A program made the translations under genes and the position numbers. A stretch of 64,000 nt of DNA from Xenophilus sp. L33 (lineage in GTDB: Bacteria; Pseudomonadota; Gammaproteobacteria; Burkholderiales; Burkholderiaceae_C): the NCBI RefSeq assembly GCF_009765735.1, contig NZ_LMUW01000036.1:1-64000 (forward strand), read 5' to 3'. Shown piece by piece: positions 1-64,000 of the stretch (position 1 is the stretch's first letter; each line of letters starts with the position of its first letter). The notes beneath the pieces were generated by a model. It was not told the origin of the DNA, did not search any database, and saw nothing but the letters and a program-made list of their open reading frames with translations.

Positions 1-204
1 GCGGCCGCGGCCACCCCCGACGAAACCCGCGGCCGCTGGGTCATCGACCGCCAGGGCGCCAGCCGCATGACCGCCTATTCGGTCGACCCGGCGAAGCCGG
101 ACGAAGCCAATGCCGATCGCCTCGGCCTGGTCTTCGAACGCAGCGGCTTCGCCGACTGGAAGCTCACCGACATCCGCATGCCGGCCACGGCCTTCCGCCC
201 CTGA
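1..204 (+). CDS. C-terminal fragment of a DUF2939-like protein
   Basis: The reading frame is open from the first base and stops with TGA at 202-204; the start lies outside the window. The 67 visible residues end in a short beta-rich stretch (GLVFERSGF, then WKLTDIRMP). This resembles the C-terminus of small membrane-anchored DUF2939 proteins common in Burkholderiales. No function is known for that family. The family call rests on a short tail only, so it is tentative. Confidence 0.5.
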   Translation, partial: AAAATPDETRGRWVIDRQGASRMTAYSVDPAKPDEANADRLGLVFERSGFADWKLTDIRMPATAFRP

Positions 205-213
205 CCAGCTGCG

Positions 214-1119
214 CTATCCGGCGTCCGGCTCGAAGAAGGACCAGCGCATCAGCGGGAAGTGCGCCTGCATCCGCTCCTCGACCTCGTTGATGGCGGCCAC
301 CAGCGCGTCGGCGCTCGGCATCGGCGCCATCTTGGCCTTGATCGCCACCGCCATCTCGTCGCCCCACTGGAAGGTGATGATGTTGATCACCCGGTCGACC
401 TCCGGCTGCGCGGCGATGTAGTCGTGGATCGCGCGGCGCATCTCCGGCGACACCGACTCGCCGGTGATGAGGCTCTTCACCTCGGTCGTGACCAGCACCG
501 ACACCGCCACGAGCAGCAGCCCGATCAACACCGAGCCGAGCGCATCGAAGAAGGGATTGCCGGTGAGCGCGGTGACCGCCAGCGCCACGAAGGCGATGAC
601 CAGGCCGGCCAGCGCGGCGATGTCCTCGCCCGCCACCACCATCAGTTCGGATTGCCGCGTCTCGCGGAACCAGCGCCAGAGGCTCTTGTCGCCGCGCTCC
701 GGCGCCAGCGCCTGCAACGCGCCGCGCAGGCTGAGGCTTTCGAGCACCACCGCCACCAGCAGCACCGCAAGCGAAGGCACGAGGAAACGCAGCGGCTCCG
801 GATGCAGCATCGCGACCACGCCATGCCAGATCGAGAAGAGGCCGCCGACGCTGAAGAGCAGCACGCCGACCATCATCGACCAGAAATACTGCACCCGGCC
901 GTAGCCCATCGGATGGTCTTCGTTGGGCGGCTGGCGGGCCTGCCGCATGCCCAGCAGCAGCAGCAGCTGGTTGCCGCAATCGGCGAAGCTGTGCAGCGCC
1001 TCGGCCAGCATCGCGCCGCTGCCGGTGAAGAAGGCCGCGACCGCCTTGGCCAGGGCGATTCCGCCGTTGGCGGCGAGCGCCAGAAGGATGGCTCGCAGCG
1101 AGCCGGCGTTGTGCGACAT
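214..1119 (-). CDS. Cation diffusion facilitator (CDF) family transporter
   Basis: A 301-residue inner-membrane protein of the CDF family, which export divalent metal ions (Zn, Fe, Mn, Co) in exchange for protons. The second membrane segment carries the family metal-site pattern HxxxD (His43, Asp47, in HSFADCGN), and a later segment has a matching Asp in FFDALGS. About six hydrophobic segments are followed by a cytoplasmic tail of roughly 90 residues, as usual for the family. The second HxxxD has Asn in place of His, as in the ZnT9-like branch, so the metal cannot be named. It is convergent with the preceding gene fragment, and no metal regulator is nearby. Confidence 0.88.
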   Translation of the reverse strand: MSHNAGSLRAILLALAANGGIALAKAVAAFFTGSGAMLAEALHSFADCGNQLLLLLGMRQARQPPNEDHPMGYGRVQYFWSMMVGVLLFSVGGLFSIWHGVVAMLHPEPLRFLVPSLAVLLVAVVLESLSLRGALQALAPERGDKSLWRWFRETRQSELMVVAGEDIAALAGLVIAFVALAVTALTGNPFFDALGSVLIGLLLVAVSVLVTTEVKSLITGESVSPEMRRAIHDYIAAQPEVDRVINIITFQWGDEMAVAIKAKMAPMPSADALVAAINEVEERMQAHFPLMRWSFFEPDAG

Positions 1120-1310
1120 GGGATAATTGAAATCGTTTTACGTGGCGTGCCCAGGTCTCGCGCCCTGCCGCGTGGTCTTCGAAGCATCGTCCCTCCGGCG
1201 AATTGTCACCGCAACGTCCAGCCGTCGTGACAAGACTGCGCAGATTCAACGCAAGCAGTGGCCAGGCGCACCCCGCGGATGCTCAACCACTGGAGGAATA
1301 CTTGCCACCG

Positions 1311-1910
1311 ATGAATCAGGCGCCGAAGTCAGACGTTTCCGTCACGGCCGAAGTACTTGCCCAACGTGCGCAGCTGTTGCAGGCCCAACTCGACACGGCC
1401 CGCAGCACCTTGCACCAGTTGCTCGACGCCTCGCAGGAGCGGCACATCGCCCGCAACGTCGACACCGCCCGCACCCGGTACACGGTCTACGCGCGGCAAT
1501 CGGAAACCACCGCCTTTCGCCTGCAGGTGGCGCAGGCCGCCTTCGAGATCTGCAGCGCCCGCCGCCATGCGCGCTGCGCCAAGGACGAACTCGAATCGCA
1601 TGCGGCCGCGGGCGTCGATCCGGTGACCCGCTCGCGCATCCGCGTCGATGCGGAGCAGGCCGAACGCGAACTGGGCGAGGCGCTGGCCCTGCTCGACAGC
1701 GCCCGCGGCGTCGGCACGCCGAGCGGCGCCGATCCGCTCCAGCGCTTCTGGCAGGACGCCGACCGCGCCACGCCGCAGGCGTCGGCCGACCTGCCGGTGC
1801 GCGTGCCGCATCGCTGGTGCCACTGGGCCGAGCGGCTGGGACAGCCTGCCGGTCATCGCCGCCAACGATCGCCGGGCGCGCCGGGGCGCGATCCGGGGCT
1901 CGGAGACTGA
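1311..1910 (+). CDS. Hypothetical coiled-coil protein
   Basis: A 199-residue protein I do not recognise. Its middle is alanine- and glutamate-rich with heptad-like spacing, suggesting a long alpha-helical coiled coil; there is no signal peptide or membrane segment. ATG at 1311 is preferred because GGAGG lies at 1292-1296, although the spacing (14 nt) is long. The last 30 or so residues are rich in Arg, Gly and Pro and look unlike the rest, so a frameshift near 1820 is possible. It is convergent with selU. Confidence 0.5.
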   Translation: MNQAPKSDVSVTAEVLAQRAQLLQAQLDTARSTLHQLLDASQERHIARNVDTARTRYTVYARQSETTAFRLQVAQAAFEICSARRHARCAKDELESHAAAGVDPVTRSRIRVDAEQAERELGEALALLDSARGVGTPSGADPLQRFWQDADRATPQASADLPVRVPHRWCHWAERLGQPAGHRRQRSPGAPGRDPGLGD

Positions 1911-1915
1911 AGTCC

Positions 1916-1940
1916 GCCGAGGGCCCTTCGGCTCTTTCAG
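1916..1940. terminator. Possible hairpin terminator between convergent genes
   Basis: GCCGA at 1916-1920 and TCGGC at 1928-1932 can pair around a GGGCCCT loop, followed by TCTTTC. It lies between two convergent stop codons (1910 and 1956), where a shared terminator would be expected. The stem is short and the T-run weak. Confidence 0.3.
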
Positions 1941-1955
1941 ACTCCTCCAGGCCTT

Positions 1956-3020
1956 TCAGGCGGGCAGCGCCAGCAGCGCGTCCGCCAACGCCTCGACGCC
2001 CCGAGGCGCCAGCGACGACGTCGCCACTTTCCGGCGCATCGACCAACGCTCGAAATGACGCGCCTGCGACCGCTCGTAGTGCGGGTCGTAGTGCAGCGCC
2101 ATCAACTCAGCGAAGAGCGAAGGCATATCGCCGGCCCGGGCCCATTCCTGCCAGCGCTGCACCACCGCCTTGCCCTGCATTTCCTTGAGCTTGCCGAGTT
2201 GCGACGCCAGCGCCTCGCGGTCGTCGCCGAGGTAGGCGTAGTCGCGCAGCAGGTAGGCCAGCCGCGCGTCGCTGTCGGCCACCACCTCGATGCAGTCGGC
2301 GGCGCGCATGCGCGCCACCAGCGGCAGCGGCAGCGACAGCCGGCCGATGCGCGCGCTCTCGCCCTCGAGGTAGAGCGGCCGCGCGAGGTCGAGCGCATCG
2401 AGGCAGGTGACGATGCGGGTCTCGAACTGCTTCTGCGACGGCTGCGGAATGCCCGGCAAGGCGCCCAGCAGCGAGCCCTTGTGGCTGGCGCATTCCTCCA
2501 GGTCGAGCACCTGCGCGCCGCGCGCCGCCAGCGCCTGCAGCACCCGCGTCTTGGCGCTGCCGGTGGCGCCGCAGACGACCCGCAGCTGCAGTTGCGGCAC
2601 CACGGCCTCGATGCGCTGCAGCACGTGGTGGCGAAAGCTCTTGTAGCCGCCGGCCAACTGCTGGGCGTCCCAGCCGACCAGCCGCATCCAGGTGACCATC
2701 GAGCCGCTGCGCAGGCCGCCGCGCCAGCAATAGACCAGCGGCCGCCAGTTCGCGGGCTTGTCGGCGAAGCTGTCCCGCAGATGCCGCGCCAGGTTGGCCG
2801 CGACCATGCCGCCGCCGAGGCGCCGCGCCTCGAAGGCGCCGGTCTGCTTGTAGAGCGTGCCGACGATGCGGCGCTCCTCATCGTCAAGCACCGGGCAGTT
2901 GATCGCGCCGGGGATGTGGTCGAGCGCGAATTCGGCCGGCGAGCGCGCGTCGATGAGCGTGTCGAAGTCGGGGATGTCGGCGACCCGCATCGGCCGATGG
3001 CGGTTGTCGCCCTCACGCAT
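1956..3020 (-). CDS. selU: tRNA 2-selenouridine(34) synthase
   Basis: A 354-residue enzyme (E. coli YbbB has 364) that replaces the sulfur of 2-thiouridine at tRNA position 34 with selenium, using selenophosphate. The N-terminal rhodanese domain holds the essential cysteine at residue 98 (YCWRGG), matching Cys97 of the E. coli protein. A P-loop domain follows with GATGSAKT at 151-158, and the C-terminus has the family HYDPHY motif. The last glycine of the P-loop is alanine here. ATG at 3020 overlaps the upstream permease stop by 8 nt, so the gene is translationally coupled to the PhnDCEE operon; an in-frame ATG at 2990 is an alternative. selD lies at the other end of the same locus. Confidence 0.93.
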   Translation of the reverse strand: MREGDNRHRPMRVADIPDFDTLIDARSPAEFALDHIPGAINCPVLDDEERRIVGTLYKQTGAFEARRLGGGMVAANLARHLRDSFADKPANWRPLVYCWRGGLRSGSMVTWMRLVGWDAQQLAGGYKSFRHHVLQRIEAVVPQLQLRVVCGATGSAKTRVLQALAARGAQVLDLEECASHKGSLLGALPGIPQPSQKQFETRIVTCLDALDLARPLYLEGESARIGRLSLPLPLVARMRAADCIEVVADSDARLAYLLRDYAYLGDDREALASQLGKLKEMQGKAVVQRWQEWARAGDMPSLFAELMALHYDPHYERSQARHFERWSMRRKVATSSLAPRGVEALADALLALPA

Positions 3021-3807
3021 GGGCCGGCCCCAGTGCGCGCCGCAGCCGGGCGCTGGCGGCATCGACCAGCGCCACCAGGAGGAACATCGCGATCAGCACG
3101 GTCATCGCCTGCGGCTGCTGGAAGATGGAGAGGTGGAAGTAGAGCAGTTGCCCGAGGCCGCCGCCGCCCACGAAGCCGAGCACGGCCGCCATTCGAATAT
3201 TCATCTCCCAACGATACAGCGTGTAGGCGACCCATTGCGGCAGCACCAGCGGCAGGCTGCCGTAGCCGAAGGCGGCGGCCGCGCCGCTGCCGCCGAGCCG
3301 CAGGGCCTCTTCCGGTTCGCGCGGCGCGTTTTCCAGGCTTTCGGCGAAGAGGCGGCCGAGCACGCCGGTGGTGTGCAGCGCCAGGGCCAGCGCGCCGGCG
3401 AAGGGCCCGATGCCCACCGCCAGCACCATGAGCACCGCCCACACCAGCTCCGGCACGCTGCGCAGGAAGTTGAGGACGAAGCGGACGATGCGGCGCAGCG
3501 TCGCGCCCGCGCGCCCCGAAGCCGGCAGCGCCAGCACCGCGCCGGCCGCCGCGGCGAGCAGGCTGCCGAGCGCCGACACCGCCAGGGTCTGCAGCGCGCC
3601 CCAGCCGGCGCGCGCGAGAAAGGCCGGCGCCAGGTCGGGCGGGAAGAACTCGGCGATGAAGCGGCCCATGAGGCCGAGCGATTCGGCGCTCAGCAGCGCG
3701 CGGTAGTCGACCGCCAGATAGGCGAAGCTGGCGACCACCGCGGCGAGCAGGGCCGCGAGCGCGGTCCAGCAGCGCAGGCAGGCGCGGGGCCGCGCAATCG
3801 TCGTCAT
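3013..3807 (-). CDS. phnE: PhnE-type ABC permease, second copy
   Basis: A 264-residue integral membrane protein of the phosphonate/phosphite importer permease family. Its C-terminal half carries the family coupling region (EALRLGG, then YGSLPLVLP, then GFVGGGGLG), which contacts the ATPase. The start ATG overlaps the stop of the first permease as ATGA at 3804-3807. With the sister permease, PhnC and PhnD it forms a complete importer. The substrate is not shown by the sequence: no C-P lyase genes are present, and the gene runs straight into selU. Confidence 0.9.
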   Translation of the reverse strand: MTTIARPRACLRCWTALAALLAAVVASFAYLAVDYRALLSAESLGLMGRFIAEFFPPDLAPAFLARAGWGALQTLAVSALGSLLAAAAGAVLALPASGRAGATLRRIVRFVLNFLRSVPELVWAVLMVLAVGIGPFAGALALALHTTGVLGRLFAESLENAPREPEEALRLGGSGAAAAFGYGSLPLVLPQWVAYTLYRWEMNIRMAAVLGFVGGGGLGQLLYFHLSIFQQPQAMTVLIAMFLLVALVDAASARLRRALGPAHA

Positions 3808-4649
3808 GCGATCAGCCTTCGCAGGGCGTGGCTGATCGCATCGGCCAATAGCACCAGCGCCAGGAAGACCAGCAGGATGCTGCTGGCCTCGCCGCCGTTG
3901 AGCATCTTCATCGACTGGTCCATCAGCTGCCCGAGGCCGCCGGCGCCGACGAAGCCCATCACGACCGAGGCCCGCACCGCGCATTCCCAGCGGTAGACGG
4001 TGTAAGAGGTAAGCTCCTGGCCGCAATTCGGCAGCAGGCCGTAGGCGAGCGCGGCCCAGCGGCCGCTGCCGGCTTCGAGCAGCGCGCGGGCCGGCCGCGT
4101 GTCGGTCGATTCGAGCACCTCGGCGTAGACCTTGCCGAGCATGCCGCCGTAGGTGATCGCGATCGCCAACACGCCCGCGGCCGGCCCGAGGCCGAGCACG
4201 CGCACGAAGACGAGCGCCCAGACGATCTCCGGCACCGCCCGCAGCAGCATGAGCAGCGAGCGCACGGCCTGCCGCAGCAAGGCGCCGCGCCGTTGCCCCG
4301 GTCCGGGTCCGAGCCGGGACACGGCCAGCGCGCGGGTCGCGACGAAGCCCAGCGGCGCGCCGATCGCGAAGGCCAGCCCCATGCCGGCGGTGGCCATCGC
4401 CAGCGTCTGCAAGGTCGCCTGCGCGAGCAGCGCCAGGAAATCGGGCGCGGTCGAGGGCGGCAGGAAGCCGGCCAGGAAGCCGCCGATCACCCGCAGGTTG
4501 TCGCCGGCGAAGAGCGCGCGCGGATCGAAGCCCGAGAGGCTCAGCATCGGCCAGGCGATCGCCAGCGCGGCCAGCAGGCCGACCAGGCGGCGCCTGGCGG
4601 CGGGGTCGCGCAACGGCGGCGCGGCGGCGGGAACGAGGCTGGCGATCAT
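3804..4649 (-). CDS. phnE: PhnE-type ABC permease, first copy
   Basis: A 281-residue permease with about six membrane segments and the same coupling motif as its neighbour (LLEAGSGRW, YGLLPNCG, GFVGAGGLG). Two diverged PhnE proteins in tandem probably form a heterodimeric channel, as in several phosphite and phosphonate importers. ATG at 4649 is chosen because it starts 8 nt after the ATPase stop; a longer frame to 4727 would overlap that gene. The N-terminal 40 residues are a basic cytoplasmic leader. Confidence 0.9.
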   Translation of the reverse strand: MIASLVPAAAPPLRDPAARRRLVGLLAALAIAWPMLSLSGFDPRALFAGDNLRVIGGFLAGFLPPSTAPDFLALLAQATLQTLAMATAGMGLAFAIGAPLGFVATRALAVSRLGPGPGQRRGALLRQAVRSLLMLLRAVPEIVWALVFVRVLGLGPAAGVLAIAITYGGMLGKVYAEVLESTDTRPARALLEAGSGRWAALAYGLLPNCGQELTSYTVYRWECAVRASVVMGFVGAGGLGQLMDQSMKMLNGGEASSILLVFLALVLLADAISHALRRLIA

Positions 4650-4657
4650 GCGCGGGG

Positions 4658-5473
4658 TCAGTCCAGTCGACCGAGCGAAGGCGCGACCGGCTCGACCCGC
4701 GCCGGGGTCGCTTCGCCACGACGCCATTCGCTGGCGGGCTCGCTGGCATAGAGCGCCGCCAGCATCTCCGGCGACACCTCAGCCGCCGGCCGGTCGAACG
4801 ACACCCGGCCGTCGCGCATGCCGACGATGCGCGGGAACCAGCGCAAGGCCAGGTCGACCGCATGCAGGGACGCGACCAAGGTCGCCCCGGTCGATTCGCT
4901 CTGCGCGACCAGCTGCTGCAGCGTGGCATCGGCCAGGGTCGGGTCGAGCGCCGACACCGGCTCGTCGGCCAGCAGCAGCGCCGGCCGCTGGTACAGCACG
5001 CGGGCAATGCCGACCCGCTGCAGCTGGCCGCCCGAGAGCCGGTCGCAGCGATCGAAGAGGCGGTCCTGCAGCGCCAGCCGCGCCAGCACTTCCTGCGCGC
5101 CGGCCAGGTCGGACGGATGCAGCAGCGAGGCCAGCGCGCGCCACGCCGACCACTGGCCGAGCCGCCCCGAGAGCACCGCGCTGACCACGCGCAGCCGCGG
5201 CGCGATCGGCGGCGCCTGATGGACCATGCCGATGCGGGCGCGCAGCGCACGCAACCCGGCCGCATTGGCGGCCCACGGGTCCTGCTCGAGCAGTCGCACC
5301 GCGCCTTCGGCCGGCCGCAGCGCCGCGCCCAGCAGCCGCAGCAAGGTGGTCTTGCCGGCGCCCGACGGGCCGATCACCGCCAGCCGCTCGCCGGCCCGCG
5401 CCGCCAATGACACCTCGCGCAGCGCGCGCTGCCCGTTCGGATGCGTGAAGCCGACCGCCGCGAGCGAGATCAC
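4658..5473 (-). CDS. phnC: PhnC-type ABC transporter ATP-binding protein
   Basis: A 271-residue ATPase that powers the adjoining permeases. The Walker A motif GPSGAGKTT lies near residues 35-43; the signature [10 protein letters not shown] and the Walker B LLLADEP with a following SALDP D-loop are intact. It ends with about 25 extra residues rich in Arg, Glu and Pro. The gene follows phnD by 37 nt and precedes the first permease by 8 nt, in one operon. Confidence 0.92.
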
Positions 5474-5510
5474 GTCCGGCCCTCGCCGGCGGTCGAGGCC
5501 GGCGCCGGCC

Positions 5511-6368
5511 TCACTTCACCAGGCCGGCCGACTTGGCCGCCGCCTCGATGCCGTCGTAGTTGGACGACTGCGTCGGGATGAACTTGCTGGCGCGCTGCAG
5601 CTCCATGATTTCCTTGTCGGCGGGGTTGGCCGGATCCAGCTTCAGGAAGGCGTCGGTGAGCTTCTTCGTGAGCGCCGGATCGAGGCCGGGGCGCACCGTC
5701 CAGTTGTAGTCGTAGAAGGTCGGCGTGGTGGCCAGCACCCGCACCTTGGCGGCGTTCGGGTTCTTGGCCTCGACCAGCTTGTCCCAGACCGAGGCGTTGA
5801 GCACGCCGGCGTCGGCGCGCGAGCCGGCGACGAAGGCCACCGTGGCGTCGTGCGCGCCGGAGTAGGCGACCGTCTTGAAGTCCTTCTCGGGATCGATGCC
5901 GGCCTGCATCAGGTAGTAGCGCGGCATCAGGCTGCCGGAGGTCGACGAAGGCGCGCCGAAGGCGAAGGTCTTGCCCTTGAGGTCGGCCAGCGTCTTGGCC
6001 GGGCTGTCGACCGGCACGATGAACTTGCTGGTGAAGACCTTGTCCTCGGCCCGCTGCACGATCGGCACCACGCCGCCGTTGCTGCGGATGCGGGCCTGCA
6101 CGAAGGTGAAGCCGCCGAGCCAGGCGAGGTCGATCTTGTTGGTGGCCAGGCCTTCGACGACCGCGGCGTAGTCGGTCACCGGGATGAACTGCACTTCCAT
6201 GCCGGTCTCCTTCTGCAGGTAGTCGCCGAGCGGCTTGAACTTGCGCTGCAATTCGGTCGGCGCCTCGTCGGGAATGGCCGAGACGCGCAGCACCTTGCCC
6301 TGGGCGAAGGCGCCGAAGGCGAGCACGGAAAGCAGCAGCGCGAACGCCAGGCGGAGGAATGATTTCAT
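5511..6368 (-). CDS. phnD: PhnD-type phosphate/phosphite/phosphonate-like substrate-binding protein
   Basis: A 285-residue periplasmic binding protein with a clear signal peptide (about 22 residues, cleavage near AFAQG). The mature protein shows the PhnD-family pattern: VSAIPDEAP at the start, then an aromatic and acidic ligand region around YLQKETGM, and a conserved [10 protein letters not shown] segment that contacts the oxyanion in characterised relatives. It is the first gene of the operon phnD-phnC-phnE-phnE-selU and is divergent from selD with only 86 bp between them. The position suggests a selenium oxyanion or a selenium/phosphorus compound as ligand, but this is inference; phosphonate or phosphite remain possible. 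Confidence 0.9.
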
Positions 6369-6454
6369 GGGAGAGGCAGCGCGGCTGCACGGGAGATGGA
6401 CGAGCCGCGATTGTAGGAAGCGCGCCGATCGCTCCGCCCGGATAATCGGGCGCC

Positions 6455-7525
6455 ATGACCGACACGCCCTCCTCCTCGTCCGCGGCGCCGCTGCGCCTCA
6501 CCAGCTTCTCGCACGGCGGCGGATGCGGCTGCAAGATCGCGCCCGGCGTGCTGTCGGAGATCCTGCGCAGCAGCGGCGGCGCCATGATCCCGCCGGAGCT
6601 GATGGTCGGCATCGAGACCGCCGACGACGCCGCGGTCTACCGCCTGAACGAGCACCAGGCGCTGGTCGCGACCACCGACTTCTTCATGCCGATCGTCGAC
6701 GACCCGTACGAATTCGGCCGCATCGCCGCGACCAACGCGATCAGCGACGTCTACGCCATGGGCGGCAAGCCGATCATGGCGCTGGCGCTGGTGGCGATGC
6801 CGATCGACCGGCTGCCGCTCGACGCCATCGGCGCCATCGTGCGCGGCGGGCAGGACGTCTGCCGCGCCGCCGGCATCCCGATCGCGGGCGGCCACACGAT
6901 CGATTCGGTCGAGCCGATCTACGGCCTGGTGGTGATGGGCCTGGTCGATCCGGCGCGGGTGCAGCGCAATGCCGGCGCACGGGCCGGCGACCTCCTGGTG
7001 CTGGGCAAGCCGCTCGGCGTCGGCGTGCTGGCGGCGGCGCTCAAGAAATCGCAGCTGTCGGAAGCCGGCTACCGCCAACTGATCGCCAGCACCACGCAGC
7101 TCAACACGCCCGGCATCGCGCTGGCCGCCCTGCCCGGCGTGCATGCGCTGACCGACGTCACCGGCTTCGGCCTGGCCGGCCACACGCTCGAGATGGCGCG
7201 CGGCGCGGGCCTCGCCGCGCGCATCGACTGGCCGAAGGTGCCGGTGTTCGACGGTGTCGAGGCGCTGGCCGCCGACGGTTTCGTCACCGGCGCCTCGGGC
7301 CGCAACTGGGCCGGCTACGGCGCCGACGTGGCGTTGGCCGACAGCCTGCCCGCGACCGCGCAGGCGCTGCTGAGCGATCCGCAGACCTCGGGCGGCCTGC
7401 TGGTCGCCTGCGCGCCGGAGGCGCTCGACGAGGTGCTGCGCATCTTCCGCGGCGAGGGCTTCGGCCACGCCGCGGTCATCGGCCGGATGGAAGCCGGCGC
7501 GCCCGCGCTGCGGGTCGCGGCCTGA
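6455..7525 (+). CDS. selD: Selenide, water dikinase (selenophosphate synthetase)
   Basis: A 356-residue cytoplasmic enzyme that makes selenophosphate from selenide and ATP, the selenium donor for SelU (and for SelA where present). The catalytic segment is GGGCGCK with Cys24 in the position of E. coli Cys17 and Lys27 matching Lys20; this is the cysteine form, not a selenocysteine form. ATP and metal motifs follow in order ([42 protein letters not shown]). It is divergent from phnD. No selA, selB or selC is in the window. Confidence 0.96.
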
Positions 7526-7543
7526 CCGGTCGAAGGCTCGCCC

Positions 7544-8731
7544 CTACTTCTGCGCGGCCAGATCCACCGGCACGATCTTGCCGCCGTCGATGGTCACCGC
7601 CAGCGGATCGACGATGGTCCCGCCGACCGCGTCGACGCCCTTGAATTCGCCGGCGTTCTTGTCCTTGGGCAGTTGCGCGATCGCGTCGCCCATCTTGGCG
7701 CGGATGGCGGCGGCGTCGGTGGTGGTGCCGGCCAGCTTCATCGCGCCGGCCAGCGCGTAGGTCATCGCGTAGTTGTAGGAAGACTCGGTGGTCGGGTCCT
7801 TGTCGGCGCCGTAGGCCTTGCGGTAGGCGGCGGCGAAGGTGGTCGGGCCGACGCGGGTGTCGAGCGTCACCGGCATCACGCCGATCGCGCCTTCGAGCGC
7901 CGGCAGGCCGCCCGCGACCTTGGCCATCTCGTCGAGCTTGGCCTGGTCCATGACGATGAAGCCGCCCTTGAAGCCCAGCTCGCGCGCCTGCTTGACCACC
8001 AGCCCGGTGGGCTCGGACGGGCCGCCGACGAAGAGCACGTCCGGCTTCTCGGCCAGCACCCGGCTGACGCCGCTGTAGAAGTCGGCCGAGCGGTTATAGG
8101 ACATCGGGTTGTCCGAGACGATGGTGCCGCCGTCCTTCTGCCAGGCCGGCTGGAACAGCTGGGTCCAGTTCTTGGCGTAGTCGTGGTCGCCCGGCAGCAT
8201 GCCGACCTTCTTGCCGTACTTCTTCATTTCGTAGCGGCTGAAGGGCTCGATGTAGGAGTCGAAGGTCGGCGGGATGCGGATGGTGAGCTTGTTGCCGGTC
8301 TGGGTGATCTTCGGCGTGCTGGAGTAGGCCATCACGATGAACTTCTCCTGCTCGTTGAAGGCCTGCATCGCATAGATGCCGCCCGAGTGCGGCACGAACA
8401 CCGCCGGCGCCTGGTATTGCTGCACCAGGCGGCGTGCGTTGATCGCGGCGTCGGCCGGCGAATACTTGTCGTCGAGCGCGACCAGCTCCAGCTTGACCTT
8501 CTTGCCGCCGACCTCGAGCCCGGCGGCGTTGATCTCGTTGACCGCCATCTCGATGCCGGCCACCACGTTCTTGCCGTAGAGCGCGGCGCCGCCGCTCAGG
8601 GGTCCGGTGTAGCCGATCTTGACCGTGTCGTCGGCGGCGAAGGCGCTGCCGGCACCGCCGAAGGCGGCGAGCACCGCCAGCGCGGTCGGAAGCACGGCGA
8701 GGCGGCGGCGGGTGGTCGAGTGGCGGGTCAT
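7544..8731 (-). CDS. livK: Branched-chain amino acid-type ABC transporter substrate-binding protein
   Basis: A 395-residue periplasmic binding protein of the Leu/Ile/Val-binding (type I) fold, with a twin-arginine-rich N-terminus and a signal peptide ending at SAFA-ADD. The family opening [13 protein letters not shown] begins the mature protein. ATG at 8731 has AGGAGA just upstream. It is the last gene of the minus-strand order livH-M-G-F-K. Such systems in Burkholderiales import many different carboxylates and amino acids, so the ligand is unknown. Confidence 0.9.
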
Positions 8732-8777
8732 GGATGAGTCTCCTGGTTGTTGAAGATGAAGAGTCGGGCGTTGGCGT

Positions 8778-9485
8778 TCAGGCGCCGATGTAGGCGGCAC
8801 GCACCGCCTCGTTGTGCAACAGCGAATCGCGGTCGCCCTCGAGCGTGATCGAGCCGCGCTCGATCACGTAGGCGCGGTGCGCGATCGCCAGCGCCGAATA
8901 GGCGTTCTGCTCGGCCAGCAGCACCGTCGTGCCGGCCTGGTTGATGCGCTGGATCACCTCGAAGACCTGCTTGACCACCAGCGGCGCGAGGCCGAGCGAA
9001 GGCTCGTCGAGCAGCAGCACCTTGGGCCGCCCGAGCATCGCCCGGCCGATCGCCACCATCTGCTGCTGGCCGCCGGAGAGCGAGCCGGCCGGGTCGTCCT
9101 GCTTCTTCTCGAGGATCGGGAAGAGGCTGAAGACCTCGTCGATCGAGCGCTGGATGCCGGCCTTGTCGCCGCGGTGCACGTAGGCGCCGAGCGTGAGGTT
9201 CTTCTTCACCGACATCATCGGGAAGAGCTTGCGGCCCTCCGGGCAATGCACCAGGCCCGAGCCGACGATCTGCGCCGGCCGCTGGCCGACCAGTTCGCGA
9301 TCGCCGAAGCGGATGCTGCCCGCGCTGGGCTTGCGGATGCCGCTGGCCGCCATGAAGATCGAGGTCTTGCCCGCGCCGTTGGCGCCCAGCAGCACCACCA
9401 GTTCGCCCGGCGCCGCATGCAGGTTCACGCCGCTCAGCGCGCGGAAGCTGCCGTAGTGCAGGTCGACGCCCTCAAAGCGCAGCAT
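8778..9485 (-). CDS. livF: LivF-type ABC transporter ATP-binding protein
   Basis: A 235-residue ATPase of the branched-chain importer. It contains Walker A GANGAGKTS, signature LSGGQQQMV, Walker B LLLDEPSLGL and the H-loop in LLAEQN. ATG at 9485 (MLRFEG) overlaps the end of livG by 14 nt; an upstream in-frame ATG at 9506 would overlap further. It pairs with LivG to drive LivH/LivM. Confidence 0.93.
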   Translation of the reverse strand: MLRFEGVDLHYGSFRALSGVNLHAAPGELVVLLGANGAGKTSIFMAASGIRKPSAGSIRFGDRELVGQRPAQIVGSGLVHCPEGRKLFPMMSVKKNLTLGAYVHRGDKAGIQRSIDEVFSLFPILEKKQDDPAGSLSGGQQQMVAIGRAMLGRPKVLLLDEPSLGLAPLVVKQVFEVIQRINQAGTTVLLAEQNAYSALAIAHRAYVIERGSITLEGDRDSLLHNEAVRAAYIGA

Positions 9486-10236
9486 GGTCGACTCCCAGGT
9501 AGGCATCGATGACCTGCGGATCGCGGCGGATCTCCGCCGGCGTGCCCTCGGCGATCTTGGCGCCGTTGTTCAGCACCACGATCTTGTCGGCCAGCCGCAT
9601 GATCATGTCCATCTTGTGCTCGATCAGGCAGACGGTCTTGCCGTGGTCGACCAGCTTGCGGATCAGCGCCGCGAGGCCGACCGTCTCCTCGGGGTTGACG
9701 CCGCCGGCCGGCTCGTCGAGCAGCAGCAGCTGCGGGTCGGTGGCCAGGGCCAGCGCGAAGGCCACGCGCTTGCGCTCCTCCTGCGTGATGTCGGCGGCGA
9801 TGCGATGCGCCACGTGCGCGAGGCCGACGAAGTCGAGCGCTTCGCGCGCCTTGTCGCGGCACAGCTTCTCCTCGTCCTTCAGGCGCCGGGTGTGGGCCAG
9901 CACGTCCCAGAGGCCGGACTTCGTGCGCAGCCGGTGGCCGACGATCAGGTTGTCGAGCACCGTCGCGTTGTCGAACAGGTGCGTGGTCTGGAAGGTGCGC
10001 GCGATGCCCAGCCGCGCCACGTGGTCGGGCCGGAGGCCGGTCACGTCCTGGCCGTCGAAGCGGATGCGGCCGGAAGTGGGCGCGTGGGTGCCGGCCACCA
10101 GGTTGAAGAAGGTCGTCTTGCCAGCACCGTTGGGCCCGATGATCGCGCTGACCTGGCCGCGCTCGAAGCGGGTCGAGATGTGGTCGACCGCGGTGAGGCC
10201 GAAGAATTTCTTGGTGAGGTCCTCGATCTCAAGCAT
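9472..10236 (-). CDS. livG: LivG-type ABC transporter ATP-binding protein
   Basis: A 254-residue ATPase with Walker A GPNGAGKTT near residues 34-42, a LivG-type signature (TQEERKRVAFALAL, degenerate relative to LSGGQ) and Walker B LLLDEPAGG. The insert with GLRPDHVARLGIARTFQ is typical of LivG. Its ATG at 10236 overlaps the livM stop by 8 nt, indicating coupled translation. Confidence 0.93.
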   Translation of the reverse strand: MLEIEDLTKKFFGLTAVDHISTRFERGQVSAIIGPNGAGKTTFFNLVAGTHAPTSGRIRFDGQDVTGLRPDHVARLGIARTFQTTHLFDNATVLDNLIVGHRLRTKSGLWDVLAHTRRLKDEEKLCRDKAREALDFVGLAHVAHRIAADITQEERKRVAFALALATDPQLLLLDEPAGGVNPEETVGLAALIRKLVDHGKTVCLIEHKMDMIMRLADKIVVLNNGAKIAEGTPAEIRRDPQVIDAYLGVDHAAL

Positions 10237-11236
10237 GGCGGGCTTCCTTGGCAGGCGCCGCCGACGGCGAGGAGGGGGAAGCCGTCGCCGCCGCGTCCGC
10301 GCGCCGGGCGCGCCGCTTGAGCCAGCTGCCGACCAGGCCGTCGGGCAGGAAGATGATCAGCGCGATCAGCACCGGGCCGAAGACCACCATCCGGTAGTCC
10401 TGCAGGAACTGCAGGCTCTGGGTCAGCCAGGTGACCAGGAAGGTGCCGACCAGCGGCCCGAGCAAGGTGCCGATGCCGCCGACCAGCACGAACATGATCA
10501 GGTCGAAGGTGACCGTCTCGCTCGCCAGGTCGGGCCCGAGGAAGCGCACCTGGCCCGCGTACAGCGCGCCGGCGAAGCCGGCATAGACCACCGACAGCAC
10601 GAAGGACAGCGTCTTGGTGCGCATCAGGTCGATGCCCAGCGCCTCGGCCAGCTCGTCGCTGTTGCGCACCGCCATGAAGCTGCGCCCGAGCAGCGAGTGC
10701 ACGATGCGCCCCATCACGAAGAGGCCGAAGGCCAGGAAGGCCAGCACCAGGTAGTACTGGGCCAGCGGCGTGCCGAAGCTGAGCGGCCCGATGCCGGTCG
10801 GCTCCGGGATGCCCATGATGCCCACCGGCCCGTGCGTGAGGCTTTCCCACTTCTCGATCAGCAGGAACATGATGTAGCTCACGCACAGGGTGAAGATCGA
10901 GAAGTAGTGGCCCTTCAGCCGCAGCGACAGGAGCCCGACGAAGAAGCCCAGCACGCCGGTCACCACGCCGGCCGACACGAAGGCGATCCAGTAGGGCACG
11001 TGGTGGTCGACCGTCAGGATGCCGACGGTGTAGGCACCGACCGCCATGAAGGCGCCGTGGGCCAGGTTGAACTGGCCGGTGTAGCCGGTGATGAGGTTCA
11101 GCCCGAGCGCGGCGATCGCCATGATGAAGGCCTGCGTGGCCACCGAGATCAGGTAGTTGTTCGACGCGAACATCGGGAACAGCAGCGCGAGGAGCGCCAG
11201 CAGCGCCCAACCGGCCTTGCCTTGCAGGAAGCGCAT
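10229..11236 (-). CDS. livM: LivM-type ABC permease
   Basis: A 335-residue membrane protein with about nine hydrophobic segments and the LivM hallmark GLNLITGYTGQFNLAHGAF. The C-terminus is a short Ala/Arg/Pro-rich cytoplasmic tail. Its start codon shares one base with the livH stop (TGATG at 11234-11238), so the two permeases are made together and form the channel heterodimer. Confidence 0.93.
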   Translation of the reverse strand: MRFLQGKAGWALLALLALLFPMFASNNYLISVATQAFIMAIAALGLNLITGYTGQFNLAHGAFMAVGAYTVGILTVDHHVPYWIAFVSAGVVTGVLGFFVGLLSLRLKGHYFSIFTLCVSYIMFLLIEKWESLTHGPVGIMGIPEPTGIGPLSFGTPLAQYYLVLAFLAFGLFVMGRIVHSLLGRSFMAVRNSDELAEALGIDLMRTKTLSFVLSVVYAGFAGALYAGQVRFLGPDLASETVTFDLIMFVLVGGIGTLLGPLVGTFLVTWLTQSLQFLQDYRMVVFGPVLIALIIFLPDGLVGSWLKRRARRADAAATASPSSPSAAPAKEARHA

Positions 11237-12102
11237 CAGCGGGCTCCCCGTGCGGTGAACAGGCCCTGCGGCCGGAACGACAGGATCACCACCAGCAGCA
11301 CGAAGGCGATGATGTCCTTGTAGTCGGTCGAGAAGTAGAAGCCGCCGAAGCTCTCGGCCATGCCGATGATCAGCCCGCCGACGATCGCGCCCGGGAAGCT
11401 GCCCATGCCGCCCAGGATGATGATCACGAAGGCCTTGGTGATCACCAGGTTGCCCATCGACGGATACACCAGGTTGATCGGCGCGTAGAGCACCGCCGCG
11501 ATAGCCGCCAGCGCGCCCGAGATCGCGAACACCAGCAGCGTCACGCGGTTCGAATCGATGCCGACCAGCGCGGCGCCCTCGCGGTTCTGCGCCATCGCGA
11601 TGATGGTCGAGCCGATCACCGTGTGGTTGAGGAAGAGGTGCAGCAGCACCATCAGCCCGAAGGCGCCGGCGATGATCAGCAGGCGCTGCAGCGGCGCGGT
11701 CAGCCCGAAGACCTCGACGATCTGGCCATAGGGCGTCGGCATGCGGTTGAAGTCGGCGCCGAACATGGCCTGCGCGCCGGCTTCGAGGAAGAGCAGGATG
11801 CCGATCGCCGCGATCATGTCGTGCAGCTCGGGCGCGTTGCGCAGCGGATGGAACACCAGCCGCTGGGCCAGCATCGCGATCACCGCGACGATCGCCGCGG
11901 CGCCGGCCATCGCCAGCCAGTAGTTCACGCCCAGGCGCGCCATCAGGTAGTAGCCGGCGAAGGCGCCGCACATGTAGAAGGCGCCGTGCGCGAAGTTCGG
12001 CACGTGCAGGATGCCGTAGACCAGGGTCAGGCCGAGCGCCACCAGGCTGTAGACGCCGCCGATGGTGAGGCCGTTCAAGAATTGCTGGAAGAACAGTTCC
12101 AC
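11236..12102 (-). CDS. livH: LivH-type ABC permease
   Basis: A 288-residue permease with the LivH signature ALGLTLVYGILHVPNFAHG near the N-terminus and EGAALVGID in the coupling loop. It is the first gene of the liv operon. A GAGGAG ribosome site lies about 8 nt upstream of ATG 12102. No regulator is adjacent; the 120 bp upstream separate it from a gene relic. Confidence 0.93.
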   Translation of the reverse strand: MELFFQQFLNGLTIGGVYSLVALGLTLVYGILHVPNFAHGAFYMCGAFAGYYLMARLGVNYWLAMAGAAAIVAVIAMLAQRLVFHPLRNAPELHDMIAAIGILLFLEAGAQAMFGADFNRMPTPYGQIVEVFGLTAPLQRLLIIAGAFGLMVLLHLFLNHTVIGSTIIAMAQNREGAALVGIDSNRVTLLVFAISGALAAIAAVLYAPINLVYPSMGNLVITKAFVIIILGGMGSFPGAIVGGLIIGMAESFGGFYFSTDYKDIIAFVLLVVILSFRPQGLFTARGAR

Positions 12103-12223
12103 GAGGCTCCTCAGGACGAGCGGCCATTGTGGGGACCGCGTGCGGACCGCGGTCTAAGGTGTCTCCCGGGGGTGCGTCGCCTGCGCGACTCGGCGTCCTA
12201 CCGGCGGGTAGGTCGAAGCGGGC

Positions 12224-12312
12224 CTACGGCGAGACGTCGACGTCGACCACCTCGGTCACCCCCGGCACCGCCTGCAGAAGGCTGTACCAGTTCCCATTGA
12301 TTCGCCATGGAC
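12224..12312 (-). pseudogene. Possible short gene relic
   Basis: On the minus strand about 28 codons ending in TAG at 12226-12224 read as a plausible protein C-terminus (GNWYSLLQAVPGVTEV, then acidic VDVDV). Upstream in that frame the translation turns Arg/Pro-rich with no sensible start. The motif recalls the end of a BON-type domain, but it is too short to assign. Confidence 0.22.
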
Positions 12313-12354
12313 CAGCAAGCCACCGGCGAAGGCGCCGGGACGCCGGACGAGACC

Positions 12355-12846
12355 TCAGCCGCGGGTCGCGTTTTCCTTCATCTTCGCCATGGTGATGGCC
12401 AGCGCCGCGCCGCCGAGCACCTTGATGAGCCCCGAATGCTGGGCGTAGAACTGGCTCACTTCGTCGATCACGCCGGGCTGCACCGTCTGTGCATGGGCCG
12501 CGATGTCGCTGACCTGGGCCGGCGACAGTTGCGAGGCCTGGTCCGGCGTGAGCTGGGTCTGGCCCGGCGCCAGCATCTTGCCGAGCACGCCGCCGGCCAC
12601 GCCCGACAAGGCGGCAGGGCCGAGGCTGGCGATGATCTGGTTCAGCACGCCGGCCTGCTGGCCGGCATTCGACTGGCCGAAGAGCTTGCCGACCATGTCG
12701 CCGAAGGGCGGCGTCTGCTCGGAGCGCATCGCGTCGGCCAGGCCGGCGCCGAGCTGGCCGGGAGGCGCCGCCTGGGCCACGTTGTCGAAATGCTGCTCGG
12801 GGTTGTTGGCCGTGAGCGCGGATTGGAGGATGTCCAGAAGTCCCAT
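12355..12846 (-). CDS. Small conserved hypothetical protein (YidB/DUF937-like)
   Basis: A 163-residue protein starting MGLLDIL, with a helical N-terminal part, a Gly/Ala-rich centre (LSGVAGGVLGKML) and a repeated QLTPDQ / QLSPAQ pattern. The final 25 residues form a weak hydrophobic segment followed by Lys-rich residues. The composition resembles DUF937/YidB-type small proteins of unknown function; I am not certain of the family. A GGAG site lies 7 nt before the ATG. It starts only 30 nt after the truncated tautomerase gene. Confidence 0.65.
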   Translation of the reverse strand: MGLLDILQSALTANNPEQHFDNVAQAAPPGQLGAGLADAMRSEQTPPFGDMVGKLFGQSNAGQQAGVLNQIIASLGPAALSGVAGGVLGKMLAPGQTQLTPDQASQLSPAQVSDIAAHAQTVQPGVIDEVSQFYAQHSGLIKVLGGAALAITMAKMKENATRG

Positions 12847-12876
12847 GCTGATCTCCGGGTTGAGGTGCCAGCAACC

Positions 12877-13041
12877 CTAACGCAAAAGTAAGTCTTTAGC
12901 GTAACGGAGAGCAGAAATCGTCGGTCCGTTGGCGATCGGCGAGCCGGTGGCCTCCACCAGCGCCTGGGTGACCTTCTCGATCACGGCCTGCTTCTGCTCG
13001 GTGCTGCGGCCTTCGATCATGTAGACCTGTGCGAATGGCAT
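12877..13041 (-). pseudogene. 4-oxalocrotonate tautomerase, C-terminally truncated
   Basis: The first 38 residues are a normal 4-oxalocrotonate tautomerase: initiator Met followed by the catalytic proline (MPFAQVYMIEGR), the Arg11 equivalent at codon 12 and the helix ending EATGSPIAN. The family then continues with VRV (second catalytic arginine, Arg39) and a Trp/Gly-rich hairpin; here it is replaced by 16 unrelated residues and TAG at 12879-12877. The protein should lack half its active site. The 3' junction near 12925 sits beside AT-rich bases. Ribosome site AAGGAGA is intact upstream of ATG 13041. Confidence 0.75.
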
Positions 13042-13068
13042 GGCTTGTCTCCTTCCGGTGGATGCGAC

Positions 13069-13857
13069 TCAGGCGAAGCGCAAGGACACGCTGCCCAGGT
13101 GCTGGATGCGCAGGCTGACGTGGTCGCCGGCCTCGACCGAGGCCGCCTCGGTGACGCCGCCCGACAGCACCACGCTGCCGGCCGGGATCTCCTGGCCGCG
13201 CCGGCCCAGGTGGTTCGCCAAGGCCGCCACCGCGGCGGCCGGATGGCCCAGCACCGCCGCGCCGGCGCCGATCGCGACCATCTGGCCGTTCTTTTCCATC
13301 ACCACGCCCAGGGTGCGCAGGTCGACCTCCTGGGGGCGCATCGCCCGGCCGCCGACCACGAAGCGCGAGGCGGAGGTGTTGTCGGCCACGACGCTCTTCA
13401 GGTCGAACTTGAAGTCGCGGTAGCGGCTGTCGATGACCTCGATGCCCGGCAGCACGAAATCGGTCGCGGCGAGCACCGCGCCGATGTGGCAGCCCGGGCC
13501 CTTGAGCGGCCGCTTGAGCACGAAGGCGATCTCCGGCTCGACCTTGGGATGGATCAGTTCCTTGATCTGCACGGTGCCGCCTTCGGCCACGCTGAAGCTG
13601 TCGACCAGGAAGCCGAAGACCGGCGTCTCCACGCTCATCTGCTTCATCTTGGCGTGCGAGGTCAAGCCGGCCTTGAGGCCGACGACCCGCGCTCCGCGCG
13701 ACAGCTTGCGGCGCAGGATCTCGTCCTGCACCGCATAGGCGTCGTCCCAGTCCATGCCCGGATGCTCGTCGGTCACCTTGGTGGTGTCGCGCGCCTGCAG
13801 TTCGCAGTTCTCCAGATGCTCCGCCAGGGCGGCGATGGTTGACTTGTCGAGTGCCAT
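13069..13857 (-). CDS. dmpH: 2-oxo-3-hexenedioate (4-oxalocrotonate) decarboxylase
   Basis: A 262-residue enzyme of the fumarylacetoacetate-hydrolase-like fold that decarboxylates 2-oxohex-3-enedioate to 2-oxopent-4-enoate in catechol meta-cleavage. Family features are VGLKAGLTS near residue 60, the metal ligands in KVEPEIAF and the GSVVLSGG C-terminal strand. It is a paralogue of the hydratase at 15860-16648, with which it forms a complex in the dmp and xyl pathways. The gene lies between the aldolase and the truncated tautomerase, the usual dmp-like order. Confidence 0.88.
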   Translation of the reverse strand: MALDKSTIAALAEHLENCELQARDTTKVTDEHPGMDWDDAYAVQDEILRRKLSRGARVVGLKAGLTSHAKMKQMSVETPVFGFLVDSFSVAEGGTVQIKELIHPKVEPEIAFVLKRPLKGPGCHIGAVLAATDFVLPGIEVIDSRYRDFKFDLKSVVADNTSASRFVVGGRAMRPQEVDLRTLGVVMEKNGQMVAIGAGAAVLGHPAAAVAALANHLGRRGQEIPAGSVVLSGGVTEAASVEAGDHVSLRIQHLGSVSLRFA

Positions 13858-13869
13858 TTGGAAATTCCT

Positions 13870-14916
13870 TCAGGCCGCGAGGGCCGGTTGCAGGCCGCGC
13901 GCGCGGGCCAGGGTGAGCGCGGTGTCCTCGATCATGTCTTCCTGGCCGCCGACCATGCCGCGCCGGCCCAGTTCGACCAGCAGTTCGCGCGCCGGCACGC
14001 CGTACTTCTTCTCGGCGCGCTTGGCGAAGAGCAGGAAGCTGCCGTAGACGCCGGCATAGCCCAGGGTGAGCGCATCGCGGTCGATGCGGATCGGGAAGTC
14101 CATGATCGGCACCACCAGGTCCTCGGCGACGTCCTTGATCTTCCAGACGTCGACGCCGGTGGCGATGCCCATGCGGTCGCAGACCGCCACCAGCACTTCC
14201 ATCGGCGTGTTGCCGGCGCCGGCGCCCAGGCCGGCGCTGGCCGCGTCGATGCGGGTCGCGCCGCATTCGATCGCGGCGACCGAATTGGCCACGCCCATCG
14301 CCAGGTTGTGGTGGCCGTGGAAGCCCAGCTCGGTCTCGGGCCTGAGCGCCTGGCGGACCGCGCCGATGCGGGCCTTGACGTCCTCCGGCAGCATGTGGCC
14401 GGCCGAGTCGGTGATGTAGATGCAGTTGGCGCCGTAGCCTTCCATCAGCAGCGCCTGCTTCACGAGGCCCTCGGGGCTGTTCATGTGGGCCATCATGAGG
14501 AAGCCGACGGTGTCCATGCCGAGCTTGCGCGCCTCGACGATGTGCTGCTCGCTCACGTCGGCCTCGGTGCAATGCGTGGCGACCCGGATGGTGGCGACGC
14601 CCAGGCCGTGCGCCATGCGCAGGTGGTCGACGGTGCCGATGCCCGGGATGAGCAGCGCCGACACCCTGGCCCGCTTCATCAGCGGGACGACGCTCGAGAG
14701 GTAGTCCTCGTCGCTGTGCGCCGGGAAGCCGTAGTTGACCGAGCTGCCGCCCAGGCCGTCGCCATGGGTCACCTCGATCAGCGGCACGCCGGCGGCGTCG
14801 AGCCCCGTGGCGATGCTCTTCATCTGCGCCAGCGTCATCTGGTGGCGCTTGGGATGCATGCCGTCGCGCAGGGTCATGTCATGCACGGTGATGGACGTGC
14901 GCTTCGATGCGGTCAT
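13870..14916 (-). CDS. dmpG: 4-hydroxy-2-oxovalerate aldolase
   Basis: A 348-residue metal-dependent aldolase that splits 4-hydroxy-2-oxovalerate into pyruvate and acetaldehyde. The N-terminal [10 protein letters not shown] gives the catalytic Arg17, metal Asp18 and His21; the second metal motif is [10 protein letters not shown]. The C-terminal region is that of the DmpG/MhpE/BphI family, which channels acetaldehyde to the dehydrogenase partner. It starts 11 nt after the dehydrogenase stop, with GGAG upstream of ATG 14916. Confidence 0.95.
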
Positions 14917-14927
14917 CGTGTTGCTCC

Positions 14928-15839
14928 TCAGGCGGCGACGGCCTGCAGCTTCAGCGAGCCGGCCAGGATTTCTTCGGCGAACATCTCGGCGGTGCGCGCG
15001 GCGGCCGCGGTCATGATGTCCAGGTTGCCGGCGTACTTCGGCAGGTAGTCGCCCAGGCCTCCCACTTCCAGGAAGACGCTGACCCGGTTGCCGTCGAACA
15101 CCGGCCCGTTGACCAGTTGGTAGCCCGGCACGTAGCGCTGCACCTCGCGGATCATGTCGAGGATCGACCGGGTGATCGCGGCCTCGTCGGGCTTGCCGTC
15201 GACCAGGCAGTGCACCGTGTCGCGCATGATCATCGGCGGGTCGGCCGGGTTGATCACGATGATCGCCTTGCCCTGGCGCGCACCGCCGACCTGCTCGACC
15301 GCGCGCGCGGTGGTGCGGGTGAATTCGTCGATGTTGCGGCGGGTGCCCGGACCGACCGAACGCGACGAGACGGTCGCCACGATCTCGCCGTAGGCGACCG
15401 GCTGCACCCGGCTCACGGCCGCCACCATCGGGATCGTCGCCTGGCCGCCGCAGGTGACCATGTTGACGTTCATCTCGCGCCGGCCGAGATGCTGCCTGAG
15501 GTTGACCGGCGGCACGCAGAAGGGGCCGATCGCGGCCGGCGTGAGGTCGATCATCATCACGCCGAGCGCGTTGAGACGGCGCGAGTTCTCGGCGTGCACG
15601 TAGGCGCTGGTCGCGTCGAAGGCGATCTGCACGCCGTCGGCGCGCACGTGCGGCAGCAGGCCGTCGACGCCGTCGGCGGTGGTCTTGATGCCCATCTCGC
15701 GGGCTCGCTTCAGGCCGTCGGACGCCGGGTCGATGCCGACCATCCAGACCGGCTCCAGCACCGGGCTGCGCTGCAGCTTGGCCAGCAGGTCGGTCCCGAT
15801 GTTGCCGGGGCCGATCAGGGCGCACTTCACTTTCTTCAT
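14928..15839 (-). CDS. dmpF: Acetaldehyde dehydrogenase (acylating)
   Basis: A 303-residue NAD- and CoA-dependent enzyme that converts acetaldehyde to acetyl-CoA. The Rossmann motif [11 protein letters not shown] is at the N-terminus and the catalytic cysteine is Cys130 in NMVTCGGQA. It forms a channelling complex with the aldolase encoded immediately downstream. It lies 20 nt downstream of the hydratase gene in the operon. Confidence 0.95.
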
Positions 15840-15859
15840 AGGTTCTCCAAGGGTCGGGT

Positions 15860-16648
15860 TCAGACGAAGCGCACCGAGCAGCCGCCGATGCCGCCGATGG
15901 TCACGCGCAGGTTGTCGCCGGCCTTCACCGGCACCATGATCGCCAGCGAGCCCGAGAGGATCACCTCGCCCGCCTTCAGCGGGATGCCCAGCTCGCCCAG
16001 CGTGTTGGCCAGCCAGGCCACCGCGTTGGCCGGCGCGCCGAGGGCCGCCGCGCCGGCGCCGGTGGCGACGATCTCGCCGTTCTTCTCGAGCACCATGCCG
16101 CAGGTGGCGAGGTCGACCTCCAGCGGCGAGACGACCCGGTCGCCGAGCACGAAGACGCCGCAGGAGGCGTTGTCGGCGACGGTGTCCTGGATCTTGATCT
16201 TCCAGTCGCAGATGCGAGAGTCGACGATCTCGAAGCAGGCCATCACGCCTTCGGTGGCGGCGATCACGTCGGCGGCGCTGACGCCGGGGCCGACCAGGTC
16301 GCGCTTGAGGATGAAGGCGATCTCGCCCTCGGCCTTGGGCTGGATCAGCGTGCTCGCCGGGATCGCGTCGCCCTCGTTGTAGACCATGGCGTCGGTCAGC
16401 ATGCCGAAGTCGGGCTGGTAGACGCCCAGCATGTCCATCACCGCCTTGGAGGTGACGCCGATCTTCTTGCCGACGATGGTCTCGCCGGCCTCGATGCGCC
16501 GAGCGTTCAGCCGCTGCTGGACGCCGTAGGCGTCGGCGATGGTGATCTCGGGATGGCGGTTCGTGATCGGCTCGACGACCTTGCAGGCTTGCAGCGCGTC
16601 GTACAGCTCGTCGCCGAGCGAGGTGATGAGTTCGGAATTCAGGGGCAT
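15860..16648 (-). CDS. dmpE: 2-oxopent-4-enoate hydratase
   Basis: A 262-residue hydratase that adds water to 2-oxopent-4-enoate to give 4-hydroxy-2-oxovalerate. It has the [13 protein letters not shown] segment, the metal-binding KAEGEIAF and the C-terminal GEVILSGSL strand typical of DmpE/MhpD. ATG at 16648 is chosen because it follows the TGA of the upstream hydrolase remnant by 1 nt; an in-frame ATG at 16657 overlaps that remnant. It is the first intact gene of the meta-cleavage operon. Confidence 0.92.
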
Positions 16649-16649
16649 G

Positions 16650-17042
16650 TCAGGCATCCAGGGTCTTCGGTTCGTCGGTGCCCGCTTCGGCCAGGAAGTC
16701 GTCGACCAGGCGGGCGAAGCGGGCGGCGTGCTCGATCTGGGTCCAGTGGCCGCAACGGCCGAACACGTGCAACTGGGCACGCGGGATCCAGCTCGCGAGT
16801 GTCTGCGAAGTCGCCAGCGGAATCACCTGGTCTTCGCGGCCGTGCAACACCAGCGTCTCGTGCGGCAGCCGGCGGATGTCGGCTTCGGGGCTGGCCATGG
16901 CCACACCGCGTCCAGGCCCGGCGTGATCGGGAAAGCCACGCCGACGCTGCCATCAGCACCAGCCGGCGCACCCGTTCGTGCGCGCGGGTCGTCAGCGCCA
17001 GCGACAGCGCGCCGCCGAAGCTGTTGCTCTGCCGATGCGGGC
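16650..17042 (-). pseudogene. 2-hydroxymuconate semialdehyde hydrolase-like pseudogene
   Basis: Pieces of an alpha/beta-hydrolase of the DmpD/XylF type survive. Near 17020 the nucleophile region reads SNSFGGALSLAL, then ERVRRLVLMA; a one-base shift is needed to continue into SVGVAFPITPGLDAVW; the lid domain of roughly 70-80 residues is missing; and the C-terminal part resumes at SPEADIRRLPHE with the catalytic Asp (HGREDQV) and His (GRCGHW). Everything upstream of the nucleophile is gone, next to the FUSC stop at 17078. A frameshift, an internal deletion and a 5' deletion make an active product impossible. Confidence 0.82.
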
Positions 17043-17077
17043 CGAGCGGCTCGGCTGGCGGATGCTGCCGGGCTGAA

Positions 17078-18127
17078 TCAATCGCCCCGGCGCTCGCGCA
17101 GCGGGAAGACGAAGCTCGCCGTCGCCAGCCCCAGCACGCCGCCGACGATGGTCTCCCACAGCCGCGCCACCAGCATCGGCAGCGAATGCTCGCCGCTGAC
17201 CGCCAGCGTGACGATCAGGGTGAAGGCATAGGCGCCGGAGGCGATGTCGTAGCGCGCCGGCAGCGCCATCGCGTAGATGACCATGGCCAGCGCCGCCAGC
17301 GTCCAGCCGAGGATCGGCACGTGCTCGGCCAGCGGCAGGCAGGCCAGGCCGAGCGGCACGCCGACGAGCGTGCCGATCACCCGCATCCGGATGCGGGCGA
17401 TGGTGCCGGCCGCGGTGCTGGCGACCACGAAGGTGCAGGCGGCCATCGCCCAGACCGACTCCTGCAGGCCGATCGTCGCGTTCAGCACGACGATCGCCGC
17501 GCAGGCCAGCGCCGCCTGCAGCCCCATGAAGAATTCCGGCGAGAAGCGCCCGTAGCTGGCCACCAGCGGACTCGGCAGCGCCGGCACCGGCCGTTCCGCC
17601 GGGCCGCTCAGCAGTCGCGGCACCGTGGTCGCGACCATCGCCATCAGGCCGGCCACCAGCACCAGCGGCAGGTCGGCGACGGTCAGCCCGAGGGTGTAGG
17701 CCAGGATCTGCCCGATGAAGACCTGCGCGCCCACGCCCGTGGCCAGCAAGCCGAAGCGGCGCAGGTAGCCGACCAGGAAGGCGCCGAGCACCAGCGTGGC
17801 CTCCGGGATCGCGCGTCCGCTGTGGGTCAGGAGCGGCGTGAGGCCGGCGGTCAGGGCCGCGCCGGCCATCGCGGCGGCACACAGCAGCACCAGGTCGCGG
17901 CTCGATTCCGGCCGGCTGGCGCGGCCCTCCAGCACGCTGGCCCAGAGCGCGAAGCCGCCGGCCAGCACGCCCAGCGAGCCGCCGCCGACCAGCGCATGGC
18001 TGCCGCCGTAGAGCGAGCCCATCAGCGCCGCGATGCCGTAGGCGGTGACCAGGCGCAAGCCCTTGATCCGCCGGTGCACGCCCGGGTCGATGTCGTCGAG
18101 CCAGCGCTGGAAGGATGCGAGCGTCAT
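17078..18127 (-). CDS. FUSC-type inner-membrane protein
   Basis: A 349-residue membrane protein with two blocks of about five to six hydrophobic segments separated by a hydrophilic stretch. The pattern matches FUSC/aromatic-acid-exporter-like proteins. The C-terminal block holds the usual RIRMRVIGTLVGVPLG segment, where Arg-rich residues precede a Gly-rich helix. It starts 7 nt after the ABC ATPase stop, so the two are co-transcribed. FUSC proteins are not known partners of ABC ATPases. The substrate is unknown; proximity to a meta-cleavage remnant would fit an aromatic acid, but that is a guess. Confidence 0.72.
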   Translation of the reverse strand: MTLASFQRWLDDIDPGVHRRIKGLRLVTAYGIAALMGSLYGGSHALVGGGSLGVLAGGFALWASVLEGRASRPESSRDLVLLCAAAMAGAALTAGLTPLLTHSGRAIPEATLVLGAFLVGYLRRFGLLATGVGAQVFIGQILAYTLGLTVADLPLVLVAGLMAMVATTVPRLLSGPAERPVPALPSPLVASYGRFSPEFFMGLQAALACAAIVVLNATIGLQESVWAMAACTFVVASTAAGTIARIRMRVIGTLVGVPLGLACLPLAEHVPILGWTLAALAMVIYAMALPARYDIASGAYAFTLIVTLAVSGEHSLPMLVARLWETIVGGVLGLATASFVFPLRERRGD

Positions 18128-18134
18128 CGTCTTG

Positions 18135-18764
18135 TCATGCGAGCGGCAGTTCGATGCAGGCCGCCACCGGCAATGCATCGATGCGGTCGCTGCTGGCGAC
18201 GACGACCGCCTGCCGCTGGCCCGAGGGCGACGCCAAGAGGTCGGCCAGCGCGGCCCAGAGGCAGCGGATCGAGCCGGCATCGAGCGCGCCGGTCGGTTCG
18301 TCGAGCAGCAGCAGCGGCCGGCCCGAGGCCAGCGCGGCGGCCAGGAAGACCTTGCGCTTCGAGCCGGTCGAGAGCATGTACATCGGCTTGTCCAGGTGCG
18401 GCGGCAGGCCGAAGCCGGCGAGGATGGCTTGCCAGCGGGCCTCGTCGAAGGGCCGTTCGCCCACGGCCAGCGCATCGATGCAGGCCCGGGCCGTGACCTG
18501 CTCCCAGGCGTCGGTCCAGGGCTCGATGAAGAAGACCCGGCTGCTGTAGGCCTCGGCATCGTCCGCCAGCCGGACCCCGTCGAGCGTCAGGTCGCCGCGG
18601 TCGGCCGGCGCGCCGGCCAGCAGGCGCAGCAGGGTCGACTTGCCACTGCCGGTGTCGCCGTGCAGCAGGGTCAGGCCGGGGCCGATGCGGGCGGTCCAGC
18701 CCTCGGCGATCGGCGGTGGGTCGGGGTAGGCGAAGGCGAGGTCGTCGATCTGCAGCAGGCTCAT
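18135..18764 (-). CDS. Stand-alone ABC transporter ATP-binding protein
   Basis: A 209-residue ATPase, shorter than most. It has Walker A HGDTGSGKST near residue 38, an unusual signature LSTGSKRKVF in place of LSGGQ, and Walker B LLLLDEPTGALD. The short length and the degenerate signature recall CcmA-like and other export ATPases. No ABC permease gene is adjacent; the downstream gene is a FUSC-type membrane protein. ATG at 18764 is 43 bp from the divergent HNH gene. Confidence 0.82.
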   Translation of the reverse strand: MSLLQIDDLAFAYPDPPPIAEGWTARIGPGLTLLHGDTGSGKSTLLRLLAGAPADRGDLTLDGVRLADDAEAYSSRVFFIEPWTDAWEQVTARACIDALAVGERPFDEARWQAILAGFGLPPHLDKPMYMLSTGSKRKVFLAAALASGRPLLLLDEPTGALDAGSIRCLWAALADLLASPSGQRQAVVVASSDRIDALPVAACIELPLA

Positions 18765-18807
18765 GGCGGCGAAGGTACCGCTTTTTCGGGCACCTATACT
18801 TTTCCGC

Positions 18808-19083
18808 ATGAGTGTCCAGGCCCTGCGATCGTCCTTCGGCGGCAACTGCCATTGGTGCGGCCTGCCGATGGATTTCGAGCCGCCGCGCGACCGGCCCGAG
18901 TCGGCCACGATCGAGCACCTGAACGATTCGACCCTCGGCGGCGTGCGCAAGCAGAAGCACCGCCGGCTCGCGCATGCGATCTGCAACCAGACCCGCAACG
19001 AATTCAAGCTGCAGGCCGAGCGGCGCTTCGAGGCCTGGATCGCCGAGCGCGTGCGGGCGGCGCGTGGCGAGGTTCCCACGTGA
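18808..19083 (+). CDS. Small HNH nuclease-like protein
   Basis: A 91-residue protein with an HNH (beta-beta-alpha metal) layout. A first zinc-type pair CHWC is at residues 12-15, then the EH pair in ATIEHLND, and the third-motif His/Asn in RLAHAICNQTRN. Such small stand-alone HNH proteins occur widely in proteobacteria with unknown roles, and nuclease activity is only predicted. ATG at 18808 is preferred over an upstream in-frame ATG that would overlap the divergent promoter. Confidence 0.72.
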   Translation: MSVQALRSSFGGNCHWCGLPMDFEPPRDRPESATIEHLNDSTLGGVRKQKHRRLAHAICNQTRNEFKLQAERRFEAWIAERVRAARGEVPT

Positions 19084-19264
19084 ATCACGGCGGTTGGACG
19101 GTGGATCACAGGCCAATGTGGACAAAGTCACACTTTCTTCCGTTGTGCGTAGTCCTTTCTGCTTCGTGCCCGGCACCAATCGCATACTCGGCCTCGCGCT
19201 GCGCCGGCTTCGATGCTTGCCCGCGCAACCGATATCTCCAACAAGAAGAGGACGAAGCAGAGCA

Positions 19265-19801
19265 ATGACGGGGCCCCGGCATGTCGCGAACCGCATCGGC
19301 TCCGCCTGTCGCCTTGTCGGCGCGATGCTCGCGCCCCGGGCGCCCTTCCACAGCATGTCGACCGCCGCTCTGGCCGCCTTCCTGGAAGACCGGCAGCGCG
19401 AGCTGCGCCGCCGCATCGACGCCTCCGAAATGCTCGACCTGGTGGGCCGCGGCCTGGCCGAATTCAGCGTCACCCGCCATGCGGTCGCCTTCACGGTCGA
19501 CCACGGTGCCGAGGCGGGCGTCGAGCTGCGCTACCTCTATGTGCCGCGCGGCCAGCGGCGCCGCGGCGCCGGCCGCTCGCTGGTGGCGCGGGTCCGTGCC
19601 CGGTATTCGCAGCGGCCCATGTTCTGCCTGTGCCTCAGCCAGCTGGAAGCGCGTTCGGCGCGGCTGGTCGGCTTCATGCCGGAACGCCAGGGCGACACCT
19701 GGTGGCAGATGACGACCTGTCCGGGCCTGGACGCCCAGATGGCCGGCCGCCGGCCGGTCGCCGAGGCGATGCTCCGCCAGCACATGCGCTCGGAGCCCTG
19801 A
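19265..19801 (+). CDS. GNAT-like acetyltransferase family protein
   Basis: A 178-residue protein whose middle carries the acetyl-CoA binding loop [12 protein letters not shown] after a beta strand (LRYLYVP), the signature of GNAT folds. The last third contains conserved-looking Trp and Cys residues but no clear substrate motif. A GAGGA is found about 14 nt before ATG 19265. The N-terminal 30 residues are basic and may not belong; ATGs at 19325 and 19355 are alternatives. Confidence 0.6.
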   Translation: MTGPRHVANRIGSACRLVGAMLAPRAPFHSMSTAALAAFLEDRQRELRRRIDASEMLDLVGRGLAEFSVTRHAVAFTVDHGAEAGVELRYLYVPRGQRRRGAGRSLVARVRARYSQRPMFCLCLSQLEARSARLVGFMPERQGDTWWQMTTCPGLDAQMAGRRPVAEAMLRQHMRSEP

Positions 19802-19917
19802 GCGCGCGGGCCTGCGCCGACACGATCGGATTGAACCGATCGGCTTGATCCGGGAATGAACGGGTTCCACACCGCACGGCGTAGAGTCCACCGACGCTCC
19901 CCGAACCCCAGCCCGCC

Positions 19918-20550
19918 ATGCCGAGCCAACCCAGCGACGCCGGTCGGCCCACCGACCCCGGCTTGCCCCTGGCCGATCGCGCCGACCGCGCCGATCACGC
20001 CGACCGGGCCGAGGCCGGCCTGCTCGCGCGGGCCGCCGCCGCCGAGCTGCCCGCCTTCGAGCAGCTCTACCGGCTCTACCACCCGCGGCTCGCCCGCTTC
20101 CTGGACCGCATGACGCGGCGCCCCGAGCTGATCGGCGAGGTGATCAACGACACGATGATGGTCGTCTGGAAGCGTGCCGCCAGCTTCGACGGCAGCTCCA
20201 AGGTCTCGACCTGGATCTTCGCGATCGCCTACCGCAAGGCGCTCAAGGCCCTGAGCCGGCTCGACGAGCCGGTCGAGGACCCCGACGAGGACGATCGCAC
20301 CGCGCCGTCGGAGAGCGAACCCGAGCAGCATGCGGCGCGCGCGCAGGTGCACGCGCGGCTCGCCGAGGCGATGGACCGGCTGTCGCTCGAACAGCGCGCG
20401 GTGATGCAGCTCTGCTACTTCCACGGCATCGGCTGCCGCGAGGTCGGCGAGATCGTCGGCTGCCCGGTCGACACCGTGAAGACGCGCCTCTTCCACGCGC
20501 GCCGCCGGCTCAGGCAGCTGCTGCCCGGCCGGCTGGAGGACTGGCTGTGA
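19918..20550 (+). CDS. ECF-family RNA polymerase sigma factor
   Basis: A 210-residue sigma-70 family factor. Region 2 runs over residues 45-110 (LYRLYHPRLARF, then NDTMMVVWKRA and STWIFAIAYRKA), an acidic linker follows, and region 4 covers 145-200 (LEQRAVMQLCYFHG, DTVKTRLFHARRRL). The N-terminal 35 residues are a low-complexity Ala/Asp/Arg repeat. It is translationally coupled to its anti-sigma gene (GTGA overlap at 20547-20550) and heads a five-gene cluster that also encodes a subtilase and a porin. Confidence 0.93.
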   Translation: MPSQPSDAGRPTDPGLPLADRADRADHADRAEAGLLARAAAAELPAFEQLYRLYHPRLARFLDRMTRRPELIGEVINDTMMVVWKRAASFDGSSKVSTWIFAIAYRKALKALSRLDEPVEDPDEDDRTAPSESEPEQHAARAQVHARLAEAMDRLSLEQRAVMQLCYFHGIGCREVGEIVGCPVDTVKTRLFHARRRLRQLLPGRLEDWL

Positions 20551-21227
20551 CCGGCCGCGTGCTGCCGCTCGGTGTCGACCCGCATCGGCAGGTGCAGGCC
20601 CTCCTGCCGTGGTACCTCGGCACCGGCCTGGACGCCGAGGAGCGCGCCGAGGTCGAGGCGCATCTGGCCGGCTGCGCCGACTGCCGCGCCGAGCTGGCCT
20701 GGGAGCGCGAGCTGCAGGCGGCTTGCGCGCTGCTGCCGGCCGGCACGCCGGGCGACGTCGACCGTGACTTCGCGCAATGGCGGGCGCGTCTCGGAAGTGC
20801 CCCAACAGCGCCGGCAGCAGCGCGCCGCGACCTCGGCGCCCGGCTCGCCCAACGCTGGCGCGCGAGCCCGCCCTGGACGCGCTGGGCGCTCGCCGGCCAG
20901 TGCGTGCTGGTGGCGTCACTGGGCACGGCGCTGGGCGCCTCGCTCTGGATGCAGCCGGCCACCGAGGCCCGCTTTCGCGCACTCGGAGAACCCTCGGCGG
21001 CCGCCGAGCGCGGCAATCTGATCGTGCGCTTTCGCGCCGATGCGACCGAGGAGCAGATGCGGCATGCCTTGCGCGACAGCCAGGCCCGGCTGGTCTACGG
21101 ACCGACCAGCACCGACGCCTACCTGCTCGCGGTGCCGGCCGGCTCCGAGGCGGCCGCGGTGCGACGGTTGCGACAGCAAGCATCGGTGCTGCTGGCGGAA
21201 TCGCTGGTCGACCGGGCGGCGCCATGA
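20547..21227 (+). CDS. Zinc-finger anti-sigma factor with a propeptide-like C-terminal domain
   Basis: A 226-residue single-span protein. Residues 39-46 hold the ZAS motif HxxxCxxC (His39, Cys43, Cys46) that binds the ECF sigma factor. A membrane segment spans about 112-135, leaving residues 140-226 in the periplasm. That outer domain (NLIVRFRADATEEQM, then ARLVYGP and DAYLLAVPAG, ending with VLLAESL) has the alpha/beta pattern of subtilase I9-type propeptides. The start is GTG, overlapping the sigma stop; its own stop overlaps the protease start (ATGA at 21224-21227). A role in sensing or inhibiting the adjacent protease is inferred. Confidence 0.85.
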   Translation: MTGRVLPLGVDPHRQVQALLPWYLGTGLDAEERAEVEAHLAGCADCRAELAWERELQAACALLPAGTPGDVDRDFAQWRARLGSAPTAPAAARRDLGARLAQRWRASPPWTRWALAGQCVLVASLGTALGASLWMQPATEARFRALGEPSAAAERGNLIVRFRADATEEQMRHALRDSQARLVYGPTSTDAYLLAVPAGSEAAAVRRLRQQASVLLAESLVDRAAP

Positions 21228-22492
21228 AGCGCTGGCTGCGCGCCTGCTTTCTGGCGTTCGTGGTCGCGTTCGTCGCCGGCGCGCCGCTGGCCGCTGCCGC
21301 CGCCGAGGGCGATCCCGGCAGCGCGCCGGCCGTCGACGACCGGCAGGTGCTTCTCCTGCTGCGCCTGCCGCCGGAGCACTTCCGGCCCGAGAACGCCTAT
21401 TCCGGCGGCTACGGCGACGGCGCGGCGCACGGCGCGCGGCGGCGGCTGGCGGCCGCCTTGGCGCGCGAGCATGGCCTGACGCTGGTCACCGACTGGGCAA
21501 TGCCGCTGCTGGGCGTCGACTGCTTCGTGCTGGACGTTCCGGCCGACCGGCAGCCGACCGAGGTCGCAGAGGCCTTGTCGGGCGATGCGCGGGTCGCGTG
21601 GGCGCAGCCGATGCACCTCTACCGCACGCAAGGCCACGACGACCCGCTCTTTTCTTTGCAGCCGGCGACCGAGGCCTGGCAGCTGTCGCGACTGCACGCG
21701 GTGGCCACCGGCCGCGGCGTGCGGGTCGCGGTGGTCGACAGCGCCGTCGATGCGCATCATCCGGATCTCGAAGGCCAGGTGGCGGTGCAGCAGGACTTCC
21801 TCGACGACCGTCGCGACGGCCCGGAAATTCACGGCACCGCGGTCGCCGGCCTCGTCGCGGCGCGCGCCGACAACGGCATCGGCATCGCCGGCATCGCGCC
21901 GGACGCGCGCCTGCTGGCCCTGCGCGCCTGCCGGCAGCAGAGCGCCGACGCCACGCTGTGCACCAGCCTCAGCCTGGCGATGGCGCTGCATTTCGCGATC
22001 ACGCACGACGCCGACGTCATCAACCTGAGCCTGAGCGGGCCGCCCGACCGGTTGCTCGACCGGCTGCTGGACGTGGCGCTGGCGCGCCGCATCGACGTCA
22101 TCGGCGCGGTCGACCGGCGCGCGGCCGATGGCGGCTTTCCGGCGTCGCACCCTGGCGTGGTGGCGGTCGCCGACGACACGCGGCCGCCAGTTCCGCGCGA
22201 CGCCCTGGCCGCACCGGGCCACGACCTGCCGACCACGCTGCCGGGCGGCCGCTGGGGCCTGGTGTCCGGCGCGTCCTTCGCCGCGGCGCAGGTGGCCGGC
22301 CTCCTCGCGCTGGTGCGCGAACGGCGGCCGGCGGGCACTGGCGCCACGACCCGAAGCGACATCGCGACCTTCCCCGACGGAACGATCGACGCCTGTGCCA
22401 CACTGACGCGCGCCGCAGGCACCGAGGCCTGCCCGGCTCGCACCGACGACACAGCGATGCACGCCTTCACCTTCCCTGCCGCCCGCCCGTGA
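21224..22492 (+). CDS. S8 family (subtilisin-like) serine protease
   Basis: A 422-residue exported protease. A signal peptide (about 28 residues, Ala-rich) is followed by a propeptide-like region (40-135), then the catalytic domain with Asp172 (VVDSAVD), His203 (EIHGTAVAG) and Ser351 (SGASFAAAQ). The oxyanion-hole asparagine of the usual AAGN motif is replaced by Asp297 (IGAVDRR), which may lower activity. It lies between the anti-sigma gene (overlap of 4 nt) and a porin-like gene (1 nt gap), so it belongs to the sigma-controlled operon. Confidence 0.9.
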   Translation: MKRWLRACFLAFVVAFVAGAPLAAAAAEGDPGSAPAVDDRQVLLLLRLPPEHFRPENAYSGGYGDGAAHGARRRLAAALAREHGLTLVTDWAMPLLGVDCFVLDVPADRQPTEVAEALSGDARVAWAQPMHLYRTQGHDDPLFSLQPATEAWQLSRLHAVATGRGVRVAVVDSAVDAHHPDLEGQVAVQQDFLDDRRDGPEIHGTAVAGLVAARADNGIGIAGIAPDARLLALRACRQQSADATLCTSLSLAMALHFAITHDADVINLSLSGPPDRLLDRLLDVALARRIDVIGAVDRRAADGGFPASHPGVVAVADDTRPPVPRDALAAPGHDLPTTLPGGRWGLVSGASFAAAQVAGLLALVRERRPAGTGATTRSDIATFPDGTIDACATLTRAAGTEACPARTDDTAMHAFTFPAARP

Positions 22493-22493
22493 C

Positions 22494-23225
22494 ATGCCGA
22501 CGGCCGCTTCGCGTGCCGCGCTTGCCGTGTCGCTCGGCGTCGCGCTTCTTCTGCCGCATGGCTTCGCCCGCGCCCAGGTCGCCGATGGTGTCGGCGACGG
22601 CATCGGCGCCAGCGTCACGCTGCTCTCGAACTACCTCTACCGCGGCGCCTCGCTGAGCGACGAGCGGCCGACGCTCAGCCTCGACCTGTCACTCGACGGA
22701 CCGAGCGGCGGGTTCGCCGGCGCCTCCTTCACCGGCGTGACGCTGGGCCCGGACGACCGGCGCCAGCTTCAGGCGCTCGGCTATGCCGGGTATGCGGGAC
22801 GCCTATCGGAGCGCCTCGGCTGGGAAGCCGGCGCGCTCGCCAGCTTCTTCAGCGTCGACTCGCGCTACGACTACGCCGAGCTCTTCACCGGCCTGAACGG
22901 CGAGGAATGGAACCTGCGCCTGCACTACGCGCCCGACTATTTCGGCAGTGGCACGGCCACCGCGTACGGCGAATGGAACCTCGGCATTCCGCTGACGCCG
23001 CTGCTGCGCGCGACGGCCCATGCGGGCGGCCTCCGGCTGCTCGGCGCCGGCCCGCCGGGAAGCAGCCGCACGAACCTCGACGGCAGCGTGGGCCTGGCCT
23101 TCGCGCGCGATGCCTGGGAGCTCAAGCTCGACTGGGTGGTCGGCGGCCGGAACCCGCTCTACCCCACCGCCTACGGACACTCGACGACGCACGCGCTGGT
23201 GCTGGCCGCATCGCTGGCCTTCTGA
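22494..23225 (+). CDS. TorF family putative porin
   Basis: A 243-residue outer-membrane beta-barrel candidate with a signal peptide ending near ARAQVAD. The first strand motif SVTLLSNYLYRGASLSD is the hallmark of the Gcw_chp/TorF family. Alternating hydrophobic strands continue to a C-terminal phenylalanine (LAASLAF), as needed for barrel assembly. Start at 22494 is one base after the protease stop. Confidence 0.85.
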   Translation: MPTAASRAALAVSLGVALLLPHGFARAQVADGVGDGIGASVTLLSNYLYRGASLSDERPTLSLDLSLDGPSGGFAGASFTGVTLGPDDRRQLQALGYAGYAGRLSERLGWEAGALASFFSVDSRYDYAELFTGLNGEEWNLRLHYAPDYFGSGTATAYGEWNLGIPLTPLLRATAHAGGLRLLGAGPPGSSRTNLDGSVGLAFARDAWELKLDWVVGGRNPLYPTAYGHSTTHALVLAASLAF

Positions 23226-23315
23226 CGCGCGGCGGATTGAACCGTTCTCGCGCGCCGCGGGATTCACCGGACGGCAGGCCCTTGTCGCCCGCCCCCAACC
23301 CCCAAGGAGCCATTC

Positions 23316-23828
23316 ATGAAGCGCGCCCTCCTCGTGATCGTTTCCGGCATCTCCCTGGTCTTCAGCCTCGGCGCGGCGGCGTCCGGCGGCGGAGGAGGCG
23401 GAGGCGGAGGTGGTGGTGGCGGCGGAACGACCCAGGCCGCCAACCCGGACCCCGACTTCCGCGCTGGCATGGACGCGGTCGACAAGAAAGACTGGCAGCA
23501 GGTGCAGGTGCACATGGGCGCCTACACCGAACGCCATCCCGAAGACGCCGACGGCTGGAACGAGCTCGCCCATGCCTATCGCAAGATGGGCAACATCGAC
23601 CTCGCGCTGGCCGACTACGACAAGGCGCTGAAGATCAACCCGAACCACCGCGGCGCGCACGAATACCTCGGCGAGGCCTACCTGCAGATGGGCGACCTGC
23701 CGCGCGCCGAGGAACAGCTGAAGGTGCTGAACTCGCTGTGCTTCTTCCCGTGCGAGGAATACAGCGACCTGAAGACCGCGGTCGGCAAGTACCGCAGCCA
23801 GCACGTGCAGACGGGGTCGGCGCTTTGA
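23316..23828 (+). CDS. Exported TPR protein with a polyglycine run
   Basis: A 170-residue protein: signal peptide (about 22 residues), then 14 consecutive glycines, then two to three tetratricopeptide repeats (residues 70-145; ADGWNELAHAYRKMGN and HRGAHEYLGEAYLQMGD are typical). The C-terminal part has a Cys pair (LCFFPCEEY). AAGGAG lies 6 nt before the ATG. TPRs bind other proteins, here probably in the periplasm. The next gene starts inside its stop codon. Confidence 0.85.
   Translation: MKRALLVIVSGISLVFSLGAAASGGGGGGGGGGGGGGTTQAANPDPDFRAGMDAVDKKDWQQVQVHMGAYTERHPEDADGWNELAHAYRKMGNIDLALADYDKALKINPNHRGAHEYLGEAYLQMGDLPRAEEQLKVLNSLCFFPCEEYSDLKTAVGKYRSQHVQTGSAL
23385..23426 (+). repeat. GGN codon run encoding 14 glycines
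   Basis: Fourteen GGN codons in a row (GGC, GGA and GGT mixed) follow the signal-peptide region of the TPR protein. The mixed third bases argue against recent expansion by slippage of one unit. Confidence 0.85.
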
Positions 23829-24247
23829 AGCCACGCCCGCGCGGCCTGCTGTCGGCCATCGTCTTCGCGCTGGCGGTCGGGGCCGGCGCGCCGGCCTTCG
23901 CCTTCGGCGGCATGGGTGGTGGCGGTGGTGGCGCCGGTTTCGGCGGGCACGGCGCGGGCTCCCAGGGCGGCGGCTTCCATGCGAGCGGCAACGGCTTCGG
24001 TGGACGGCCCGGCGCCGGTGGCTTCCATGGGCCCTTCGGCTTCCATCCGCTGCACGGTTTCGGCTTCTATCGTCGGCCGGTGTTCGTCAACCGCGGCTTC
24101 GTCTTCATCGGCGTGCCCTTCCCGGTCGCGGTGAATGCGGTGGGCTTCGTGGGCGGCCAGCCGCTCTACCTGTATTGCCAGGACCCGATGGGCTTCTATC
24201 CGGACGTCCAGGAGTGTCCGGGCGGGTGGCTGCAGGTGGCGCAGTGA
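23825..24247 (+). CDS. Exported glycine/histidine-rich protein
   Basis: A 140-residue small exported protein. A TTG start at 23825 overlaps the TPR gene stop (TTGA), giving a basic leader, a hydrophobic segment and cleavage near PAFAFGG. The next 50 residues are Gly-rich with scattered His and Phe; the last 60 hold a hydrophobic stretch (VFIGVPFPVAV) and two cysteines (LYCQDP and QECPGG) that could form a disulfide. No family recognised. Its position at the end of the sigma/protease/porin cluster suggests an envelope role. Confidence 0.68.
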   Translation: MKPRPRGLLSAIVFALAVGAGAPAFAFGGMGGGGGGAGFGGHGAGSQGGGFHASGNGFGGRPGAGGFHGPFGFHPLHGFGFYRRPVFVNRGFVFIGVPFPVAVNAVGFVGGQPLYLYCQDPMGFYPDVQECPGGWLQVAQ

Positions 24248-24287
24248 GGGCGGGCCCGGAGCGCGAAAAGTCGCGATCCGGTCGTAA

Positions 24288-24311
24288 AATGGTAGGACCA
24301 ATAATTGGAAC
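24288..24311 (+). promoter_or_regulatory. Operator-like motif before the esterase gene
   Basis: AATGGTAGGACCAATAATTG begins at 24288 and contains the palindrome TGGTAGGACCA. This fits the TGGT-N3-ACCA form bound by FadR-type GntR regulators. A near copy lies upstream of the MaoC gene (28463-28486, opposite strand), with about 19 of 24 positions identical. It ends 12 nt before the esterase ATG, so a bound protein would block expression. Confidence 0.5.
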
Positions 24312-24323
24312 TCCAACCCGCCC

Positions 24324-25250
24324 ATGCCGCTCCATCCCGTTCTCCAGGCCGCGCTCGACGCGGGCAAGGCCGCCAATCGGCCACCGTTCTACCAAGGCAC
24401 CGTCGAGGCCGCGCGCGCGGCCGTCGACGCGGGCGCCAAGCCGCTCGGCGAAGGTCCGCAGGTGCATCGCACCGAGACCCTGTCCGTGCCGGGGCGCGAA
24501 GGTCCGATCGAGGTCCTCGCCTACTGGCCCGACGACGCGCCGCAAGGCATCCTGGTCTACCTGCACGGCGGCGGCTGGGTCGCGGGCTCGGCGGGCAGCT
24601 TCGATGCGCTGTCGCGCACGCTGGCCAAGCGCAGCAACTGCACGGTGCTCAACGTCGACTATCGACTGGCACCCGACCATCCCTTCCCGGCCGGCCTCCA
24701 CGACGCGGAAGACGTGCTGCGCTGGGCGGCCGCCCGACGCGGCGAACTGGCGCACCCGGGCGCCGCGCTGATGGTCGGCGGCGACAGTGCCGGCGGCAAC
24801 CTCGCCGCCGTGGCCTCGCTCGCGCTCGGCAAGGAACTCGACATCGCGCTGCAGGTGCTCTTCTATCCGGTCATCGGCGACGACTTCGAGACGCCCAGCT
24901 ACCGCGAGTTCGCAGAGGGCCAGTCGCTCACGCGCGGCGACATGCAGTGGTTCTTCAAGCACTATGCGCCGCGAGCGCAATGGTCCGACCCGCGAGTCAC
25001 GCCGATCCACGCCGATGCGAAGGGTGCGCCGCCGGCGTGGATCGCCGCGGCCGAATACGACGTGTTGCGCTCCGAAGGCGAGGCCTATGCACGGCACCTG
25101 GCCGACGCCGGCGTGCCGGTCGAGTCCAAGACCTGGGCCGGCCTGGGCCACGGATTCGCGCGCTGGTTCAACCTGGTGGATGCCGCCGACGAGGCGATCG
25201 ATGCCGCCGCCGCGGCGATCCGGGCGGCATCCGGAGACAAGGCCCGCTGA
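24324..25250 (+). CDS. Alpha/beta hydrolase (HSL-family esterase)
   Basis: A 308-residue cytoplasmic carboxylesterase of the hormone-sensitive-lipase (family IV) group. The oxyanion motif HGGGW is at 81-85, the nucleophile elbow GGDSAGGN gives Ser155, the acid is in AAEYDVLRSEG and the base in GLGHGF. Residues 110-120 (DYRLAPDHPFP) are also family hallmarks. Substrates are usually short-chain esters or lactones. The promoter shares an operator-like motif with the MaoC gene at 27969-28445. Confidence 0.92.
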   Translation: MPLHPVLQAALDAGKAANRPPFYQGTVEAARAAVDAGAKPLGEGPQVHRTETLSVPGREGPIEVLAYWPDDAPQGILVYLHGGGWVAGSAGSFDALSRTLAKRSNCTVLNVDYRLAPDHPFPAGLHDAEDVLRWAAARRGELAHPGAALMVGGDSAGGNLAAVASLALGKELDIALQVLFYPVIGDDFETPSYREFAEGQSLTRGDMQWFFKHYAPRAQWSDPRVTPIHADAKGAPPAWIAAAEYDVLRSEGEAYARHLADAGVPVESKTWAGLGHGFARWFNLVDAADEAIDAAAAAIRAASGDKAR

Positions 25251-25291
25251 GCGACGACGCCGTCGGCGTCACCACGCGATTCGACCTTTGC

Positions 25292-25305
25292 TTGACCTGG
25301 ATCAA
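25292..25305. promoter_or_regulatory. FNR/ANR-type binding box
   Basis: TTGACCTGGATCAA matches the FNR consensus TTGAT-N4-ATCAA with one difference. It lies 75 nt before the start of the fnr-like gene, a position suited to autoregulation. Confidence 0.65.
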
Positions 25306-25379
25306 GGCACCGCGGCACGGCCTGCCGACAATCGGTTCGAGCGGCCAAGCGCCGCGCCAGCCGCGCCAGCCGCGCCGCC

Positions 25380-26093
25380 ATGCCACCCGAGAACCTCCAA
25401 GTCGCCTGCTCCAACTGCAACCTGCGCGAGCTCTGCATGCCCGTGGGGCTGAACGCGGACGAACTGCGCCGCATGGACAGCCTGGTCGCCACCCGGCGCA
25501 AGGTGCGGCGGCGCGAGACCCTCTTTCGCGACGGCGAAGCCTTCACCTCGCTCTATGCCATCCGCACCGGCGTCTTCAAGACGCGCGTGATGGCCGCGGA
25601 CGGCCGCGACCAGGTGACCGGCTTCCAGATGGCCGGCGAGATCATCGGGCTGGACGGCATCGTGACCGGCCGGCACAGCTGCGACGCGGTGGCGCTGGAA
25701 GACGCCGAGGCCTGTGTCATGCCGTTCGACCGCATCGAGGAACTGTCGCGCGAGGTCGTCACGCTGCAGCGCCACGTGCACCAGGTGATGAGCCGCGAGA
25801 TCGTGCGCGAGCACGGCGTCATGCTGTTGCTGGGCAGCATGCGGGCCGAGGAGCGCCTCGCCGCCTTCCTGCTCAACCTGGTCGAGCGGCTGCATGCCCG
25901 CGGCTTCTCGCAGTCGGAAGTGGTGCTGCGCATGACCCGCTAAGAAATCGGGAGCTACCTCGGCCTCCAACTCGAAACCGTGAGTCGCACCCTGTCGCGC
26001 TTCGCCGAGGAAGGGATGGTCGAAGTCGACAGGCGCCACGTGCGCATCCTGGACGCGGCGGCGCTGTGCGGCCTGGTCCACGCCACCGCCTGA
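25380..26093 (+). pseudogene. fnr: FNR-type oxygen-responsive regulator interrupted by TAA
   Basis: The frame encodes a 237-residue FNR homologue except for TAA at 25941-25943 (codon 188). The four iron-sulfur ligands Cys10, Cys13, Cys19 and Cys112 sit exactly ten residues before those of E. coli FNR (20, 23, 29, 122). After the stop the same frame continues with the recognition helix ETVSRT, where Glu199, Ser202 and Arg203 again match E. coli 209, 212 and 213, and ends at TGA 26091-26093. Relatives read MTREEIGSYLG here, so GAA to TAA is the simplest change. As written, the 187-residue product lacks the DNA-reading helix. A recent mutation or a sequencing error are both possible. Confidence 0.85.
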
Positions 26094-26108
26094 CGCCCTG
26101 GCGGCCGG

Positions 26109-27059
26109 TCACTTCGGGCGCCGCGAGGCCGCTCGCGCACGGTCGTCGAAGGGCTCGAACACCTCCACCGCCCAGTCCGAGAAGGCGCGGATCTTCGCGC
26201 TCAGGTGGCGGTTGCCCGGGTAGATCAGCCGCAGCGCCTGCGGCGGCCTCGACCAGCGCGTCAGTACCTGCTCGAGGCGGCCATCGGCCAGAAAGGGCGC
26301 CGCCGCGAAGCGGAAGGTCTGCCCGATGCCCAGCCCGCACACCAGCGCGCTCACATGCGCGGTGCTTTCGTTGACCGCGATCGCTTCCTCGGTGCTCACC
26401 ACGACCTGCGCACCGGCCCGGTGGAATTCGAGCGGGAAGGCGCGACCGGTCAGCGACGAGAAGTAGCCGACCAGCGTGTGGGCCGGATCGTCGCCGGCCG
26501 CAGCCGCGAGCTCGTCCGGATGCTTCGGCATGCCGTGGCGCTCGAGGTAGCTGCGCGCGGCGCAGGTCACCCAACCGACCTCGGCCAGGTGCCGGGCCAC
26601 CGTCGAGGTGTCGGCCATCGGGCCGCCGCGGATGGCGCAGTCGACGCCGTCGCCGATCAGGTCGATCGGGCGGTCGCTGACCCCGAGCTGCAACTGCAGT
26701 CCCGGAAAGCGTTCGCGAAAGGCCGGCAGCGCGGGGATGAGGATGCGGTGCGCCAGCACCGAGCCGACGTCGACCCGAAGCCGGCCGCGCAGCTGCGACC
26801 GCGAGCGGCTGGCGAGCAGGTCCATGTCCTCCAGCTCGGCGATCAGGCGCCGGGCGCGTTCGTAGTAGGCCGAGCCTTCGGCGGTGACGTTGACCTGCCG
26901 GGTCGTGCGCTGCAGCAGCTTGGCGTCGAGGTGCTGCTCCAGGTCCTGAACCAGCTTGGTGACCGTGGGCCGCGGGATGTTCATCGCATCGGCGGTGCGC
27001 GAGAAGCTGCCGACCTCGGCGATGCGGACGAAGACCCTCAGCGCCAGGAGTTGATCCAT
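26109..27059 (-). CDS. LysR family transcriptional regulator
   Basis: A 316-residue regulator with an N-terminal winged helix (residues 1-60, including RTADAMNIPRPTVTKLVQ) and a C-terminal type II periplasmic-binding-like effector domain. The pattern (MDQLLALRVFVRIAEVGSF) places it in the CrgA/DmlR-like branch. It is divergent from the SDR gene across 109 bp that contain an inverted repeat, so it probably controls that gene and itself. The C-terminus ends in a basic tail. Confidence 0.93.
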   Translation of the reverse strand: MDQLLALRVFVRIAEVGSFSRTADAMNIPRPTVTKLVQDLEQHLDAKLLQRTTRQVNVTAEGSAYYERARRLIAELEDMDLLASRSRSQLRGRLRVDVGSVLAHRILIPALPAFRERFPGLQLQLGVSDRPIDLIGDGVDCAIRGGPMADTSTVARHLAEVGWVTCAARSYLERHGMPKHPDELAAAAGDDPAHTLVGYFSSLTGRAFPLEFHRAGAQVVVSTEEAIAVNESTAHVSALVCGLGIGQTFRFAAAPFLADGRLEQVLTRWSRPPQALRLIYPGNRHLSAKIRAFSDWAVEVFEPFDDRARAASRRPK

Positions 27060-27121
27060 TCAGAACCTCGATTGTTCATGGATGTGAATTATGTTCTTCC
27101 TGGGACGGTATTTATTCCCAC

Positions 27122-27156
27122 GGATGAACGCCCTAAGCTGGCGCCATCGTTCATCC
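27122..27156. promoter_or_regulatory. Inverted repeat in the LysR-SDR intergenic region
   Basis: GGATGAACG at 27122-27130 and CGTTCATCC at 27148-27156 are perfect inverted copies spaced by 17 bp. A third GTTCAT half-site is at 27074-27079, nearer the LysR start. The downstream arm runs up to the SDR ribosome site, so occupancy would affect SDR expression. Confidence 0.5.
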
Positions 27157-27168
27157 AGGAGAAAAGAA

Positions 27169-27936
27169 ATGACCCAGAAACTCGCAGGCAAGGTGGCCGT
27201 GGTCACGGGCGGCACCACCGGCATCGGCCTGGCCGCGGCCAGGGCCTTCGCGGCCGAAGGTGCCGCCGCGGTCTACATCACCGGTCGCCGGAAGGCCGAA
27301 CTGGACGCAGCCGTTTCGGCCATCGGGCCGGCCGCCGTCGGCGTGCAGGCCGACTCGTCCAAGCTCGCCGATCTCGATCGGCTGTTCGAACAGGTCGGCA
27401 GCCGCCACGGCCGCATCGACGTGCTGTACGCCAACGCGGGAGGCGGCTCGATGCTGCCGCTGGGCGCGATCACCGAGCAGCACTACGACGAGACCTTCGA
27501 CCGCAACGTCAAGGGCGTCGTCTTCACGGTGCAGAAGGCGCTGCCACTGCTCGACAAGGCGCTTTCCGGTGCGTCCGTCATCCTGGCCGGCAGCACCACC
27601 AGCACGGTGGGCACCGCCAGCTTCAGCATCTACAGCGCGACCAAGGCGGCGGTGCGCAACCTGGCGCGCAGCTGGATCCTCGACCTCAAGGGCCGCGCGA
27701 TCCGGGTCAACACGCTGTCGCCGGGCCCTATCCACACGCCGGGGCTGGTCGACCTCGCCGGCTCGGACAAGGCCCAGCAGCAAGGGCTGCTCGACTACCT
27801 GACCACGCAGATCCCGCTGGGCCGCATGGGCCAGCCGGAAGACATCGCCAAGGTGGCGGTGTTCCTGGCCTCCGACGATTCGGCCTTCGTCAACGGGACC
27901 GAGCTGTTCGCCGACGGCGGCCAGGCGCAGGTCTGA
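27169..27936 (+). CDS. SDR family NAD(P)-dependent oxidoreductase
   Basis: A 255-residue short-chain dehydrogenase/reductase. The cofactor motif TGGTTGIG is at 13-20, NAG appears in YANAGGGS, and the catalytic Tyr-Lys pair is in [15 protein letters not shown] after the second strand, with a basic residue, suggests NADP(H). ATG at 27169 is preferred because AGGAGA precedes it by 6 nt; an in-frame ATG at 27091 lies inside the regulatory region. Substrate unknown. Confidence 0.92.
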
Positions 27937-27968
27937 TCGCACGTCCGGCGCGGCGGACGACAAGCGGC

Positions 27969-28445
27969 TCAGGCCGCCTCGACCGGCCGCCGCAGGAACA
28001 TGTTCGGCACCAGCATCGACTGCACGATCTCGCCGCGCTGGTTGATCACGTCGCGCGCGAACTGGATCACGCCGAAGCCGGGCTTGCTCGTCGTCTTTTT
28101 GCTCACGATCCGGATCTTGACGTGCAGCGTGTCGCCGCACTTGACCGGATGGAAGATCTGCCAGCTGTCCAGCCCGAGCATGGCGACGACGCGGTCGTGC
28201 TGGAAGCCGGTCTGGTAGGTGAGCCCCGCTGCGATGCCGAAGACCATCCAGCCGTGCGCCAGCACTTCGCCGTAGGGTTGCCTGCGGCAGAACTCGTCGT
28301 CGACGTGCGGCGCGTTGAAGTCGCCCGACATGCAGGCGAAGTTGACGATGTCGGCCCGGGTGATCGTCCGGCTCGGCGAGATGAAGACATCGCCGACCTC
28401 GAGTTCCTCGAAGTACCTGCCGCGTGTCGATACGACGTTTTCCAT
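27969..28445 (-). CDS. MaoC-like hydratase/dehydratase
   Basis: A 158-residue single hot-dog-fold protein of the MaoC family. The hydratase motif is complete: FACMSGDFNAPHVDDEF contains the catalytic Asp and His of the SGDxNxxH signature. Such enzymes hydrate enoyl-CoA or related thioesters, for example in mesaconyl-CoA or fatty acid pathways. ATG at 28445 is preferred over an upstream one that would start inside the operator-like motif. It may be co-regulated with the esterase at 24324-25250. Confidence 0.85.
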   Translation of the reverse strand: MENVVSTRGRYFEELEVGDVFISPSRTITRADIVNFACMSGDFNAPHVDDEFCRRQPYGEVLAHGWMVFGIAAGLTYQTGFQHDRVVAMLGLDSWQIFHPVKCGDTLHVKIRIVSKKTTSKPGFGVIQFARDVINQRGEIVQSMLVPNMFLRRPVEAA

Positions 28446-28462
28446 GGGGCGTTGCCTCTGCT

Positions 28463-28486
28463 GGTTCAATGATAGGTCCAACCATT
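28463..28486 (-). promoter_or_regulatory. Operator-like motif before the MaoC gene
   Basis: On the minus strand it begins AATGGTTGGACCTATCATTG and closely matches the esterase motif at 24288-24311. It also contains the inverted repeat TCAATG (28466-28471) and CATTGA (28483-28488). It lies 17 nt before the MaoC start. Confidence 0.5.
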
Positions 28487-28545
28487 GATCGTAGAGGCGA
28501 CGCATCCCGCCGTCAACGCGCGCGGGCGCCGGCCGACGGATCGCC

Positions 28546-30480
28546 TCAGAACACCGATTGCCGCGTGGTGAACTCGCGCCAGTAGGCGTCGCCCCGGGTC
28601 GCCGAGGCTGCCCGCATGAAGAACGGACCCGGTTGCACCGCCAGGCTCAGGCTGGCCGATGCGCGGCCGTCGGCGGTCGGCGCCTTGTCGACCTGGTCGC
28701 TCGATTCGTTGCGCAGCGCGTCGGTGATGCTCAGGCGCAGCGTGCCCAGGAACAGCGGATCGAGGCCGGTGGCGACCAGCGTCATGTCGCCGCCTGCGTA
28801 GCCCGCGAGCGGGGTGGAGGTGCCGATCGTCGGGAAGCTGGCGGCCGTCGCCTCGGCGAGGGTGAGCGGCCGCCCGGTGGTGCGCTCCTTGTAGGTGATC
28901 GGGAAGCCACCGAATTGCGCGACCGCGCCGCCGCTGTCGAGTGCGGTCAGCGTGTAGTCGGCGCTGTCGGGGATGGCGGCGATCTGCGCGTCGGTCAGCG
29001 GCTGGTCGGTCGCGAGGTTGCTGCAGTTGCTGGCGAGCATCCGGATGTTGCTGTCCTTGCCCTCGATGTTCCAGGTGCCCCCGGCCGCGGGCCGCACGTG
29101 GCGCAGGCCCGCGGCCGGCAGGCCCGGGCCGGTGACGACGACCGTCGCCACGTTGGCGCTGTTGCCCGGCGTCGGATCCTCGATCATGAACTGCAGCGCG
29201 CTGTAGACGCAACCGGTGGTCGCGTCCTTGACCGCCTGGACGTGCGTGCTGATGTCGAGCACCCGGCCGTTGCCGCGCAGGCGCCAGACGCCGTCGGTGC
29301 CCTTCACCGCCTGCATGTTCTGCTCGCGGCTGAAAAAGACGCCGTTCCTGTCCTTGTGGGTGAATTCGATGAAGGCGCGCGGGCTCGTGTTGCTCGGCGT
29401 GATCGTGTAGTCGATCTTGCGGAAGACGACGTCGGTGAAGCTGGCGCCCACCAGGTTCGGGTCGCTCGCGATCCCGGCCGCGAACTGCGCGGCCGTGGCG
29501 TCGGAGTCGCGAAAGCCGTAGGTGCCCGTCACAGGGTTCGCGCCGTCGGTCAGCAAGGCGAGGATGCTCGCCGGCGCCGGGCTGCCGTTGGCGAAGTTCC
29601 CGGTGAAGTCGGCGAGCAGCTTGCGGACCGCGGCGATGTCGTCCGACGCCGTGGTCATGCCTTCGCCGGTGAGCGGCGCCAGCGCCGTCTCCGCGGCCGC
29701 CTTCGTGGCCAGGTCGTCCTGGATCTGCTGCTGGGTGACGATGTTGGTGATGGTCGCGACGTTCGTGGCCGGGTCCACGCTCACCCGCAGCACGTCGAGC
29801 GCCTTGTCGAGCGGGCTGGTGATCGGCGCGAACGCGCTGCGCAGCAGGTCGATGCTGCCGTCGACGCCGAGCGCCAGCAGCACCGGCAGCAGCTTGGCCT
29901 TGAGGCCCGCGGTCTCGCTGGCCAGTTGCTGCGCGGTCATCGAAGAGAACGCACCGCTGTCGAAATAGCTGGCCGCCACCTGGCCCGCGATGTTGGCCAC
30001 GATGAGGTCGGTGAAGGGCGTGATGTTGATGGTGCCGTTGGCGTCCGCCGCGGTGGCCGCGGAATGGATCACGACCTTCTCGCCACCGACCACGCCTTCG
30101 GCACGAAACACGAAGGGCCCGGTGAAGCCGGTGACGTCGACCTGGTAGTTGCCGTCGACGAGCGGCGCGGTCTTCGTGCGGCCTTGCGCGTCTTTGACGG
30201 TCACCGTGCCGGTCACTGGCAGGCCCGCCGCCGCCGTGCCGCTGAACTGGGTCGAGACGGGGCCGGAGCCGGTGCCGCTGTCGGTCACCGTCGACGTCCC
30301 CGCGACCGCATCGGCCGTCGCATGGGTGGTCGCCACCGGAACGAAGGCACCGGCCGACGAACCGCCGCCGCCACAGGCCGCCACCGATGACAGCACGGCC
30401 ACGGCGAGGGCCAGACGCGTCATGCGCGAAGCGTGGATCGAAGTGGAGGCGCAAGCGTGAACTGGAGAGTGGCGTTTCAT
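28546..30480 (-). CDS. Large hypothetical lipoprotein
   Basis: A protein of up to 644 residues with a lipoprotein signal: a hydrophobic stretch followed by SSVAACGGGG, where the Cys would be lipidated. The next 30 residues are Thr/Ala/Gly-rich and look like a linker; residues 50-130 (TGTVTVKDAQGR, YQVDVTGFTGPFV) resemble an Ig/carboxypeptidase-regulatory-like beta domain. The rest has no family I recognise. An internal ATG at 30423 would give a tighter signal peptide and may be the true start. The first bases downstream of the LuxR-side intergenic region show no clear ribosome site. Confidence 0.75.
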   Translation of the reverse strand: MKRHSPVHACASTSIHASRMTRLALAVAVLSSVAACGGGGSSAGAFVPVATTHATADAVAGTSTVTDSGTGSGPVSTQFSGTAAAGLPVTGTVTVKDAQGRTKTAPLVDGNYQVDVTGFTGPFVFRAEGVVGGEKVVIHSAATAADANGTINITPFTDLIVANIAGQVAASYFDSGAFSSMTAQQLASETAGLKAKLLPVLLALGVDGSIDLLRSAFAPITSPLDKALDVLRVSVDPATNVATITNIVTQQQIQDDLATKAAAETALAPLTGEGMTTASDDIAAVRKLLADFTGNFANGSPAPASILALLTDGANPVTGTYGFRDSDATAAQFAAGIASDPNLVGASFTDVVFRKIDYTITPSNTSPRAFIEFTHKDRNGVFFSREQNMQAVKGTDGVWRLRGNGRVLDISTHVQAVKDATTGCVYSALQFMIEDPTPGNSANVATVVVTGPGLPAAGLRHVRPAAGGTWNIEGKDSNIRMLASNCSNLATDQPLTDAQIAAIPDSADYTLTALDSGGAVAQFGGFPITYKERTTGRPLTLAEATAASFPTIGTSTPLAGYAGGDMTLVATGLDPLFLGTLRLSITDALRNESSDQVDKAPTADGRASASLSLAVQPGPFFMRAASATRGDAYWREFTTRQSVF

Positions 30481-30646
30481 TGGAGATGGATCTTGGGGAT
30501 GAAAAATGTCGGCGCGAGTCTAGGTTTCGCCCTCGCCGCCACACATCACCCGACCGGGTGAAAACCTGAGCCGCTCCTGACCAAATCGATCGAACGCCGG
30601 AACTAGTTCACGGCAGGCCGATGAAGTTCGAAGGCATCATCGAGCG

Positions 30647-31873
30647 ATGCACCCCGAACCCCTGGCCCTCTCGCTGCAACCGGACGACCTCCGCGACCTG
30701 CCGCTCACCGCGACGGAGATCGCGCAGCCCGACGCGGCCTTCAGCGCCCTGATCGAGCAGGTGTACGAGGCCGCGCTGGATGCATCGCTCTGGCCCGAGG
30801 TGCTCGCGAGCGCCGCCGGCTGGCTCTCGGCCTCGCGCGGCCTGCTCTTCACGCCCTGGCTCGGCCTGGGCGACGACGGCTTCTTCTATTCGCACGGCAT
30901 CACCGCCGAGGAAATGACGATCTGGTCCTCGCGCCACGTCGGCAAGGACTTCTGGACCGAGCGCGTGGCGGCGCTCGGGCTCGGCTCGGAAGGCTCGGTG
31001 GTGCTGGCGCAGGACCTGTCGACGCGGGAGGAGCTGCTGGCTTCCGACTACTACCGCCATCACCTGGTGCGCATGGGCATCGCCTGGTTCCTCGGCAGCG
31101 TGGTGCTGGTGCCTTCCGAGCGCAACGGGCAGCTGCCCGCGGTCGGCTTCTCGGTCTACCGCGGCGCCGACGAGCCGGGCTTCGACGAGCTGTCGCGCCG
31201 CAAGATGCAGCTGCTGGTGCCGCATCTCTCGCGGGCCCTGGGCGTGATGTTCCGCCTGCGGGATGCCGAGATCACCGCCGGCTCGGCGGCGGCCGCGCTC
31301 GACGCGCTGCGCTTCGGCGTGGTGCAGCTGGACGGCGTCGGCCAGGTGGTGCATTGCAATGCGGCGGCGCGCCGGATCCTGGCGAGCGGCGACGGCCTCG
31401 GCGCCGAGCGCCTGTTCCTGCGGGCCCGCGATCCGGCGGCACAGGCGCTGCTGCGCCAGGCGCTCGACGCGACCGCCAACGCCGACGGCGGGACGCAGGT
31501 CTCGCATTTCTCCGAAGTGCTGCGCGTGCCCCGGACCGCGAACGGCGAGGCCTACCTGCTGCAGCTGTCACGACTGCCGGTCGCGAGCCGCTTCGGCACC
31601 TTGCACGCGGCGTCGCGCATGGTCGTCTTCATCACCGACGAGCGCCGACCGGCACTGGCGGACGGCGACGTCCTGCAAAGGCTCTACGGTCTGTCGCCGG
31701 CGGAGGCGCGCTGCGCGCTGGCGCTCGGCGAAGGGCAGCTCGCGCAGGCCGCCGAACGCCTGAAGCTGAGCATCGAGACGGTGAAGACCCAGCTCAAGCA
31801 GATCTACGCGAAGACCGGCTGCCAGAGCCGCGCCGACCTCACGCGGCTGATGCTCAGCCTGGCGCACGTGTAG
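30647..31873 (+). CDS. LuxR-type helix-turn-helix regulator
   Basis: A 408-residue regulator. The C-terminal 60 residues are a LuxR/FixJ DNA-binding domain (LSPAEARCALALGEG, then LSIETVKTQLKQIYAKTG). The first 200 residues have no clear receiver or autoinducer domain; residues 215-330 look PAS-like (LDALRFGVVQLDGVGQVVHCN). It may sense a small ligand. Its 3' end overlaps the convergent histidine kinase gene by 20 bp. Confidence 0.9.
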   Translation: MHPEPLALSLQPDDLRDLPLTATEIAQPDAAFSALIEQVYEAALDASLWPEVLASAAGWLSASRGLLFTPWLGLGDDGFFYSHGITAEEMTIWSSRHVGKDFWTERVAALGLGSEGSVVLAQDLSTREELLASDYYRHHLVRMGIAWFLGSVVLVPSERNGQLPAVGFSVYRGADEPGFDELSRRKMQLLVPHLSRALGVMFRLRDAEITAGSAAAALDALRFGVVQLDGVGQVVHCNAAARRILASGDGLGAERLFLRARDPAAQALLRQALDATANADGGTQVSHFSEVLRVPRTANGEAYLLQLSRLPVASRFGTLHAASRMVVFITDERRPALADGDVLQRLYGLSPAEARCALALGEGQLAQAAERLKLSIETVKTQLKQIYAKTGCQSRADLTRLMLSLAHV

Positions 31874-32999
31874 GCGGCTCCAGCGGCAGACGCACCGTGA
31901 ATTCGCTGCCGCGGTCCTTGCCGTCGGAGCGCACCTCGACGAAGCCGCCATGGGCGTCGACCAGGTCCTTGACGAGCGACAGGCCGACGCCGAAGCCGCC
32001 GTCGGACTGGTGCGGGTTTTCCTGCGTGAAGAGCTCGAAGATGACCGGCAGCAGGGTCGGCGGGATGCCGCTGCCGTCGTCGCTCACCTTGATCACCGCC
32101 TGGTCGATCTCGACCGTGAAGTGCAGCCAGATGCGACCGCCGCGCGGCGTGTACTTGACCGCGTTGTGCAGCAGGTTGAAGACGATCTGGTGCACCCGCG
32201 CCTGGTCGGCATGCAGCATGACCGGCGCCGGTGGCACCAGCACCTCCAGCGTCTGCAGCTTCCGGCTCGCGTCCGGGAGCGTGGCCGCCGCGATCTCCAG
32301 CAGGTGGGCGCCGAGGTCGAAGCGGGTCTTGCTGAGCTGCAGCTTGCCGGCGCCGAAGCGGGCGACCTCGGCCAGGTCTTCCATCATCCGTTCCATCTGG
32401 GTCACCTGGCGCTTGACCACGTTGAGCGGCATCAGCAGTTCGGGCGTCACCAGGCCGCGCCGCTCGAGGAGGTCGGCCACGCTGCGGATCGGGCCGAGCG
32501 CATTGCGCACCTCGTGCGTCAGCCGGCCGAAGAAGACGTCGCGGCCGCGCAAGGTGTCGTGCGCATGGTCGAGGCGGTTCACCGTGGTCTCCATCTGCGC
32601 GCGCAGGTTGGTGCGGTCGAACATCAGCTTGGCGAAGCCGACGTGGCGGTCGCCCTCGTGCAGGGCGACCAGCGTACCCGCGACCCAGATGCGCATGCCG
32701 TCCTTGCGCAGGTGCCAGCGGTCGTCCTCGGATTGGCCGACCGCCATCGCCACGGCGCGCTCCATGTCGGCCAGGCCGAGGGCCAGGTCTTCCGGCGCGA
32801 AGATGAGGTCCAGCGGCAGGCCGATGACCTCCGCCTCGGTGTAGCCGAACAGGCCTTCGGCCGCGCCGCGCCAGCCGATGATCGTGCCGGCCGCGTCCAG
32901 CAGCACGAAGGCCGCGTCGGCGGACTGCTGCCAGAGCAGTTCCAGAGCGCGCTCGGGCGTGAGATGCGGGGGGATGGCAGGTTCTTGCGGGCTCGTCAT
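31854..32999 (-). CDS. PAS-domain sensor histidine kinase
   Basis: A 381-residue soluble kinase with no membrane segment. A PAS domain occupies about 20-130 (AAFVLLDAAGTIIGWRG, FGYTEAEVIG); the dimerisation domain has the phospho-acceptor His162 in RLTHEVRNALG; and the ATPase domain has the N box (HNAVKYTP), G1 (DDGSGIPP), F (FELFTQ) and G2 (GFGVGLSL). It probably senses a cytoplasmic signal such as redox state. No response regulator is adjacent; the convergent LuxR protein lacks a visible receiver domain. Confidence 0.92.
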   Translation of the reverse strand: MTSPQEPAIPPHLTPERALELLWQQSADAAFVLLDAAGTIIGWRGAAEGLFGYTEAEVIGLPLDLIFAPEDLALGLADMERAVAMAVGQSEDDRWHLRKDGMRIWVAGTLVALHEGDRHVGFAKLMFDRTNLRAQMETTVNRLDHAHDTLRGRDVFFGRLTHEVRNALGPIRSVADLLERRGLVTPELLMPLNVVKRQVTQMERMMEDLAEVARFGAGKLQLSKTRFDLGAHLLEIAAATLPDASRKLQTLEVLVPPAPVMLHADQARVHQIVFNLLHNAVKYTPRGGRIWLHFTVEIDQAVIKVSDDGSGIPPTLLPVIFELFTQENPHQSDGGFGVGLSLVKDLVDAHGGFVEVRSDGKDRGSEFTVRLPLEPPTRAPG

Positions 33000-33125
33000 G
33001 GGTGATCTTGCGGGTCTTCCGGTGGCACGAACGCCAACCCGAAGGCGCCAGCGTAGAAGGAACCCGCCCACTCGTGGCGTCGGCCATCTGCCCTTGGTGC
33101 TGCCGGCGCCGACGGCGCCCTCGCC

Positions 33126-34130
33126 TCAGGCGACGCCGACGACCACCTTGCCGACCGCGCTGCGGTCGGTGACCGCCCGGTGCGCGGCCTCGGCCTCGGC
33201 CAGCGCGAACTGCCGCGGATCGAGCTTCGGCAGCAACCGGCCCGCCTGCACCAGCGACGCGACCTCGGCCAGGATCTCGCCGTGATGCGCGCGGCCCTCG
33301 CCGGTCAGGAGCGGCAGCAGCGTGAAGACGCCCGAGTAGGTGCCCGCCTTGAAGGACAGCGGCGCCAGTGCGTGCGTGCCCCAGCCCAGGCAGCTCACCA
33401 CGTGGCCGAAGCGCTTGATGAGCGCGAAGGAAGCGTCCAGCACCGGGCCGCCCACCGTGTCGTAGACGATGTCGAAAGGCTGGCCGCCGGCATCGCGCGC
33501 CAGCTGGTCTGCGATCGGCAGGGTCGCGTCGACGAAGGTCGCGCCCAGGCCTTCGATCTCCGCCCGACGCCCGGACCGATCGCTCGCGAAGACCTGCGCG
33601 CCGAGCGCCCGTGCGATCTGGACCGCGACGCTGCCGACGCCGCCGGCGCCGCCCTGCACCAGCACCCGCATGCCCGGTGCGACATGGGCCCGGTCGACCA
33701 GGCCTTCCCAGGCCGTGATCGCGACCAGCGGCAGGCTCGCCGCTTCGCGCATCGTGAGGCGCGGCGGCTTCAAGGCCAGCAGGTCCGCGTCGACCGCCGC
33801 GTATTCCGCCAGCGACCCTTGCACGCCACCGACGCCGCCCGTCATGCCGTAGACCTCGTCGCCGGGCCGGAAGGCGCCGACGTTCGCGCCGACCGCCACC
33901 ACGACGCCGGCCATGTCGATGCCGAGCACCGCCGGCAGCGGATGGCGCGCATGGGCCGCGGCGCCGGCGCGGATCTTGGTGTCCAGCGGATTGATCGCGC
34001 TGGCGTGGATGCGCACCAGCACCTCGCCGGCGCCCGGCGTGGGCAGCGGCAGGTTCGCGAGTTGAAAGGCGCCGTCCTGGCGGTCGACGAGCATGGCTTG
34101 CATGGTGGTGGGCGATGAGGGATGGGACAT
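33126..34130 (-). CDS. Quinone oxidoreductase-like zinc-independent MDR enzyme
   Basis: A 334-residue medium-chain dehydrogenase/reductase of the NADPH:quinone oxidoreductase group. It shows VRIHASAINPLDTK near residue 45, the PGDEVYG segment and the Rossmann motif GGAGGVGSVAVQIA. The zinc-binding cysteines of alcohol dehydrogenases are absent. AAGGAG precedes ATG 34130, and that ribosome site lies inside a palindrome. It is divergent from a LysR gene that probably controls it. Confidence 0.92.
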   Translation of the reverse strand: MSHPSSPTTMQAMLVDRQDGAFQLANLPLPTPGAGEVLVRIHASAINPLDTKIRAGAAAHARHPLPAVLGIDMAGVVVAVGANVGAFRPGDEVYGMTGGVGGVQGSLAEYAAVDADLLALKPPRLTMREAASLPLVAITAWEGLVDRAHVAPGMRVLVQGGAGGVGSVAVQIARALGAQVFASDRSGRRAEIEGLGATFVDATLPIADQLARDAGGQPFDIVYDTVGGPVLDASFALIKRFGHVVSCLGWGTHALAPLSFKAGTYSGVFTLLPLLTGEGRAHHGEILAEVASLVQAGRLLPKLDPRQFALAEAEAAHRAVTDRSAVGKVVVGVA

Positions 34131-34132
34131 GG

Positions 34133-34150
34133 GGTTCTCCTTGGAGAACC
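34133..34150. promoter_or_regulatory. Palindrome over the quinone oxidoreductase ribosome site
   Basis: GGTTCTCC (34133-34140) and GGAGAACC (34143-34150) are perfect inverted copies around TT. The element covers the AAGGAG ribosome site of the minus-strand gene. It could be an operator or a small hairpin that hides the ribosome site. Confidence 0.35.
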
Positions 34151-34227
34151 AAGAATGCGCCCAAACATTCGTAATTGAAATTCCCTGAATTCGTTTAACC
34201 TCCATACATATTTGTTTGGAGCCGAGC

Positions 34228-35079
34228 ATGGACTGGAGCGACCTTCCGATCTTCCTGGCGATCGCGCGCGCCGGCACGCTGGGCGGCGCGTCGCGCACGC
34301 TCGGCCAGACGCAGCCGACCATGGGCAGGCGCCTGCGCGCGCTGGAGGCTTCGATCGGCCATGCGCTTTTCCAGCGCACCAGCGACGGCTTCGTGCTCAC
34401 CGAAGAAGGCCAGGCCCTGCTCGCGCATGCCGAGCGCATGGAAGAAGAGGCGCTCGCGATCGGTCGCGAACTGGTCGGCGCCGACCGGTCGCTCGAAGGG
34501 CTCGTTCGCGTGTCCTGCTCCGACTGGTTCGGCGTCACCCTGCTCGCGCCGGTCCTGGCCGAATTCGCAGCGGCCGAGCCGCGCGTGGTCGTCGAACTGC
34601 TGACCGACCAGCGCCTCTACAGCCTGGCGCGACGCGAAGCGGACCTGGTGTTCCGAATGGTCCCCTTCGACGAACCCGAGGTGGTGTCGCGACGGCTGAT
34701 GCAGATCCGGTACGGCCTCTTCTGCAAGACCGGGACGCCGCATCCGATCGTCGGCGACGGCCACGGCACCGCGCTCATCGTCATGGATTCGGCCTTCGGC
34801 GGAATGCCCGACGTGGCATGGGTCCGGCGCCTGCTGCCGCGCGCGCACATCGCCGCGCGCAGCAACAACCGCGAGGTGCAGGCCGCCTTGTGCGCACGCG
34901 GCGTCGGCCTCGCCGTGCTGCCGAAGCCCCTGGGCGTGGGCACGCCGGGCATCGAACGCATCGAGGTCGACGACGAGCCGCCTTCGCGCCACACATGGCT
35001 CGGCTATCACCGCGACATGCGACGCCTCGCGCGACTGCGCGCGTTGATGGACAGGGTCATCGACCGGCTGGAAGACTGA
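34228..35079 (+). CDS. LysR family transcriptional regulator
   Basis: A 283-residue regulator with the winged helix at residues 1-60 (LGGASRTLGQTQPTMGRRLRAL) and an effector domain after residue 85. The GR pair in the recognition helix and the overall pattern are those of the AmpR/YeiE-distant branch. ATG 34228 is preferred to an in-frame TTG at 34216. It is divergent from the quinone oxidoreductase gene across 97 bp. Confidence 0.92.
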   Translation: MDWSDLPIFLAIARAGTLGGASRTLGQTQPTMGRRLRALEASIGHALFQRTSDGFVLTEEGQALLAHAERMEEEALAIGRELVGADRSLEGLVRVSCSDWFGVTLLAPVLAEFAAAEPRVVVELLTDQRLYSLARREADLVFRMVPFDEPEVVSRRLMQIRYGLFCKTGTPHPIVGDGHGTALIVMDSAFGGMPDVAWVRRLLPRAHIAARSNNREVQAALCARGVGLAVLPKPLGVGTPGIERIEVDDEPPSRHTWLGYHRDMRRLARLRALMDRVIDRLED

Positions 35080-35195
35080 TGTCCCGCGGAGTTGTCACGA
35101 TAAATTGAAGGTTCCGTGATGACTGGTGGGCGGGGTGCGCTCGACAATCCGCGCCATCCCCACACGAAGCCGGCAGGCCTGGCAGAGAGGCGCAC

Positions 35196-35813
35196 ATGAC
35201 TCGACTCATCAAGGCTCATCGCGCGAACGTCGCGCTGCTGGCTGGCATCGCCGCCTTTGCCGCATTCGCGTTGGCGCCCGCCCGGGCGCAACCCGGCGGC
35301 CGAGCTGCGCAGGTTCAGGTGAGCGAGGCGCAGGCGCCTCTCGCGCTTGCGTCGGAAGGCGCGATGCCACCGCTCGCCGGCGCGGTCGAATGGCTCAATT
35401 CACCGCCCCTCAGCGCGGAGCAATTGCGAGGCAAGGTGGTGCTGATCGACTTCTGGACCTACGGCTGCATCAACTGCCGCAACGCCCTGCCCCACGTGCG
35501 CGAATGGAACCGCAAGTACAAGGACCAGGGTCTGGTCGTGATCGGCGTGCATTCGCCCGAATTCGCGTTCGAGAAGAACATCGGCAACGTCAAGCGGGCA
35601 TTGACCGAACTCGACCTGACTTTCCCCGTCGCGGTCGACAACAACTTCGCGCTGTGGCGCGCCTTCAACAACACCTATTGGCCAGCCCACTACTTCATCG
35701 ATGCGAAGGGCCAGATCCGCTTCCATCATTTCGGTGAAGGCGACTACGAGCAGTCCGAGCAGGTCATCCGGCAGCTGCTGGACGAGGCGCGGCGGGACGC
35801 CAGGCCCATCTGA
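35196..35813 (+). CDS. Exported thioredoxin-like redoxin
   Basis: A 205-residue protein with a signal peptide (cleavage near ARAQPGG), an Ala/Gly-rich linker and a thioredoxin-fold domain from residue 75. The active site is GCINC (Cys91, Cys94) in FWTYGCINCRN. This matches the TlpA/DipZ C-terminal type rather than cytoplasmic thioredoxin (WCGPC). A Cys-X-X-Cys site in the periplasm suggests thiol reduction or peroxide defence. No partner membrane reductase is adjacent. Confidence 0.88.
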   Translation: MTRLIKAHRANVALLAGIAAFAAFALAPARAQPGGRAAQVQVSEAQAPLALASEGAMPPLAGAVEWLNSPPLSAEQLRGKVVLIDFWTYGCINCRNALPHVREWNRKYKDQGLVVIGVHSPEFAFEKNIGNVKRALTELDLTFPVAVDNNFALWRAFNNTYWPAHYFIDAKGQIRFHHFGEGDYEQSEQVIRQLLDEARRDARPI

Positions 35814-35816
35814 AGC

Positions 35817-36302
35817 CTAGGCGGCGGTGCCGGGATACGGCGGGACGTGGCCGCCGAGCGTGAGGAAGCTCGCCACGTTGAGCATCAGTTCGAGATCGAC
35901 CTGCTTCGGGTCGCGCGGCACCAGGTCGTAGTGGCACAACGTGCCGAGCAGCGTCCCGGCGCTGTCCATCAACGGCACGCCGCAATAGGTCAGCACCTGC
36001 TCGCGGGCCGGATGCTGGGCGAGGCGCGCATCGATGAGCGAATTGGGCGTCATGAACGGCGCCTTGCTCTCGCGCACGTAGCAGCAATAGGTCGCCGTGT
36101 CCGCGACCTCCGCGGCCGTGAGCACCTCCGGCTGCTCCCGGTCGTAGTGCACCGCCGCGTTCGCCTTCCCGTCCTGGAAGCGCCAGATGCCGATGAAGCG
36201 GTAGTCGGTGCGCTTGAGCAGGACCGCCAGCGCGTCGCGCAGGCCATCGGTGTTCATCGTGACTGCGAATTGCGCGAAATCGCGTTTGGCCTGGGCGTCC
36301 AT
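35817..36302 (-). CDS. GAF domain protein
   Basis: A 161-residue single GAF domain without output domain. It has the typical YRFIGIWRFQDG strand, a Cys-containing VADTATYCCYV segment, and YCGVPLMDSAGTLLGTLCHYD, the most conserved GAF block. Four cysteines (two adjacent) raise the possibility of redox or metal sensing. It is convergent with the redoxin gene (3 bp gap). The start ATG 36302 is chosen over an in-frame TTG at 36317; neither has a good ribosome site. Confidence 0.82.
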   Translation of the reverse strand: MDAQAKRDFAQFAVTMNTDGLRDALAVLLKRTDYRFIGIWRFQDGKANAAVHYDREQPEVLTAAEVADTATYCCYVRESKAPFMTPNSLIDARLAQHPAREQVLTYCGVPLMDSAGTLLGTLCHYDLVPRDPKQVDLELMLNVASFLTLGGHVPPYPGTAA

Positions 36303-36397
36303 GTTCGGATGTGGCAAAGGCTGGATTTTGCGCCCGCGGGCGGCCGACCCGCTTTCCCGTCAACCGCTATGCTGCTTCTCCACGAAAGGCCCGCCCC

Positions 36398-36946
36398 ATG
36401 ACCCCCCTCTACGACATCCCCCTTCAACGCATCGACGGCACCGCCGGCTCACTGGCCGACTACCGGGGCAAGGTGCTCCTGGTGGTCAACGTGGCCAGCA
36501 AGTGCGGCCTGACGCCGCAGTACGAAGGCCTGCAGAAGCTCTACGCGGCGCAGCACGCGAACGGCCTCGAGGTGCTGGGCTTCCCGGCCAACGACTTCAA
36601 GGGCCAGGAGCCCGGCACCGACGCGGAGATCAGCGCCTTCTGCGCGCTCAACTACGAAATCGGCTTTCCGCTGTTCTCCAAGATCTCGGTGGTCGGTGCC
36701 GGGCAGCATCCGCTCTATGCGGAGCTGACCCGCGAGCAGCCGAGCGCGATCGGCGACGGTCCGTTCCGCGAGCGCCTGAAGGGCTACGGCATCGAGCCCG
36801 GCCCCACCGAGGACGTGCTCTGGAACTTCGAGAAGTTCCTGGTCGACCGCCGCGGTCGCGCCGTTGCCCGCTTCGCGCCGGACGTCACCGCCGACGACCC
36901 GCGCCTGCTGCAGGCGATCGCTGCCGAGACGGCGAAGGCCGATTGA
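36398..36946 (+). CDS. btuE: Glutathione peroxidase family protein
   Basis: A 182-residue peroxidase of the cysteine-type GPx family (BtuE-like) that reduces hydroperoxides with thioredoxin or glutathione. The catalytic tetrad is visible: Cys36 in NVASKCGLTP, Gln70 in DFKGQEPG, Trp142 and Asn143 in LWNFEKFL. The active-site residue is cysteine, not selenocysteine, although selD is in the window. Cytoplasmic, no signal peptide. The gene symbol is by family resemblance. Confidence 0.92.
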   Translation: MTPLYDIPLQRIDGTAGSLADYRGKVLLVVNVASKCGLTPQYEGLQKLYAAQHANGLEVLGFPANDFKGQEPGTDAEISAFCALNYEIGFPLFSKISVVGAGQHPLYAELTREQPSAIGDGPFRERLKGYGIEPGPTEDVLWNFEKFLVDRRGRAVARFAPDVTADDPRLLQAIAAETAKAD

Positions 36947-37013
36947 CATGTAGGACTCGCACTACAAGGCAAGGTCGCCGGCGCCGACCCTGCCGCATGG
37001 CTCGGGTGAGAGC

Positions 37014-37301
37014 ATGCGCGCCATGACTGACGCTTATCACGAGGTGCGCCACGGCGCAGCCCGCATCCTGCTGCAGGAGCCTTACCAGGCCGAGCAGTGG
37101 TGCAGACATTTCGACATCACCGAACCCGAGTTGCGCCTCGCGATCCAGGCCGTGGGCAGCGATGCCGCCGACGTCGAGGCTTACCTGCTTCGCCCCTTTG
37201 CGCACCCGCGCTGGGGCGAACGCATGACGGCGCAGGAGCCGAGCCATGTCGGTGTGCATGGCGGGGCGAGGATGCGGTCGAGATTCCTCGGCGCGATTTA
37301 A
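37014..37301 (+). CDS. DUF3606-like small protein
   Basis: A 95-residue protein whose first 65 residues match the DUF3606 pattern (EPYQAEQWCRHFDITEPELRLAI, then VGSDAADVEAYL). The function of the family is unknown. The last 30 residues are Arg/Gly-rich and may be extra. ATG at 37023 is an alternative start. Confidence 0.7.
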   Translation: MRAMTDAYHEVRHGAARILLQEPYQAEQWCRHFDITEPELRLAIQAVGSDAADVEAYLLRPFAHPRWGERMTAQEPSHVGVHGGARMRSRFLGAI

Positions 37302-37403
37302 TGGCCTGAGATTCCCACGGGCTCCGCTTAAGGGTTACCCTCGCGCACGTTCAACCAGCTCTCGCGATCCTGCGGCAGCCCCTGGGCCTTCAGGATCGCT
37401 GCC

Positions 37404-37622
37404 ATGTCCTCCTCCGCATTCGTCTCCTTGTCGCCGGTCGACTTCGTCGCCGTCGACACGGCCGCATTGGCCTCGCACATGCGCCATTGTGAAATCGCGA
37501 AGGGGCAGTGGTTCACGACCTTTCGTGCGCTGCAGCGCGCACGGGCATTCACTGCGGGTCGACTGGTGACCCTGGCCGTCGCGGGCGTTGTGGTCGCGAC
37601 CCTGATTGCCATCGCGCTTTGA
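37404..37622 (+). CDS. Small membrane-anchored hypothetical protein
   Basis: A 72-residue protein with a soluble N-terminal part (including His- and Cys-containing SHMRHCE) and one C-terminal membrane helix (LVTLAVAGVVVATLIAIAL). Codon use is like neighbouring genes. There is no clear ribosome site and no recognised family, so it is less certain than neighbouring calls. Confidence 0.48.
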   Translation: MSSSAFVSLSPVDFVAVDTAALASHMRHCEIAKGQWFTTFRALQRARAFTAGRLVTLAVAGVVVATLIAIAL

Positions 37623-37813
37623 CGGTTGAGGCCACGCGTTCCTGATTTCGCCGGCTGGCTTGCACCGCTCCCGGATTCAGATGTTCGCGAGCGGCGCATT
37701 GGGCTGCCTGGTTGCGGTCCGGGTGTGTTCCATGTCGCGAGCCACGCCGCAGTGATGGCCAGGTATCGGCGACGAGTTCGATCTTCCTGGCCAAGCGCCA
37801 CTCGCGCTGCCGC

Positions 37814-38845
37814 CTACTGAAGCACCAGCTCGACCCTGCGATTCCTTGACCGGCCTTCGTCGGACGCATTGCTCGCCAGTGGTGCAAGGCTGCCAACCCC
37901 GCGCCCGACCATCCGCTTGCCGTCGACCTTGTAGCCGACGACCAAGGCGTTCACGACCGCCGCTGCCCGTTGCTGCGACAGCGTCATGTTCGAGTCCAGG
38001 GCGCCCTGATTGTCCGTGTGGCCGACGATGTAGACGCGCAGCGCGGGTTGCGTCTGAAGCAGTTGGGCCATTTCGGCCAATTGCTCCTTGGACTCCGGTT
38101 TGATGTCGGCCTTGCCCGTATCGAAGAAGAGCCCATAGAGCGCGATCTTGCCGTTGGTCTTCAATCCCTGGTCGAGCGCGTTCGCGTCGACCTTCACCTG
38201 GCCCGTCGGCATCGCCTTGGGTTCGACGACCTGGAGGTACGTGGCGGCCATGTTGGTGGTCTCATTGCCGGCGACGCCGGTGTAGACGAGCACATGAACC
38301 TCCTGCCCGTTGCGCGCAAGCGTGCCGTACCAGAAGCGACCCTGTTCATCGCTGACGACGCTTTCGTCGAGGCTGTAGCGGCTGCCACCGGGACTGACGA
38401 CGCTGCCATTGGCCCACGTCATTCCGGCGGCGTATCGGTTGCCGCCGCGCATGACGGCGTAAAGCGGACCGCACTGGCTTTCGCACGAAAAGCGACGCTG
38501 GAAACCCGCAGCGACCAGCGCTTGCTCGTAGTTCCGGAAGATCTCCAAAGGCGACTTGCCGGCGGGGGCCACATAGATGGCCTTCGTGACGCGACCTTCG
38601 ACGCTGGCTGCTTCGACCCACTTGCCATCCTTGACTGCCATGCCCGTCGGAAACCGGGCCTGTTCCCATTCACTGGCCTTGTATCCGATCATCCAAGAGC
38701 CGTCGAATCGTTGAACGAGCGGGTGGTCGCGACCCCCTTTGACATCCACTTGAGCCGGCGCTGTGGCGGCTTGCGGCGCGCAGGAGAGCCAAAGCATGGA
38801 AACGGCGACGATCGCAAAGTTCCTCGAGAGTTTCCCAGCCAGCAT
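37814..38845 (-). CDS. OmpA-like protein with a DUF4892-type N-terminus
   Basis: A 343-residue outer-membrane or periplasmic protein. ATG 38845 is chosen because GGAGG lies 5-9 nt upstream; a longer frame to 38932 has no such site. A signal peptide or lipobox-like segment (MLWLSCAPQ) is followed by a DUF4892-like domain (DHPLVQRFDGSWMIGYK) and a C-terminal OmpA/MotB domain with YIVGHTDNQG and SRNRRVEL, which binds peptidoglycan. If the Cys is lipidated the protein would link outer membrane and cell wall. Confidence 0.85.
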   Translation of the reverse strand: MLAGKLSRNFAIVAVSMLWLSCAPQAATAPAQVDVKGGRDHPLVQRFDGSWMIGYKASEWEQARFPTGMAVKDGKWVEAASVEGRVTKAIYVAPAGKSPLEIFRNYEQALVAAGFQRRFSCESQCGPLYAVMRGGNRYAAGMTWANGSVVSPGGSRYSLDESVVSDEQGRFWYGTLARNGQEVHVLVYTGVAGNETTNMAATYLQVVEPKAMPTGQVKVDANALDQGLKTNGKIALYGLFFDTGKADIKPESKEQLAEMAQLLQTQPALRVYIVGHTDNQGALDSNMTLSQQRAAAVVNALVVGYKVDGKRMVGRGVGSLAPLASNASDEGRSRNRRVELVLQ

Positions 38846-39064
38846 TCGTCCTCCGAATTGAAAGATCGAATCATAGGTTGCAGGTTCCGAGGGTGCCTCG
38901 ATGCGGTCGGCTTCCAAGTTCAGGACCGACACGCCTCAGATGACCTTCAGAGCCGCGGCACGGACCGCCTAGCGCAAGGCGCGCACGGACAGTGCGAGCA
39001 CCAACGAGCGGTCAGCTGAGGCCTGGCTCCAGGACTCGAAACATTTAGGCTGTACAAACGAGCC

Positions 39065-40114
39065 ATGAACGCACACGCGAATCGCGGCGTGGTATCTGCC
39101 ATCGGAGCAGCGGCACTGTTCGGCGCGGGCACGCCCGTCGCCAAGTTGCTGCTCGCGCACACGAGCCCATGGCTGCTCGCGGGCCTGCTGTACCTGGGCT
39201 CCGGCATCGGCCTGTTCCTGTACCGCGTGCTGTCCAGGGCACCAGGGGTCAAGCTTGCGCGTGCCGAGTTGTCGTGGCTGGCGGGCGCCGTCCTGGCCGG
39301 AGGCGTGGTCGGCCCCTTGCTGCTGATGAAGGGCCTCGCCGCGATGGCCGCGGCGGACGCATCGCTGCTGCTGAACGCCGAAGCCGTGTTCACTGCGCTC
39401 CTGGCCTGGTGCGTGTTCAAGGAGAACGTCGACGCTCGCATCGCCGCGGGCATGGGCGCGATCGTCCTGGGTGCTGTCGTCCTCAGCTGGCCTCATTCGA
39501 TCGCAGCGAGCGATGTTCGGCCAGCACTCATGGTGCTCGGCGCCTGCGTTGCCTGGGCGGTGGACAACAACCTGACGCGCAAGGTGTCGGTCGCCGACGC
39601 CTCCTTCATCGCGATGATCAAGGGCCTCGCCGCAGGCAGCACCAACCTGGTTCTGGCCGTCGCGACAGGCGCGACCTGGCCTTCCTTTGCGGTCGTGGCA
39701 GGCGCGGGGGTGCTCGGCTTCCTGAGCTACGGGACCAGCCTCGTGCTGTTCGTGGTCGCACTGCGGCACCTGGGCACGGCGCGCACCGGTGCGTACTTTT
39801 CGGTGGCGCCGTTCTTCGGCGCCCTCCTCGCGATCGGCCTCCTCGGTGAGCCGTTGACACTTCAACTCGGCATCGCCGGCGTGCTCATGGGCATCGGCGT
39901 CTGGCTGCATCTGACGGAGCGGCACGCACACCCGCATGCACACGAGCCTATGGAACACAGCCACGAACACGAGCATGACGCCCATCACCATCATGGCCAT
40001 GCCGACGGCGCGGCGACTGGCCTCAAGCACACCCACTGGCATCGGCACGACCCCGTCGTTCACAGCCACGAGCACTATCCCGACATCCATCACCAGCACG
40101 CCCATCGGCATTGA
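39065..40114 (+). CDS. DMT (EamA) family transporter with a histidine-rich tail
   Basis: A 349-residue inner-membrane transporter with ten hydrophobic segments in two EamA repeats (residues 8-140 and 150-285), as in metabolite exporters such as RhtA. The last 60 residues are cytoplasmic and contain more than 20 histidines mixed with Asp and Glu, for example HEHEHDAHHHHGHAD. Such tails bind nickel, zinc or cobalt ions in other proteins; a metal-linked role is inferred only. Related DMT proteins with His tails occur in other bacteria. Confidence 0.88.
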   Translation: MNAHANRGVVSAIGAAALFGAGTPVAKLLLAHTSPWLLAGLLYLGSGIGLFLYRVLSRAPGVKLARAELSWLAGAVLAGGVVGPLLLMKGLAAMAAADASLLLNAEAVFTALLAWCVFKENVDARIAAGMGAIVLGAVVLSWPHSIAASDVRPALMVLGACVAWAVDNNLTRKVSVADASFIAMIKGLAAGSTNLVLAVATGATWPSFAVVAGAGVLGFLSYGTSLVLFVVALRHLGTARTGAYFSVAPFFGALLAIGLLGEPLTLQLGIAGVLMGIGVWLHLTERHAHPHAHEPMEHSHEHEHDAHHHHGHADGAATGLKHTHWHRHDPVVHSHEHYPDIHHQHAHRH

Positions 40115-40160
40115 CGAGGGCTGATCACGAATCGGATCGCGGCACTCGCCGCCTCCACTG

Positions 40161-40367
40161 TCAGCGACGAGCTTTCTGCTTTGGCGCTGCCCGAGCGGGC
40201 ACGCCGCTCCAGAAGTCCACGATCTGCCGAGCCGCATCGGCTTGCGCTGCCCCGATCTGACGCCGCGCTGCGCTCGTGGCATGGCCTCGTGCCGAGCCCG
40301 CGGCCTTGTTGGCAGTGCTCAGCCACATGCTCATCAACGGGTTCTTCTTCGTCCATGGGTTGCTCAT
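40161..40367 (-). CDS. Small conserved hypothetical protein
   Basis: A 68-residue protein starting MSNPWTKKNPLMSMWLS and ending in a basic Lys/Arg tail, with an Ala-rich helical middle. Short proteins with this opening are common in Comamonadaceae, but their function is not known to me. GAGAGG lies 7 nt before ATG 40367. It is convergent with the DMT transporter. Confidence 0.68.
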   Translation of the reverse strand: MSNPWTKKNPLMSMWLSTANKAAGSARGHATSAARRQIGAAQADAARQIVDFWSGVPARAAPKQKARR

Positions 40368-40522
40368 GGAAACCTCTCGAATCGACCGAGGGCCGATGAC
40401 TGATCGTCGGGTCGCTGAAGTTCGGCGGTGCAGCAAATGCGCTCGACCGCGAGTGGCCGGCGTCCTACGTCGACAAGTGAACCGGGTCAGCCCGAATACA
40501 GGCCGCGAGGCTATAAGGCGGA

Positions 40523-41044
40523 ATGAAACACACCCAACCCCACCCCTCGGACGGTGCGCTCGGCTCGATGCCCAACACGAGCAGCGTGGCCTATGCCGAA
40601 CACGCCAAGCTGCTCTCGCTCTTCGACCGCTTCGCCAGTCGAATCACGCGTTGGGCAGGGTCCCCGACGGCGTTCTGCATGGCCCTGCTCGCGGTTGTCA
40701 TTTGGGCGCTGACCGGGCCGGCGTTCAAGTACTCCGAGAACTGGCAGCTCGTGATCAACACCGGCACCACCATCGTGACGTTCCTGATGGTGTTCCTGAT
40801 CCAGCAGAGCCAGAACAAGGACAGCGTCGCCGTCCACCTGAAGCTCAACGAGTTGCTGGCTTCGAGCCACGGAGCGAGCAACCGAATGATCGGGATCGAG
40901 GACCTGGACGAGCAGGATCTGCGCGAGGTCGCGGAGTTCTACGTGCGGCTGGCGCAGCGCGCAAAGATCGCAGGGCGACGCAAGGAGTCGCATTCGATCG
41001 ATGAAGAGGGCATGCCGGCTGCGGGCCAGCCGGGTGCTCAGTAG
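40523..41044 (+). CDS. Low-affinity iron permease family protein
   Basis: A 173-residue membrane protein with two hydrophobic helices (residues 50-70 and 80-95) and the motif NTGTTIVTFLMVFLIQQSQNKD, the signature of the FET4-like low-affinity iron permease family. The rest is a cytoplasmic helical region with an acidic cluster (EDLDEQDLREVAEFY). In bacteria the role is not proven; many are of unknown function. Confidence 0.85.
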   Translation: MKHTQPHPSDGALGSMPNTSSVAYAEHAKLLSLFDRFASRITRWAGSPTAFCMALLAVVIWALTGPAFKYSENWQLVINTGTTIVTFLMVFLIQQSQNKDSVAVHLKLNELLASSHGASNRMIGIEDLDEQDLREVAEFYVRLAQRAKIAGRRKESHSIDEEGMPAAGQPGAQ

Positions 41045-41132
41045 GAGCGATCGCGCCGGGCAAAATACCATCGGTTGACTGGCGTTACGCCAGACGTAAC
41101 TGCACCGGTGTGTCGCACACGGAGAAATACCT

Positions 41133-41798
41133 TTGACCCTTCATACCCGAACCATGCAAGACATCGTCGCGGGCTTCCTGCGTTTTCAGAAGGAAGTGTT
41201 TCCCACCCGCAAGGAGCTCTTTCGTGAACTGGCCACCAGCCAGACCCCTACCGCACTTTTCATTTCTTGTTCGGACAGCCGGATGGTGCCTGAGCTGGTG
41301 ACGCAGCGTGAGCCCGGAGACCTTTTCGTGATTCGGAATGCAGGGAACATCGTTCCTTCTTTCGGCCCCGAACCTGGAGGCGTTTCGGCCACGGTTGAAT
41401 TCGCGGTCTCGGCCTTGAAGGTCAGCGACATCGTTGTTTGTGGACACTCAGACTGCGGCGCGATGAAGGCAATCGCAACCTGCGCTTGTCTGGACAACAT
41501 GCCTGCCGTGAAGAGCTGGCTGCGCCATGCCGACGCCGCCCGCATGATCAACGAGGCACGACCACACAACGACGAGCAGTCTCGGGTGGACGGAATGGTT
41601 CGGGCAAACGTCATCGCTCAGTTGAACAACTTGCGGACGCACCCTTCGGTTGCTGTGGCGCTTTCGCAGGGTGTGCTCGCACTGCACGGCTGGGTGTATG
41701 ACATCGAGACTGGCTCTATCGATGCGCTCGAACCGTTGACAGAACGGTTCATTCCGCTGGCTGACCATCCAGCTGCGGTCGATCTGAAGCAAGCCTAG
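41133..41798 (+). CDS. can: Beta-class carbonic anhydrase
   Basis: A 221-residue zinc enzyme that interconverts CO2 and bicarbonate. Zinc ligands are Cys46 and Asp48 (SCSDSR), His105 and Cys108 (GHSDCG), and the Asp/Arg dyad is intact. A TTG at 41133 has GGAGAA 8 nt upstream; the alternative ATG at 41154 fits the usual family start (MQDIVAGF) but has no ribosome site. The G+C content begins to fall here compared with genes to the left. Confidence 0.93.
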
Positions 41799-41833
41799 AT
41801 TTCGTCGACCGTTTGCACTTGGCGGCTACACGC

Positions 41834-43396
41834 TTAGCCGTAGCCGCGAGGTCTGGGCGTTTCCGATTGCGGCGCCACGAAGGCCAGACACAAGGGCTGT
41901 ACGGGGTCGGACGGAGAATCGGCAAAAGGAATCTCTTCCTCAGCATCGATATGCAGATCTGGCCAGGCTTGCAAGATCTCGGAGAAGTCGGCTGCAGCGC
42001 AGGAGATTCCCGGGGTGCCCATGAGCAGTGCGCCGCGTCGACGCACCTCTGAAGCACGCAAACCCAGCGTGAAAACGTTGGGCTGCTTGGTATCGGACCA
42101 CGCCCTGAGAAGCGCCGGGAAATCGCTCGCATAGAACGCCGCCATATTGGAAATATCGCTTCCACCTACGTAGTACAACGGCGAACTGTAACGATAGTGC
42201 CAGAGGTCTTGCGCTTTGGCACCGGCTACTGCGGCACCACTGCCTCGAAAGTATGTATTGCGAAAGTTGGTGCCCTTGGCCGTGGCATATCCGATAAACA
42301 TCATGCAGCCGATACCCGACAACGTTATGAAAATCTTTCTATACATCGAGTTCGGTATATTGCAGATGCAAGAGACGAACAGCGGTGGACCCAGAATACC
42401 AAACGGACGCAGCCATTCTGCGACGCGACTCGGATTGCTGGTCGGATAGATCATCAAATAGACAAGAATGGGAAGCGTAGGCAGCAACATGCAGATGATC
42501 GCGCTCCGCGCCGGCCGATACGGTGGCCATCGAAATCTTATTCCCGCCAACCATAGTGCGAAGAATGGGAGCAGGACACTGATAAAACTGACAACAATCG
42601 CGACTATTGTCGAGAGCGCGAAGCCCTTCTTTGCATCGTCCGCAAACCAATGAATGGCTACGAAATCATGTTGCCAAAGCCAGACGAGGTTGGGGACGAC
42701 GGCCAAGAAAAACAACCCGATGCCATAGTAGATCGACAATTGGCGGTAGCTTTTTCGCAGCGTCGGTGTGCTCAACGTCAAGACGAAGACACTCCATACC
42801 AAGGCAAGCGTCGAGTACTTGGCCATCATTGCCAGACCTGCAAGCAGGCCGAACGGAATCCAAAAACGAGTGTTGTCGAATCCGGCCCGAATGAACAGAT
42901 AGAACAACCACGGCCACAACATGACAAGCAGGTAGTTGTCATTTTGATTCTGGGCGTCCGTACTGATGGCCACATTCAGGTGAAGCGCCAGGACTGCCAA
43001 CCACGCGAGTTGCGTTGAGTGCGTCAGGCGCAGCGCCAGCTTCCACACCCCTATCATGCCGATGCCCACTCCAGCAAAGTGCGCGAAATACCAATACATA
43101 GTTCGCACTGTGATGCTCTTGAAGAGCAATGCGGGATACATGACCAATCCGACCAGCCAACCACTTCGTGGTGTACCCCAGTCAAGATTAGCTGCCCAAT
43201 TAAACGCCTCGATAGCATCACCACCAGGAATCGCGCTGTTGGCCGAGAAAGTCAGCGCAGTCCAGGCGATCACATAGGCAGTGACATAACACCAAAGATT
43301 GTGGCTCTGCCGCATTGTCGCCAAGCTGTCGCAAACAATCTTTCTGTCTCTCTCGTCAGCATCGACACGCAGAGTCATTGCAGCTTGGCGTCCCAT
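41834..43396 (-). CDS. GT39/ArnT-like membrane glycosyltransferase
   Basis: A 520-residue protein with about ten to twelve membrane segments. It resembles the dolichyl-mannosyltransferase/ArnT superfamily: an acidic residue in the first periplasmic loop (GGDAIEAFNWA), followed by a loop of PRSGWLVGLVMYPALL type. Such enzymes move sugars from polyprenyl phosphate donors to lipids or proteins. The base composition (close to 50% G+C by eye) and common A/T-ending codons differ sharply from neighbours, pointing to acquisition by transfer. No partner glycan genes are adjacent. Confidence 0.78.
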   Translation of the reverse strand: MGRQAAMTLRVDADERDRKIVCDSLATMRQSHNLWCYVTAYVIAWTALTFSANSAIPGGDAIEAFNWAANLDWGTPRSGWLVGLVMYPALLFKSITVRTMYWYFAHFAGVGIGMIGVWKLALRLTHSTQLAWLAVLALHLNVAISTDAQNQNDNYLLVMLWPWLFYLFIRAGFDNTRFWIPFGLLAGLAMMAKYSTLALVWSVFVLTLSTPTLRKSYRQLSIYYGIGLFFLAVVPNLVWLWQHDFVAIHWFADDAKKGFALSTIVAIVVSFISVLLPFFALWLAGIRFRWPPYRPARSAIICMLLPTLPILVYLMIYPTSNPSRVAEWLRPFGILGPPLFVSCICNIPNSMYRKIFITLSGIGCMMFIGYATAKGTNFRNTYFRGSGAAVAGAKAQDLWHYRYSSPLYYVGGSDISNMAAFYASDFPALLRAWSDTKQPNVFTLGLRASEVRRRGALLMGTPGISCAAADFSEILQAWPDLHIDAEEEIPFADSPSDPVQPLCLAFVAPQSETPRPRGYG

Positions 43397-44005
43397 TCCT
43401 TCCTTTTTTCAAGACTGGCCCGCCACGAATAAGAGACGGCGAGGGAGAGATTCCCTCTCCGCTGAAGACGTTGGGATTGCCATCCGGCCCGTGCTTACTG
43501 CCGACCAAACGCGCTTATTGCGGTCGCAGCGCACACTCGATCTGGTGCGTGTTGGCGCAGTCTGTTTTGCCGTGGCTTACCGGCGGCTTAAGGCAGTCAA
43601 AAGCATCTTGCTCGAAGTCAGATCCTGACCAATGACTGACTTCAATTTGGTTAATCTGACTATCGGCTGACCAAATTGCGAAGTTCGTGCGCTCTGTAGG
43701 GCAAGCGTCCTGGTCGAGACTGAGGACGTCCTTTTATTGCTGCAGGGCGGCAACCGGCTTCATGCATTGGGTGCGAGAGGCGCGCGGGAGTCCCACTGCT
43801 GGGCGAAGTGCGGCCAGTCGATGGCCGCCCACCCTGCTAGGCGGATCTGATCGTCGAGCGCTGCCCCGTGATCGGCTTGAGTTGCGCCGACGACGACTTC
43901 GGCAACGCCGGCAACCACGTCCGAGCCGAACTGGCCAGGCTGTGACCACGCTTGCTTTGATCTTGTCTTAAACTTCGTACAAGAATTTCACTCAGGGAAC
44001 GGATC
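43397..44005. other. Non-coding stretch beside the low-GC gene
   Basis: I find no convincing gene in these 609 bases. They hold a small palindrome (GAGGGA at 43441-43446 with TCCCTC at 43452-43457), the larger inverted repeat at 43643-43678, and a 34-codon open stretch ending at TGA 43943-43945 with protein-like composition but no start. The mix suggests rearrangement debris. Confidence 0.5.
43643..43678. repeat. Perfect 9-bp inverted repeat
   Basis: CAATTTGGT at 43643-43651 and ACCAAATTG at 43670-43678 are inverted copies spaced by 18 bp. CTGACCAA is also directly repeated nearby (43625 and 43667). It could be a mobile-element scar or a regulator site; no transposase remains. Confidence 0.55.
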
Positions 44006-44239
44006 GTGAACATCGATGCGCTTTCGGCCAGCCCGACTGCCAATCCGCCGGTTGCGCCGCCCGATTGGACGCTGGACGTCGAATACGAGGGTGGCAGCTA
44101 CGTCGGCGTCGTGAAGCGCACAGACAAGGTGATGTGCCGGATCTTGATCGGCGGCCGCATCGAACATCTGCCAGTGGCCCGCGCCGCGCTGGCACCGAAG
44201 GCTCGGGCCTGGATCGCCGACTACCTGAGCCGGCCGTAG
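44006..44239 (+). CDS. Small conserved hypothetical protein
   Basis: A 77-residue protein from a GTG start. After a Pro/Ala-rich leader it has a beta-rich core (WTLDVEYEGGSYVGVVKRTDK, split here for length: the core begins at residue 21) and a helical tail ending WIADYLSRP. I recognise the type as a short conserved protein of Burkholderiales without known function. It is convergent with the DUF421 gene. Confidence 0.62.
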   Translation: MNIDALSASPTANPPVAPPDWTLDVEYEGGSYVGVVKRTDKVMCRILIGGRIEHLPVARAALAPKARAWIADYLSRP

Positions 44240-44246
44240 GTAGCTT

Positions 44247-44750
44247 TTATCGGCCATCGCGCCTCCTGCCGATCACCGTGATCTTGCCGTCGCGCTCGAG
44301 CAGAGCCTGACTCACGTCTTCCACACCAACGTCGCCGAGCTTTTGCCGGATCGCCTCCGCAAGGTTTCGCTTCGTCAACAAGGCACGCCGCATTGCTGCC
44401 TCATCCATACGTCCGTCGCTGACGAGGACGATCTCCCGGCCGCTGACCAGGTCCTCGAACCTGGGAAAACGGATACAGGCGATCGCCAGCAGCCGATGCA
44501 TCGCCACCAGCGCGGCCGCCGCCCCAATCGTTGCCCAAAAGGGTGACGCTCCTACCACGGCCCGGCTCAACACCGCGCCGAGAAGGACCGTGACGCATGC
44601 ATCGAAGGTGCCGTGTTGACCGAATGAGCGTCGGCCCGAGGCTCGAATCAACAGCAGCGTGAAGCTGAAGAACAGAAACCCGCGGGCGGTCATCTGCCAA
44701 ACCTCGAGGTCGGGTCCCTCCCCGAACAACCATCCAATCGCACCTTGCAC
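44247..44750 (-). CDS. DUF421 (YetF-like) membrane protein
   Basis: A 167-residue protein with three N-terminal membrane helices and a soluble C-terminal domain. The family signature is visible: LLIRASGRRSFGQHGTFDAC in the first half and a second domain starting LVSGREIVLVSDGRMDEAAM. The start is GTG at 44750; ATG at 44693 is an alternative. YetF-type proteins act in the membrane, and some are linked to spore germination or stress in other bacteria. Confidence 0.82.
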   Translation of the reverse strand: MQGAIGWLFGEGPDLEVWQMTARGFLFFSFTLLLIRASGRRSFGQHGTFDACVTVLLGAVLSRAVVGASPFWATIGAAAALVAMHRLLAIACIRFPRFEDLVSGREIVLVSDGRMDEAAMRRALLTKRNLAEAIRQKLGDVGVEDVSQALLERDGKITVIGRRRDGR

Positions 44751-44782
44751 AATGGTCTCCTTCGCTGTTTCGTGAGGTTCAT

Positions 44783-45394
44783 ATGTATCGCATTGGTTCG
44801 ACCCTGGTGGAAGTCAAGCTGGAAGATCTGCGCCCGACGCAGATGACGGTGGGTTTCAAGGAGGTCGATGCCAAGCGAAAGTCCTGGGAGAAGCTGAAGC
44901 CGGCCGAGCGCAAGGACGCGATGCGAAAGGAGTTGTTCCCCGCCGTGATCGGTCCCGGCAAGACCTACTACATCCTCGACCATCATCACGCGGCTGTCGC
45001 CTTGGTGTGCGAGGAATCGGACCGTGTCGCGGTTGGCATCGCGCACGACCTGTCCCACCTCAAGCAGGAGGCGTTCTGGATCTTCCTGGACCACTTCAGC
45101 TGGGTGCATCCGTACGACAGCCGGGGCCGCCGGCGCCCCTTCGCAGACATCCCGAACAACTTCGAGGCGTTGAAGAACGACCCCTATCGCAGCCTGGTCG
45201 CGGACGTGCTGGAGGCCGGCGGGTTCGCCAAGTCCGACGAGCCGTTCCTCGAATTCCTCTGGGCCAACCATTTCCGCGCGGAGTTGCCCGCGAAGCTCCT
45301 CAAGACCGACCCCAAGAAGGCGCTGGCCGATGCGCTGAAGCTGGCCGCGTCAAAAAGGTCCGCGTATCTGCCCGGCTGGCCTGGCAAGGTCTAG
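44783..45394 (+). CDS. ParB-like nuclease family protein
   Basis: A 203-residue protein of the ParBc_2 group. The N-terminal half has the ParB-like pattern: VKLEDLRPTQMTVGFKEV, then YYILDHHHAAVAL with three consecutive histidines. There is no helix-turn-helix, and no parA is nearby, so a role in plasmid or chromosome partition is unlikely. Members are often called nucleases or CTP-binding, neither of which is shown here. It is divergent from the DUF421 gene with 32 bp between starts. Confidence 0.78.
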   Translation: MYRIGSTLVEVKLEDLRPTQMTVGFKEVDAKRKSWEKLKPAERKDAMRKELFPAVIGPGKTYYILDHHHAAVALVCEESDRVAVGIAHDLSHLKQEAFWIFLDHFSWVHPYDSRGRRRPFADIPNNFEALKNDPYRSLVADVLEAGGFAKSDEPFLEFLWANHFRAELPAKLLKTDPKKALADALKLAASKRSAYLPGWPGKV

Positions 45395-45412
45395 TCAACG
45401 ACCTTCCAATGA

Positions 45413-45610
45413 ATCGCCGACACCCAGGAGATGCTCGAGTCCTGCGCAAAGCACGGCATCGGCCCCGATTGGCAGTTGATCGAATTCCAGGACATCGACG
45501 ACGCCTACTCGAAGGTCGAGAAGCGCGAGGTGCGCTTCAGGTATGTCATTGACATGGCCTCGCACACGACATGTCAAGTTCGGGCCTGGCCTGCCGATAA
45601 AGGCGAATGA
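45413..45610 (+). pseudogene. C-terminal relic of a zinc alcohol dehydrogenase
   Basis: Codons 45413-45562 read as the last 50 residues of an NAD(P)-dependent MDR alcohol dehydrogenase of the YahK/cinnamyl type (ending RFRYVIDMAS). A TGA at 45410-45412 closes the frame just upstream, and the catalytic and cofactor domains are missing. After MAS the frame runs on to TGA 45608-45610 with unrelated residues. It directly follows the ParB-like gene. Confidence 0.72.
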
Positions 45611-46168
45611 CACGCCCCGCGAGCTCAGTGTTGCCTGTGCCAGGGGTAGGTGGCGCCCTGCACAAAAACGTCGCGCCTGCCGATCCGCCAGGACGCGATC
45701 AGTCTCTCACGTCGTCGTTGACCAGTGTCTGCACCAGACTCGACTGAAGCATCGTGTCGAATTCCTCGAAGGCGACCAGCATGTAGCCGTTGATCTCGGC
45801 CGCAGAACCTGCGGCGACCGCTATCTGCAAGACGATCCGGCCTTGCGTGCCCTCGATCGAGACCAGCTTGGCTGTCGTTCAGTCGATGCACCCGTTGGGC
45901 GCCAACATCAGGATTCCGATACCGGGCGAGCATTTCATGAAGGCCAATTGCTTGGAAAGGTAGCGATCGCAATGTGATCTCCAGCTGCCATCGCGCCTGG
46001 CAACGCATCTGACCGCGCAGGGTCGGTTCTTCGGATTTCCTCCTACGTTTTCCGGAGTTCAAGACCTGCGACCGCCTCGCGGCCGCACAGCAACATTGCG
46101 GCCAGCTACCGAGGGGCGCAAGGCCCGCTCCAAGTCACCTTCGACGGTCGAATGAAGCAGGGGTCGAA
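45611..46168. other. Region with gene debris
   Basis: No intact gene is convincing in these 558 bases. The minus strand holds the interrupted small frame at 45699-45938; the rest, up to the NTF2-like gene, shows no long frame with normal codon use. Confidence 0.45.
45699..45938 (-). pseudogene. Small frame interrupted by TGA
   Basis: From ATG 45938 the minus strand encodes MKCSPGIGILMLAPNGCID, then TGA at 45881-45879, then about 59 further in-frame codons with clearly protein-like composition (VLQIAVAAGSAAEINGYML, ending LVQTLVNDDVRD) up to TGA 45699. The part after the internal stop has no good start of its own. I do not recognise the family. A nonsense-mutated gene is the simplest reading. 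Confidence 0.35.
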
Positions 46169-46564
46169 ATGATGAACTCTCGAACCGCAGCAGGACTTAA
46201 CGCCGATGTCGCGAACCGGCTGATCCAGATGGAGAAAGCCACGGTGGCTGCGTTCAAGGCGAAGGACGAACCGGAGTTCGTCAGGCATTTCTCCGCGCAA
46301 TACATCGGAGTTGCAGGGGACGGCATCAAGACGGCGGCGGATGAGGTCCGAGGCATGCTGGCCCTGGACCTGAGCGAGATCAAAGTCGAAGATGCGAAGG
46401 CCACTTTTCCAACCCCTGACATGGCGATCGTGACCTACACAATGGTGGTCGATGGTCATCGACAGCGTGTGGCGATCCACCTCGTCATCCACACATCGAC
46501 CGTCTACGCGAAACGTGACGGGGCGTGGAAGGCGGTGCTGCATACGGAGTCCGTGGCGCAATAG
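46169..46564 (+). CDS. NTF2-like (DUF4440-type) protein
   Basis: A 131-residue protein of the NTF2/SnoaL fold. The N-terminal helix (LIQMEKATVAAFKAKDEPEFV) and the final beta strands (GAWKAVLHTESVA) are typical of DUF4440 members, which include small-molecule binding proteins and some enzymes. ATG 46169 is followed by a second ATG; neither has a strong ribosome site. No substrate can be inferred. Confidence 0.78.
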   Translation: MMNSRTAAGLNADVANRLIQMEKATVAAFKAKDEPEFVRHFSAQYIGVAGDGIKTAADEVRGMLALDLSEIKVEDAKATFPTPDMAIVTYTMVVDGHRQRVAIHLVIHTSTVYAKRDGAWKAVLHTESVAQ

Positions 46565-46649
46565 GTCGACCGTCCCCGAATCCGGTAGCGCATCGTGGGG
46601 CATTGGCCTCGCCCCGGGCTCGCCAGTACGTGTGGTGCGAGTCACCATC

Positions 46650-46973
46650 TCATGGTTTCTCTTGCCCCCATTGGGCCGCCCAGGCCGACAACGGCTTGAG
46701 CGCCTTCACCAGCCGTCGCCCTTCGTCCGTCAGCCGATAGCCACCCTCGGCATGGTCGACGAGGTCGGCGTCTCTCAACTCGGTGAGCCGCATATTGAGC
46801 AGTCTGGTGTTCGTCTCGCAGGCGTCTTGCAGAGCCCTGAAGGTCAGCGGATCCTCCCGAAGTTCCCAAAGAACGCGCAGTGCCGTCCGCCGTCCCAGCA
46901 GATCGAGGGCGACCATGATGGGGCGGCCGGTGGTTGAACCGCGAACTGGTCGACCGATACGAGGCGTCGTCAT
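46650..46973 (-). CDS. HxlR family winged-helix regulator
   Basis: A 107-residue winged-helix protein with the HxlR pattern: ALRVLWELREDPLTFRALQDACETN, then LNMRLTELRDADLV and YRLTDEGRRLV. It lacks the usual N-terminal cysteine of redox-sensing members. It is divergent from the CMD-family gene with 58 bp between starts, and probably controls it. Confidence 0.85.
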   Translation of the reverse strand: MTTPRIGRPVRGSTTGRPIMVALDLLGRRTALRVLWELREDPLTFRALQDACETNTRLLNMRLTELRDADLVDHAEGGYRLTDEGRRLVKALKPLSAWAAQWGQEKP

Positions 46974-47031
46974 GCTTTACTTTATACAGCATTGAGCCTA
47001 CGATGCGTCGGCACTCGCACCAGGAGTTCGT

Positions 47032-47574
47032 ATGTCCGCACGCATCGAGCCGGCAATTCCGCCATTCGGTGAAGCTATCTCCAGACCACTCGACAGGTTG
47101 ATGAAGGGACAGCCCCCCTTGCGGTTGTTCACGACGTTGGCCCGCGACCCTCGTCTGTTCCAGAAGTTCTTTGCCGGCGGGTTGCTGGACAAGGGCAACC
47201 TGAACATCCGGCAGCGCGAAATCGTGATTCACCGCACCACGGCATTGTGCAGATCCGAATATGAATGGGGCGTCCACGTCGCGGCCTTCTCGCGCCTCGG
47301 CCGGCTGACACCAGCGCAGGTTCAGGCCACCGTCACGGGCTCGGCGAACGAAGCCTGCTGGTCGGCCGAGGAACAGGTCCTCCTGCGCCTGTGCGACTCG
47401 CTGCACGAGCACTCCGACATCGACGAAACGCTGTGGATCGAGTTGCGGAAGCACTTTGACGAAGAAGCCGTCATGGAACTGCTGATGCTGGCCGGCTTCT
47501 ATCGCACCGTCAGCTACCTCACGAACGGGCTGCGCTTGCCCCTGGAAGAGGCGGCTGCACGATTCCCGGCTTGA
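47032..47574 (+). CDS. Carboxymuconolactone decarboxylase family protein
   Basis: A 180-residue alpha-helical protein of the CMD/AhpD superfamily. The core is IRQREIVIHRTTALCRSEYEWGVHV: the AhpD Cys-X-X-Cys is not present, but the Cys, Glu, Trp and His of the decarboxylase-like branch are. Such proteins are often hydroperoxide- or lactone-related enzymes. CAGGAG precedes the ATG. It sits in the cluster HxlR - CMD - EthD. Confidence 0.85.
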   Translation: MSARIEPAIPPFGEAISRPLDRLMKGQPPLRLFTTLARDPRLFQKFFAGGLLDKGNLNIRQREIVIHRTTALCRSEYEWGVHVAAFSRLGRLTPAQVQATVTGSANEACWSAEEQVLLRLCDSLHEHSDIDETLWIELRKHFDEEAVMELLMLAGFYRTVSYLTNGLRLPLEEAAARFPA

Positions 47575-47618
47575 GTCGTCGGCGTATCGACCACCGTTCA
47601 ACCACAGGAGAAATCTAA

Positions 47619-47945
47619 ATGATCAAAGTCAGTGTCATATACCCGTACACCGCGGGTGCGCGATTCGATCATGCCTACTACCGCGAGAGCCACATGCCGA
47701 TGATGAAACGGCTGCTCGACGACGCATGCCTTTACTACACGGTGGACAAGGGCATCTCGGGGCGTGCGCCGGGCACTGACCCTGTTTACGTGGCCAAGTG
47801 CGATTTCTTTTGCACTTCTGCCGAAGCCTACCGGGCGGCCTCCGGCCAGCACCAGCAGGAAATCATGGGCGACATCCCCAAGTACTCGGATATTCGACCC
47901 GAGGTGCAGATCAGTGAGGTGGTCGTGGAGCGTTCGGCGCTCTGA
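47619..47945 (+). CDS. EthD domain protein
   Basis: A 108-residue dimeric alpha/beta-barrel protein of the EthD family (IKVSVIYPYTAGARFDHAYY, then SHMPMMKRL and the C-terminal strand QISEVVVERS). Members help degrade ethyl tert-butyl ether or other compounds, mostly as small accessory proteins. CAGGAGAAA lies 6 nt upstream. It follows the CMD gene by 44 nt, likely in one unit. Confidence 0.85.
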   Translation: MIKVSVIYPYTAGARFDHAYYRESHMPMMKRLLDDACLYYTVDKGISGRAPGTDPVYVAKCDFFCTSAEAYRAASGQHQQEIMGDIPKYSDIRPEVQISEVVVERSAL

Positions 47946-47990
47946 CCCAGATGAAGTCACCGAGCACCGTGGTGACGCTGCGCTAGAAAA

Positions 47991-48026
47991 GGGCGGCCGG
48001 CTCCCAGCCCGCCCGCATTTGCACTT
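47991..48026 (+). terminator. Possible terminator after the EthD gene
   Basis: GGGCGG (47991-47996) can pair with CCGCCC (48009-48014), with an inner GGCT-CCC-AGCC stem; a T-rich run (ATTTGCACTTTCTTT) follows. The T-rich part overlaps the candidate KdpE site, so the element may separate the two transcription units. Confidence 0.35.
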
Positions 48027-48045
48027 TCTTTACACCCGCACCCCC
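48015..48045 (+). promoter_or_regulatory. Candidate KdpE binding site
   Basis: GCATTTGCACTTTCTTTACA followed by CCCGCACCCCC closely resembles, as I recall it, the KdpE site of the E. coli kdpFABC promoter (CATTTTTATACTTTTTTTAC, then ACCCCGCCC). It lies about 75 nt before the first kdp-operon gene, on the same strand. Confidence 0.55.
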
Positions 48046-48115
48046 ACTCTCTCCACTGTTTTTACGCGCCCCTCCCGAGACTGATCACCTCTCTGTTCAG
48101 CTCGTGGAGTTCTCG

Positions 48116-48220
48116 ATGGATATCGTGTGGATCGCCGCCCTTGCGGCGCTGTGGGGCCTGGTCGCCTGGATGGTGCGGGGCCTGGGTCGGCTCGACGCGC
48201 CGAAGGTGGAGCGGCCATGA
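48116..48220 (+). CDS. Small membrane protein preceding kdpF
   Basis: A 34-residue protein starting [20 protein letters not shown], a single membrane helix, followed by a short basic tail. GGAG lies 7 nt before ATG 48116, and its stop overlaps the kdpF start (ATGA at 48217-48220). The ribosome site, the coupling and the codon use argue for a real gene. It could be a second small Kdp subunit like KdpF; the function is not known. Confidence 0.6.
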
Positions 48221-48315
48221 TCAGCCTCGAAGTCCTCTACGGCTTCGGCGGCCTGGTCGCGGTGCTGCTCTTCGCCTATCTGGTGTTCGCGCTGATCTGC
48301 GCGGAGGAGTTCTGA
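48217..48315 (+). CDS. kdpF: Potassium-transporting ATPase subunit F
   Basis: A 32-residue single-helix peptide (E. coli KdpF is 29), beginning [12 protein letters not shown], hydrophobic in the middle and ending CAEEF. KdpF stabilises the Kdp complex in the membrane. Its stop and the kdpA start share a base (TGATG at 48313-48317), the normal kdpFA arrangement. Confidence 0.85.
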
Positions 48316-50123
48316 TGACTTCCTCCGCCTGGGTCCTGCCGGCCCTCTTCCTCATCGTGCTCGGTCTCCTGGCCTGGCCGCTCGGGCGCTTCCTCGCCGC
48401 GCTGTGCGAGTCGCGGCTGCCGCGCTGGACGCAGCGCGTCGAAGCGCCGCTCTACCGGCTGGCGGGCATCGAGCCCGATCGGCAGCCGATGCACTGGCGC
48501 GCCTATGCCCTGGCGCTGCTGGCCTTCAACGCCGTGGGCGCGTTGGCGCTCTACGCGCTGCAGCGGCTGCAAGGCCTGCTGCCGCTCAACCCGGCGGGCA
48601 TGGCCGCCGTCTCGCCCGACTCGGCCTTCAACACCGCGACCAGCTTCGCCAGCAACACCGACTGGCAGGGCTACGGCGGCGAAGCGACGATGAGCTACCT
48701 CACGCAGATGCTCGGCCTCACGGTGCAGAACTTCTTCTCGGCCGCCACCGGCATCGCGGTGGCTTTCGCGCTGGCGCGTGGCTTCGCGGCACGGAGCACG
48801 GACGGCCGCGGCTTCGTCGGCAACTTCTGGGCCGACCTGGTGCGCATCACGCTGTGGCTGCTGCTGCCGATCTCCTTCGTGCTGGCGCTGTTCTTCAGCG
48901 CGCAGGGCGTGATCCAGAACTTCGACGGCTACCGCACGGTGACCACGGTAGAAGCCACCACCTGGCAGAACCCGAAGCTCGATGCCGCGGGCCAGCCGCT
49001 GAAGGACGCCGCCGGCAACGCGCTCACCGAGGAAGCGAACACCACCACCCAGACACTCGCCATGGGTCCGGTCGCCTCGCAGGAGGCGATCAAGATGCTC
49101 GGCACCAACGGCGGCGGCTTCTTCAACGCCAACTCGGCGCACCCGTACGAGAACCCCACCGCGCTGACCAACTTCGTGCAGATGCTGGCGATCTTCCTGA
49201 TCCCGGCCGGCCTGTGCTTCGCCTTCGGCCGCGTGGTCGGCGACCGGCGCCAGGGCTGGGCTCTGCTGGCGGCGATGGCGCTGCTCTTCGTCGCCGCGGT
49301 GCTGGTGGTCATTCCCGCCGAGCAGGCCGGCAACCCGCTGCTGGGTGCGCTCGGCATCGACCAGGCGCATGGCGCGCTGCAGGCCGGCGGCAACATGGAA
49401 GGCAAGGAACTGCGCTTCGGCATCGATGCCTCCGCGCTCTTCGCCGCGGTCACCACCGCCGCCTCCTGCGGCGCGGTGAACGCGATGCACGACGCCTTCA
49501 CGCCGCTCGGCGGCATGGTGCCGATGGTGCTGATGCAGCTGGGCGAAGTGGTCTTCGGCGGCGTCGGCACCGGCCTCTACAGCATGCTGGTGTTCGCGGT
49601 GCTGGCCGTCTTCATCGCCGGGCTGATGATCGGCCGCACGCCCGAGTACCTCGGCAAGAAGATCGAGAGCCACGAGATGAAGCTGACCTCGATCGCGATC
49701 CTGGTCACGCCGATCCTGGTGCTGGCCGGCACCGCGATCGCGGTGGTCGCCGAGGCCGGCAAGGCCGGCATCGCCAACCCGGGCGCGCACGGCTTCTCGG
49801 AGATCCTCTACGCGCTCAGCTCGGCCGGCAACAACAACGGCAGCGCCTTCGCCGGCCTCTCGGCCAACACGCCCTTCTACAACGCGCTGCTCGGCCTCGT
49901 GATGTGGATCGGCCGCTTCGGCGTCGTCGTGCCGGTCCTGGCGATCGCCGGCGCGCTGGCGGCCAAGAAGCGGCTGCCGGCCACCGCCGGCACGATGCCC
50001 ACGCACGGGCCGCTCTTCGTCACACTGCTGATCGGCACCGTGCTGCTGGTCGGCCTCCTGAACTACGTGCCGGCGCTGGCGCTGGGCCCGACGGTCGAGC
50101 ACCTGGTGCTCTGGGTCCGCTGA
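48315..50123 (+). CDS. kdpA: Potassium-transporting ATPase subunit A
   Basis: A 602-residue channel-like subunit of the Kdp high-affinity potassium pump, with about ten membrane segments. Selectivity-filter-like repeats are visible: [13 protein letters not shown], then [35 protein letters not shown] and [11 protein letters not shown], the four filter regions of the family. It is the first large gene of the operon, followed by kdpB after 11 nt. Confidence 0.96.
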
Positions 50124-50134
50124 GGAGCACGAAC

Positions 50135-52231
50135 ATGAACAAGCCTTCCCTTCCCGCCTCGATGTTCGACGCGACCCTGATGCGCCCGGCGCTGTGGGCC
50201 GCCTTCACCAAGCTGAGCCCGCGCGTGCAGTTCCGCAACCCGGTGATGTTCATCGTCTACATCGGCAGCATCCTGACCACCCTGCTCTGGCTGCATTCGC
50301 TGGACTTCGACGGCGACACCGGCATGCCGCCGGCCTTCGTGCTGGCGGTGTCGATCTGGCTCTGGTTCACCGTGCTCTTCGCCAACTTCGCCGAAGCGCT
50401 GGCCGAAGGCCGCAGCAAGGCCCAGGCGGCGTCGCTGCGGGGCCTGCGCAAGGACACCTGGGCCAAGAAGCTGCAGCAGCCGCGCCACGGCGCCGGCTGG
50501 CTGCCGATCCAGGCGCCCGAGCTGCGCCGCGGCGACGTGGTGCTGGTCGAAGCGCAAGACGTGGTGCCGCTCGACGGCGAAGTGATCGAAGGCGTGGCCT
50601 CGGTCGACGAGAGCGCGATCACCGGCGAATCGGCGCCGGTGGTGCGCGAATCCGGCGGCGACTTCTCGGCGGTCACCGGCGGCACGCGGGTGCTGTCGGA
50701 CTGGCTGGTGGTGCGCATCTCGGTGAACCCCGGTGAGTCCTTCCTCGACCGCATGATCGGCATGGTGGAGGCCGCCAAGCGCCAGAAGACGCCGAACGAG
50801 ATCGCGCTGACCATCCTGCTGGTGGCGCTGACCCTGGTCTTCCTGGTGGTCACCGCGACCCTGCTGCCCTTTTCGCAGTTCAGCGTCGGCGCCGCCGGCG
50901 CCGGCACCGTGGTCTCGCTGACCGCGCTGGTCGCGCTCCTGGTGTGCCTGATCCCGACCACCATCGGCGGCCTCTTGTCGGCGGTCGGCGTGGCCGGCAT
51001 GAGCCGCATGCTGCAGGCCAACGTGATCGCCACCTCGGGCCGCGCGGTCGAGGCCGCCGGCGACGTCGACGTGCTGCTGCTCGACAAGACCGGCACCATC
51101 ACCCACGGCAACCGGCAGGCCAGCGCCTTCTTCCCGGCGCCCGGCATCAGTGCCGAGCGGCTCTGGCGCGCCGCGCTGGCCGCCTCGCTGCCGGACGAGA
51201 CGCCCGAAGGCCGCAGCATCGTCGAGCTGGCGCGGCGCAACGGCGCGGTCGAGACGGCGGTCGAAGGCGTGCGCTTCGTCGCCTTCAGCGCGCAGACGCG
51301 CATGAGCGGCGTCGACCTGCCGGCGCCGGCGGCGAACCTGGACGACGCGCCGGTGCTCTTGCGCAAGGGCGCGGTCGAGGCGGTGCGCAAGCACGTCGAA
51401 TCGCTCGGCGGCCACATGGCGCCGGAGACGACGCGCGCCGCGCAGGAGGTCTCGCGCCGCGGCAGCACGCCGCTGGCGGTGGCCGACGGCGCGCGGGTGC
51501 TCGGCATCGTCGAGCTCAAGGACATCGTCAAGACCGGCATCAAGGAGCGCTTCGCCGAGCTGCGCCGCATGGGCATCAAGACCGTGATGATCACCGGCGA
51601 CAACAAGCTCACCGCCGCCGCGATCGCGGCCGAGGCCGGCGTCGACGACTTCCTCGCCGAGGCCACGCCGGAAGACAAGCTGGCGCTGATCCGCCAATAC
51701 CAGGGCGAGGGCCGACTGGTCGCGATGACCGGCGACGGCACCAACGACGCGCCGGCGCTGGCGCAGGCCGACGTCGCGGTGGCGATGGGCAGCGGCACGC
51801 AGGCCGCCAAGGAGGCCGGCAACATGGTCGACCTCGACTCCAACCCGACCAAGCTGCTGGAGGTGGTGGAGACCGGCAAGGCGCTGCTCATGACCCGCGG
51901 CTCGCTCACCACCTTCTCGATCGCCAACGACGTGGCGAAGTATTTCGCGATCATCCCGGCGATCTTCGTGTCGACCTATCCGCAGCTCGGCGCGCTCAAC
52001 CTGATGCGGCTGGCCAGTCCGTCGTCGGCGATCCTGTCGGCGGTGATCTTCAACGCGCTGGTGATCGTCTTCCTGATCCCGCTGGCGCTGAAGGGCGTGC
52101 GCTACCGGCCGGTCGGCGCGGCCGCGCTGCTGCGGCGCAACCTGGCGATCTACGGCCTCGGCGGCCTGGTCGTTCCCTTCATCGGCATCAAGCTGATCGA
52201 CTGGCTGCTGGTCGCGGTCCATCTGACCTGA
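50135..52231 (+). CDS. kdpB: Potassium-transporting ATPase subunit B
   Basis: A 698-residue P-type ATPase subunit that energises potassium uptake. It has the TGES loop at 163-166, the phosphorylation motif DKTGT with Asp317, the nucleotide-binding segment, and the hinge [12 protein letters not shown]. The membrane motif LIPTTIGG replaces the PEGL/CPC motif of other P-type ATPases, as expected for KdpB. It starts with GAGGAG upstream at 50122-50127. Confidence 0.97.
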
Positions 52232-52241
52232 GGTCCATCCC

Positions 52242-52817
52242 ATGAACACTTCGATCTTTCGTCCGCTCCTCGTGCTGTTCGTGCTTCTGAGCGCGCTGAC
52301 CGGCATCGTCTATCCGTTCGCGGTCACCGGCGTCGCCCGGATCGCCTTCCCTTCGCAGGCCGCCGGCAGCCTGGTGCTGCGCGACGGCCAGCCCATCGGC
52401 TCCGCGCTGATCGGCCAGAACTTCAGCGACCCGGCGCACTTCTGGGGCCGTCCGTCGGCGACCACGCCGATGCCCTACAACGCCGCCAACTCGGGCGGCG
52501 CCAACCTCGGGCCGCTGAACCCGGCGCTGGTCGGCGCGGTCAAGGGCCACATCGAGGCGCTGCGCGCGGCCGATCCGGGCAACACGGCGCCGGTGCCGGT
52601 CGACCTGGTGACCACCTCGGCGAGCGGCCTCGATCCGCACATCAGCCCGGCCGCTGCCCGCTACCAGGCGGCGCGGGTGGCGCGACTGCACGGGTTGCCG
52701 CTGGAGCGGGTCGGGCAACTGATCGACCAGCACACCGAGCGGCCGCTGTGGGGCCTGGTCGGCGAGCCGCGGGTCAACGTGCTGGCGCTGAACCTGGCGC
52801 TCGATGCGACGCATTGA
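52242..52817 (+). CDS. kdpC: Potassium-transporting ATPase subunit C
   Basis: A 191-residue subunit with one N-terminal membrane helix and a periplasmic domain. Family motifs are [43 protein letters not shown] and the C-terminal [14 protein letters not shown]. It starts 10 nt after kdpB. KdpC assists ATP binding and complex assembly in the characterised pump. Confidence 0.96.
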
Positions 52818-52869
52818 CCGCCGGATCGGCGTCCGGCCGATGCGCTAACCTGCGGCGCGCCGACCCGAC

Positions 52870-55614
52870 ATGAACGACGACTTCCGCCCCGACCCGGACG
52901 CCCTCATCGCGCAGTGGCGCGCCGACGAGGCGCGCGCCCAGCGCGGGCGGCTGCGCATCTATCTCGGTGCCAGCGCCGGCGTCGGCAAGACCTGGGCGAT
53001 GCTGAGCGCGGCGCAGCGCGAGCAGGCGGCCGGGCGCGAGGTGGTGATCGGTGTCGTGGAGACGCACGGCCGCGGCGAGACCGCCGCGCTGCTGGCCGGC
53101 CTGGAGGCGCTGCCGCTGCGCCAGCAGGCACATCGCGGCCGCAGCCTGGCGGAGTTCGACCTCGATGCCGCCCTCGCCCGCCGCCCGGCGATCCTGCTGG
53201 TCGACGAGCTGGCGCATTCGAACGCGCCCGGCTCGCGCCATGCCAAGCGCTGGCAGGACGTGCAGGAGCTGCAGGCGGCCGGCATCGAGGTCTGGTCGGC
53301 GCTCAACGTGCAGCACCTCGAAAGCCTCAACGGCACGGTCGGCGCGATCACCGGCGTCCGGGTGCACGAGACGGTCCCCGACGCGGTGCTCGACGAGGCC
53401 GACCAGGTGGTGCTGGTCGACGTCACCGCCGACGAGTTGATGGCCCGGCTGGCGGCCGGCAAGGTCTACCTGCCGCAGCAGGCCGAGCGCGCGGCGCAGA
53501 ACTTCTTTCGCAAGGGCAACCTCATCGCGCTGCGCGAGATCGCGTTGCGCCGCACCGCCGAGCATGTCGAGGGCGACGTGCGCGACTGGCGGGTCGAGCA
53601 GTCCGGCCCGCTCGGCGACGCCGGGCCGCCGGCCTGGAACACCTCCGGCGCGATCCTGGCCTGCGTCGGCCCGCACGAAGGCGCCGGCCAGACGGTGCGC
53701 AGCGCCGCCCGCCTGGCCGGGCAGCTCAACGTGCGCTGGCATGCGGCCTATGTCGAGACGCCGCGGCTGCAGCGGCTGGACGCTTCGCGGCGCGACCGCA
53801 TCCTGGCGGTGCTGAAGCTGGCCGAGGAGCTGGGTGCGCAGACCGCGGTGCTGTCGGGCGTCGACGTCGGCGCCGAACTGGCGGCGCATGCGCAGCGGCT
53901 CAACTGCGCGACGCTGGTGATCGGCCGCGCGGAAGCGCCTTCGGGCTGGTGGCGCCGCTGGCCCTTCGCCGCCGCGCGCGGATTGCGGCGCGAACTGTCG
54001 CTGCAGGCGCCCACGCTCGACATCCTCGAAGTCGCACGCGCCGACAGCTCGCGCCGGCTGGCCCGCTGGCAGCCCGCCGCGCGCAACGTGGGCGACCTCG
54101 GCGATGCAGCCCGCGACGGCGAACGCGAACCGGCGCGCTGGCCGCCCTACGCCTGGGCCATCGCGGTCGCCGCCGCCATCACGCTCGGCGCCACACCGCT
54201 GCTCGGCGTGCTGGAGGCCAGCAACCTGGTGATGCTGTTCCTGCTCGGCGTGGTCGGCGTGGCGCTGCGCTTCGGTCGCGGGCCGGCCGCCTTCTCGGCG
54301 CTGCTCAATGTCGCGGCCTTCGACTTCTTCTTCGTCTCGCCGCGGCTGTCGTTCGCGGTCAGCGACGTGCAGTACCTGGTGACCTTCGCGGTCATGCTCG
54401 GCGTCGGGCTGCTGGTCGGGCAATTGACCGCCGGCCTGCGCTTCGCCGCCGGCGTCTCGACCGCCCGCGAGCGACGCGCGCGATCGCTCTTCGAGCTGAC
54501 GCGCGAGCTGTCGGCCGCGCTGGAGAGCGCGCAGGTGATGGCGCTCGGCGCCGCTGCGGTGCGCGGGCATTTCGGCGGGGACGCGCAGGTGCTGGTGGCC
54601 GATGCCGGCGACCGGCTGCAGCTGCCCTCGCCGCCGCCCGAGGGCTTCGACGCCAGCGTCGCCGACTGGACCTTCCGCCAGGGCCAGCCGGCCGGCCTCG
54701 GCACCTCGACCCTGGCGGCGCAAGGCTGGCACTACGTGCCGCTCAAGGCGCCGATGCGGGTGCGCGGCGTGCTGGCGCTGCGGCCCGCCGATCCGCGCTG
54801 GCTCTTGATCCCCGAGCAGGCCCAGCAACTCGACACGCTGGCGCGCCAGATCGCGATCGCGCTCGAGCGAGTGCACTACGTCGACGTGGCGCAGCAGGCG
54901 GTGGTCGAGATGGAATCGGAGCGGCTGCGCAACGCGCTGCTGGGCGCCATCTCGCACGACGTGCGCACGCCGCTGACCGCGCTCATCTCGCTGGCCGAGT
55001 CGCTGCGCGCGATGCCCGCCGTGAGCGGCGAGCAGCAGGCCGCCGCGCAGGCGATCGTCGCCCAGGCGCACCAGCTGCATGCGCTGGTCAGCAACCTGCT
55101 CGACATGGCGCGGCTCGAAGGCGGCGCGGTGCAATTGCGGCGCGACTGGCAGTCGGTGGAGGAAGTGGTCGGCACCGCGATCCGCGCGGCCCGGCCGGCG
55201 CTCGGCGCGCTGCCGGTTCGCACCGCGCTGCCGCCCGACCTGCCGCTGGTGGAATTCGACGCGGTGCTGATCGAGCGGGTGCTGGTCAACCTGCTGGAGA
55301 ACGCGGCCCGCTACGGCGCGCCGCCGATCGAGATCGCAGCGCGCACCACCACCAACACGTTGGAGGTCACGGTGCGCGACCACGGTCCTGGGCTGCCCGC
55401 GGCCGCGGTCGGCCATGCGCAGACGCTCTTCGACAAGTTCACCCGCGGCCAGGCCGAATCGGCGACCCCGGGCGTCGGGCTCGGCCTGGCGATCTGCAAG
55501 GCGGTGGTCGACGCGCACGGCGGCGGCATCACGGCGGCCAACGCCGAAGGCGGCGGCGCAGAATTCACGGTCAGCCTGCCGCGCCGGGCACCGCCCGAAG
55601 CCGCCGAACCATGA
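52870..55614 (+). CDS. kdpD: Potassium-sensing histidine kinase
   Basis: A 914-residue sensor. Domains in order: KdpD N-terminal P-loop domain (Walker A GASAGVGKT near 33), a universal-stress-like domain, four membrane helices (around 425-530), a GAF-like region, and the kinase core with His696 in SHDVRTPLT, then DHGPGLP, FDKFTRG and GVGLGLAI boxes. It phosphorylates KdpE when potassium is scarce. ATG 52870 lies 52 nt after kdpC; the stop overlaps the kdpE start by 4 nt. Confidence 0.96.
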   Translation: MNDDFRPDPDALIAQWRADEARAQRGRLRIYLGASAGVGKTWAMLSAAQREQAAGREVVIGVVETHGRGETAALLAGLEALPLRQQAHRGRSLAEFDLDAALARRPAILLVDELAHSNAPGSRHAKRWQDVQELQAAGIEVWSALNVQHLESLNGTVGAITGVRVHETVPDAVLDEADQVVLVDVTADELMARLAAGKVYLPQQAERAAQNFFRKGNLIALREIALRRTAEHVEGDVRDWRVEQSGPLGDAGPPAWNTSGAILACVGPHEGAGQTVRSAARLAGQLNVRWHAAYVETPRLQRLDASRRDRILAVLKLAEELGAQTAVLSGVDVGAELAAHAQRLNCATLVIGRAEAPSGWWRRWPFAAARGLRRELSLQAPTLDILEVARADSSRRLARWQPAARNVGDLGDAARDGEREPARWPPYAWAIAVAAAITLGATPLLGVLEASNLVMLFLLGVVGVALRFGRGPAAFSALLNVAAFDFFFVSPRLSFAVSDVQYLVTFAVMLGVGLLVGQLTAGLRFAAGVSTARERRARSLFELTRELSAALESAQVMALGAAAVRGHFGGDAQVLVADAGDRLQLPSPPPEGFDASVADWTFRQGQPAGLGTSTLAAQGWHYVPLKAPMRVRGVLALRPADPRWLLIPEQAQQLDTLARQIAIALERVHYVDVAQQAVVEMESERLRNALLGAISHDVRTPLTALISLAESLRAMPAVSGEQQAAAQAIVAQAHQLHALVSNLLDMARLEGGAVQLRRDWQSVEEVVGTAIRAARPALGALPVRTALPPDLPLVEFDAVLIERVLVNLLENAARYGAPPIEIAARTTTNTLEVTVRDHGPGLPAAAVGHAQTLFDKFTRGQAESATPGVGLGLAICKAVVDAHGGGITAANAEGGGAEFTVSLPRRAPPEAAEP

Positions 55615-56309
55615 CCAGCAGCAGCCCCACCGCCATCGTGATCGAGGACGAACCCCAGATCCGCCGCTTCGTGCGCGGCGCGCTGGAAGCCGAAGGCTGG
55701 CGCGTGCACGAGGCCGCGACCCTGCGCGAGGGCCTCGCCGCCGCCGGCACCCGCCAGCCCGACCTGCTGGTGCTCGACCTCGGCCTGCCCGACGGCGACG
55801 GCATCGGCCTGATCCGCGACGTGCGCGGCTGGTCCGCGGTGCCGATCATCGTGCTGTCGGCGCGCAGCGACGAGGCCGACAAGATCGCGGCGCTGGACGC
55901 GGGTGCCGACGACTATCTGACGAAGCCCTTCGGCACCGGCGAATTGCTCGCGCGCGTGCGCGCGAACCTGCGCCGGCCGCGGGCCGGCAGCGGCGACGAC
56001 TCGGCGGAGGCGGTGTTCCGCTTCGGCGACGTCGAGGTGGACCGGGCCGCGCGGCTGGTGCGCCGTGGGGGTGCCGAGGTGCACCTGACGCCGACCGAAT
56101 ACCGGTTGCTGTCGGTGCTCGTCGCCAGTCCGGGGCGCGTGCTCACGCAGCGGCAACTGCTGCGGGAGGTCTGGGGGCCTTCGCACAGCGGGCAGAGCCA
56201 CTATCTGCGGATCTACATGGGTCACCTGCGGCAGAAGCTGGAGGCGGATGCGGCGCAGCCTCGGCACTTGGTGACGGAGACGGCGGTGGGGTATCGGCTG
56301 GTGGTGTAG
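55611..56309 (+). CDS. kdpE: KdpE response regulator
   Basis: A 232-residue OmpR-type regulator. The receiver domain has the acidic pocket Glu12/Asp13, the phosphorylated Asp56 (LVLDLGLPDGDG) and Lys in DYLTKPF. The C-terminal winged helix shows LTPTEYRLLSVL and the RQLLREVWG / YLRIYMGHLRQKL recognition segment. Its start overlaps the kdpD stop (ATGA). It probably activates this operon through the site at 48015-48045. Confidence 0.96.
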   Translation: MTSSSPTAIVIEDEPQIRRFVRGALEAEGWRVHEAATLREGLAAAGTRQPDLLVLDLGLPDGDGIGLIRDVRGWSAVPIIVLSARSDEADKIAALDAGADDYLTKPFGTGELLARVRANLRRPRAGSGDDSAEAVFRFGDVEVDRAARLVRRGGAEVHLTPTEYRLLSVLVASPGRVLTQRQLLREVWGPSHSGQSHYLRIYMGHLRQKLEADAAQPRHLVTETAVGYRLVV

Positions 56310-56336
56310 TCGTCGATCCGAAGGACCGAAGACCTC

Positions 56337-57077
56337 CTACAGGCCCACGGCCAGCTTCGCAATCGGCACCCTCTCCCCGATGCCGAACCGCAGTGTCTCC
56401 GGATCGATGTCCCGCGGGCTCCTGAAGGTTCCGAACAGCCGGTCCCACACCGACAGCACGACGCCGAAGTTGCTGCCGTGGTGCTGCGGATCTTCGCTGT
56501 GGTGGATGTGATGGCTGCGCGGCGTGACCAGGATCCAGTCGACGCCGCGCATCTGCCAGCGCACGTTCATGTGCATCCAGCCGTTGGCCAGGGTGTAGAA
56601 CACGAAGAGGCCGTTGACGACCCACCAAGGCGACACGCCGAGGATCGGGCTGGCGAAGATGTAGGGCAGGTTGAACAGCGTCTGCTGAAGGATGGAGGTC
56701 CTGCTTCCCGCCAGCCAGTACATGTGGGTCGGCGAATGGTGCCAGCGGTGCACGCGCCAGAGAAGCCCGATGTGCACCAGCCGGTGCATCCAGTAGGCGG
56801 CGAAGTCCGCGACCAGGAAGAAGAGCAGCAAGCGCAAGGCAAACGGCCAGGTCGCGATCGCTGCGGGCCAGGGGCCCCGGACATTCGTCCAGACGTTGAG
56901 GTAGGCGGCCACCCGTTGCGTCACGAGCCCGAGGAAGGCCACCGAGACCAGGTCCGCGAGCAGGACCTTGCGCCATTCGATGCGTCGCGCGCCCCAGCGC
57001 CACTCGATCCAGCCGAAGACCACGACCTGGACCAGCGCGAACACGCTGAAGAAAGCGAGCTGCCGCCAGTCGATCAT
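56337..57077 (-). CDS. Sterol desaturase-like di-iron membrane hydroxylase
   Basis: A 246-residue membrane protein of the fatty acid hydroxylase/sterol desaturase superfamily. The three histidine clusters that bind two irons are present: HRLVH, HRWHH and HHIHH (near residues 98, 110 and 193). About four membrane helices. Substrates are lipids; the exact one is unknown. ATG 57077 overlaps the stop of the acyl-CoA synthetase, so the genes are coupled. Confidence 0.92.
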   Translation of the reverse strand: MIDWRQLAFFSVFALVQVVVFGWIEWRWGARRIEWRKVLLADLVSVAFLGLVTQRVAAYLNVWTNVRGPWPAAIATWPFALRLLLFFLVADFAAYWMHRLVHIGLLWRVHRWHHSPTHMYWLAGSRTSILQQTLFNLPYIFASPILGVSPWWVVNGLFVFYTLANGWMHMNVRWQMRGVDWILVTPRSHHIHHSEDPQHHGSNFGVVLSVWDRLFGTFRSPRDIDPETLRFGIGERVPIAKLAVGL

Positions 57078-58636
57078 GAATCGAAGACCGCCCCGTACGC
57101 ATCGCGCAATTCGCGCTTCAACAGCTTGCCGCTCGGGTTCTTCGGCAGCGACGCCACGAACACCACCTTCTTCGGCGTCTTGAACGAAGCCAGTTGCCCC
57201 ACGCAGTGCGCCAGCACATCGTCCTCGGCCGCCGCGTGGCCCGCCTTGAGCACCACCACCGCGACCACCGCCTCGACCCAGTGCGGATGCGCCACGCCGA
57301 TGACCGCGACCTCCGACACCTGCGGCATGCGGTAGATCGTTTCCTCGACCTCGCGGCTGGCCACGTTCTCGCCGCCGGTCTTGATCATGTCCTTCTTGCG
57401 GTCGACCACGCTGATGAAGCCTTCGTCGTCGATCGTGCCGAGGTCGCCCGAATGGAACCAGCCACCCTCGAAGGCCGCCTCGGTGCGCGCGTCGTCGTGG
57501 AAGTAGCCCTGCATCAGGTGCGGCGAGCGATGGACGATCTCGCCGACCTGGCCGGGCGCCACGTCCTTCAGGTCGTCGTCGACCACCCGCGTCTCGACAT
57601 TGAGCACCGCGCGGCCGCAGGAGCCGGGCTTGCGCAGCTGGTCGTCGGGGCCGAGCATGGTCGCGAGCGGCGCGATCTCGGTCTGGCCGTAGAGGTTCCA
57701 AAGCCGCACGCCCGGCAGCCGCGCCGCCAGTTCGCGCATCACCTCGACCGGCATGATCGAGGCGCCGTAGTAGCCCTTGCGCAGCGCGCCCAGGTCGGTG
57801 CGCTCGAAGAGCGGCGAGCGCAGGAGGCCGATCCACACCGTCGGCGGCGCGAAGAACGAAGTGATGCGATGCCGCTCCAGCAGCGGCAGCAGGTTCTCCG
57901 GCGTCGGCCTGGCGGTGATGATGTTGCTGGCACCGACGTAGATCGCCGGTCCCATGAAGACGTCGAGCTGCGCGCAGTGATAGAGCGGCAGCGCGTGCAG
58001 CATCAGGTCGTCGCCGCGGATGTCCGCGTCGACGAGGCAGCTCACGTACTGAGAGATCACCGCCTCGTGGGTCAGCATCGCGCCCTTGGGCGACGACTCG
58101 GTGCCGCTGGTGTAGACGATCTGCGCCAGGTCGCTGCCCGCCAGCTCGACCGCCGGCGCGGCGGCGGTGCAGGCGGCCAGTTCGTCGAAGGACAGCATGT
58201 CGGCAAGCGCCGGGCCCGCCTCCTCCGAAGGCAGCCAGAGGAATTCGCGCACCTGCGTGTCCTCGGCCGCGGCGGCGCGCGCCAGTTCGGCCAAGCCGCT
58301 GTCGGTGGCCAGCAAGGTCGCGCCGGCATGGCGCAGCACGTAGGCGACTTCCGGCGCCCGCAGCATGAAGTTGATCGGCACCAGCACCGCGCCCAGCCGT
58401 GCCAGCGCGAAGCGCAGCGCGATGAAGCCGTGCGAGTTGCGCGCCAGCACCGCGACCCGGTCGCCCTTGGCGACGCCGCGCTGCGCCAGCCCGGCGGCCA
58501 GCCGCTGGCAGAGCGAATCGAATTCGGCGTAGGTCCAGCGCACCTCGCCGCAGGCGATCGCGGGCTTGGTGGGAAACCGGCTGGCGGTGCGATGCAAGAG
58601 GTCGGCCAGGGTCTGGCGACGGACGATCGGATCCAT
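57074..58636 (-). CDS. AMP-dependent acyl-CoA synthetase
   Basis: A 520-residue ligase that activates a carboxylic acid as acyl-AMP and then CoA thioester. The phosphate-binding motif TSGTESSPKGAM is at about 175, followed by LYGQTEIAPL and the hinge HSGDLGTIDDEGFISVVDRKKDMI, with the catalytic lysine in NPSGKLLKREL. It resembles medium-chain or aromatic acid ligases. ATG 58636 is preferred over an in-frame ATG at 58687. Paired with the desaturase-like gene it could act on a lipid or fatty acid. Confidence 0.93.
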   Translation of the reverse strand: MDPIVRRQTLADLLHRTASRFPTKPAIACGEVRWTYAEFDSLCQRLAAGLAQRGVAKGDRVAVLARNSHGFIALRFALARLGAVLVPINFMLRAPEVAYVLRHAGATLLATDSGLAELARAAAAEDTQVREFLWLPSEEAGPALADMLSFDELAACTAAAPAVELAGSDLAQIVYTSGTESSPKGAMLTHEAVISQYVSCLVDADIRGDDLMLHALPLYHCAQLDVFMGPAIYVGASNIITARPTPENLLPLLERHRITSFFAPPTVWIGLLRSPLFERTDLGALRKGYYGASIMPVEVMRELAARLPGVRLWNLYGQTEIAPLATMLGPDDQLRKPGSCGRAVLNVETRVVDDDLKDVAPGQVGEIVHRSPHLMQGYFHDDARTEAAFEGGWFHSGDLGTIDDEGFISVVDRKKDMIKTGGENVASREVEETIYRMPQVSEVAVIGVAHPHWVEAVVAVVVLKAGHAAAEDDVLAHCVGQLASFKTPKKVVFVASLPKNPSGKLLKRELRDAYGAVFDS

Positions 58637-58720
58637 GGGTGTGTCTCTCTCCGCGGCAAGTTGTCGTTGGGGTCGAACCAGCGGCATCTTAGTGGCCTCG
58701 CGGCCGCCCTCGCGAGAGGA

Positions 58721-60229
58721 CTACCCCTGCGCGATGCGCTCCAGCGTGGCCAGGATCGGCCCCGTGTCGGCCGCACCGGTGCTGAGCGCCACGTAGCCGT
58801 CGGGCCGCACCAGGTAGACGTGGCCGCCCACGTATTCGGCGCTCGCCTCGGTGGCGACGGCGGCGGCGATCGGCCGCAGCGCTTGCGGCAGGTCCATCAA
58901 GGGCGCCGACACCGAAAGCACCGCGAAGCGGCCGGTGGCCAGCACGTCGTAGAGGCGCGGCGTCTCGGTCGGCGCCGGCGACAGCAGCAGGTCGGGCGCG
59001 CGTTCGCCACCGGCCGGATGGCGCGCCGCGCCGCGCGGCGATTCGGTCAGCGGGCTGTCGTGGTAGTGCAGGTCGACCTCGGCCAGTTGGTCGACGAAGC
59101 GCTGGCGCAGCGCCGGCAGGTGGCCGAGCGCGCCGACGGCCAGGCTTCGCAATTCCGTCAGCACCGGGTTGCGCATCAGCGCGACCTTGGTCATGTTGCC
59201 GGCGGCGCGCAGCACCTGGTCGCCGATCGCGCTGCGCTCGGGCGAGTAGCTCTCGAGCAGCGCTTCGCCGGCCGCGCCGTGCCAGACCATCGCGAGCTTC
59301 CAGGCGAGGTTGAAGGCGTCCTGCATGCCGGTGTTCATGCCCTGGCCGCCGGCCGGGCTGTGCACGTGCGCCGCGTCGCCGCACAGGAAGACGCGGCCGT
59401 GCCGGTAGTCCTTGACCTTGCGCTCGTTGATGCGAAAGCGGCTGATCCAGAACGGATCGTGGGCATGCAGCCCCTTGGGGCCGCGATGGTCGATCAGCGC
59501 CTGGATCTCGCGCAGGGTCGGCGCCGGCGCCTCGTCCGCGGCGGCCAGGCCGACGTCGGCGATCACCCGCAGGCGGGTGGCGTCGATCGGGAAGAAGACC
59601 ATCACGCCGTCGGGCGTCCAGCAGATGGTGATCTCGTCGCGCGGCAGTTCGCCGTCGATCTGCAGGTCGGCCAGCACCCAGTCCGAAGGCATGGTGTCGC
59701 CGGTGAAGGGCAGCGCGAGCGCGTGGCGCACCGTGCTGTGGGCGCCGTCGCAGGCGGCCAGCCAGGACGCCTGCAGTGTCTCGTCGCGGCCGTCGGGATG
59801 GCGCAGCAGCGCGCTCACGCCGTCGGCCTCCTCGGTGAAGGAAATGAGTTCGACCCGCCGCTCGACCGTCACGCCGAGCTTCGCCAGCTGTTCCTCCAGC
59901 AGCCGCTCGGTCTCGCTCTGCGGAATCATCAGCGCGAAGCGGTATTGGCTGCGGGCGGTGTCGAAGCGCACGTGCATCAGCAGATCGGTGCCGTCGTCGG
60001 CCAGGATGCGCGCGCCGTGCGCCTGCAGGCCGGCGTCGATGAAGGGCCGGCTGCAGCCCTGGATGTCGAGCAGCTCCAGCGTGCGCGGCCAGATGACCAG
60101 CGCCTTCGACTTGTCGGTGCGCGCCGCGGCGCGGTCGACGACGCGCACGTCGACGCCGCGGCGTTTCAGGGCCATCGCCATCGTCAGCCCCACGGGGCCG
60201 GCGCCGGCAACCAGGACAGGGGATGTCAT
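58721..60229 (-). CDS. FAD-dependent aromatic monooxygenase
   Basis: A 502-residue flavoprotein hydroxylase of the PheA/TfdB type. The FAD motif VAGAGPVGLTMAMAL starts near residue 6, the second FAD segment is GRVFLCGDAAHVHSP with the following GGQGMNTG, and the middle holds the CDGAHSTVRHAL signature. A C-terminal thioredoxin-like domain is present. It would hydroxylate a phenol or similar ring with NAD(P)H and oxygen. GGAG lies 8 nt before ATG 60229. Confidence 0.93.
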   Translation of the reverse strand: MTSPVLVAGAGPVGLTMAMALKRRGVDVRVVDRAAARTDKSKALVIWPRTLELLDIQGCSRPFIDAGLQAHGARILADDGTDLLMHVRFDTARSQYRFALMIPQSETERLLEEQLAKLGVTVERRVELISFTEEADGVSALLRHPDGRDETLQASWLAACDGAHSTVRHALALPFTGDTMPSDWVLADLQIDGELPRDEITICWTPDGVMVFFPIDATRLRVIADVGLAAADEAPAPTLREIQALIDHRGPKGLHAHDPFWISRFRINERKVKDYRHGRVFLCGDAAHVHSPAGGQGMNTGMQDAFNLAWKLAMVWHGAAGEALLESYSPERSAIGDQVLRAAGNMTKVALMRNPVLTELRSLAVGALGHLPALRQRFVDQLAEVDLHYHDSPLTESPRGAARHPAGGERAPDLLLSPAPTETPRLYDVLATGRFAVLSVSAPLMDLPQALRPIAAAVATEASAEYVGGHVYLVRPDGYVALSTGAADTGPILATLERIAQG

Positions 60230-60308
60230 GGCGAGGTTCTCCAGGCTTGTCAGCGATCCCGCCACTGTTCGGCCGGGATCGGAGCCTGTCAATAGGCGGG
60301 CAGCGCGC

Positions 60309-60824
60309 TCAGAAGTTCGCGTTGATCGTCGCGCCGTTCAGGATCTGGCATTCGCCGGTGCCGCCGCCGGACATGCCCTGGCTCGGCACCAGCATGTGCA
60401 GCCGGCAGCGCATCTGGCCGCCGGCGGGCGTCTTCAGGTTCGCCAGCACCTTGCCGGTGTAGACGGTCGAGAACTGCACCGCGTCGTACATCGGCATGCC
60501 CATGCCCATGTTCATGCCGCCGTAGCCCCAGTAGGACCAGTCGGTCCAGCCGGGCGGGTAGCCGGCCCACAGCGGCGCCAGTGCCTGCGCCTCGGTGCGC
60601 TGGGTGATCTGCACGAAGGGCCCGCTGTAGACCGCGCCCGGCAGGGTCGCGGTCATGGTGCCGGTGATGCCGCCGTCGATGCTCTTCCAGGTGAACTTGA
60701 CCGCCTCGGCGGGCTTGCCCTTCTGCGTGATGTCACCGGTGCCGACACCGGTCGTGGTGCAGCCGGCCAGAAGGACGGCGACGGCGGACAAGGCGGCGAG
60801 AGCGCCCGTTTTGAAGTTCGACAT
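60309..60824 (-). CDS. Small lipoprotein
   Basis: A 171-residue lipoprotein with signal LSAVAVLLAGC-TTT. The mature part has several beta-type stretches and a Met/Gly/Trp-rich loop (WSYWGYGGMNMGMGMPMYD). Two cysteines near the end (MRCRLHM and GTGECQILNG) could form a disulfide. GAGGAAAA precedes ATG 60824. I do not recognise the family; the Met cluster could bind copper, which is inference. Confidence 0.72.
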   Translation of the reverse strand: MSNFKTGALAALSAVAVLLAGCTTTGVGTGDITQKGKPAEAVKFTWKSIDGGITGTMTATLPGAVYSGPFVQITQRTEAQALAPLWAGYPPGWTDWSYWGYGGMNMGMGMPMYDAVQFSTVYTGKVLANLKTPAGGQMRCRLHMLVPSQGMSGGGTGECQILNGATINANF

Positions 60825-60922
60825 GGACGGTTTTCCTCTGTGGTGGTCGGACGGCTCGACGCGGCCGTGCGCGACGGCCCGGTGTGCCGGGCCGTCGCGA
60901 TTGTTCCGCATTTCGGGTCGGC

Positions 60923-61438
60923 TCAGCCGCGCCGCCGCAGGTGGTCGCGCAGCAGGTCGAAGGTGCCGCCGAAGCCCATCCGCATCGAATCGAAGCCGGC
61001 GCGGAAGGTCGCCTGCTCGGCCTCGGTGGCGTCGATCGGCTGGCCGCGCATGGTCAGGGTGGACTTGCCGGCGGCGCCCGGCACCTCGTCGAAGATCCAG
61101 GTGTTGAGCACCTCGAGCGGCCATTCCGGATTGAAGGGCGCGCGGATCAGGCCGCCCTGCGCGTTGGAGAAGGCGTTGGTGAACACGATCCGCCCCGGCG
61201 CCTCGATCTCGCGGTAGACGAAGCGGCCCCACATGGTGTAGCCGGCGGCGGCCATCGCGTAGACGAAGCTGCCGTGCGGCCGCAGCTCGAAATGCAGCAC
61301 CCGCAGCTCGGAGCCCGGCAGCCCCCACCATTGCCGCAGCTGCGCCGGGTCGGTGAAGGCCTGCCAGACGGCCTCGCGGGGCGCGTCGAAGCTGCGGCTG
61401 AGGATGAAGACGTCGTCGGCGTCGGCGCTGCGGTCCAC
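60923..61438 (-). CDS. SRPBCC (AHSA1-type) domain protein
   Basis: A 171-residue START-like fold protein. The opening VFILSRSFDAPREAVWQAFTDP and the closing ATEAEQATFRAGFDSMRMGFGGTFDLL are hallmarks of the AHSA1 group, which bind hydrophobic ligands; some act with Hsp90 or in stress. GTG at 61438 is chosen because AAGGAG lies 8 nt upstream (61452-61447); a longer ATG frame to 61579 has no ribosome site. Confidence 0.88.
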   Translation of the reverse strand: MDRSADADDVFILSRSFDAPREAVWQAFTDPAQLRQWWGLPGSELRVLHFELRPHGSFVYAMAAAGYTMWGRFVYREIEAPGRIVFTNAFSNAQGGLIRAPFNPEWPLEVLNTWIFDEVPGAAGKSTLTMRGQPIDATEAEQATFRAGFDSMRMGFGGTFDLLRDHLRRRG

Positions 61439-61632
61439 TTTGACTGCTCCTTGAATGGCTTCGGGGTCTTGAGGGTCATCGCCCGCACGGCAAGGGCCGC
61501 TCCGGCGAAAAGCGCGGGATGCTGGCAACATGAAGCGCCGCGACGCCCGGCACATGCATCGGCACACAGCCGCCAGCATATGCCAGAGCCGCCCTTTCGT
61601 TCAACCGATCCGGCCCCGGCCGGCGACCGCCC

Positions 61633-62958
61633 ATGTCACGTCAACTCAAGCTCGGCGCCTTCATGCGCCCGGTCAGCATCCACACCGGCGCCTGGCGCTA
61701 TCCGGGCGCCTTCGCCGACGCCAATTTCAATTTCGCGCACCTCAAGCGCTTCGCGCAGACGCTGGAGCGGGCCCGCTTCGACGCGTTCTTCATGGCCGAC
61801 CACCTGGCGGTGCTCAACATGCCGATCGAGGCGCTCCAGCGCAGCCACACGGTCAGCTCCTTCGAGCCCTTCACCCTGCTGTCGGCGCTCAGCCAGCGCA
61901 CCGAGCATCTCGGCCTGGTCGCGACCGCCTCCACCACCTTCGACGAGCCCTTCCACATCGCCCGCCGCTTCGCCTCGCTCGACCACCTGAGCAATGGCCG
62001 TGCCGGCTGGAACATCGTCACCACCTCGAACCCCGACGCGGCGCTCAACTTCGGCCGCGAAGACCACATGGAGCACGACGAGCGCTACGCCCGGGCGCGC
62101 GAGTTCTACGACGTGGTGACGGGCCTCTGGGACAGCTGGGCCGACGACGCCTTCATCCGCGACGCCGAAAGCGGCCTCTTCTTCGACCCTTCCAGGCTGC
62201 ACACGCTGAACCACAAGGGCAAGTACCTGTCGGTGCGCGGGCCGCTGCACATCGCGCGGCCGGTGCAGGGCTGGCCGGTGATCGTCCAGGCCGGCGCCTC
62301 CGAGCCCGGGCGCCAGCTGGCCGCGGAGACCGCCGAGATGATCTTCGCGGCGCACGGCACGCTGGCCGAGGCCCAGCGCTTCTACGCCGACGTCAAGCGC
62401 CGGGTGGTGGCGGCCGGCCGCGAGCGCGACCACGTCAAGATCCTGCCGGGCGCCTTCGTGGTGGTCGGCGACACGCTGGACGAAGCCCGCGCGATGCGCG
62501 CCACGCTCGACAGCGGCGTGCACTACGCCAGTGCGATCGCCTCGCTGTCGATCGCGCTCGGCACCGACGCCTCCGTCTTCGACCCCGACGGCCCGCTGCC
62601 GCCGGTGCCCGAGACCAATGCCAGCAAGAGCGGCCGCGAGCGGGTCATCGCGCTGGCCGAGCGCGAGGGCCTGACCGTGCGGCAACTAGCGCAGCGCCTG
62701 GGCGGCTACGGCGGCCTGGCCTTCGTCGGCACCGCCGCGAGCATCGCCGACAGCATGCAGGAATGGCTGGAGACCGAGGGCTGCGACGGCTTCAACATCA
62801 TGTTCCCGTGGCTGCCGGGCGGGCTGGACGCCTTCTGCGAGAAGGTGGTGCCCGAGCTTCAGCGGCGCGGCATCTTCCGGCGCGAATACGAAGGCCGCAC
62901 CCTGCGCGAGAACCTCGGCCTGCCGCGGCCGGCCAACCGTTTCTTCCCGGCGGGCTGA
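61633..62958 (+). CDS. LLM-class flavin-dependent monooxygenase
   Basis: A 441-residue flavoprotein of the NtaA/SnaA/DszA group, which use reduced FMN to oxidise nitrilotriacetate, sulfonates or similar compounds. The N-terminal region (LKLGAFMRPVSIHTGAWRYPG) and the FMN loop (LNNGRAGWNIVTTSNP, with the GRAGWN motif) fit well, as does VQAGASEPGRQLAAETAEMIF. A reductase partner is not in the window. ATG 61633 has no strong ribosome site. Confidence 0.92.
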   Translation: MSRQLKLGAFMRPVSIHTGAWRYPGAFADANFNFAHLKRFAQTLERARFDAFFMADHLAVLNMPIEALQRSHTVSSFEPFTLLSALSQRTEHLGLVATASTTFDEPFHIARRFASLDHLSNGRAGWNIVTTSNPDAALNFGREDHMEHDERYARAREFYDVVTGLWDSWADDAFIRDAESGLFFDPSRLHTLNHKGKYLSVRGPLHIARPVQGWPVIVQAGASEPGRQLAAETAEMIFAAHGTLAEAQRFYADVKRRVVAAGRERDHVKILPGAFVVVGDTLDEARAMRATLDSGVHYASAIASLSIALGTDASVFDPDGPLPPVPETNASKSGRERVIALAEREGLTVRQLAQRLGGYGGLAFVGTAASIADSMQEWLETEGCDGFNIMFPWLPGGLDAFCEKVVPELQRRGIFRREYEGRTLRENLGLPRPANRFFPAG

Positions 62959-63076
62959 ACGGCCGGCGGCCGGCCCTCGCATAATCGAGATTCGGCCTTC
63001 GGCGCAGGAGTGGGCCGAAGTTTCAGAAACAACGCAGGGGCAATCCGCCCCAGCCTCGTTCGCATCGGTTCGCACT

Positions 63077-64000
63077 GTGTCCATCGCCAATCCCGAGTTG
63101 CATCCCGCCGCCCCGCTCGGCGACGAGCGCGCGCTGCGCGAACGGGTCGAGCCGCCCCTCGCCGAGCGGGTGGTGGTCGCGCGGCCGGTGACCACGCCGG
63201 CGCCGCAGCCGGTGCCCCATTCGGGGATCGGCCTGCTGACGCTGGCGGCGATCCTGGCGCTGCTCTATTTCGGCCGCCCGATCCTGGTGCCGGTGATGCT
63301 GGCGGTGCTGCTCAGCTTCGCGATCGCGCCGGTGGTGCGCAAGCTGCGCCAGATCGGGCTCGGGCACGTCTCCTCGGTGCTGGTGGCAGTGCTGGCCGCC
63401 GGCGCGGCGCTGCTGGCGCTGGCCGGCGTGATCGGCGTGCAGACGGTCGAGATGGCCTCCAACCTGTCGCAATACGAGGCCACCATCAAGGCCAAGGTCG
63501 AGACCCTGCGCGGCCTGACCGTCAGCTCCGTGCGCCCGGTCTGGGGCGCGGCGGAGCGCCTCACCAGCACGCTCGGCGCCGGCGCCGACCTGGGCGATCC
63601 GGTCGACAACGGCAGCTCCGGCCTGCATGCCAGCGGCGGCATCATCCCGGTCGAGATCCACGAGCCGCCGGCCGGCCCGGCGGCGCTGGCGCAGCGGGTG
63701 CTGGCGGCGGCGGCCGGCCCGATCGGCATGACCGGCATCGTCACCATCGTGCTCATCTTCGTGCTGCTGGAGCAGGAAGCGCTGCGCGACCGCTTCATCC
63801 GCCTGGCCGGCGGCGCCGACCTGCGCGCCGCCACCACCGCGATCAACGACGCCGGCGAGCGGCTGTCGCGCTTCTTCCTGCGCCAATTCGCGGTCAATTT
63901 CGGGGTCGGCATCGCGGTCTGGGCGGCGCTGGCGCTGATCGGGCTGCCGCATGCGGTGCTGTGGGGTTCGCTCACCGCGGTGCTGCGCTTCGTGCCCTAC
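63077..64000 (+). CDS. AI-2E family transporter, N-terminal part
   Basis: The frame runs from GTG 63077 to the last base without a stop; 308 codons are visible. A Pro/Val-rich cytoplasmic leader of about 50 residues is followed by two membrane helices (starting LLTLAAILALLYFGRPILV), a soluble loop and further helices (GIVTIVLIFVLLEQEALRDRF, split by length here). This is the YdiK/PerM/TqsA (AI-2E) pattern. The family exports varied solutes; activity on autoinducer-2 is not implied. The C-terminal third lies beyond the window. The GTG start is uncertain. Confidence 0.85.
   Translation, partial: MSIANPELHPAAPLGDERALRERVEPPLAERVVVARPVTTPAPQPVPHSGIGLLTLAAILALLYFGRPILVPVMLAVLLSFAIAPVVRKLRQIGLGHVSSVLVAVLAAGAALLALAGVIGVQTVEMASNLSQYEATIKAKVETLRGLTVSSVRPVWGAAERLTSTLGAGADLGDPVDNGSSGLHASGGIIPVEIHEPPAGPAALAQRVLAAAAGPIGMTGIVTIVLIFVLLEQEALRDRFIRLAGGADLRAATTAINDAGERLSRFFLRQFAVNFGVGIAVWAALALIGLPHAVLWGSLTAVLRFVPY

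What the first reader, a model, noticed from the sequence alone, without database searches (positions are those of the whole stretch)
20547..22492. Anti-sigma factor whose outer domain resembles the propeptide of the neighbouring protease
The anti-sigma residues 156-222 follow the same pattern as the protease residues 85-130: a beta strand with LV, then D-Y/F-x-L-x-VPA, a helix, and a closing V..A strand (compare DAYLLAVPAG with DCFVLDVPAD). Subtilase propeptides bind and inhibit their own protease. An anti-sigma factor carrying such a domain could be bound or cut by the protease, linking protease activity or state to release of the sigma factor. I know of no described system of this exact kind; the mechanism is inference.
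Basis: partly seen in the sequence, partly recalled or inferred. Interest (0 to 1): 0.72.

Follow-up and report, generated by a model that had tools for sequence, protein, structure and literature searches.

The report
Anti-sigma factor with protease-propeptide domain
A membrane protein that holds a bacterial gene switch silent carries, on its outer side, a domain of the kind that normally caps a secreted protease, and in many related bacteria such proteins sit right beside a gene for an exported protease, which suggests that the protease helps to set the switch.

Summary
The anti-sigma factor (20547-21227) has a zf-HC2 domain, one membrane helix and a C-terminal domain that Pfam matches, marginally, to the Fervidolysin prodomain (21.3 bits, cut-off 21). 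Its predicted fold is that of subtilisin prosegments. Its family profile aligns with the neighbouring protease's own propeptide (hhalign P 1.8e-5; score 29.0, best of 200 shuffles 14.0), though the two proteins alone show nothing by BLASTP. Of 40 anti-sigma factors listed only by their N-terminal part, 2 had S8 downstream, and both seem to carry a similar domain. A shared putative ECF promoter precedes the sigma gene and a TPR gene. Best reading: the co-encoded exported protease acts on the anti-sigma factor's outer domain as a dedicated input. Whether it cuts or docks is untested. Caspase partners argue against plain propeptide mimicry, and the window's protease lacks the usual oxyanion Asn. 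Ten paper searches showed no description. A new variant of protease-regulated anti-sigma systems.

The parts
19829..19855 (+). putative ECF promoter before the sigma gene (TTGAACC ... CGGGA)
   Evidence: like sites before sigma in relatives; only 2 sites of the strict pattern in the whole genome
19918..20550 (+). ECF sigma factor
   Evidence: Sigma70_r2 and Sigma70_r4_2, TIGR02937 97.2 bits, cut-off 42.9
20547..21227 (+). anti-sigma factor, 226 aa, overlaps the sigma gene end
   Evidence: profile of the family matches solved anti-sigma factors ChrR, 3hug, RsiW, DdvA
20586..20687 (+). zinc anti-sigma domain zf-HC2, residues 14-47, with HxxxCxxC at 39-46
   Evidence: E 1.8e-11; motif read
20871..20948 (+). 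long predicted helix 109-134, read here as the single membrane helix
   Evidence: membrane placement is from reading the sequence
21000..21203 (+). outer propeptide-like domain, residues 152-219
   Evidence: PF22148; hhalign with the protease propeptide; fold
21204..21224 (+). C-terminal tail after the last strand, residues 220-226
   Evidence: structural match to 1spb_P spans residues 155 to 226; tail after column 214 has median 11 residues, IQR 9-13, range 0-22, in 57 S8-linked rows; low model confidence
21224..22492 (+). S8 subtilase, 422 aa, start overlaps the anti-sigma stop; read as exported
   Evidence: PF00082 E 6.9e-25; Sec-type leader read from the sequence
21344..21625 (+). the protease's own propeptide, residues 41-134
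   Evidence: model elements E41-47 to E132-134; hhalign
21737..21739 (+). catalytic Asp172
   Evidence: 47 of 47 in alignment A7
21830..21832 (+). catalytic His203
   Evidence: 47 of 47
22115..22117 (+). Arg298 where subtilisin has the oxyanion Asn155
   Evidence: phmmer alignment to subtilisin; residue rows; the Asn155 role is recalled
22274..22276 (+). catalytic Ser351
   Evidence: 47 of 47
22494..23225 (+). TorF/Gcw_chp putative outer membrane protein, next after the protease
   Evidence: PF09694 E 1.4e-8; also after the protease in a number of relatives
23235..23262 (+). second copy of the putative promoter, before the TPR gene
23316..23828 (+). TPR protein, putative second target of the sigma factor
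   Evidence: found near the operon in the 8 same-genus loci L032-L039

Best explanation
An ECF sigma factor, a membrane anti-sigma factor and an exported protease form one module. Shown: the anti-sigma factor has a zinc anti-sigma domain and a C-terminal domain of the subtilase-prodomain kind; a protease is the next gene in 99 of 109 such loci; the protease family can change (S8, C14, and C93 in two more loci) while the anti-sigma layout stays; the window carries like promoter sites before sigma and before a TPR gene. Inferred: the C-terminal domain lies in the periplasm and is the place where the co-encoded protease engages the anti-sigma factor. Most likely the protease, once matured or activated outside, docks on or cuts this outer domain, acting as a dedicated site-1 protease. 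The rest of the anti-sigma factor is then destroyed by intramembrane and cytosolic proteolysis as for RseA, sigma is freed, and the operon is made in larger amounts. With S8 partners docking would use the propeptide-like surface; with C14 and C93 partners the same domain would serve as substrate only.
For: Domain identity: PF22148 in the window protein and 25 of 74 family members at E <= 0.1; hhalign P 1.8e-5, beyond 200 shuffles; predicted fold and best structural match 1spb_P, Z 8.4, rmsd 2.5, 66 residues. Protease link: S8 80 and C14 19 of 109 loci with room downstream; at under 50% identity 54 of 61; controls 2 of 40, or 0 of 38 after two that seem to carry a similar domain are set aside; Fisher p 1.0e-23 for 99/109 against 2/40 and 3.1e-18 for 54/61 against 2/40. 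Pfam confirms C14 in the next gene of L045 and L213 (and of L236, not in the count) and C93 in L190 and L200. Export: Sec-like, lipobox-like or twin-arginine-like leaders read in the proteases. Coupling: by my choice of starts, 30 of 80 S8 starts overlap the anti-sigma end as in the window. Local promoter pair. On the sigma tree the six C14 rows fall within one starred branch together with eight S8-linked rows. Precedents for proteases acting on anti-sigma factors: RseA/DegS and the CRISPR protease Csx29 with Csx30 (PMC10028731, passages; PMC8103513, passages).
Against: No binding or cleavage evidence. Six of 109 loci have no protease found nearby (L053, L059, L166, L222, L223, L224). The window-type S8 lacks the oxyanion Asn, so it may cut poorly. 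Caspases have no evident reason to recognise a propeptide fold. Mirror-tree support is weak: 0.11 given sigma for domain against catalytic domain, and -0.07 for domain against propeptide. The beta-alpha-beta-beta-alpha-beta fold is common: unrelated rows reach Z 7.9 and 7.7 beside 8.4, and the best Foldseek E-value is only 0.017.
Confidence: 0.45

Rival explanations
1. Feedback thermostat: the outer domain binds the mature subtilase as a propeptide or POIA1-like inhibitor does. Bound protease stabilises the anti-sigma factor, so that sigma is released only when protease is missing, badly exported or titrated away by substrate.
For: Fold like prosegments solved in complexes, with the aligned span reaching the C-terminus: 1spb_P 155..226 with 7..75, 1v5i_B POIA1 154..226 (only first and last residues are given). 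Tail length mostly 9-13. A known propeptide inhibits its cognate subtilase selectively (PMC10580911, abstract). Missing oxyanion Asn would suit a binding partner.
Against: Does not explain C14 and C93 partners. C-terminal residues vary (P in 40 of 112, E in 25, then R, Q, G and others). No co-evolution signal of note.
Confidence: 0.2
2. The protease is only a target gene of the sigma factor and works elsewhere in the envelope, for example with the TorF-like outer membrane protein. The outer domain is a small periplasmic sensor of something else, and its likeness to propeptides is old ancestry without present interaction.
For: TorF gene follows the protease in a number of relatives. Domain kept in loci where no protease was found (L222-L224, L053, L166, L059). 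Some S8 proteins have lipobox-like leaders, which could place them away from the inner membrane.
Against: Protease adjacency is far stronger than for the control anti-sigma factors from the same searches (99 of 109 against 2 of 40), and it persists through changes of protease family, as expected if proteolysis itself matters.
Confidence: 0.27
3. The outer domain is a second chaperone that helps the newly exported protease to fold in trans and holds it at the membrane; control of sigma is secondary.
For: Mesophilic subtilase propeptides act as chaperones (PMC10580911, abstract).
Against: The window protease keeps its own propeptide with all elements, and caspase partners would not need it.
Confidence: 0.04
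4. The likeness is chance or a generic ferredoxin-like fold without relation to propeptides.
For: No relevant BLASTP match between the two window proteins; middling Z for many unrelated ferredoxin-like folds; 49 of 74 family members do not reach E 0.1 with PF22148.
Against: Pfam match over the cut-off in the window, best family member 6.1e-9; hhalign beyond all 200 shuffles; the anti-sigma outer-domain profile finds the propeptide region of an unlinked S8 protease at 2.7e-6 (L237).
Confidence: 0.04

Closest known systems
RseA-DegS-RseP-RpoE regulated intramembrane proteolysis (E. coli)
   Same: Membrane anti-sigma factor of an ECF sigma; release by a periplasmic protease is the proposed logic (PMC8103513 passages).
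   Different: Here the protease is co-encoded and read as exported, not an HtrA-type enzyme with a PDZ domain, and the anti-sigma factor carries a protease-prodomain-like outer domain. Cleavage untested.
CASP: Cas7-11, Csx29 (caspase-like), Csx30 and CASP-sigma
   Same: A dedicated protease encoded beside an ECF-type sigma and its inhibitor; cleavage is proposed to lift inhibition (PMC10028731 passages).
   Different: No sequence relation shown: one of 74 family members hit the Csx30 model at E 0.0064, about what 74 tries give by chance, and it was not among ten rows checked. The window system is membrane-spanning, and its relatives mostly have S8.
Subtilase propeptides and stand-alone I9-type inhibitors (subtilisin BPN' prosegment 1spb, POIA1 1v5i)
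   Same: Predicted fold and order of elements, with the aligned span reaching the C-terminus.
   Different: The domain sits on an anti-sigma factor, across a membrane from the sigma-binding part; inhibition untested.
Class I zinc anti-sigma factors (ChrR, RsiW, 3hug)
   Same: zf-HC2 domain; profile matches to these structures.
   Different: Their C-terminal parts are not known to me to be propeptide-like (recalled); of the relatives, 45 of 80 S8-linked and 0 of 19 C14-linked show HxxxCxxC.

Membership tests
ECF sigma factor | sigma70 regions 2 and 4, ECF-type model over its cut-off | tested here: met
   PF04542, PF08281; TIGR02937 over its cut-off
Class I zinc anti-sigma factor | zf-HC2 domain with HxxxCxxC | tested here: met
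   E 1.8e-11, 44.3 bits, cut-off 22.2; motif read at residues 39-46; profile hits to ChrR, RsiW, 3hug
Class I zinc anti-sigma factor | binds and inhibits the co-encoded sigma | not testable with these tools
   -
Fervidolysin-type / I9-like subtilase prodomain | sequence profile match over the curated cut-off | tested here: met
   21.3 bits, cut-off 21, marginal; 25 of 74 family members match at E <= 0.1
Fervidolysin-type / I9-like subtilase prodomain | beta-alpha-beta-beta-alpha-beta fold like solved prosegments | tested here: met
   (1spb_P Z 8.4, rmsd 2.5, 66 aligned); unrelated ferredoxin-like rows reach Z 7.9, so the fold alone does not decide
Fervidolysin-type / I9-like subtilase prodomain | same polypeptide as, and N-terminal to, the protease domain | tested here: not met
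   separate gene: it is prodomain-like, not a propeptide in cis
Fervidolysin-type / I9-like subtilase prodomain | inhibits or chaperones the protease | not testable with these tools
   -
S8 subtilase (protease) | Asp-His-Ser triad | tested here: met
   D172, H203, S351 in 47 of 47
S8 subtilase (protease) | oxyanion-hole Asn | tested here: not met
   Arg298 aligned with Asn155 of subtilisin; 17 of 47 rows show the GN motif, the window does not
[quoted passage not shown]
   site-2 protease and cleavage sites were not looked for
CASP (Csx29/Csx30) | Csx30-like inhibitor | tested here: inconclusive
   1 of 74 family members at E 0.0064; no Csx30 match among the 4 families listed for the window protein at E <= 1

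The most novel reading that the evidence does not exclude
A portable envelope-signalling module, found here in Pseudomonadota, in which an anti-sigma factor carries a protease-prodomain-like receptor outside the membrane and the co-encoded exported protease is the input. The protease is exchangeable between unrelated catalytic types (S8, C14, C93). With window-type subtilases lacking the oxyanion Asn, the protease may act as a slow or binding-only sensor whose capture by the outer domain, not bulk proteolysis, sets the sigma factor.
Probability: 0.35. Interest if true: 0.8.

Novelty: new variant of a known kind. Interest (0 to 1): 0.68.

Why it matters
Many ECF sigma/anti-sigma pairs have no known input (recalled). 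This one brings its own candidate input and a receptor whose structural class predicts how it could be engaged, so the question 'what releases this sigma factor?' becomes directly testable with one operon. If true, it extends the theme seen with DegS/RseA and Csx29/Csx30, a protease coupled to a sigma inhibitor, to a recurrent exported version with exchangeable proteases. It would also show a propeptide-type domain used as a signalling receptor.

Tried and rejected
Direct BLASTP of the two window proteins: nothing relevant. phmmer of the anti-sigma factor against solved structures found only an anti-sigma protein; the family profile found no propeptide by sequence either, only anti-sigma domains plus other hits at E 0.075 and above. 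PF22148 searched in the window's own genome returned no match at E <= 0.001; the window match is marginal and the whole genome is scored there. Csx30 link: judged chance. Mirror-tree co-evolution: inconclusive. The anti-sigma outer-domain profile against proteases hit 21 of 84 S8 frames at domain E < 0.1, mostly weak and mostly the second half of the propeptide, and 0 of 21 C14 frames. Promoter pattern in ten genomes: 8 of 10 have a site; it stands before sigma in G000, G023, G078, G058 and G019, while sites in G065, G113 and a second one in G023 lie on other contigs or far off and the G075 site lies about 2 kb away; the genes there were not resolved. Chance fold likeness: rejected. In-trans chaperone: thought unlikely because the protease keeps its own propeptide.

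Rows left out before counts: L062-L068 (fetched, matched mainly from the membrane helix on), L236 and L237; three loci cut by contig ends (L175, L229, L232) are out of the 109. The 112 loci are places I picked from the listings because the match ran through both domains, not every listed place. Ten loci without a same-strand downstream S8 or C14 are kept as misses, among them L190 and L200 (C93), L205 (S8 and sigma on the other strand) and L181 (C14 on the other strand about 2 kb away). In L053, L166 and L171 my sigma model found no sigma gene. The control's 40 places were picked down the listings, with G354, G877, G884 and G1169 passed over; L240 and L262 were set aside afterwards because they seem to carry a similar C-terminal domain, L240 by profile, L262 by eye only, Pfam finding no prodomain there. 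The S8 and C14 models used for the counts were built from the same loci, so proteases in the controls could be missed, though S8 was seen there on the other strand in L246 and L257. The catalytic-column counts used a wrong offset; one search replaces them. The S8 subclass labels in the tree came from a crude pattern and are not used.

Papers: ten searches, seen as listings with titles and abstract starts; one search listed 15 of 237 papers. None listed describes a propeptide-like anti-sigma factor or this operon. Passages of PMC7406223 and PMC8103513 had nothing on it. The ECF reclassification paper, the likeliest place, is not held.
Full report
WHAT IS THERE. The window holds a tight run of genes on the + strand: an ECF sigma factor (19918-20550), an anti-sigma factor (20547-21227), an S8 subtilase (21224-22492), a TorF/Gcw_chp protein (22494-23225) and, after a short gap, a TPR protein (23316-23828). 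Sigma and anti-sigma overlap, and the protease ATG overlaps the anti-sigma stop. The one hit in the scan of named genomes was an Oxalobacteraceae MAG (L031), and a like gene order is annotated on plasmids of Sphingobium (sigma factor, hypothetical protein, serine protease) and Sphingomonas (sigma, zf-HC2 protein, S8 peptidase, TorF).

THE OBSERVATION. The two proteins alone show no significant similarity. With families the likeness is clear: PF22148, the Fervidolysin prodomain, matches anti-sigma residues 152-218 just above its cut-off (21.3 bits, 21 needed) and matches 25 of 74 family members, the window included, at E <= 0.1, best 6.1e-9. It reaches only 2 of 10 neighbouring proteases, best E 0.027, and not the window's. 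hhalign of the two family profiles aligns anti-sigma 162-221 with protease 67-131 at P 1.8e-5; three control pairs gave 0.35, 0.039 and 0.13. Against 200 column shuffles the real score is 29.0 and the best shuffle 14.0. AlphaFold models (74 and 47 rows) give both domains the order beta-alpha-beta-beta-alpha-beta; confidence is high over the cores (most blocks of ten above 90) and low in the tail (64) and in the protease loop at 51-70. The best structural matches of the anti-sigma model are subtilisin prosegments, 1spb_P first (Z 8.4, rmsd 2.5, 66 residues), then 1scj and 3whi, with Tk-propeptides and POIA1 below. Unrelated ferredoxin-like folds stand close behind (Z 7.9, 7.7), so the fold alone is not proof. 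Foldseek also lists pro-subtilisin first, but at E 0.017. The protease model matches pro-subtilisin E at 6.5e-23.

A RECURRENT MODULE. Searches with the anti-sigma factor or its alignments found matches in 36 of 150 relatives, 59 of 399 genomes of the order, 118 of 398 of the phylum and 115 of 369 of the class; many of these match only the common N-terminal part. I took 112 loci in which the match spans the anti-sigma domain and the outer domain (window, L031-L061, L099, L100, L158-L235) and asked what follows. An S8 protease is the downstream same-strand gene in 80 and a C14 protease in 19. Three loci end at a contig edge, so the count is 99 of 109; at under 80% identity 70 of 80; at under 50%, 54 of 61. 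Of the ten others, L190 and L200 have a C93 cysteine protease next (PF06035, E about 7e-59), L205 has S8 and sigma on the other strand, L181 has a C14 on the other strand, and six show no protease nearby. As control I took 40 anti-sigma factors from the same searches that were listed only by their N-terminal part: 2 had an S8 downstream (L240, L262), and both seem to end in a similar domain, L240 by profile and L262 by eye (Pfam does not see it in L262). Setting them aside leaves 0 of 38. Fisher p is 1.0e-23 for 99/109 against 2/40 and 3.1e-18 for the thinned 54/61 against 2/40. Related genomes are not independent, which thinning addresses only in part.

PROTEASE CLASSES. The S8 partners keep Asp, His and Ser in 47 of 47 aligned rows. 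Only 17 of these 47 show the GN of the oxyanion site. The window's does not: the subtilisin alignment puts Arg298 at Asn155. Window-type proteins are compact; another S8 type has long proline-rich leaders. C14 partners in the window's genus carry leaders such as MATLLTRRTLLQGALG (L052) that read as twin-arginine signals, and many S8 partners have Sec-like leaders; 22 of 80 S8 match a crude lipobox pattern that also catches false ones. All this is sequence reading, not localisation data. On a tree of 69 sigma factors the six C14 rows fall in a starred set with eight S8 rows and one row without a protease; the tree needs at least 3 changes of the C14 label, but a single origin is not excluded by starred branches.

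REGULATION. TGAACC-N(11-16)-CGGGA occurs twice in the window, before sigma and before the TPR gene, with 0.25 expected and 2 of 100 shuffles reaching 2. A stricter form occurs exactly twice in the 6.9 Mb genome, with 0 for the reversed control. Like sites lie within 250 bases before sigma in 7 of 8 same-genus loci, L032-L038. With one fixed pattern, 11 of 78 S8 operons with enough upstream sequence and 0 of 19 C14 operons have a site, where simple shuffles give about 0.05 each. In relatives the pattern also occurs away from the operon, so the small regulon is inferred for the window's genome only. Autoregulation was not tested.

MECHANISM. What is shown is architecture and association. The inference is that the exported protease engages the outer domain. 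I think it more likely that engagement leads to loss of the anti-sigma factor (dedicated site-1 protease, as DegS does for RseA and as Csx29 does for Csx30) than that it protects it, mainly because the partner can be a caspase-like or C93 protease, for which a substrate is easier to imagine than a propeptide-type inhibitor. The missing oxyanion Asn and the prosegment-like span up to the C-terminus keep the inhibitor/feedback model alive. Specific co-evolution of the outer domain with the catalytic domain is weak (partial correlation 0.11 given sigma, 0.18 given all others, 56 operons). The six loci without a protease show that the domain can persist without a neighbour.

NOVELTY. Protease control of anti-sigma factors is a known kind. 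An anti-sigma factor with a prodomain-type outer domain and a co-encoded exchangeable exported protease was not among the listings of ten full-text searches (of only 15 of 237 papers were listed). The main ECF reclassification paper could not be read, and gene-context tables may well list S8 neighbours. I call it a new variant of a known kind.

Noticed in passing
22115-22117: The window subtilase lacks the oxyanion Asn (Arg298 by alignment) while its triad is intact; 30 of 47 partner S8 rows lack the GN motif.
   Followed up: partly
23235-23262: Second copy of the sigma promoter pattern before the TPR gene; with the one at 19829 these are the only two strict-pattern sites in the genome.
   Followed up: yes
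L043-L045, L047-L052, L054-L057, L060 (downstream of the anti-sigma gene): Same-genus anti-sigma factors without HxxxCxxC but with the same outer domain are followed by a caspase-like C14 protein with a twin-arginine-like leader.
   Followed up: partly
L190:2743-3393, L200:4790-5440: A C93 (BTLCP) cysteine protease follows the anti-sigma gene, with an S8 on the same strand upstream.
   Followed up: partly
L236:1267-4442 and the partial matches L062-L068: A longer protein (387 aa in L236) matches only from the membrane helix through the outer domain; in L236 it is followed by a C14 protein with a weak DUF4384 match and then by a small protein that looks Hcp-like to me (by eye only).
   Followed up: no
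L222, L223, L224: Three loci of one family keep sigma and the anti-sigma factor with its outer domain but no protease was found next; in L222 and L223 a CarA-like gene lies downstream, identified by eye.
   Followed up: partly
L237:1810-3819: An S8 protease of another locus whose propeptide region the anti-sigma outer-domain profile finds at 2.7e-6.
   Followed up: partly
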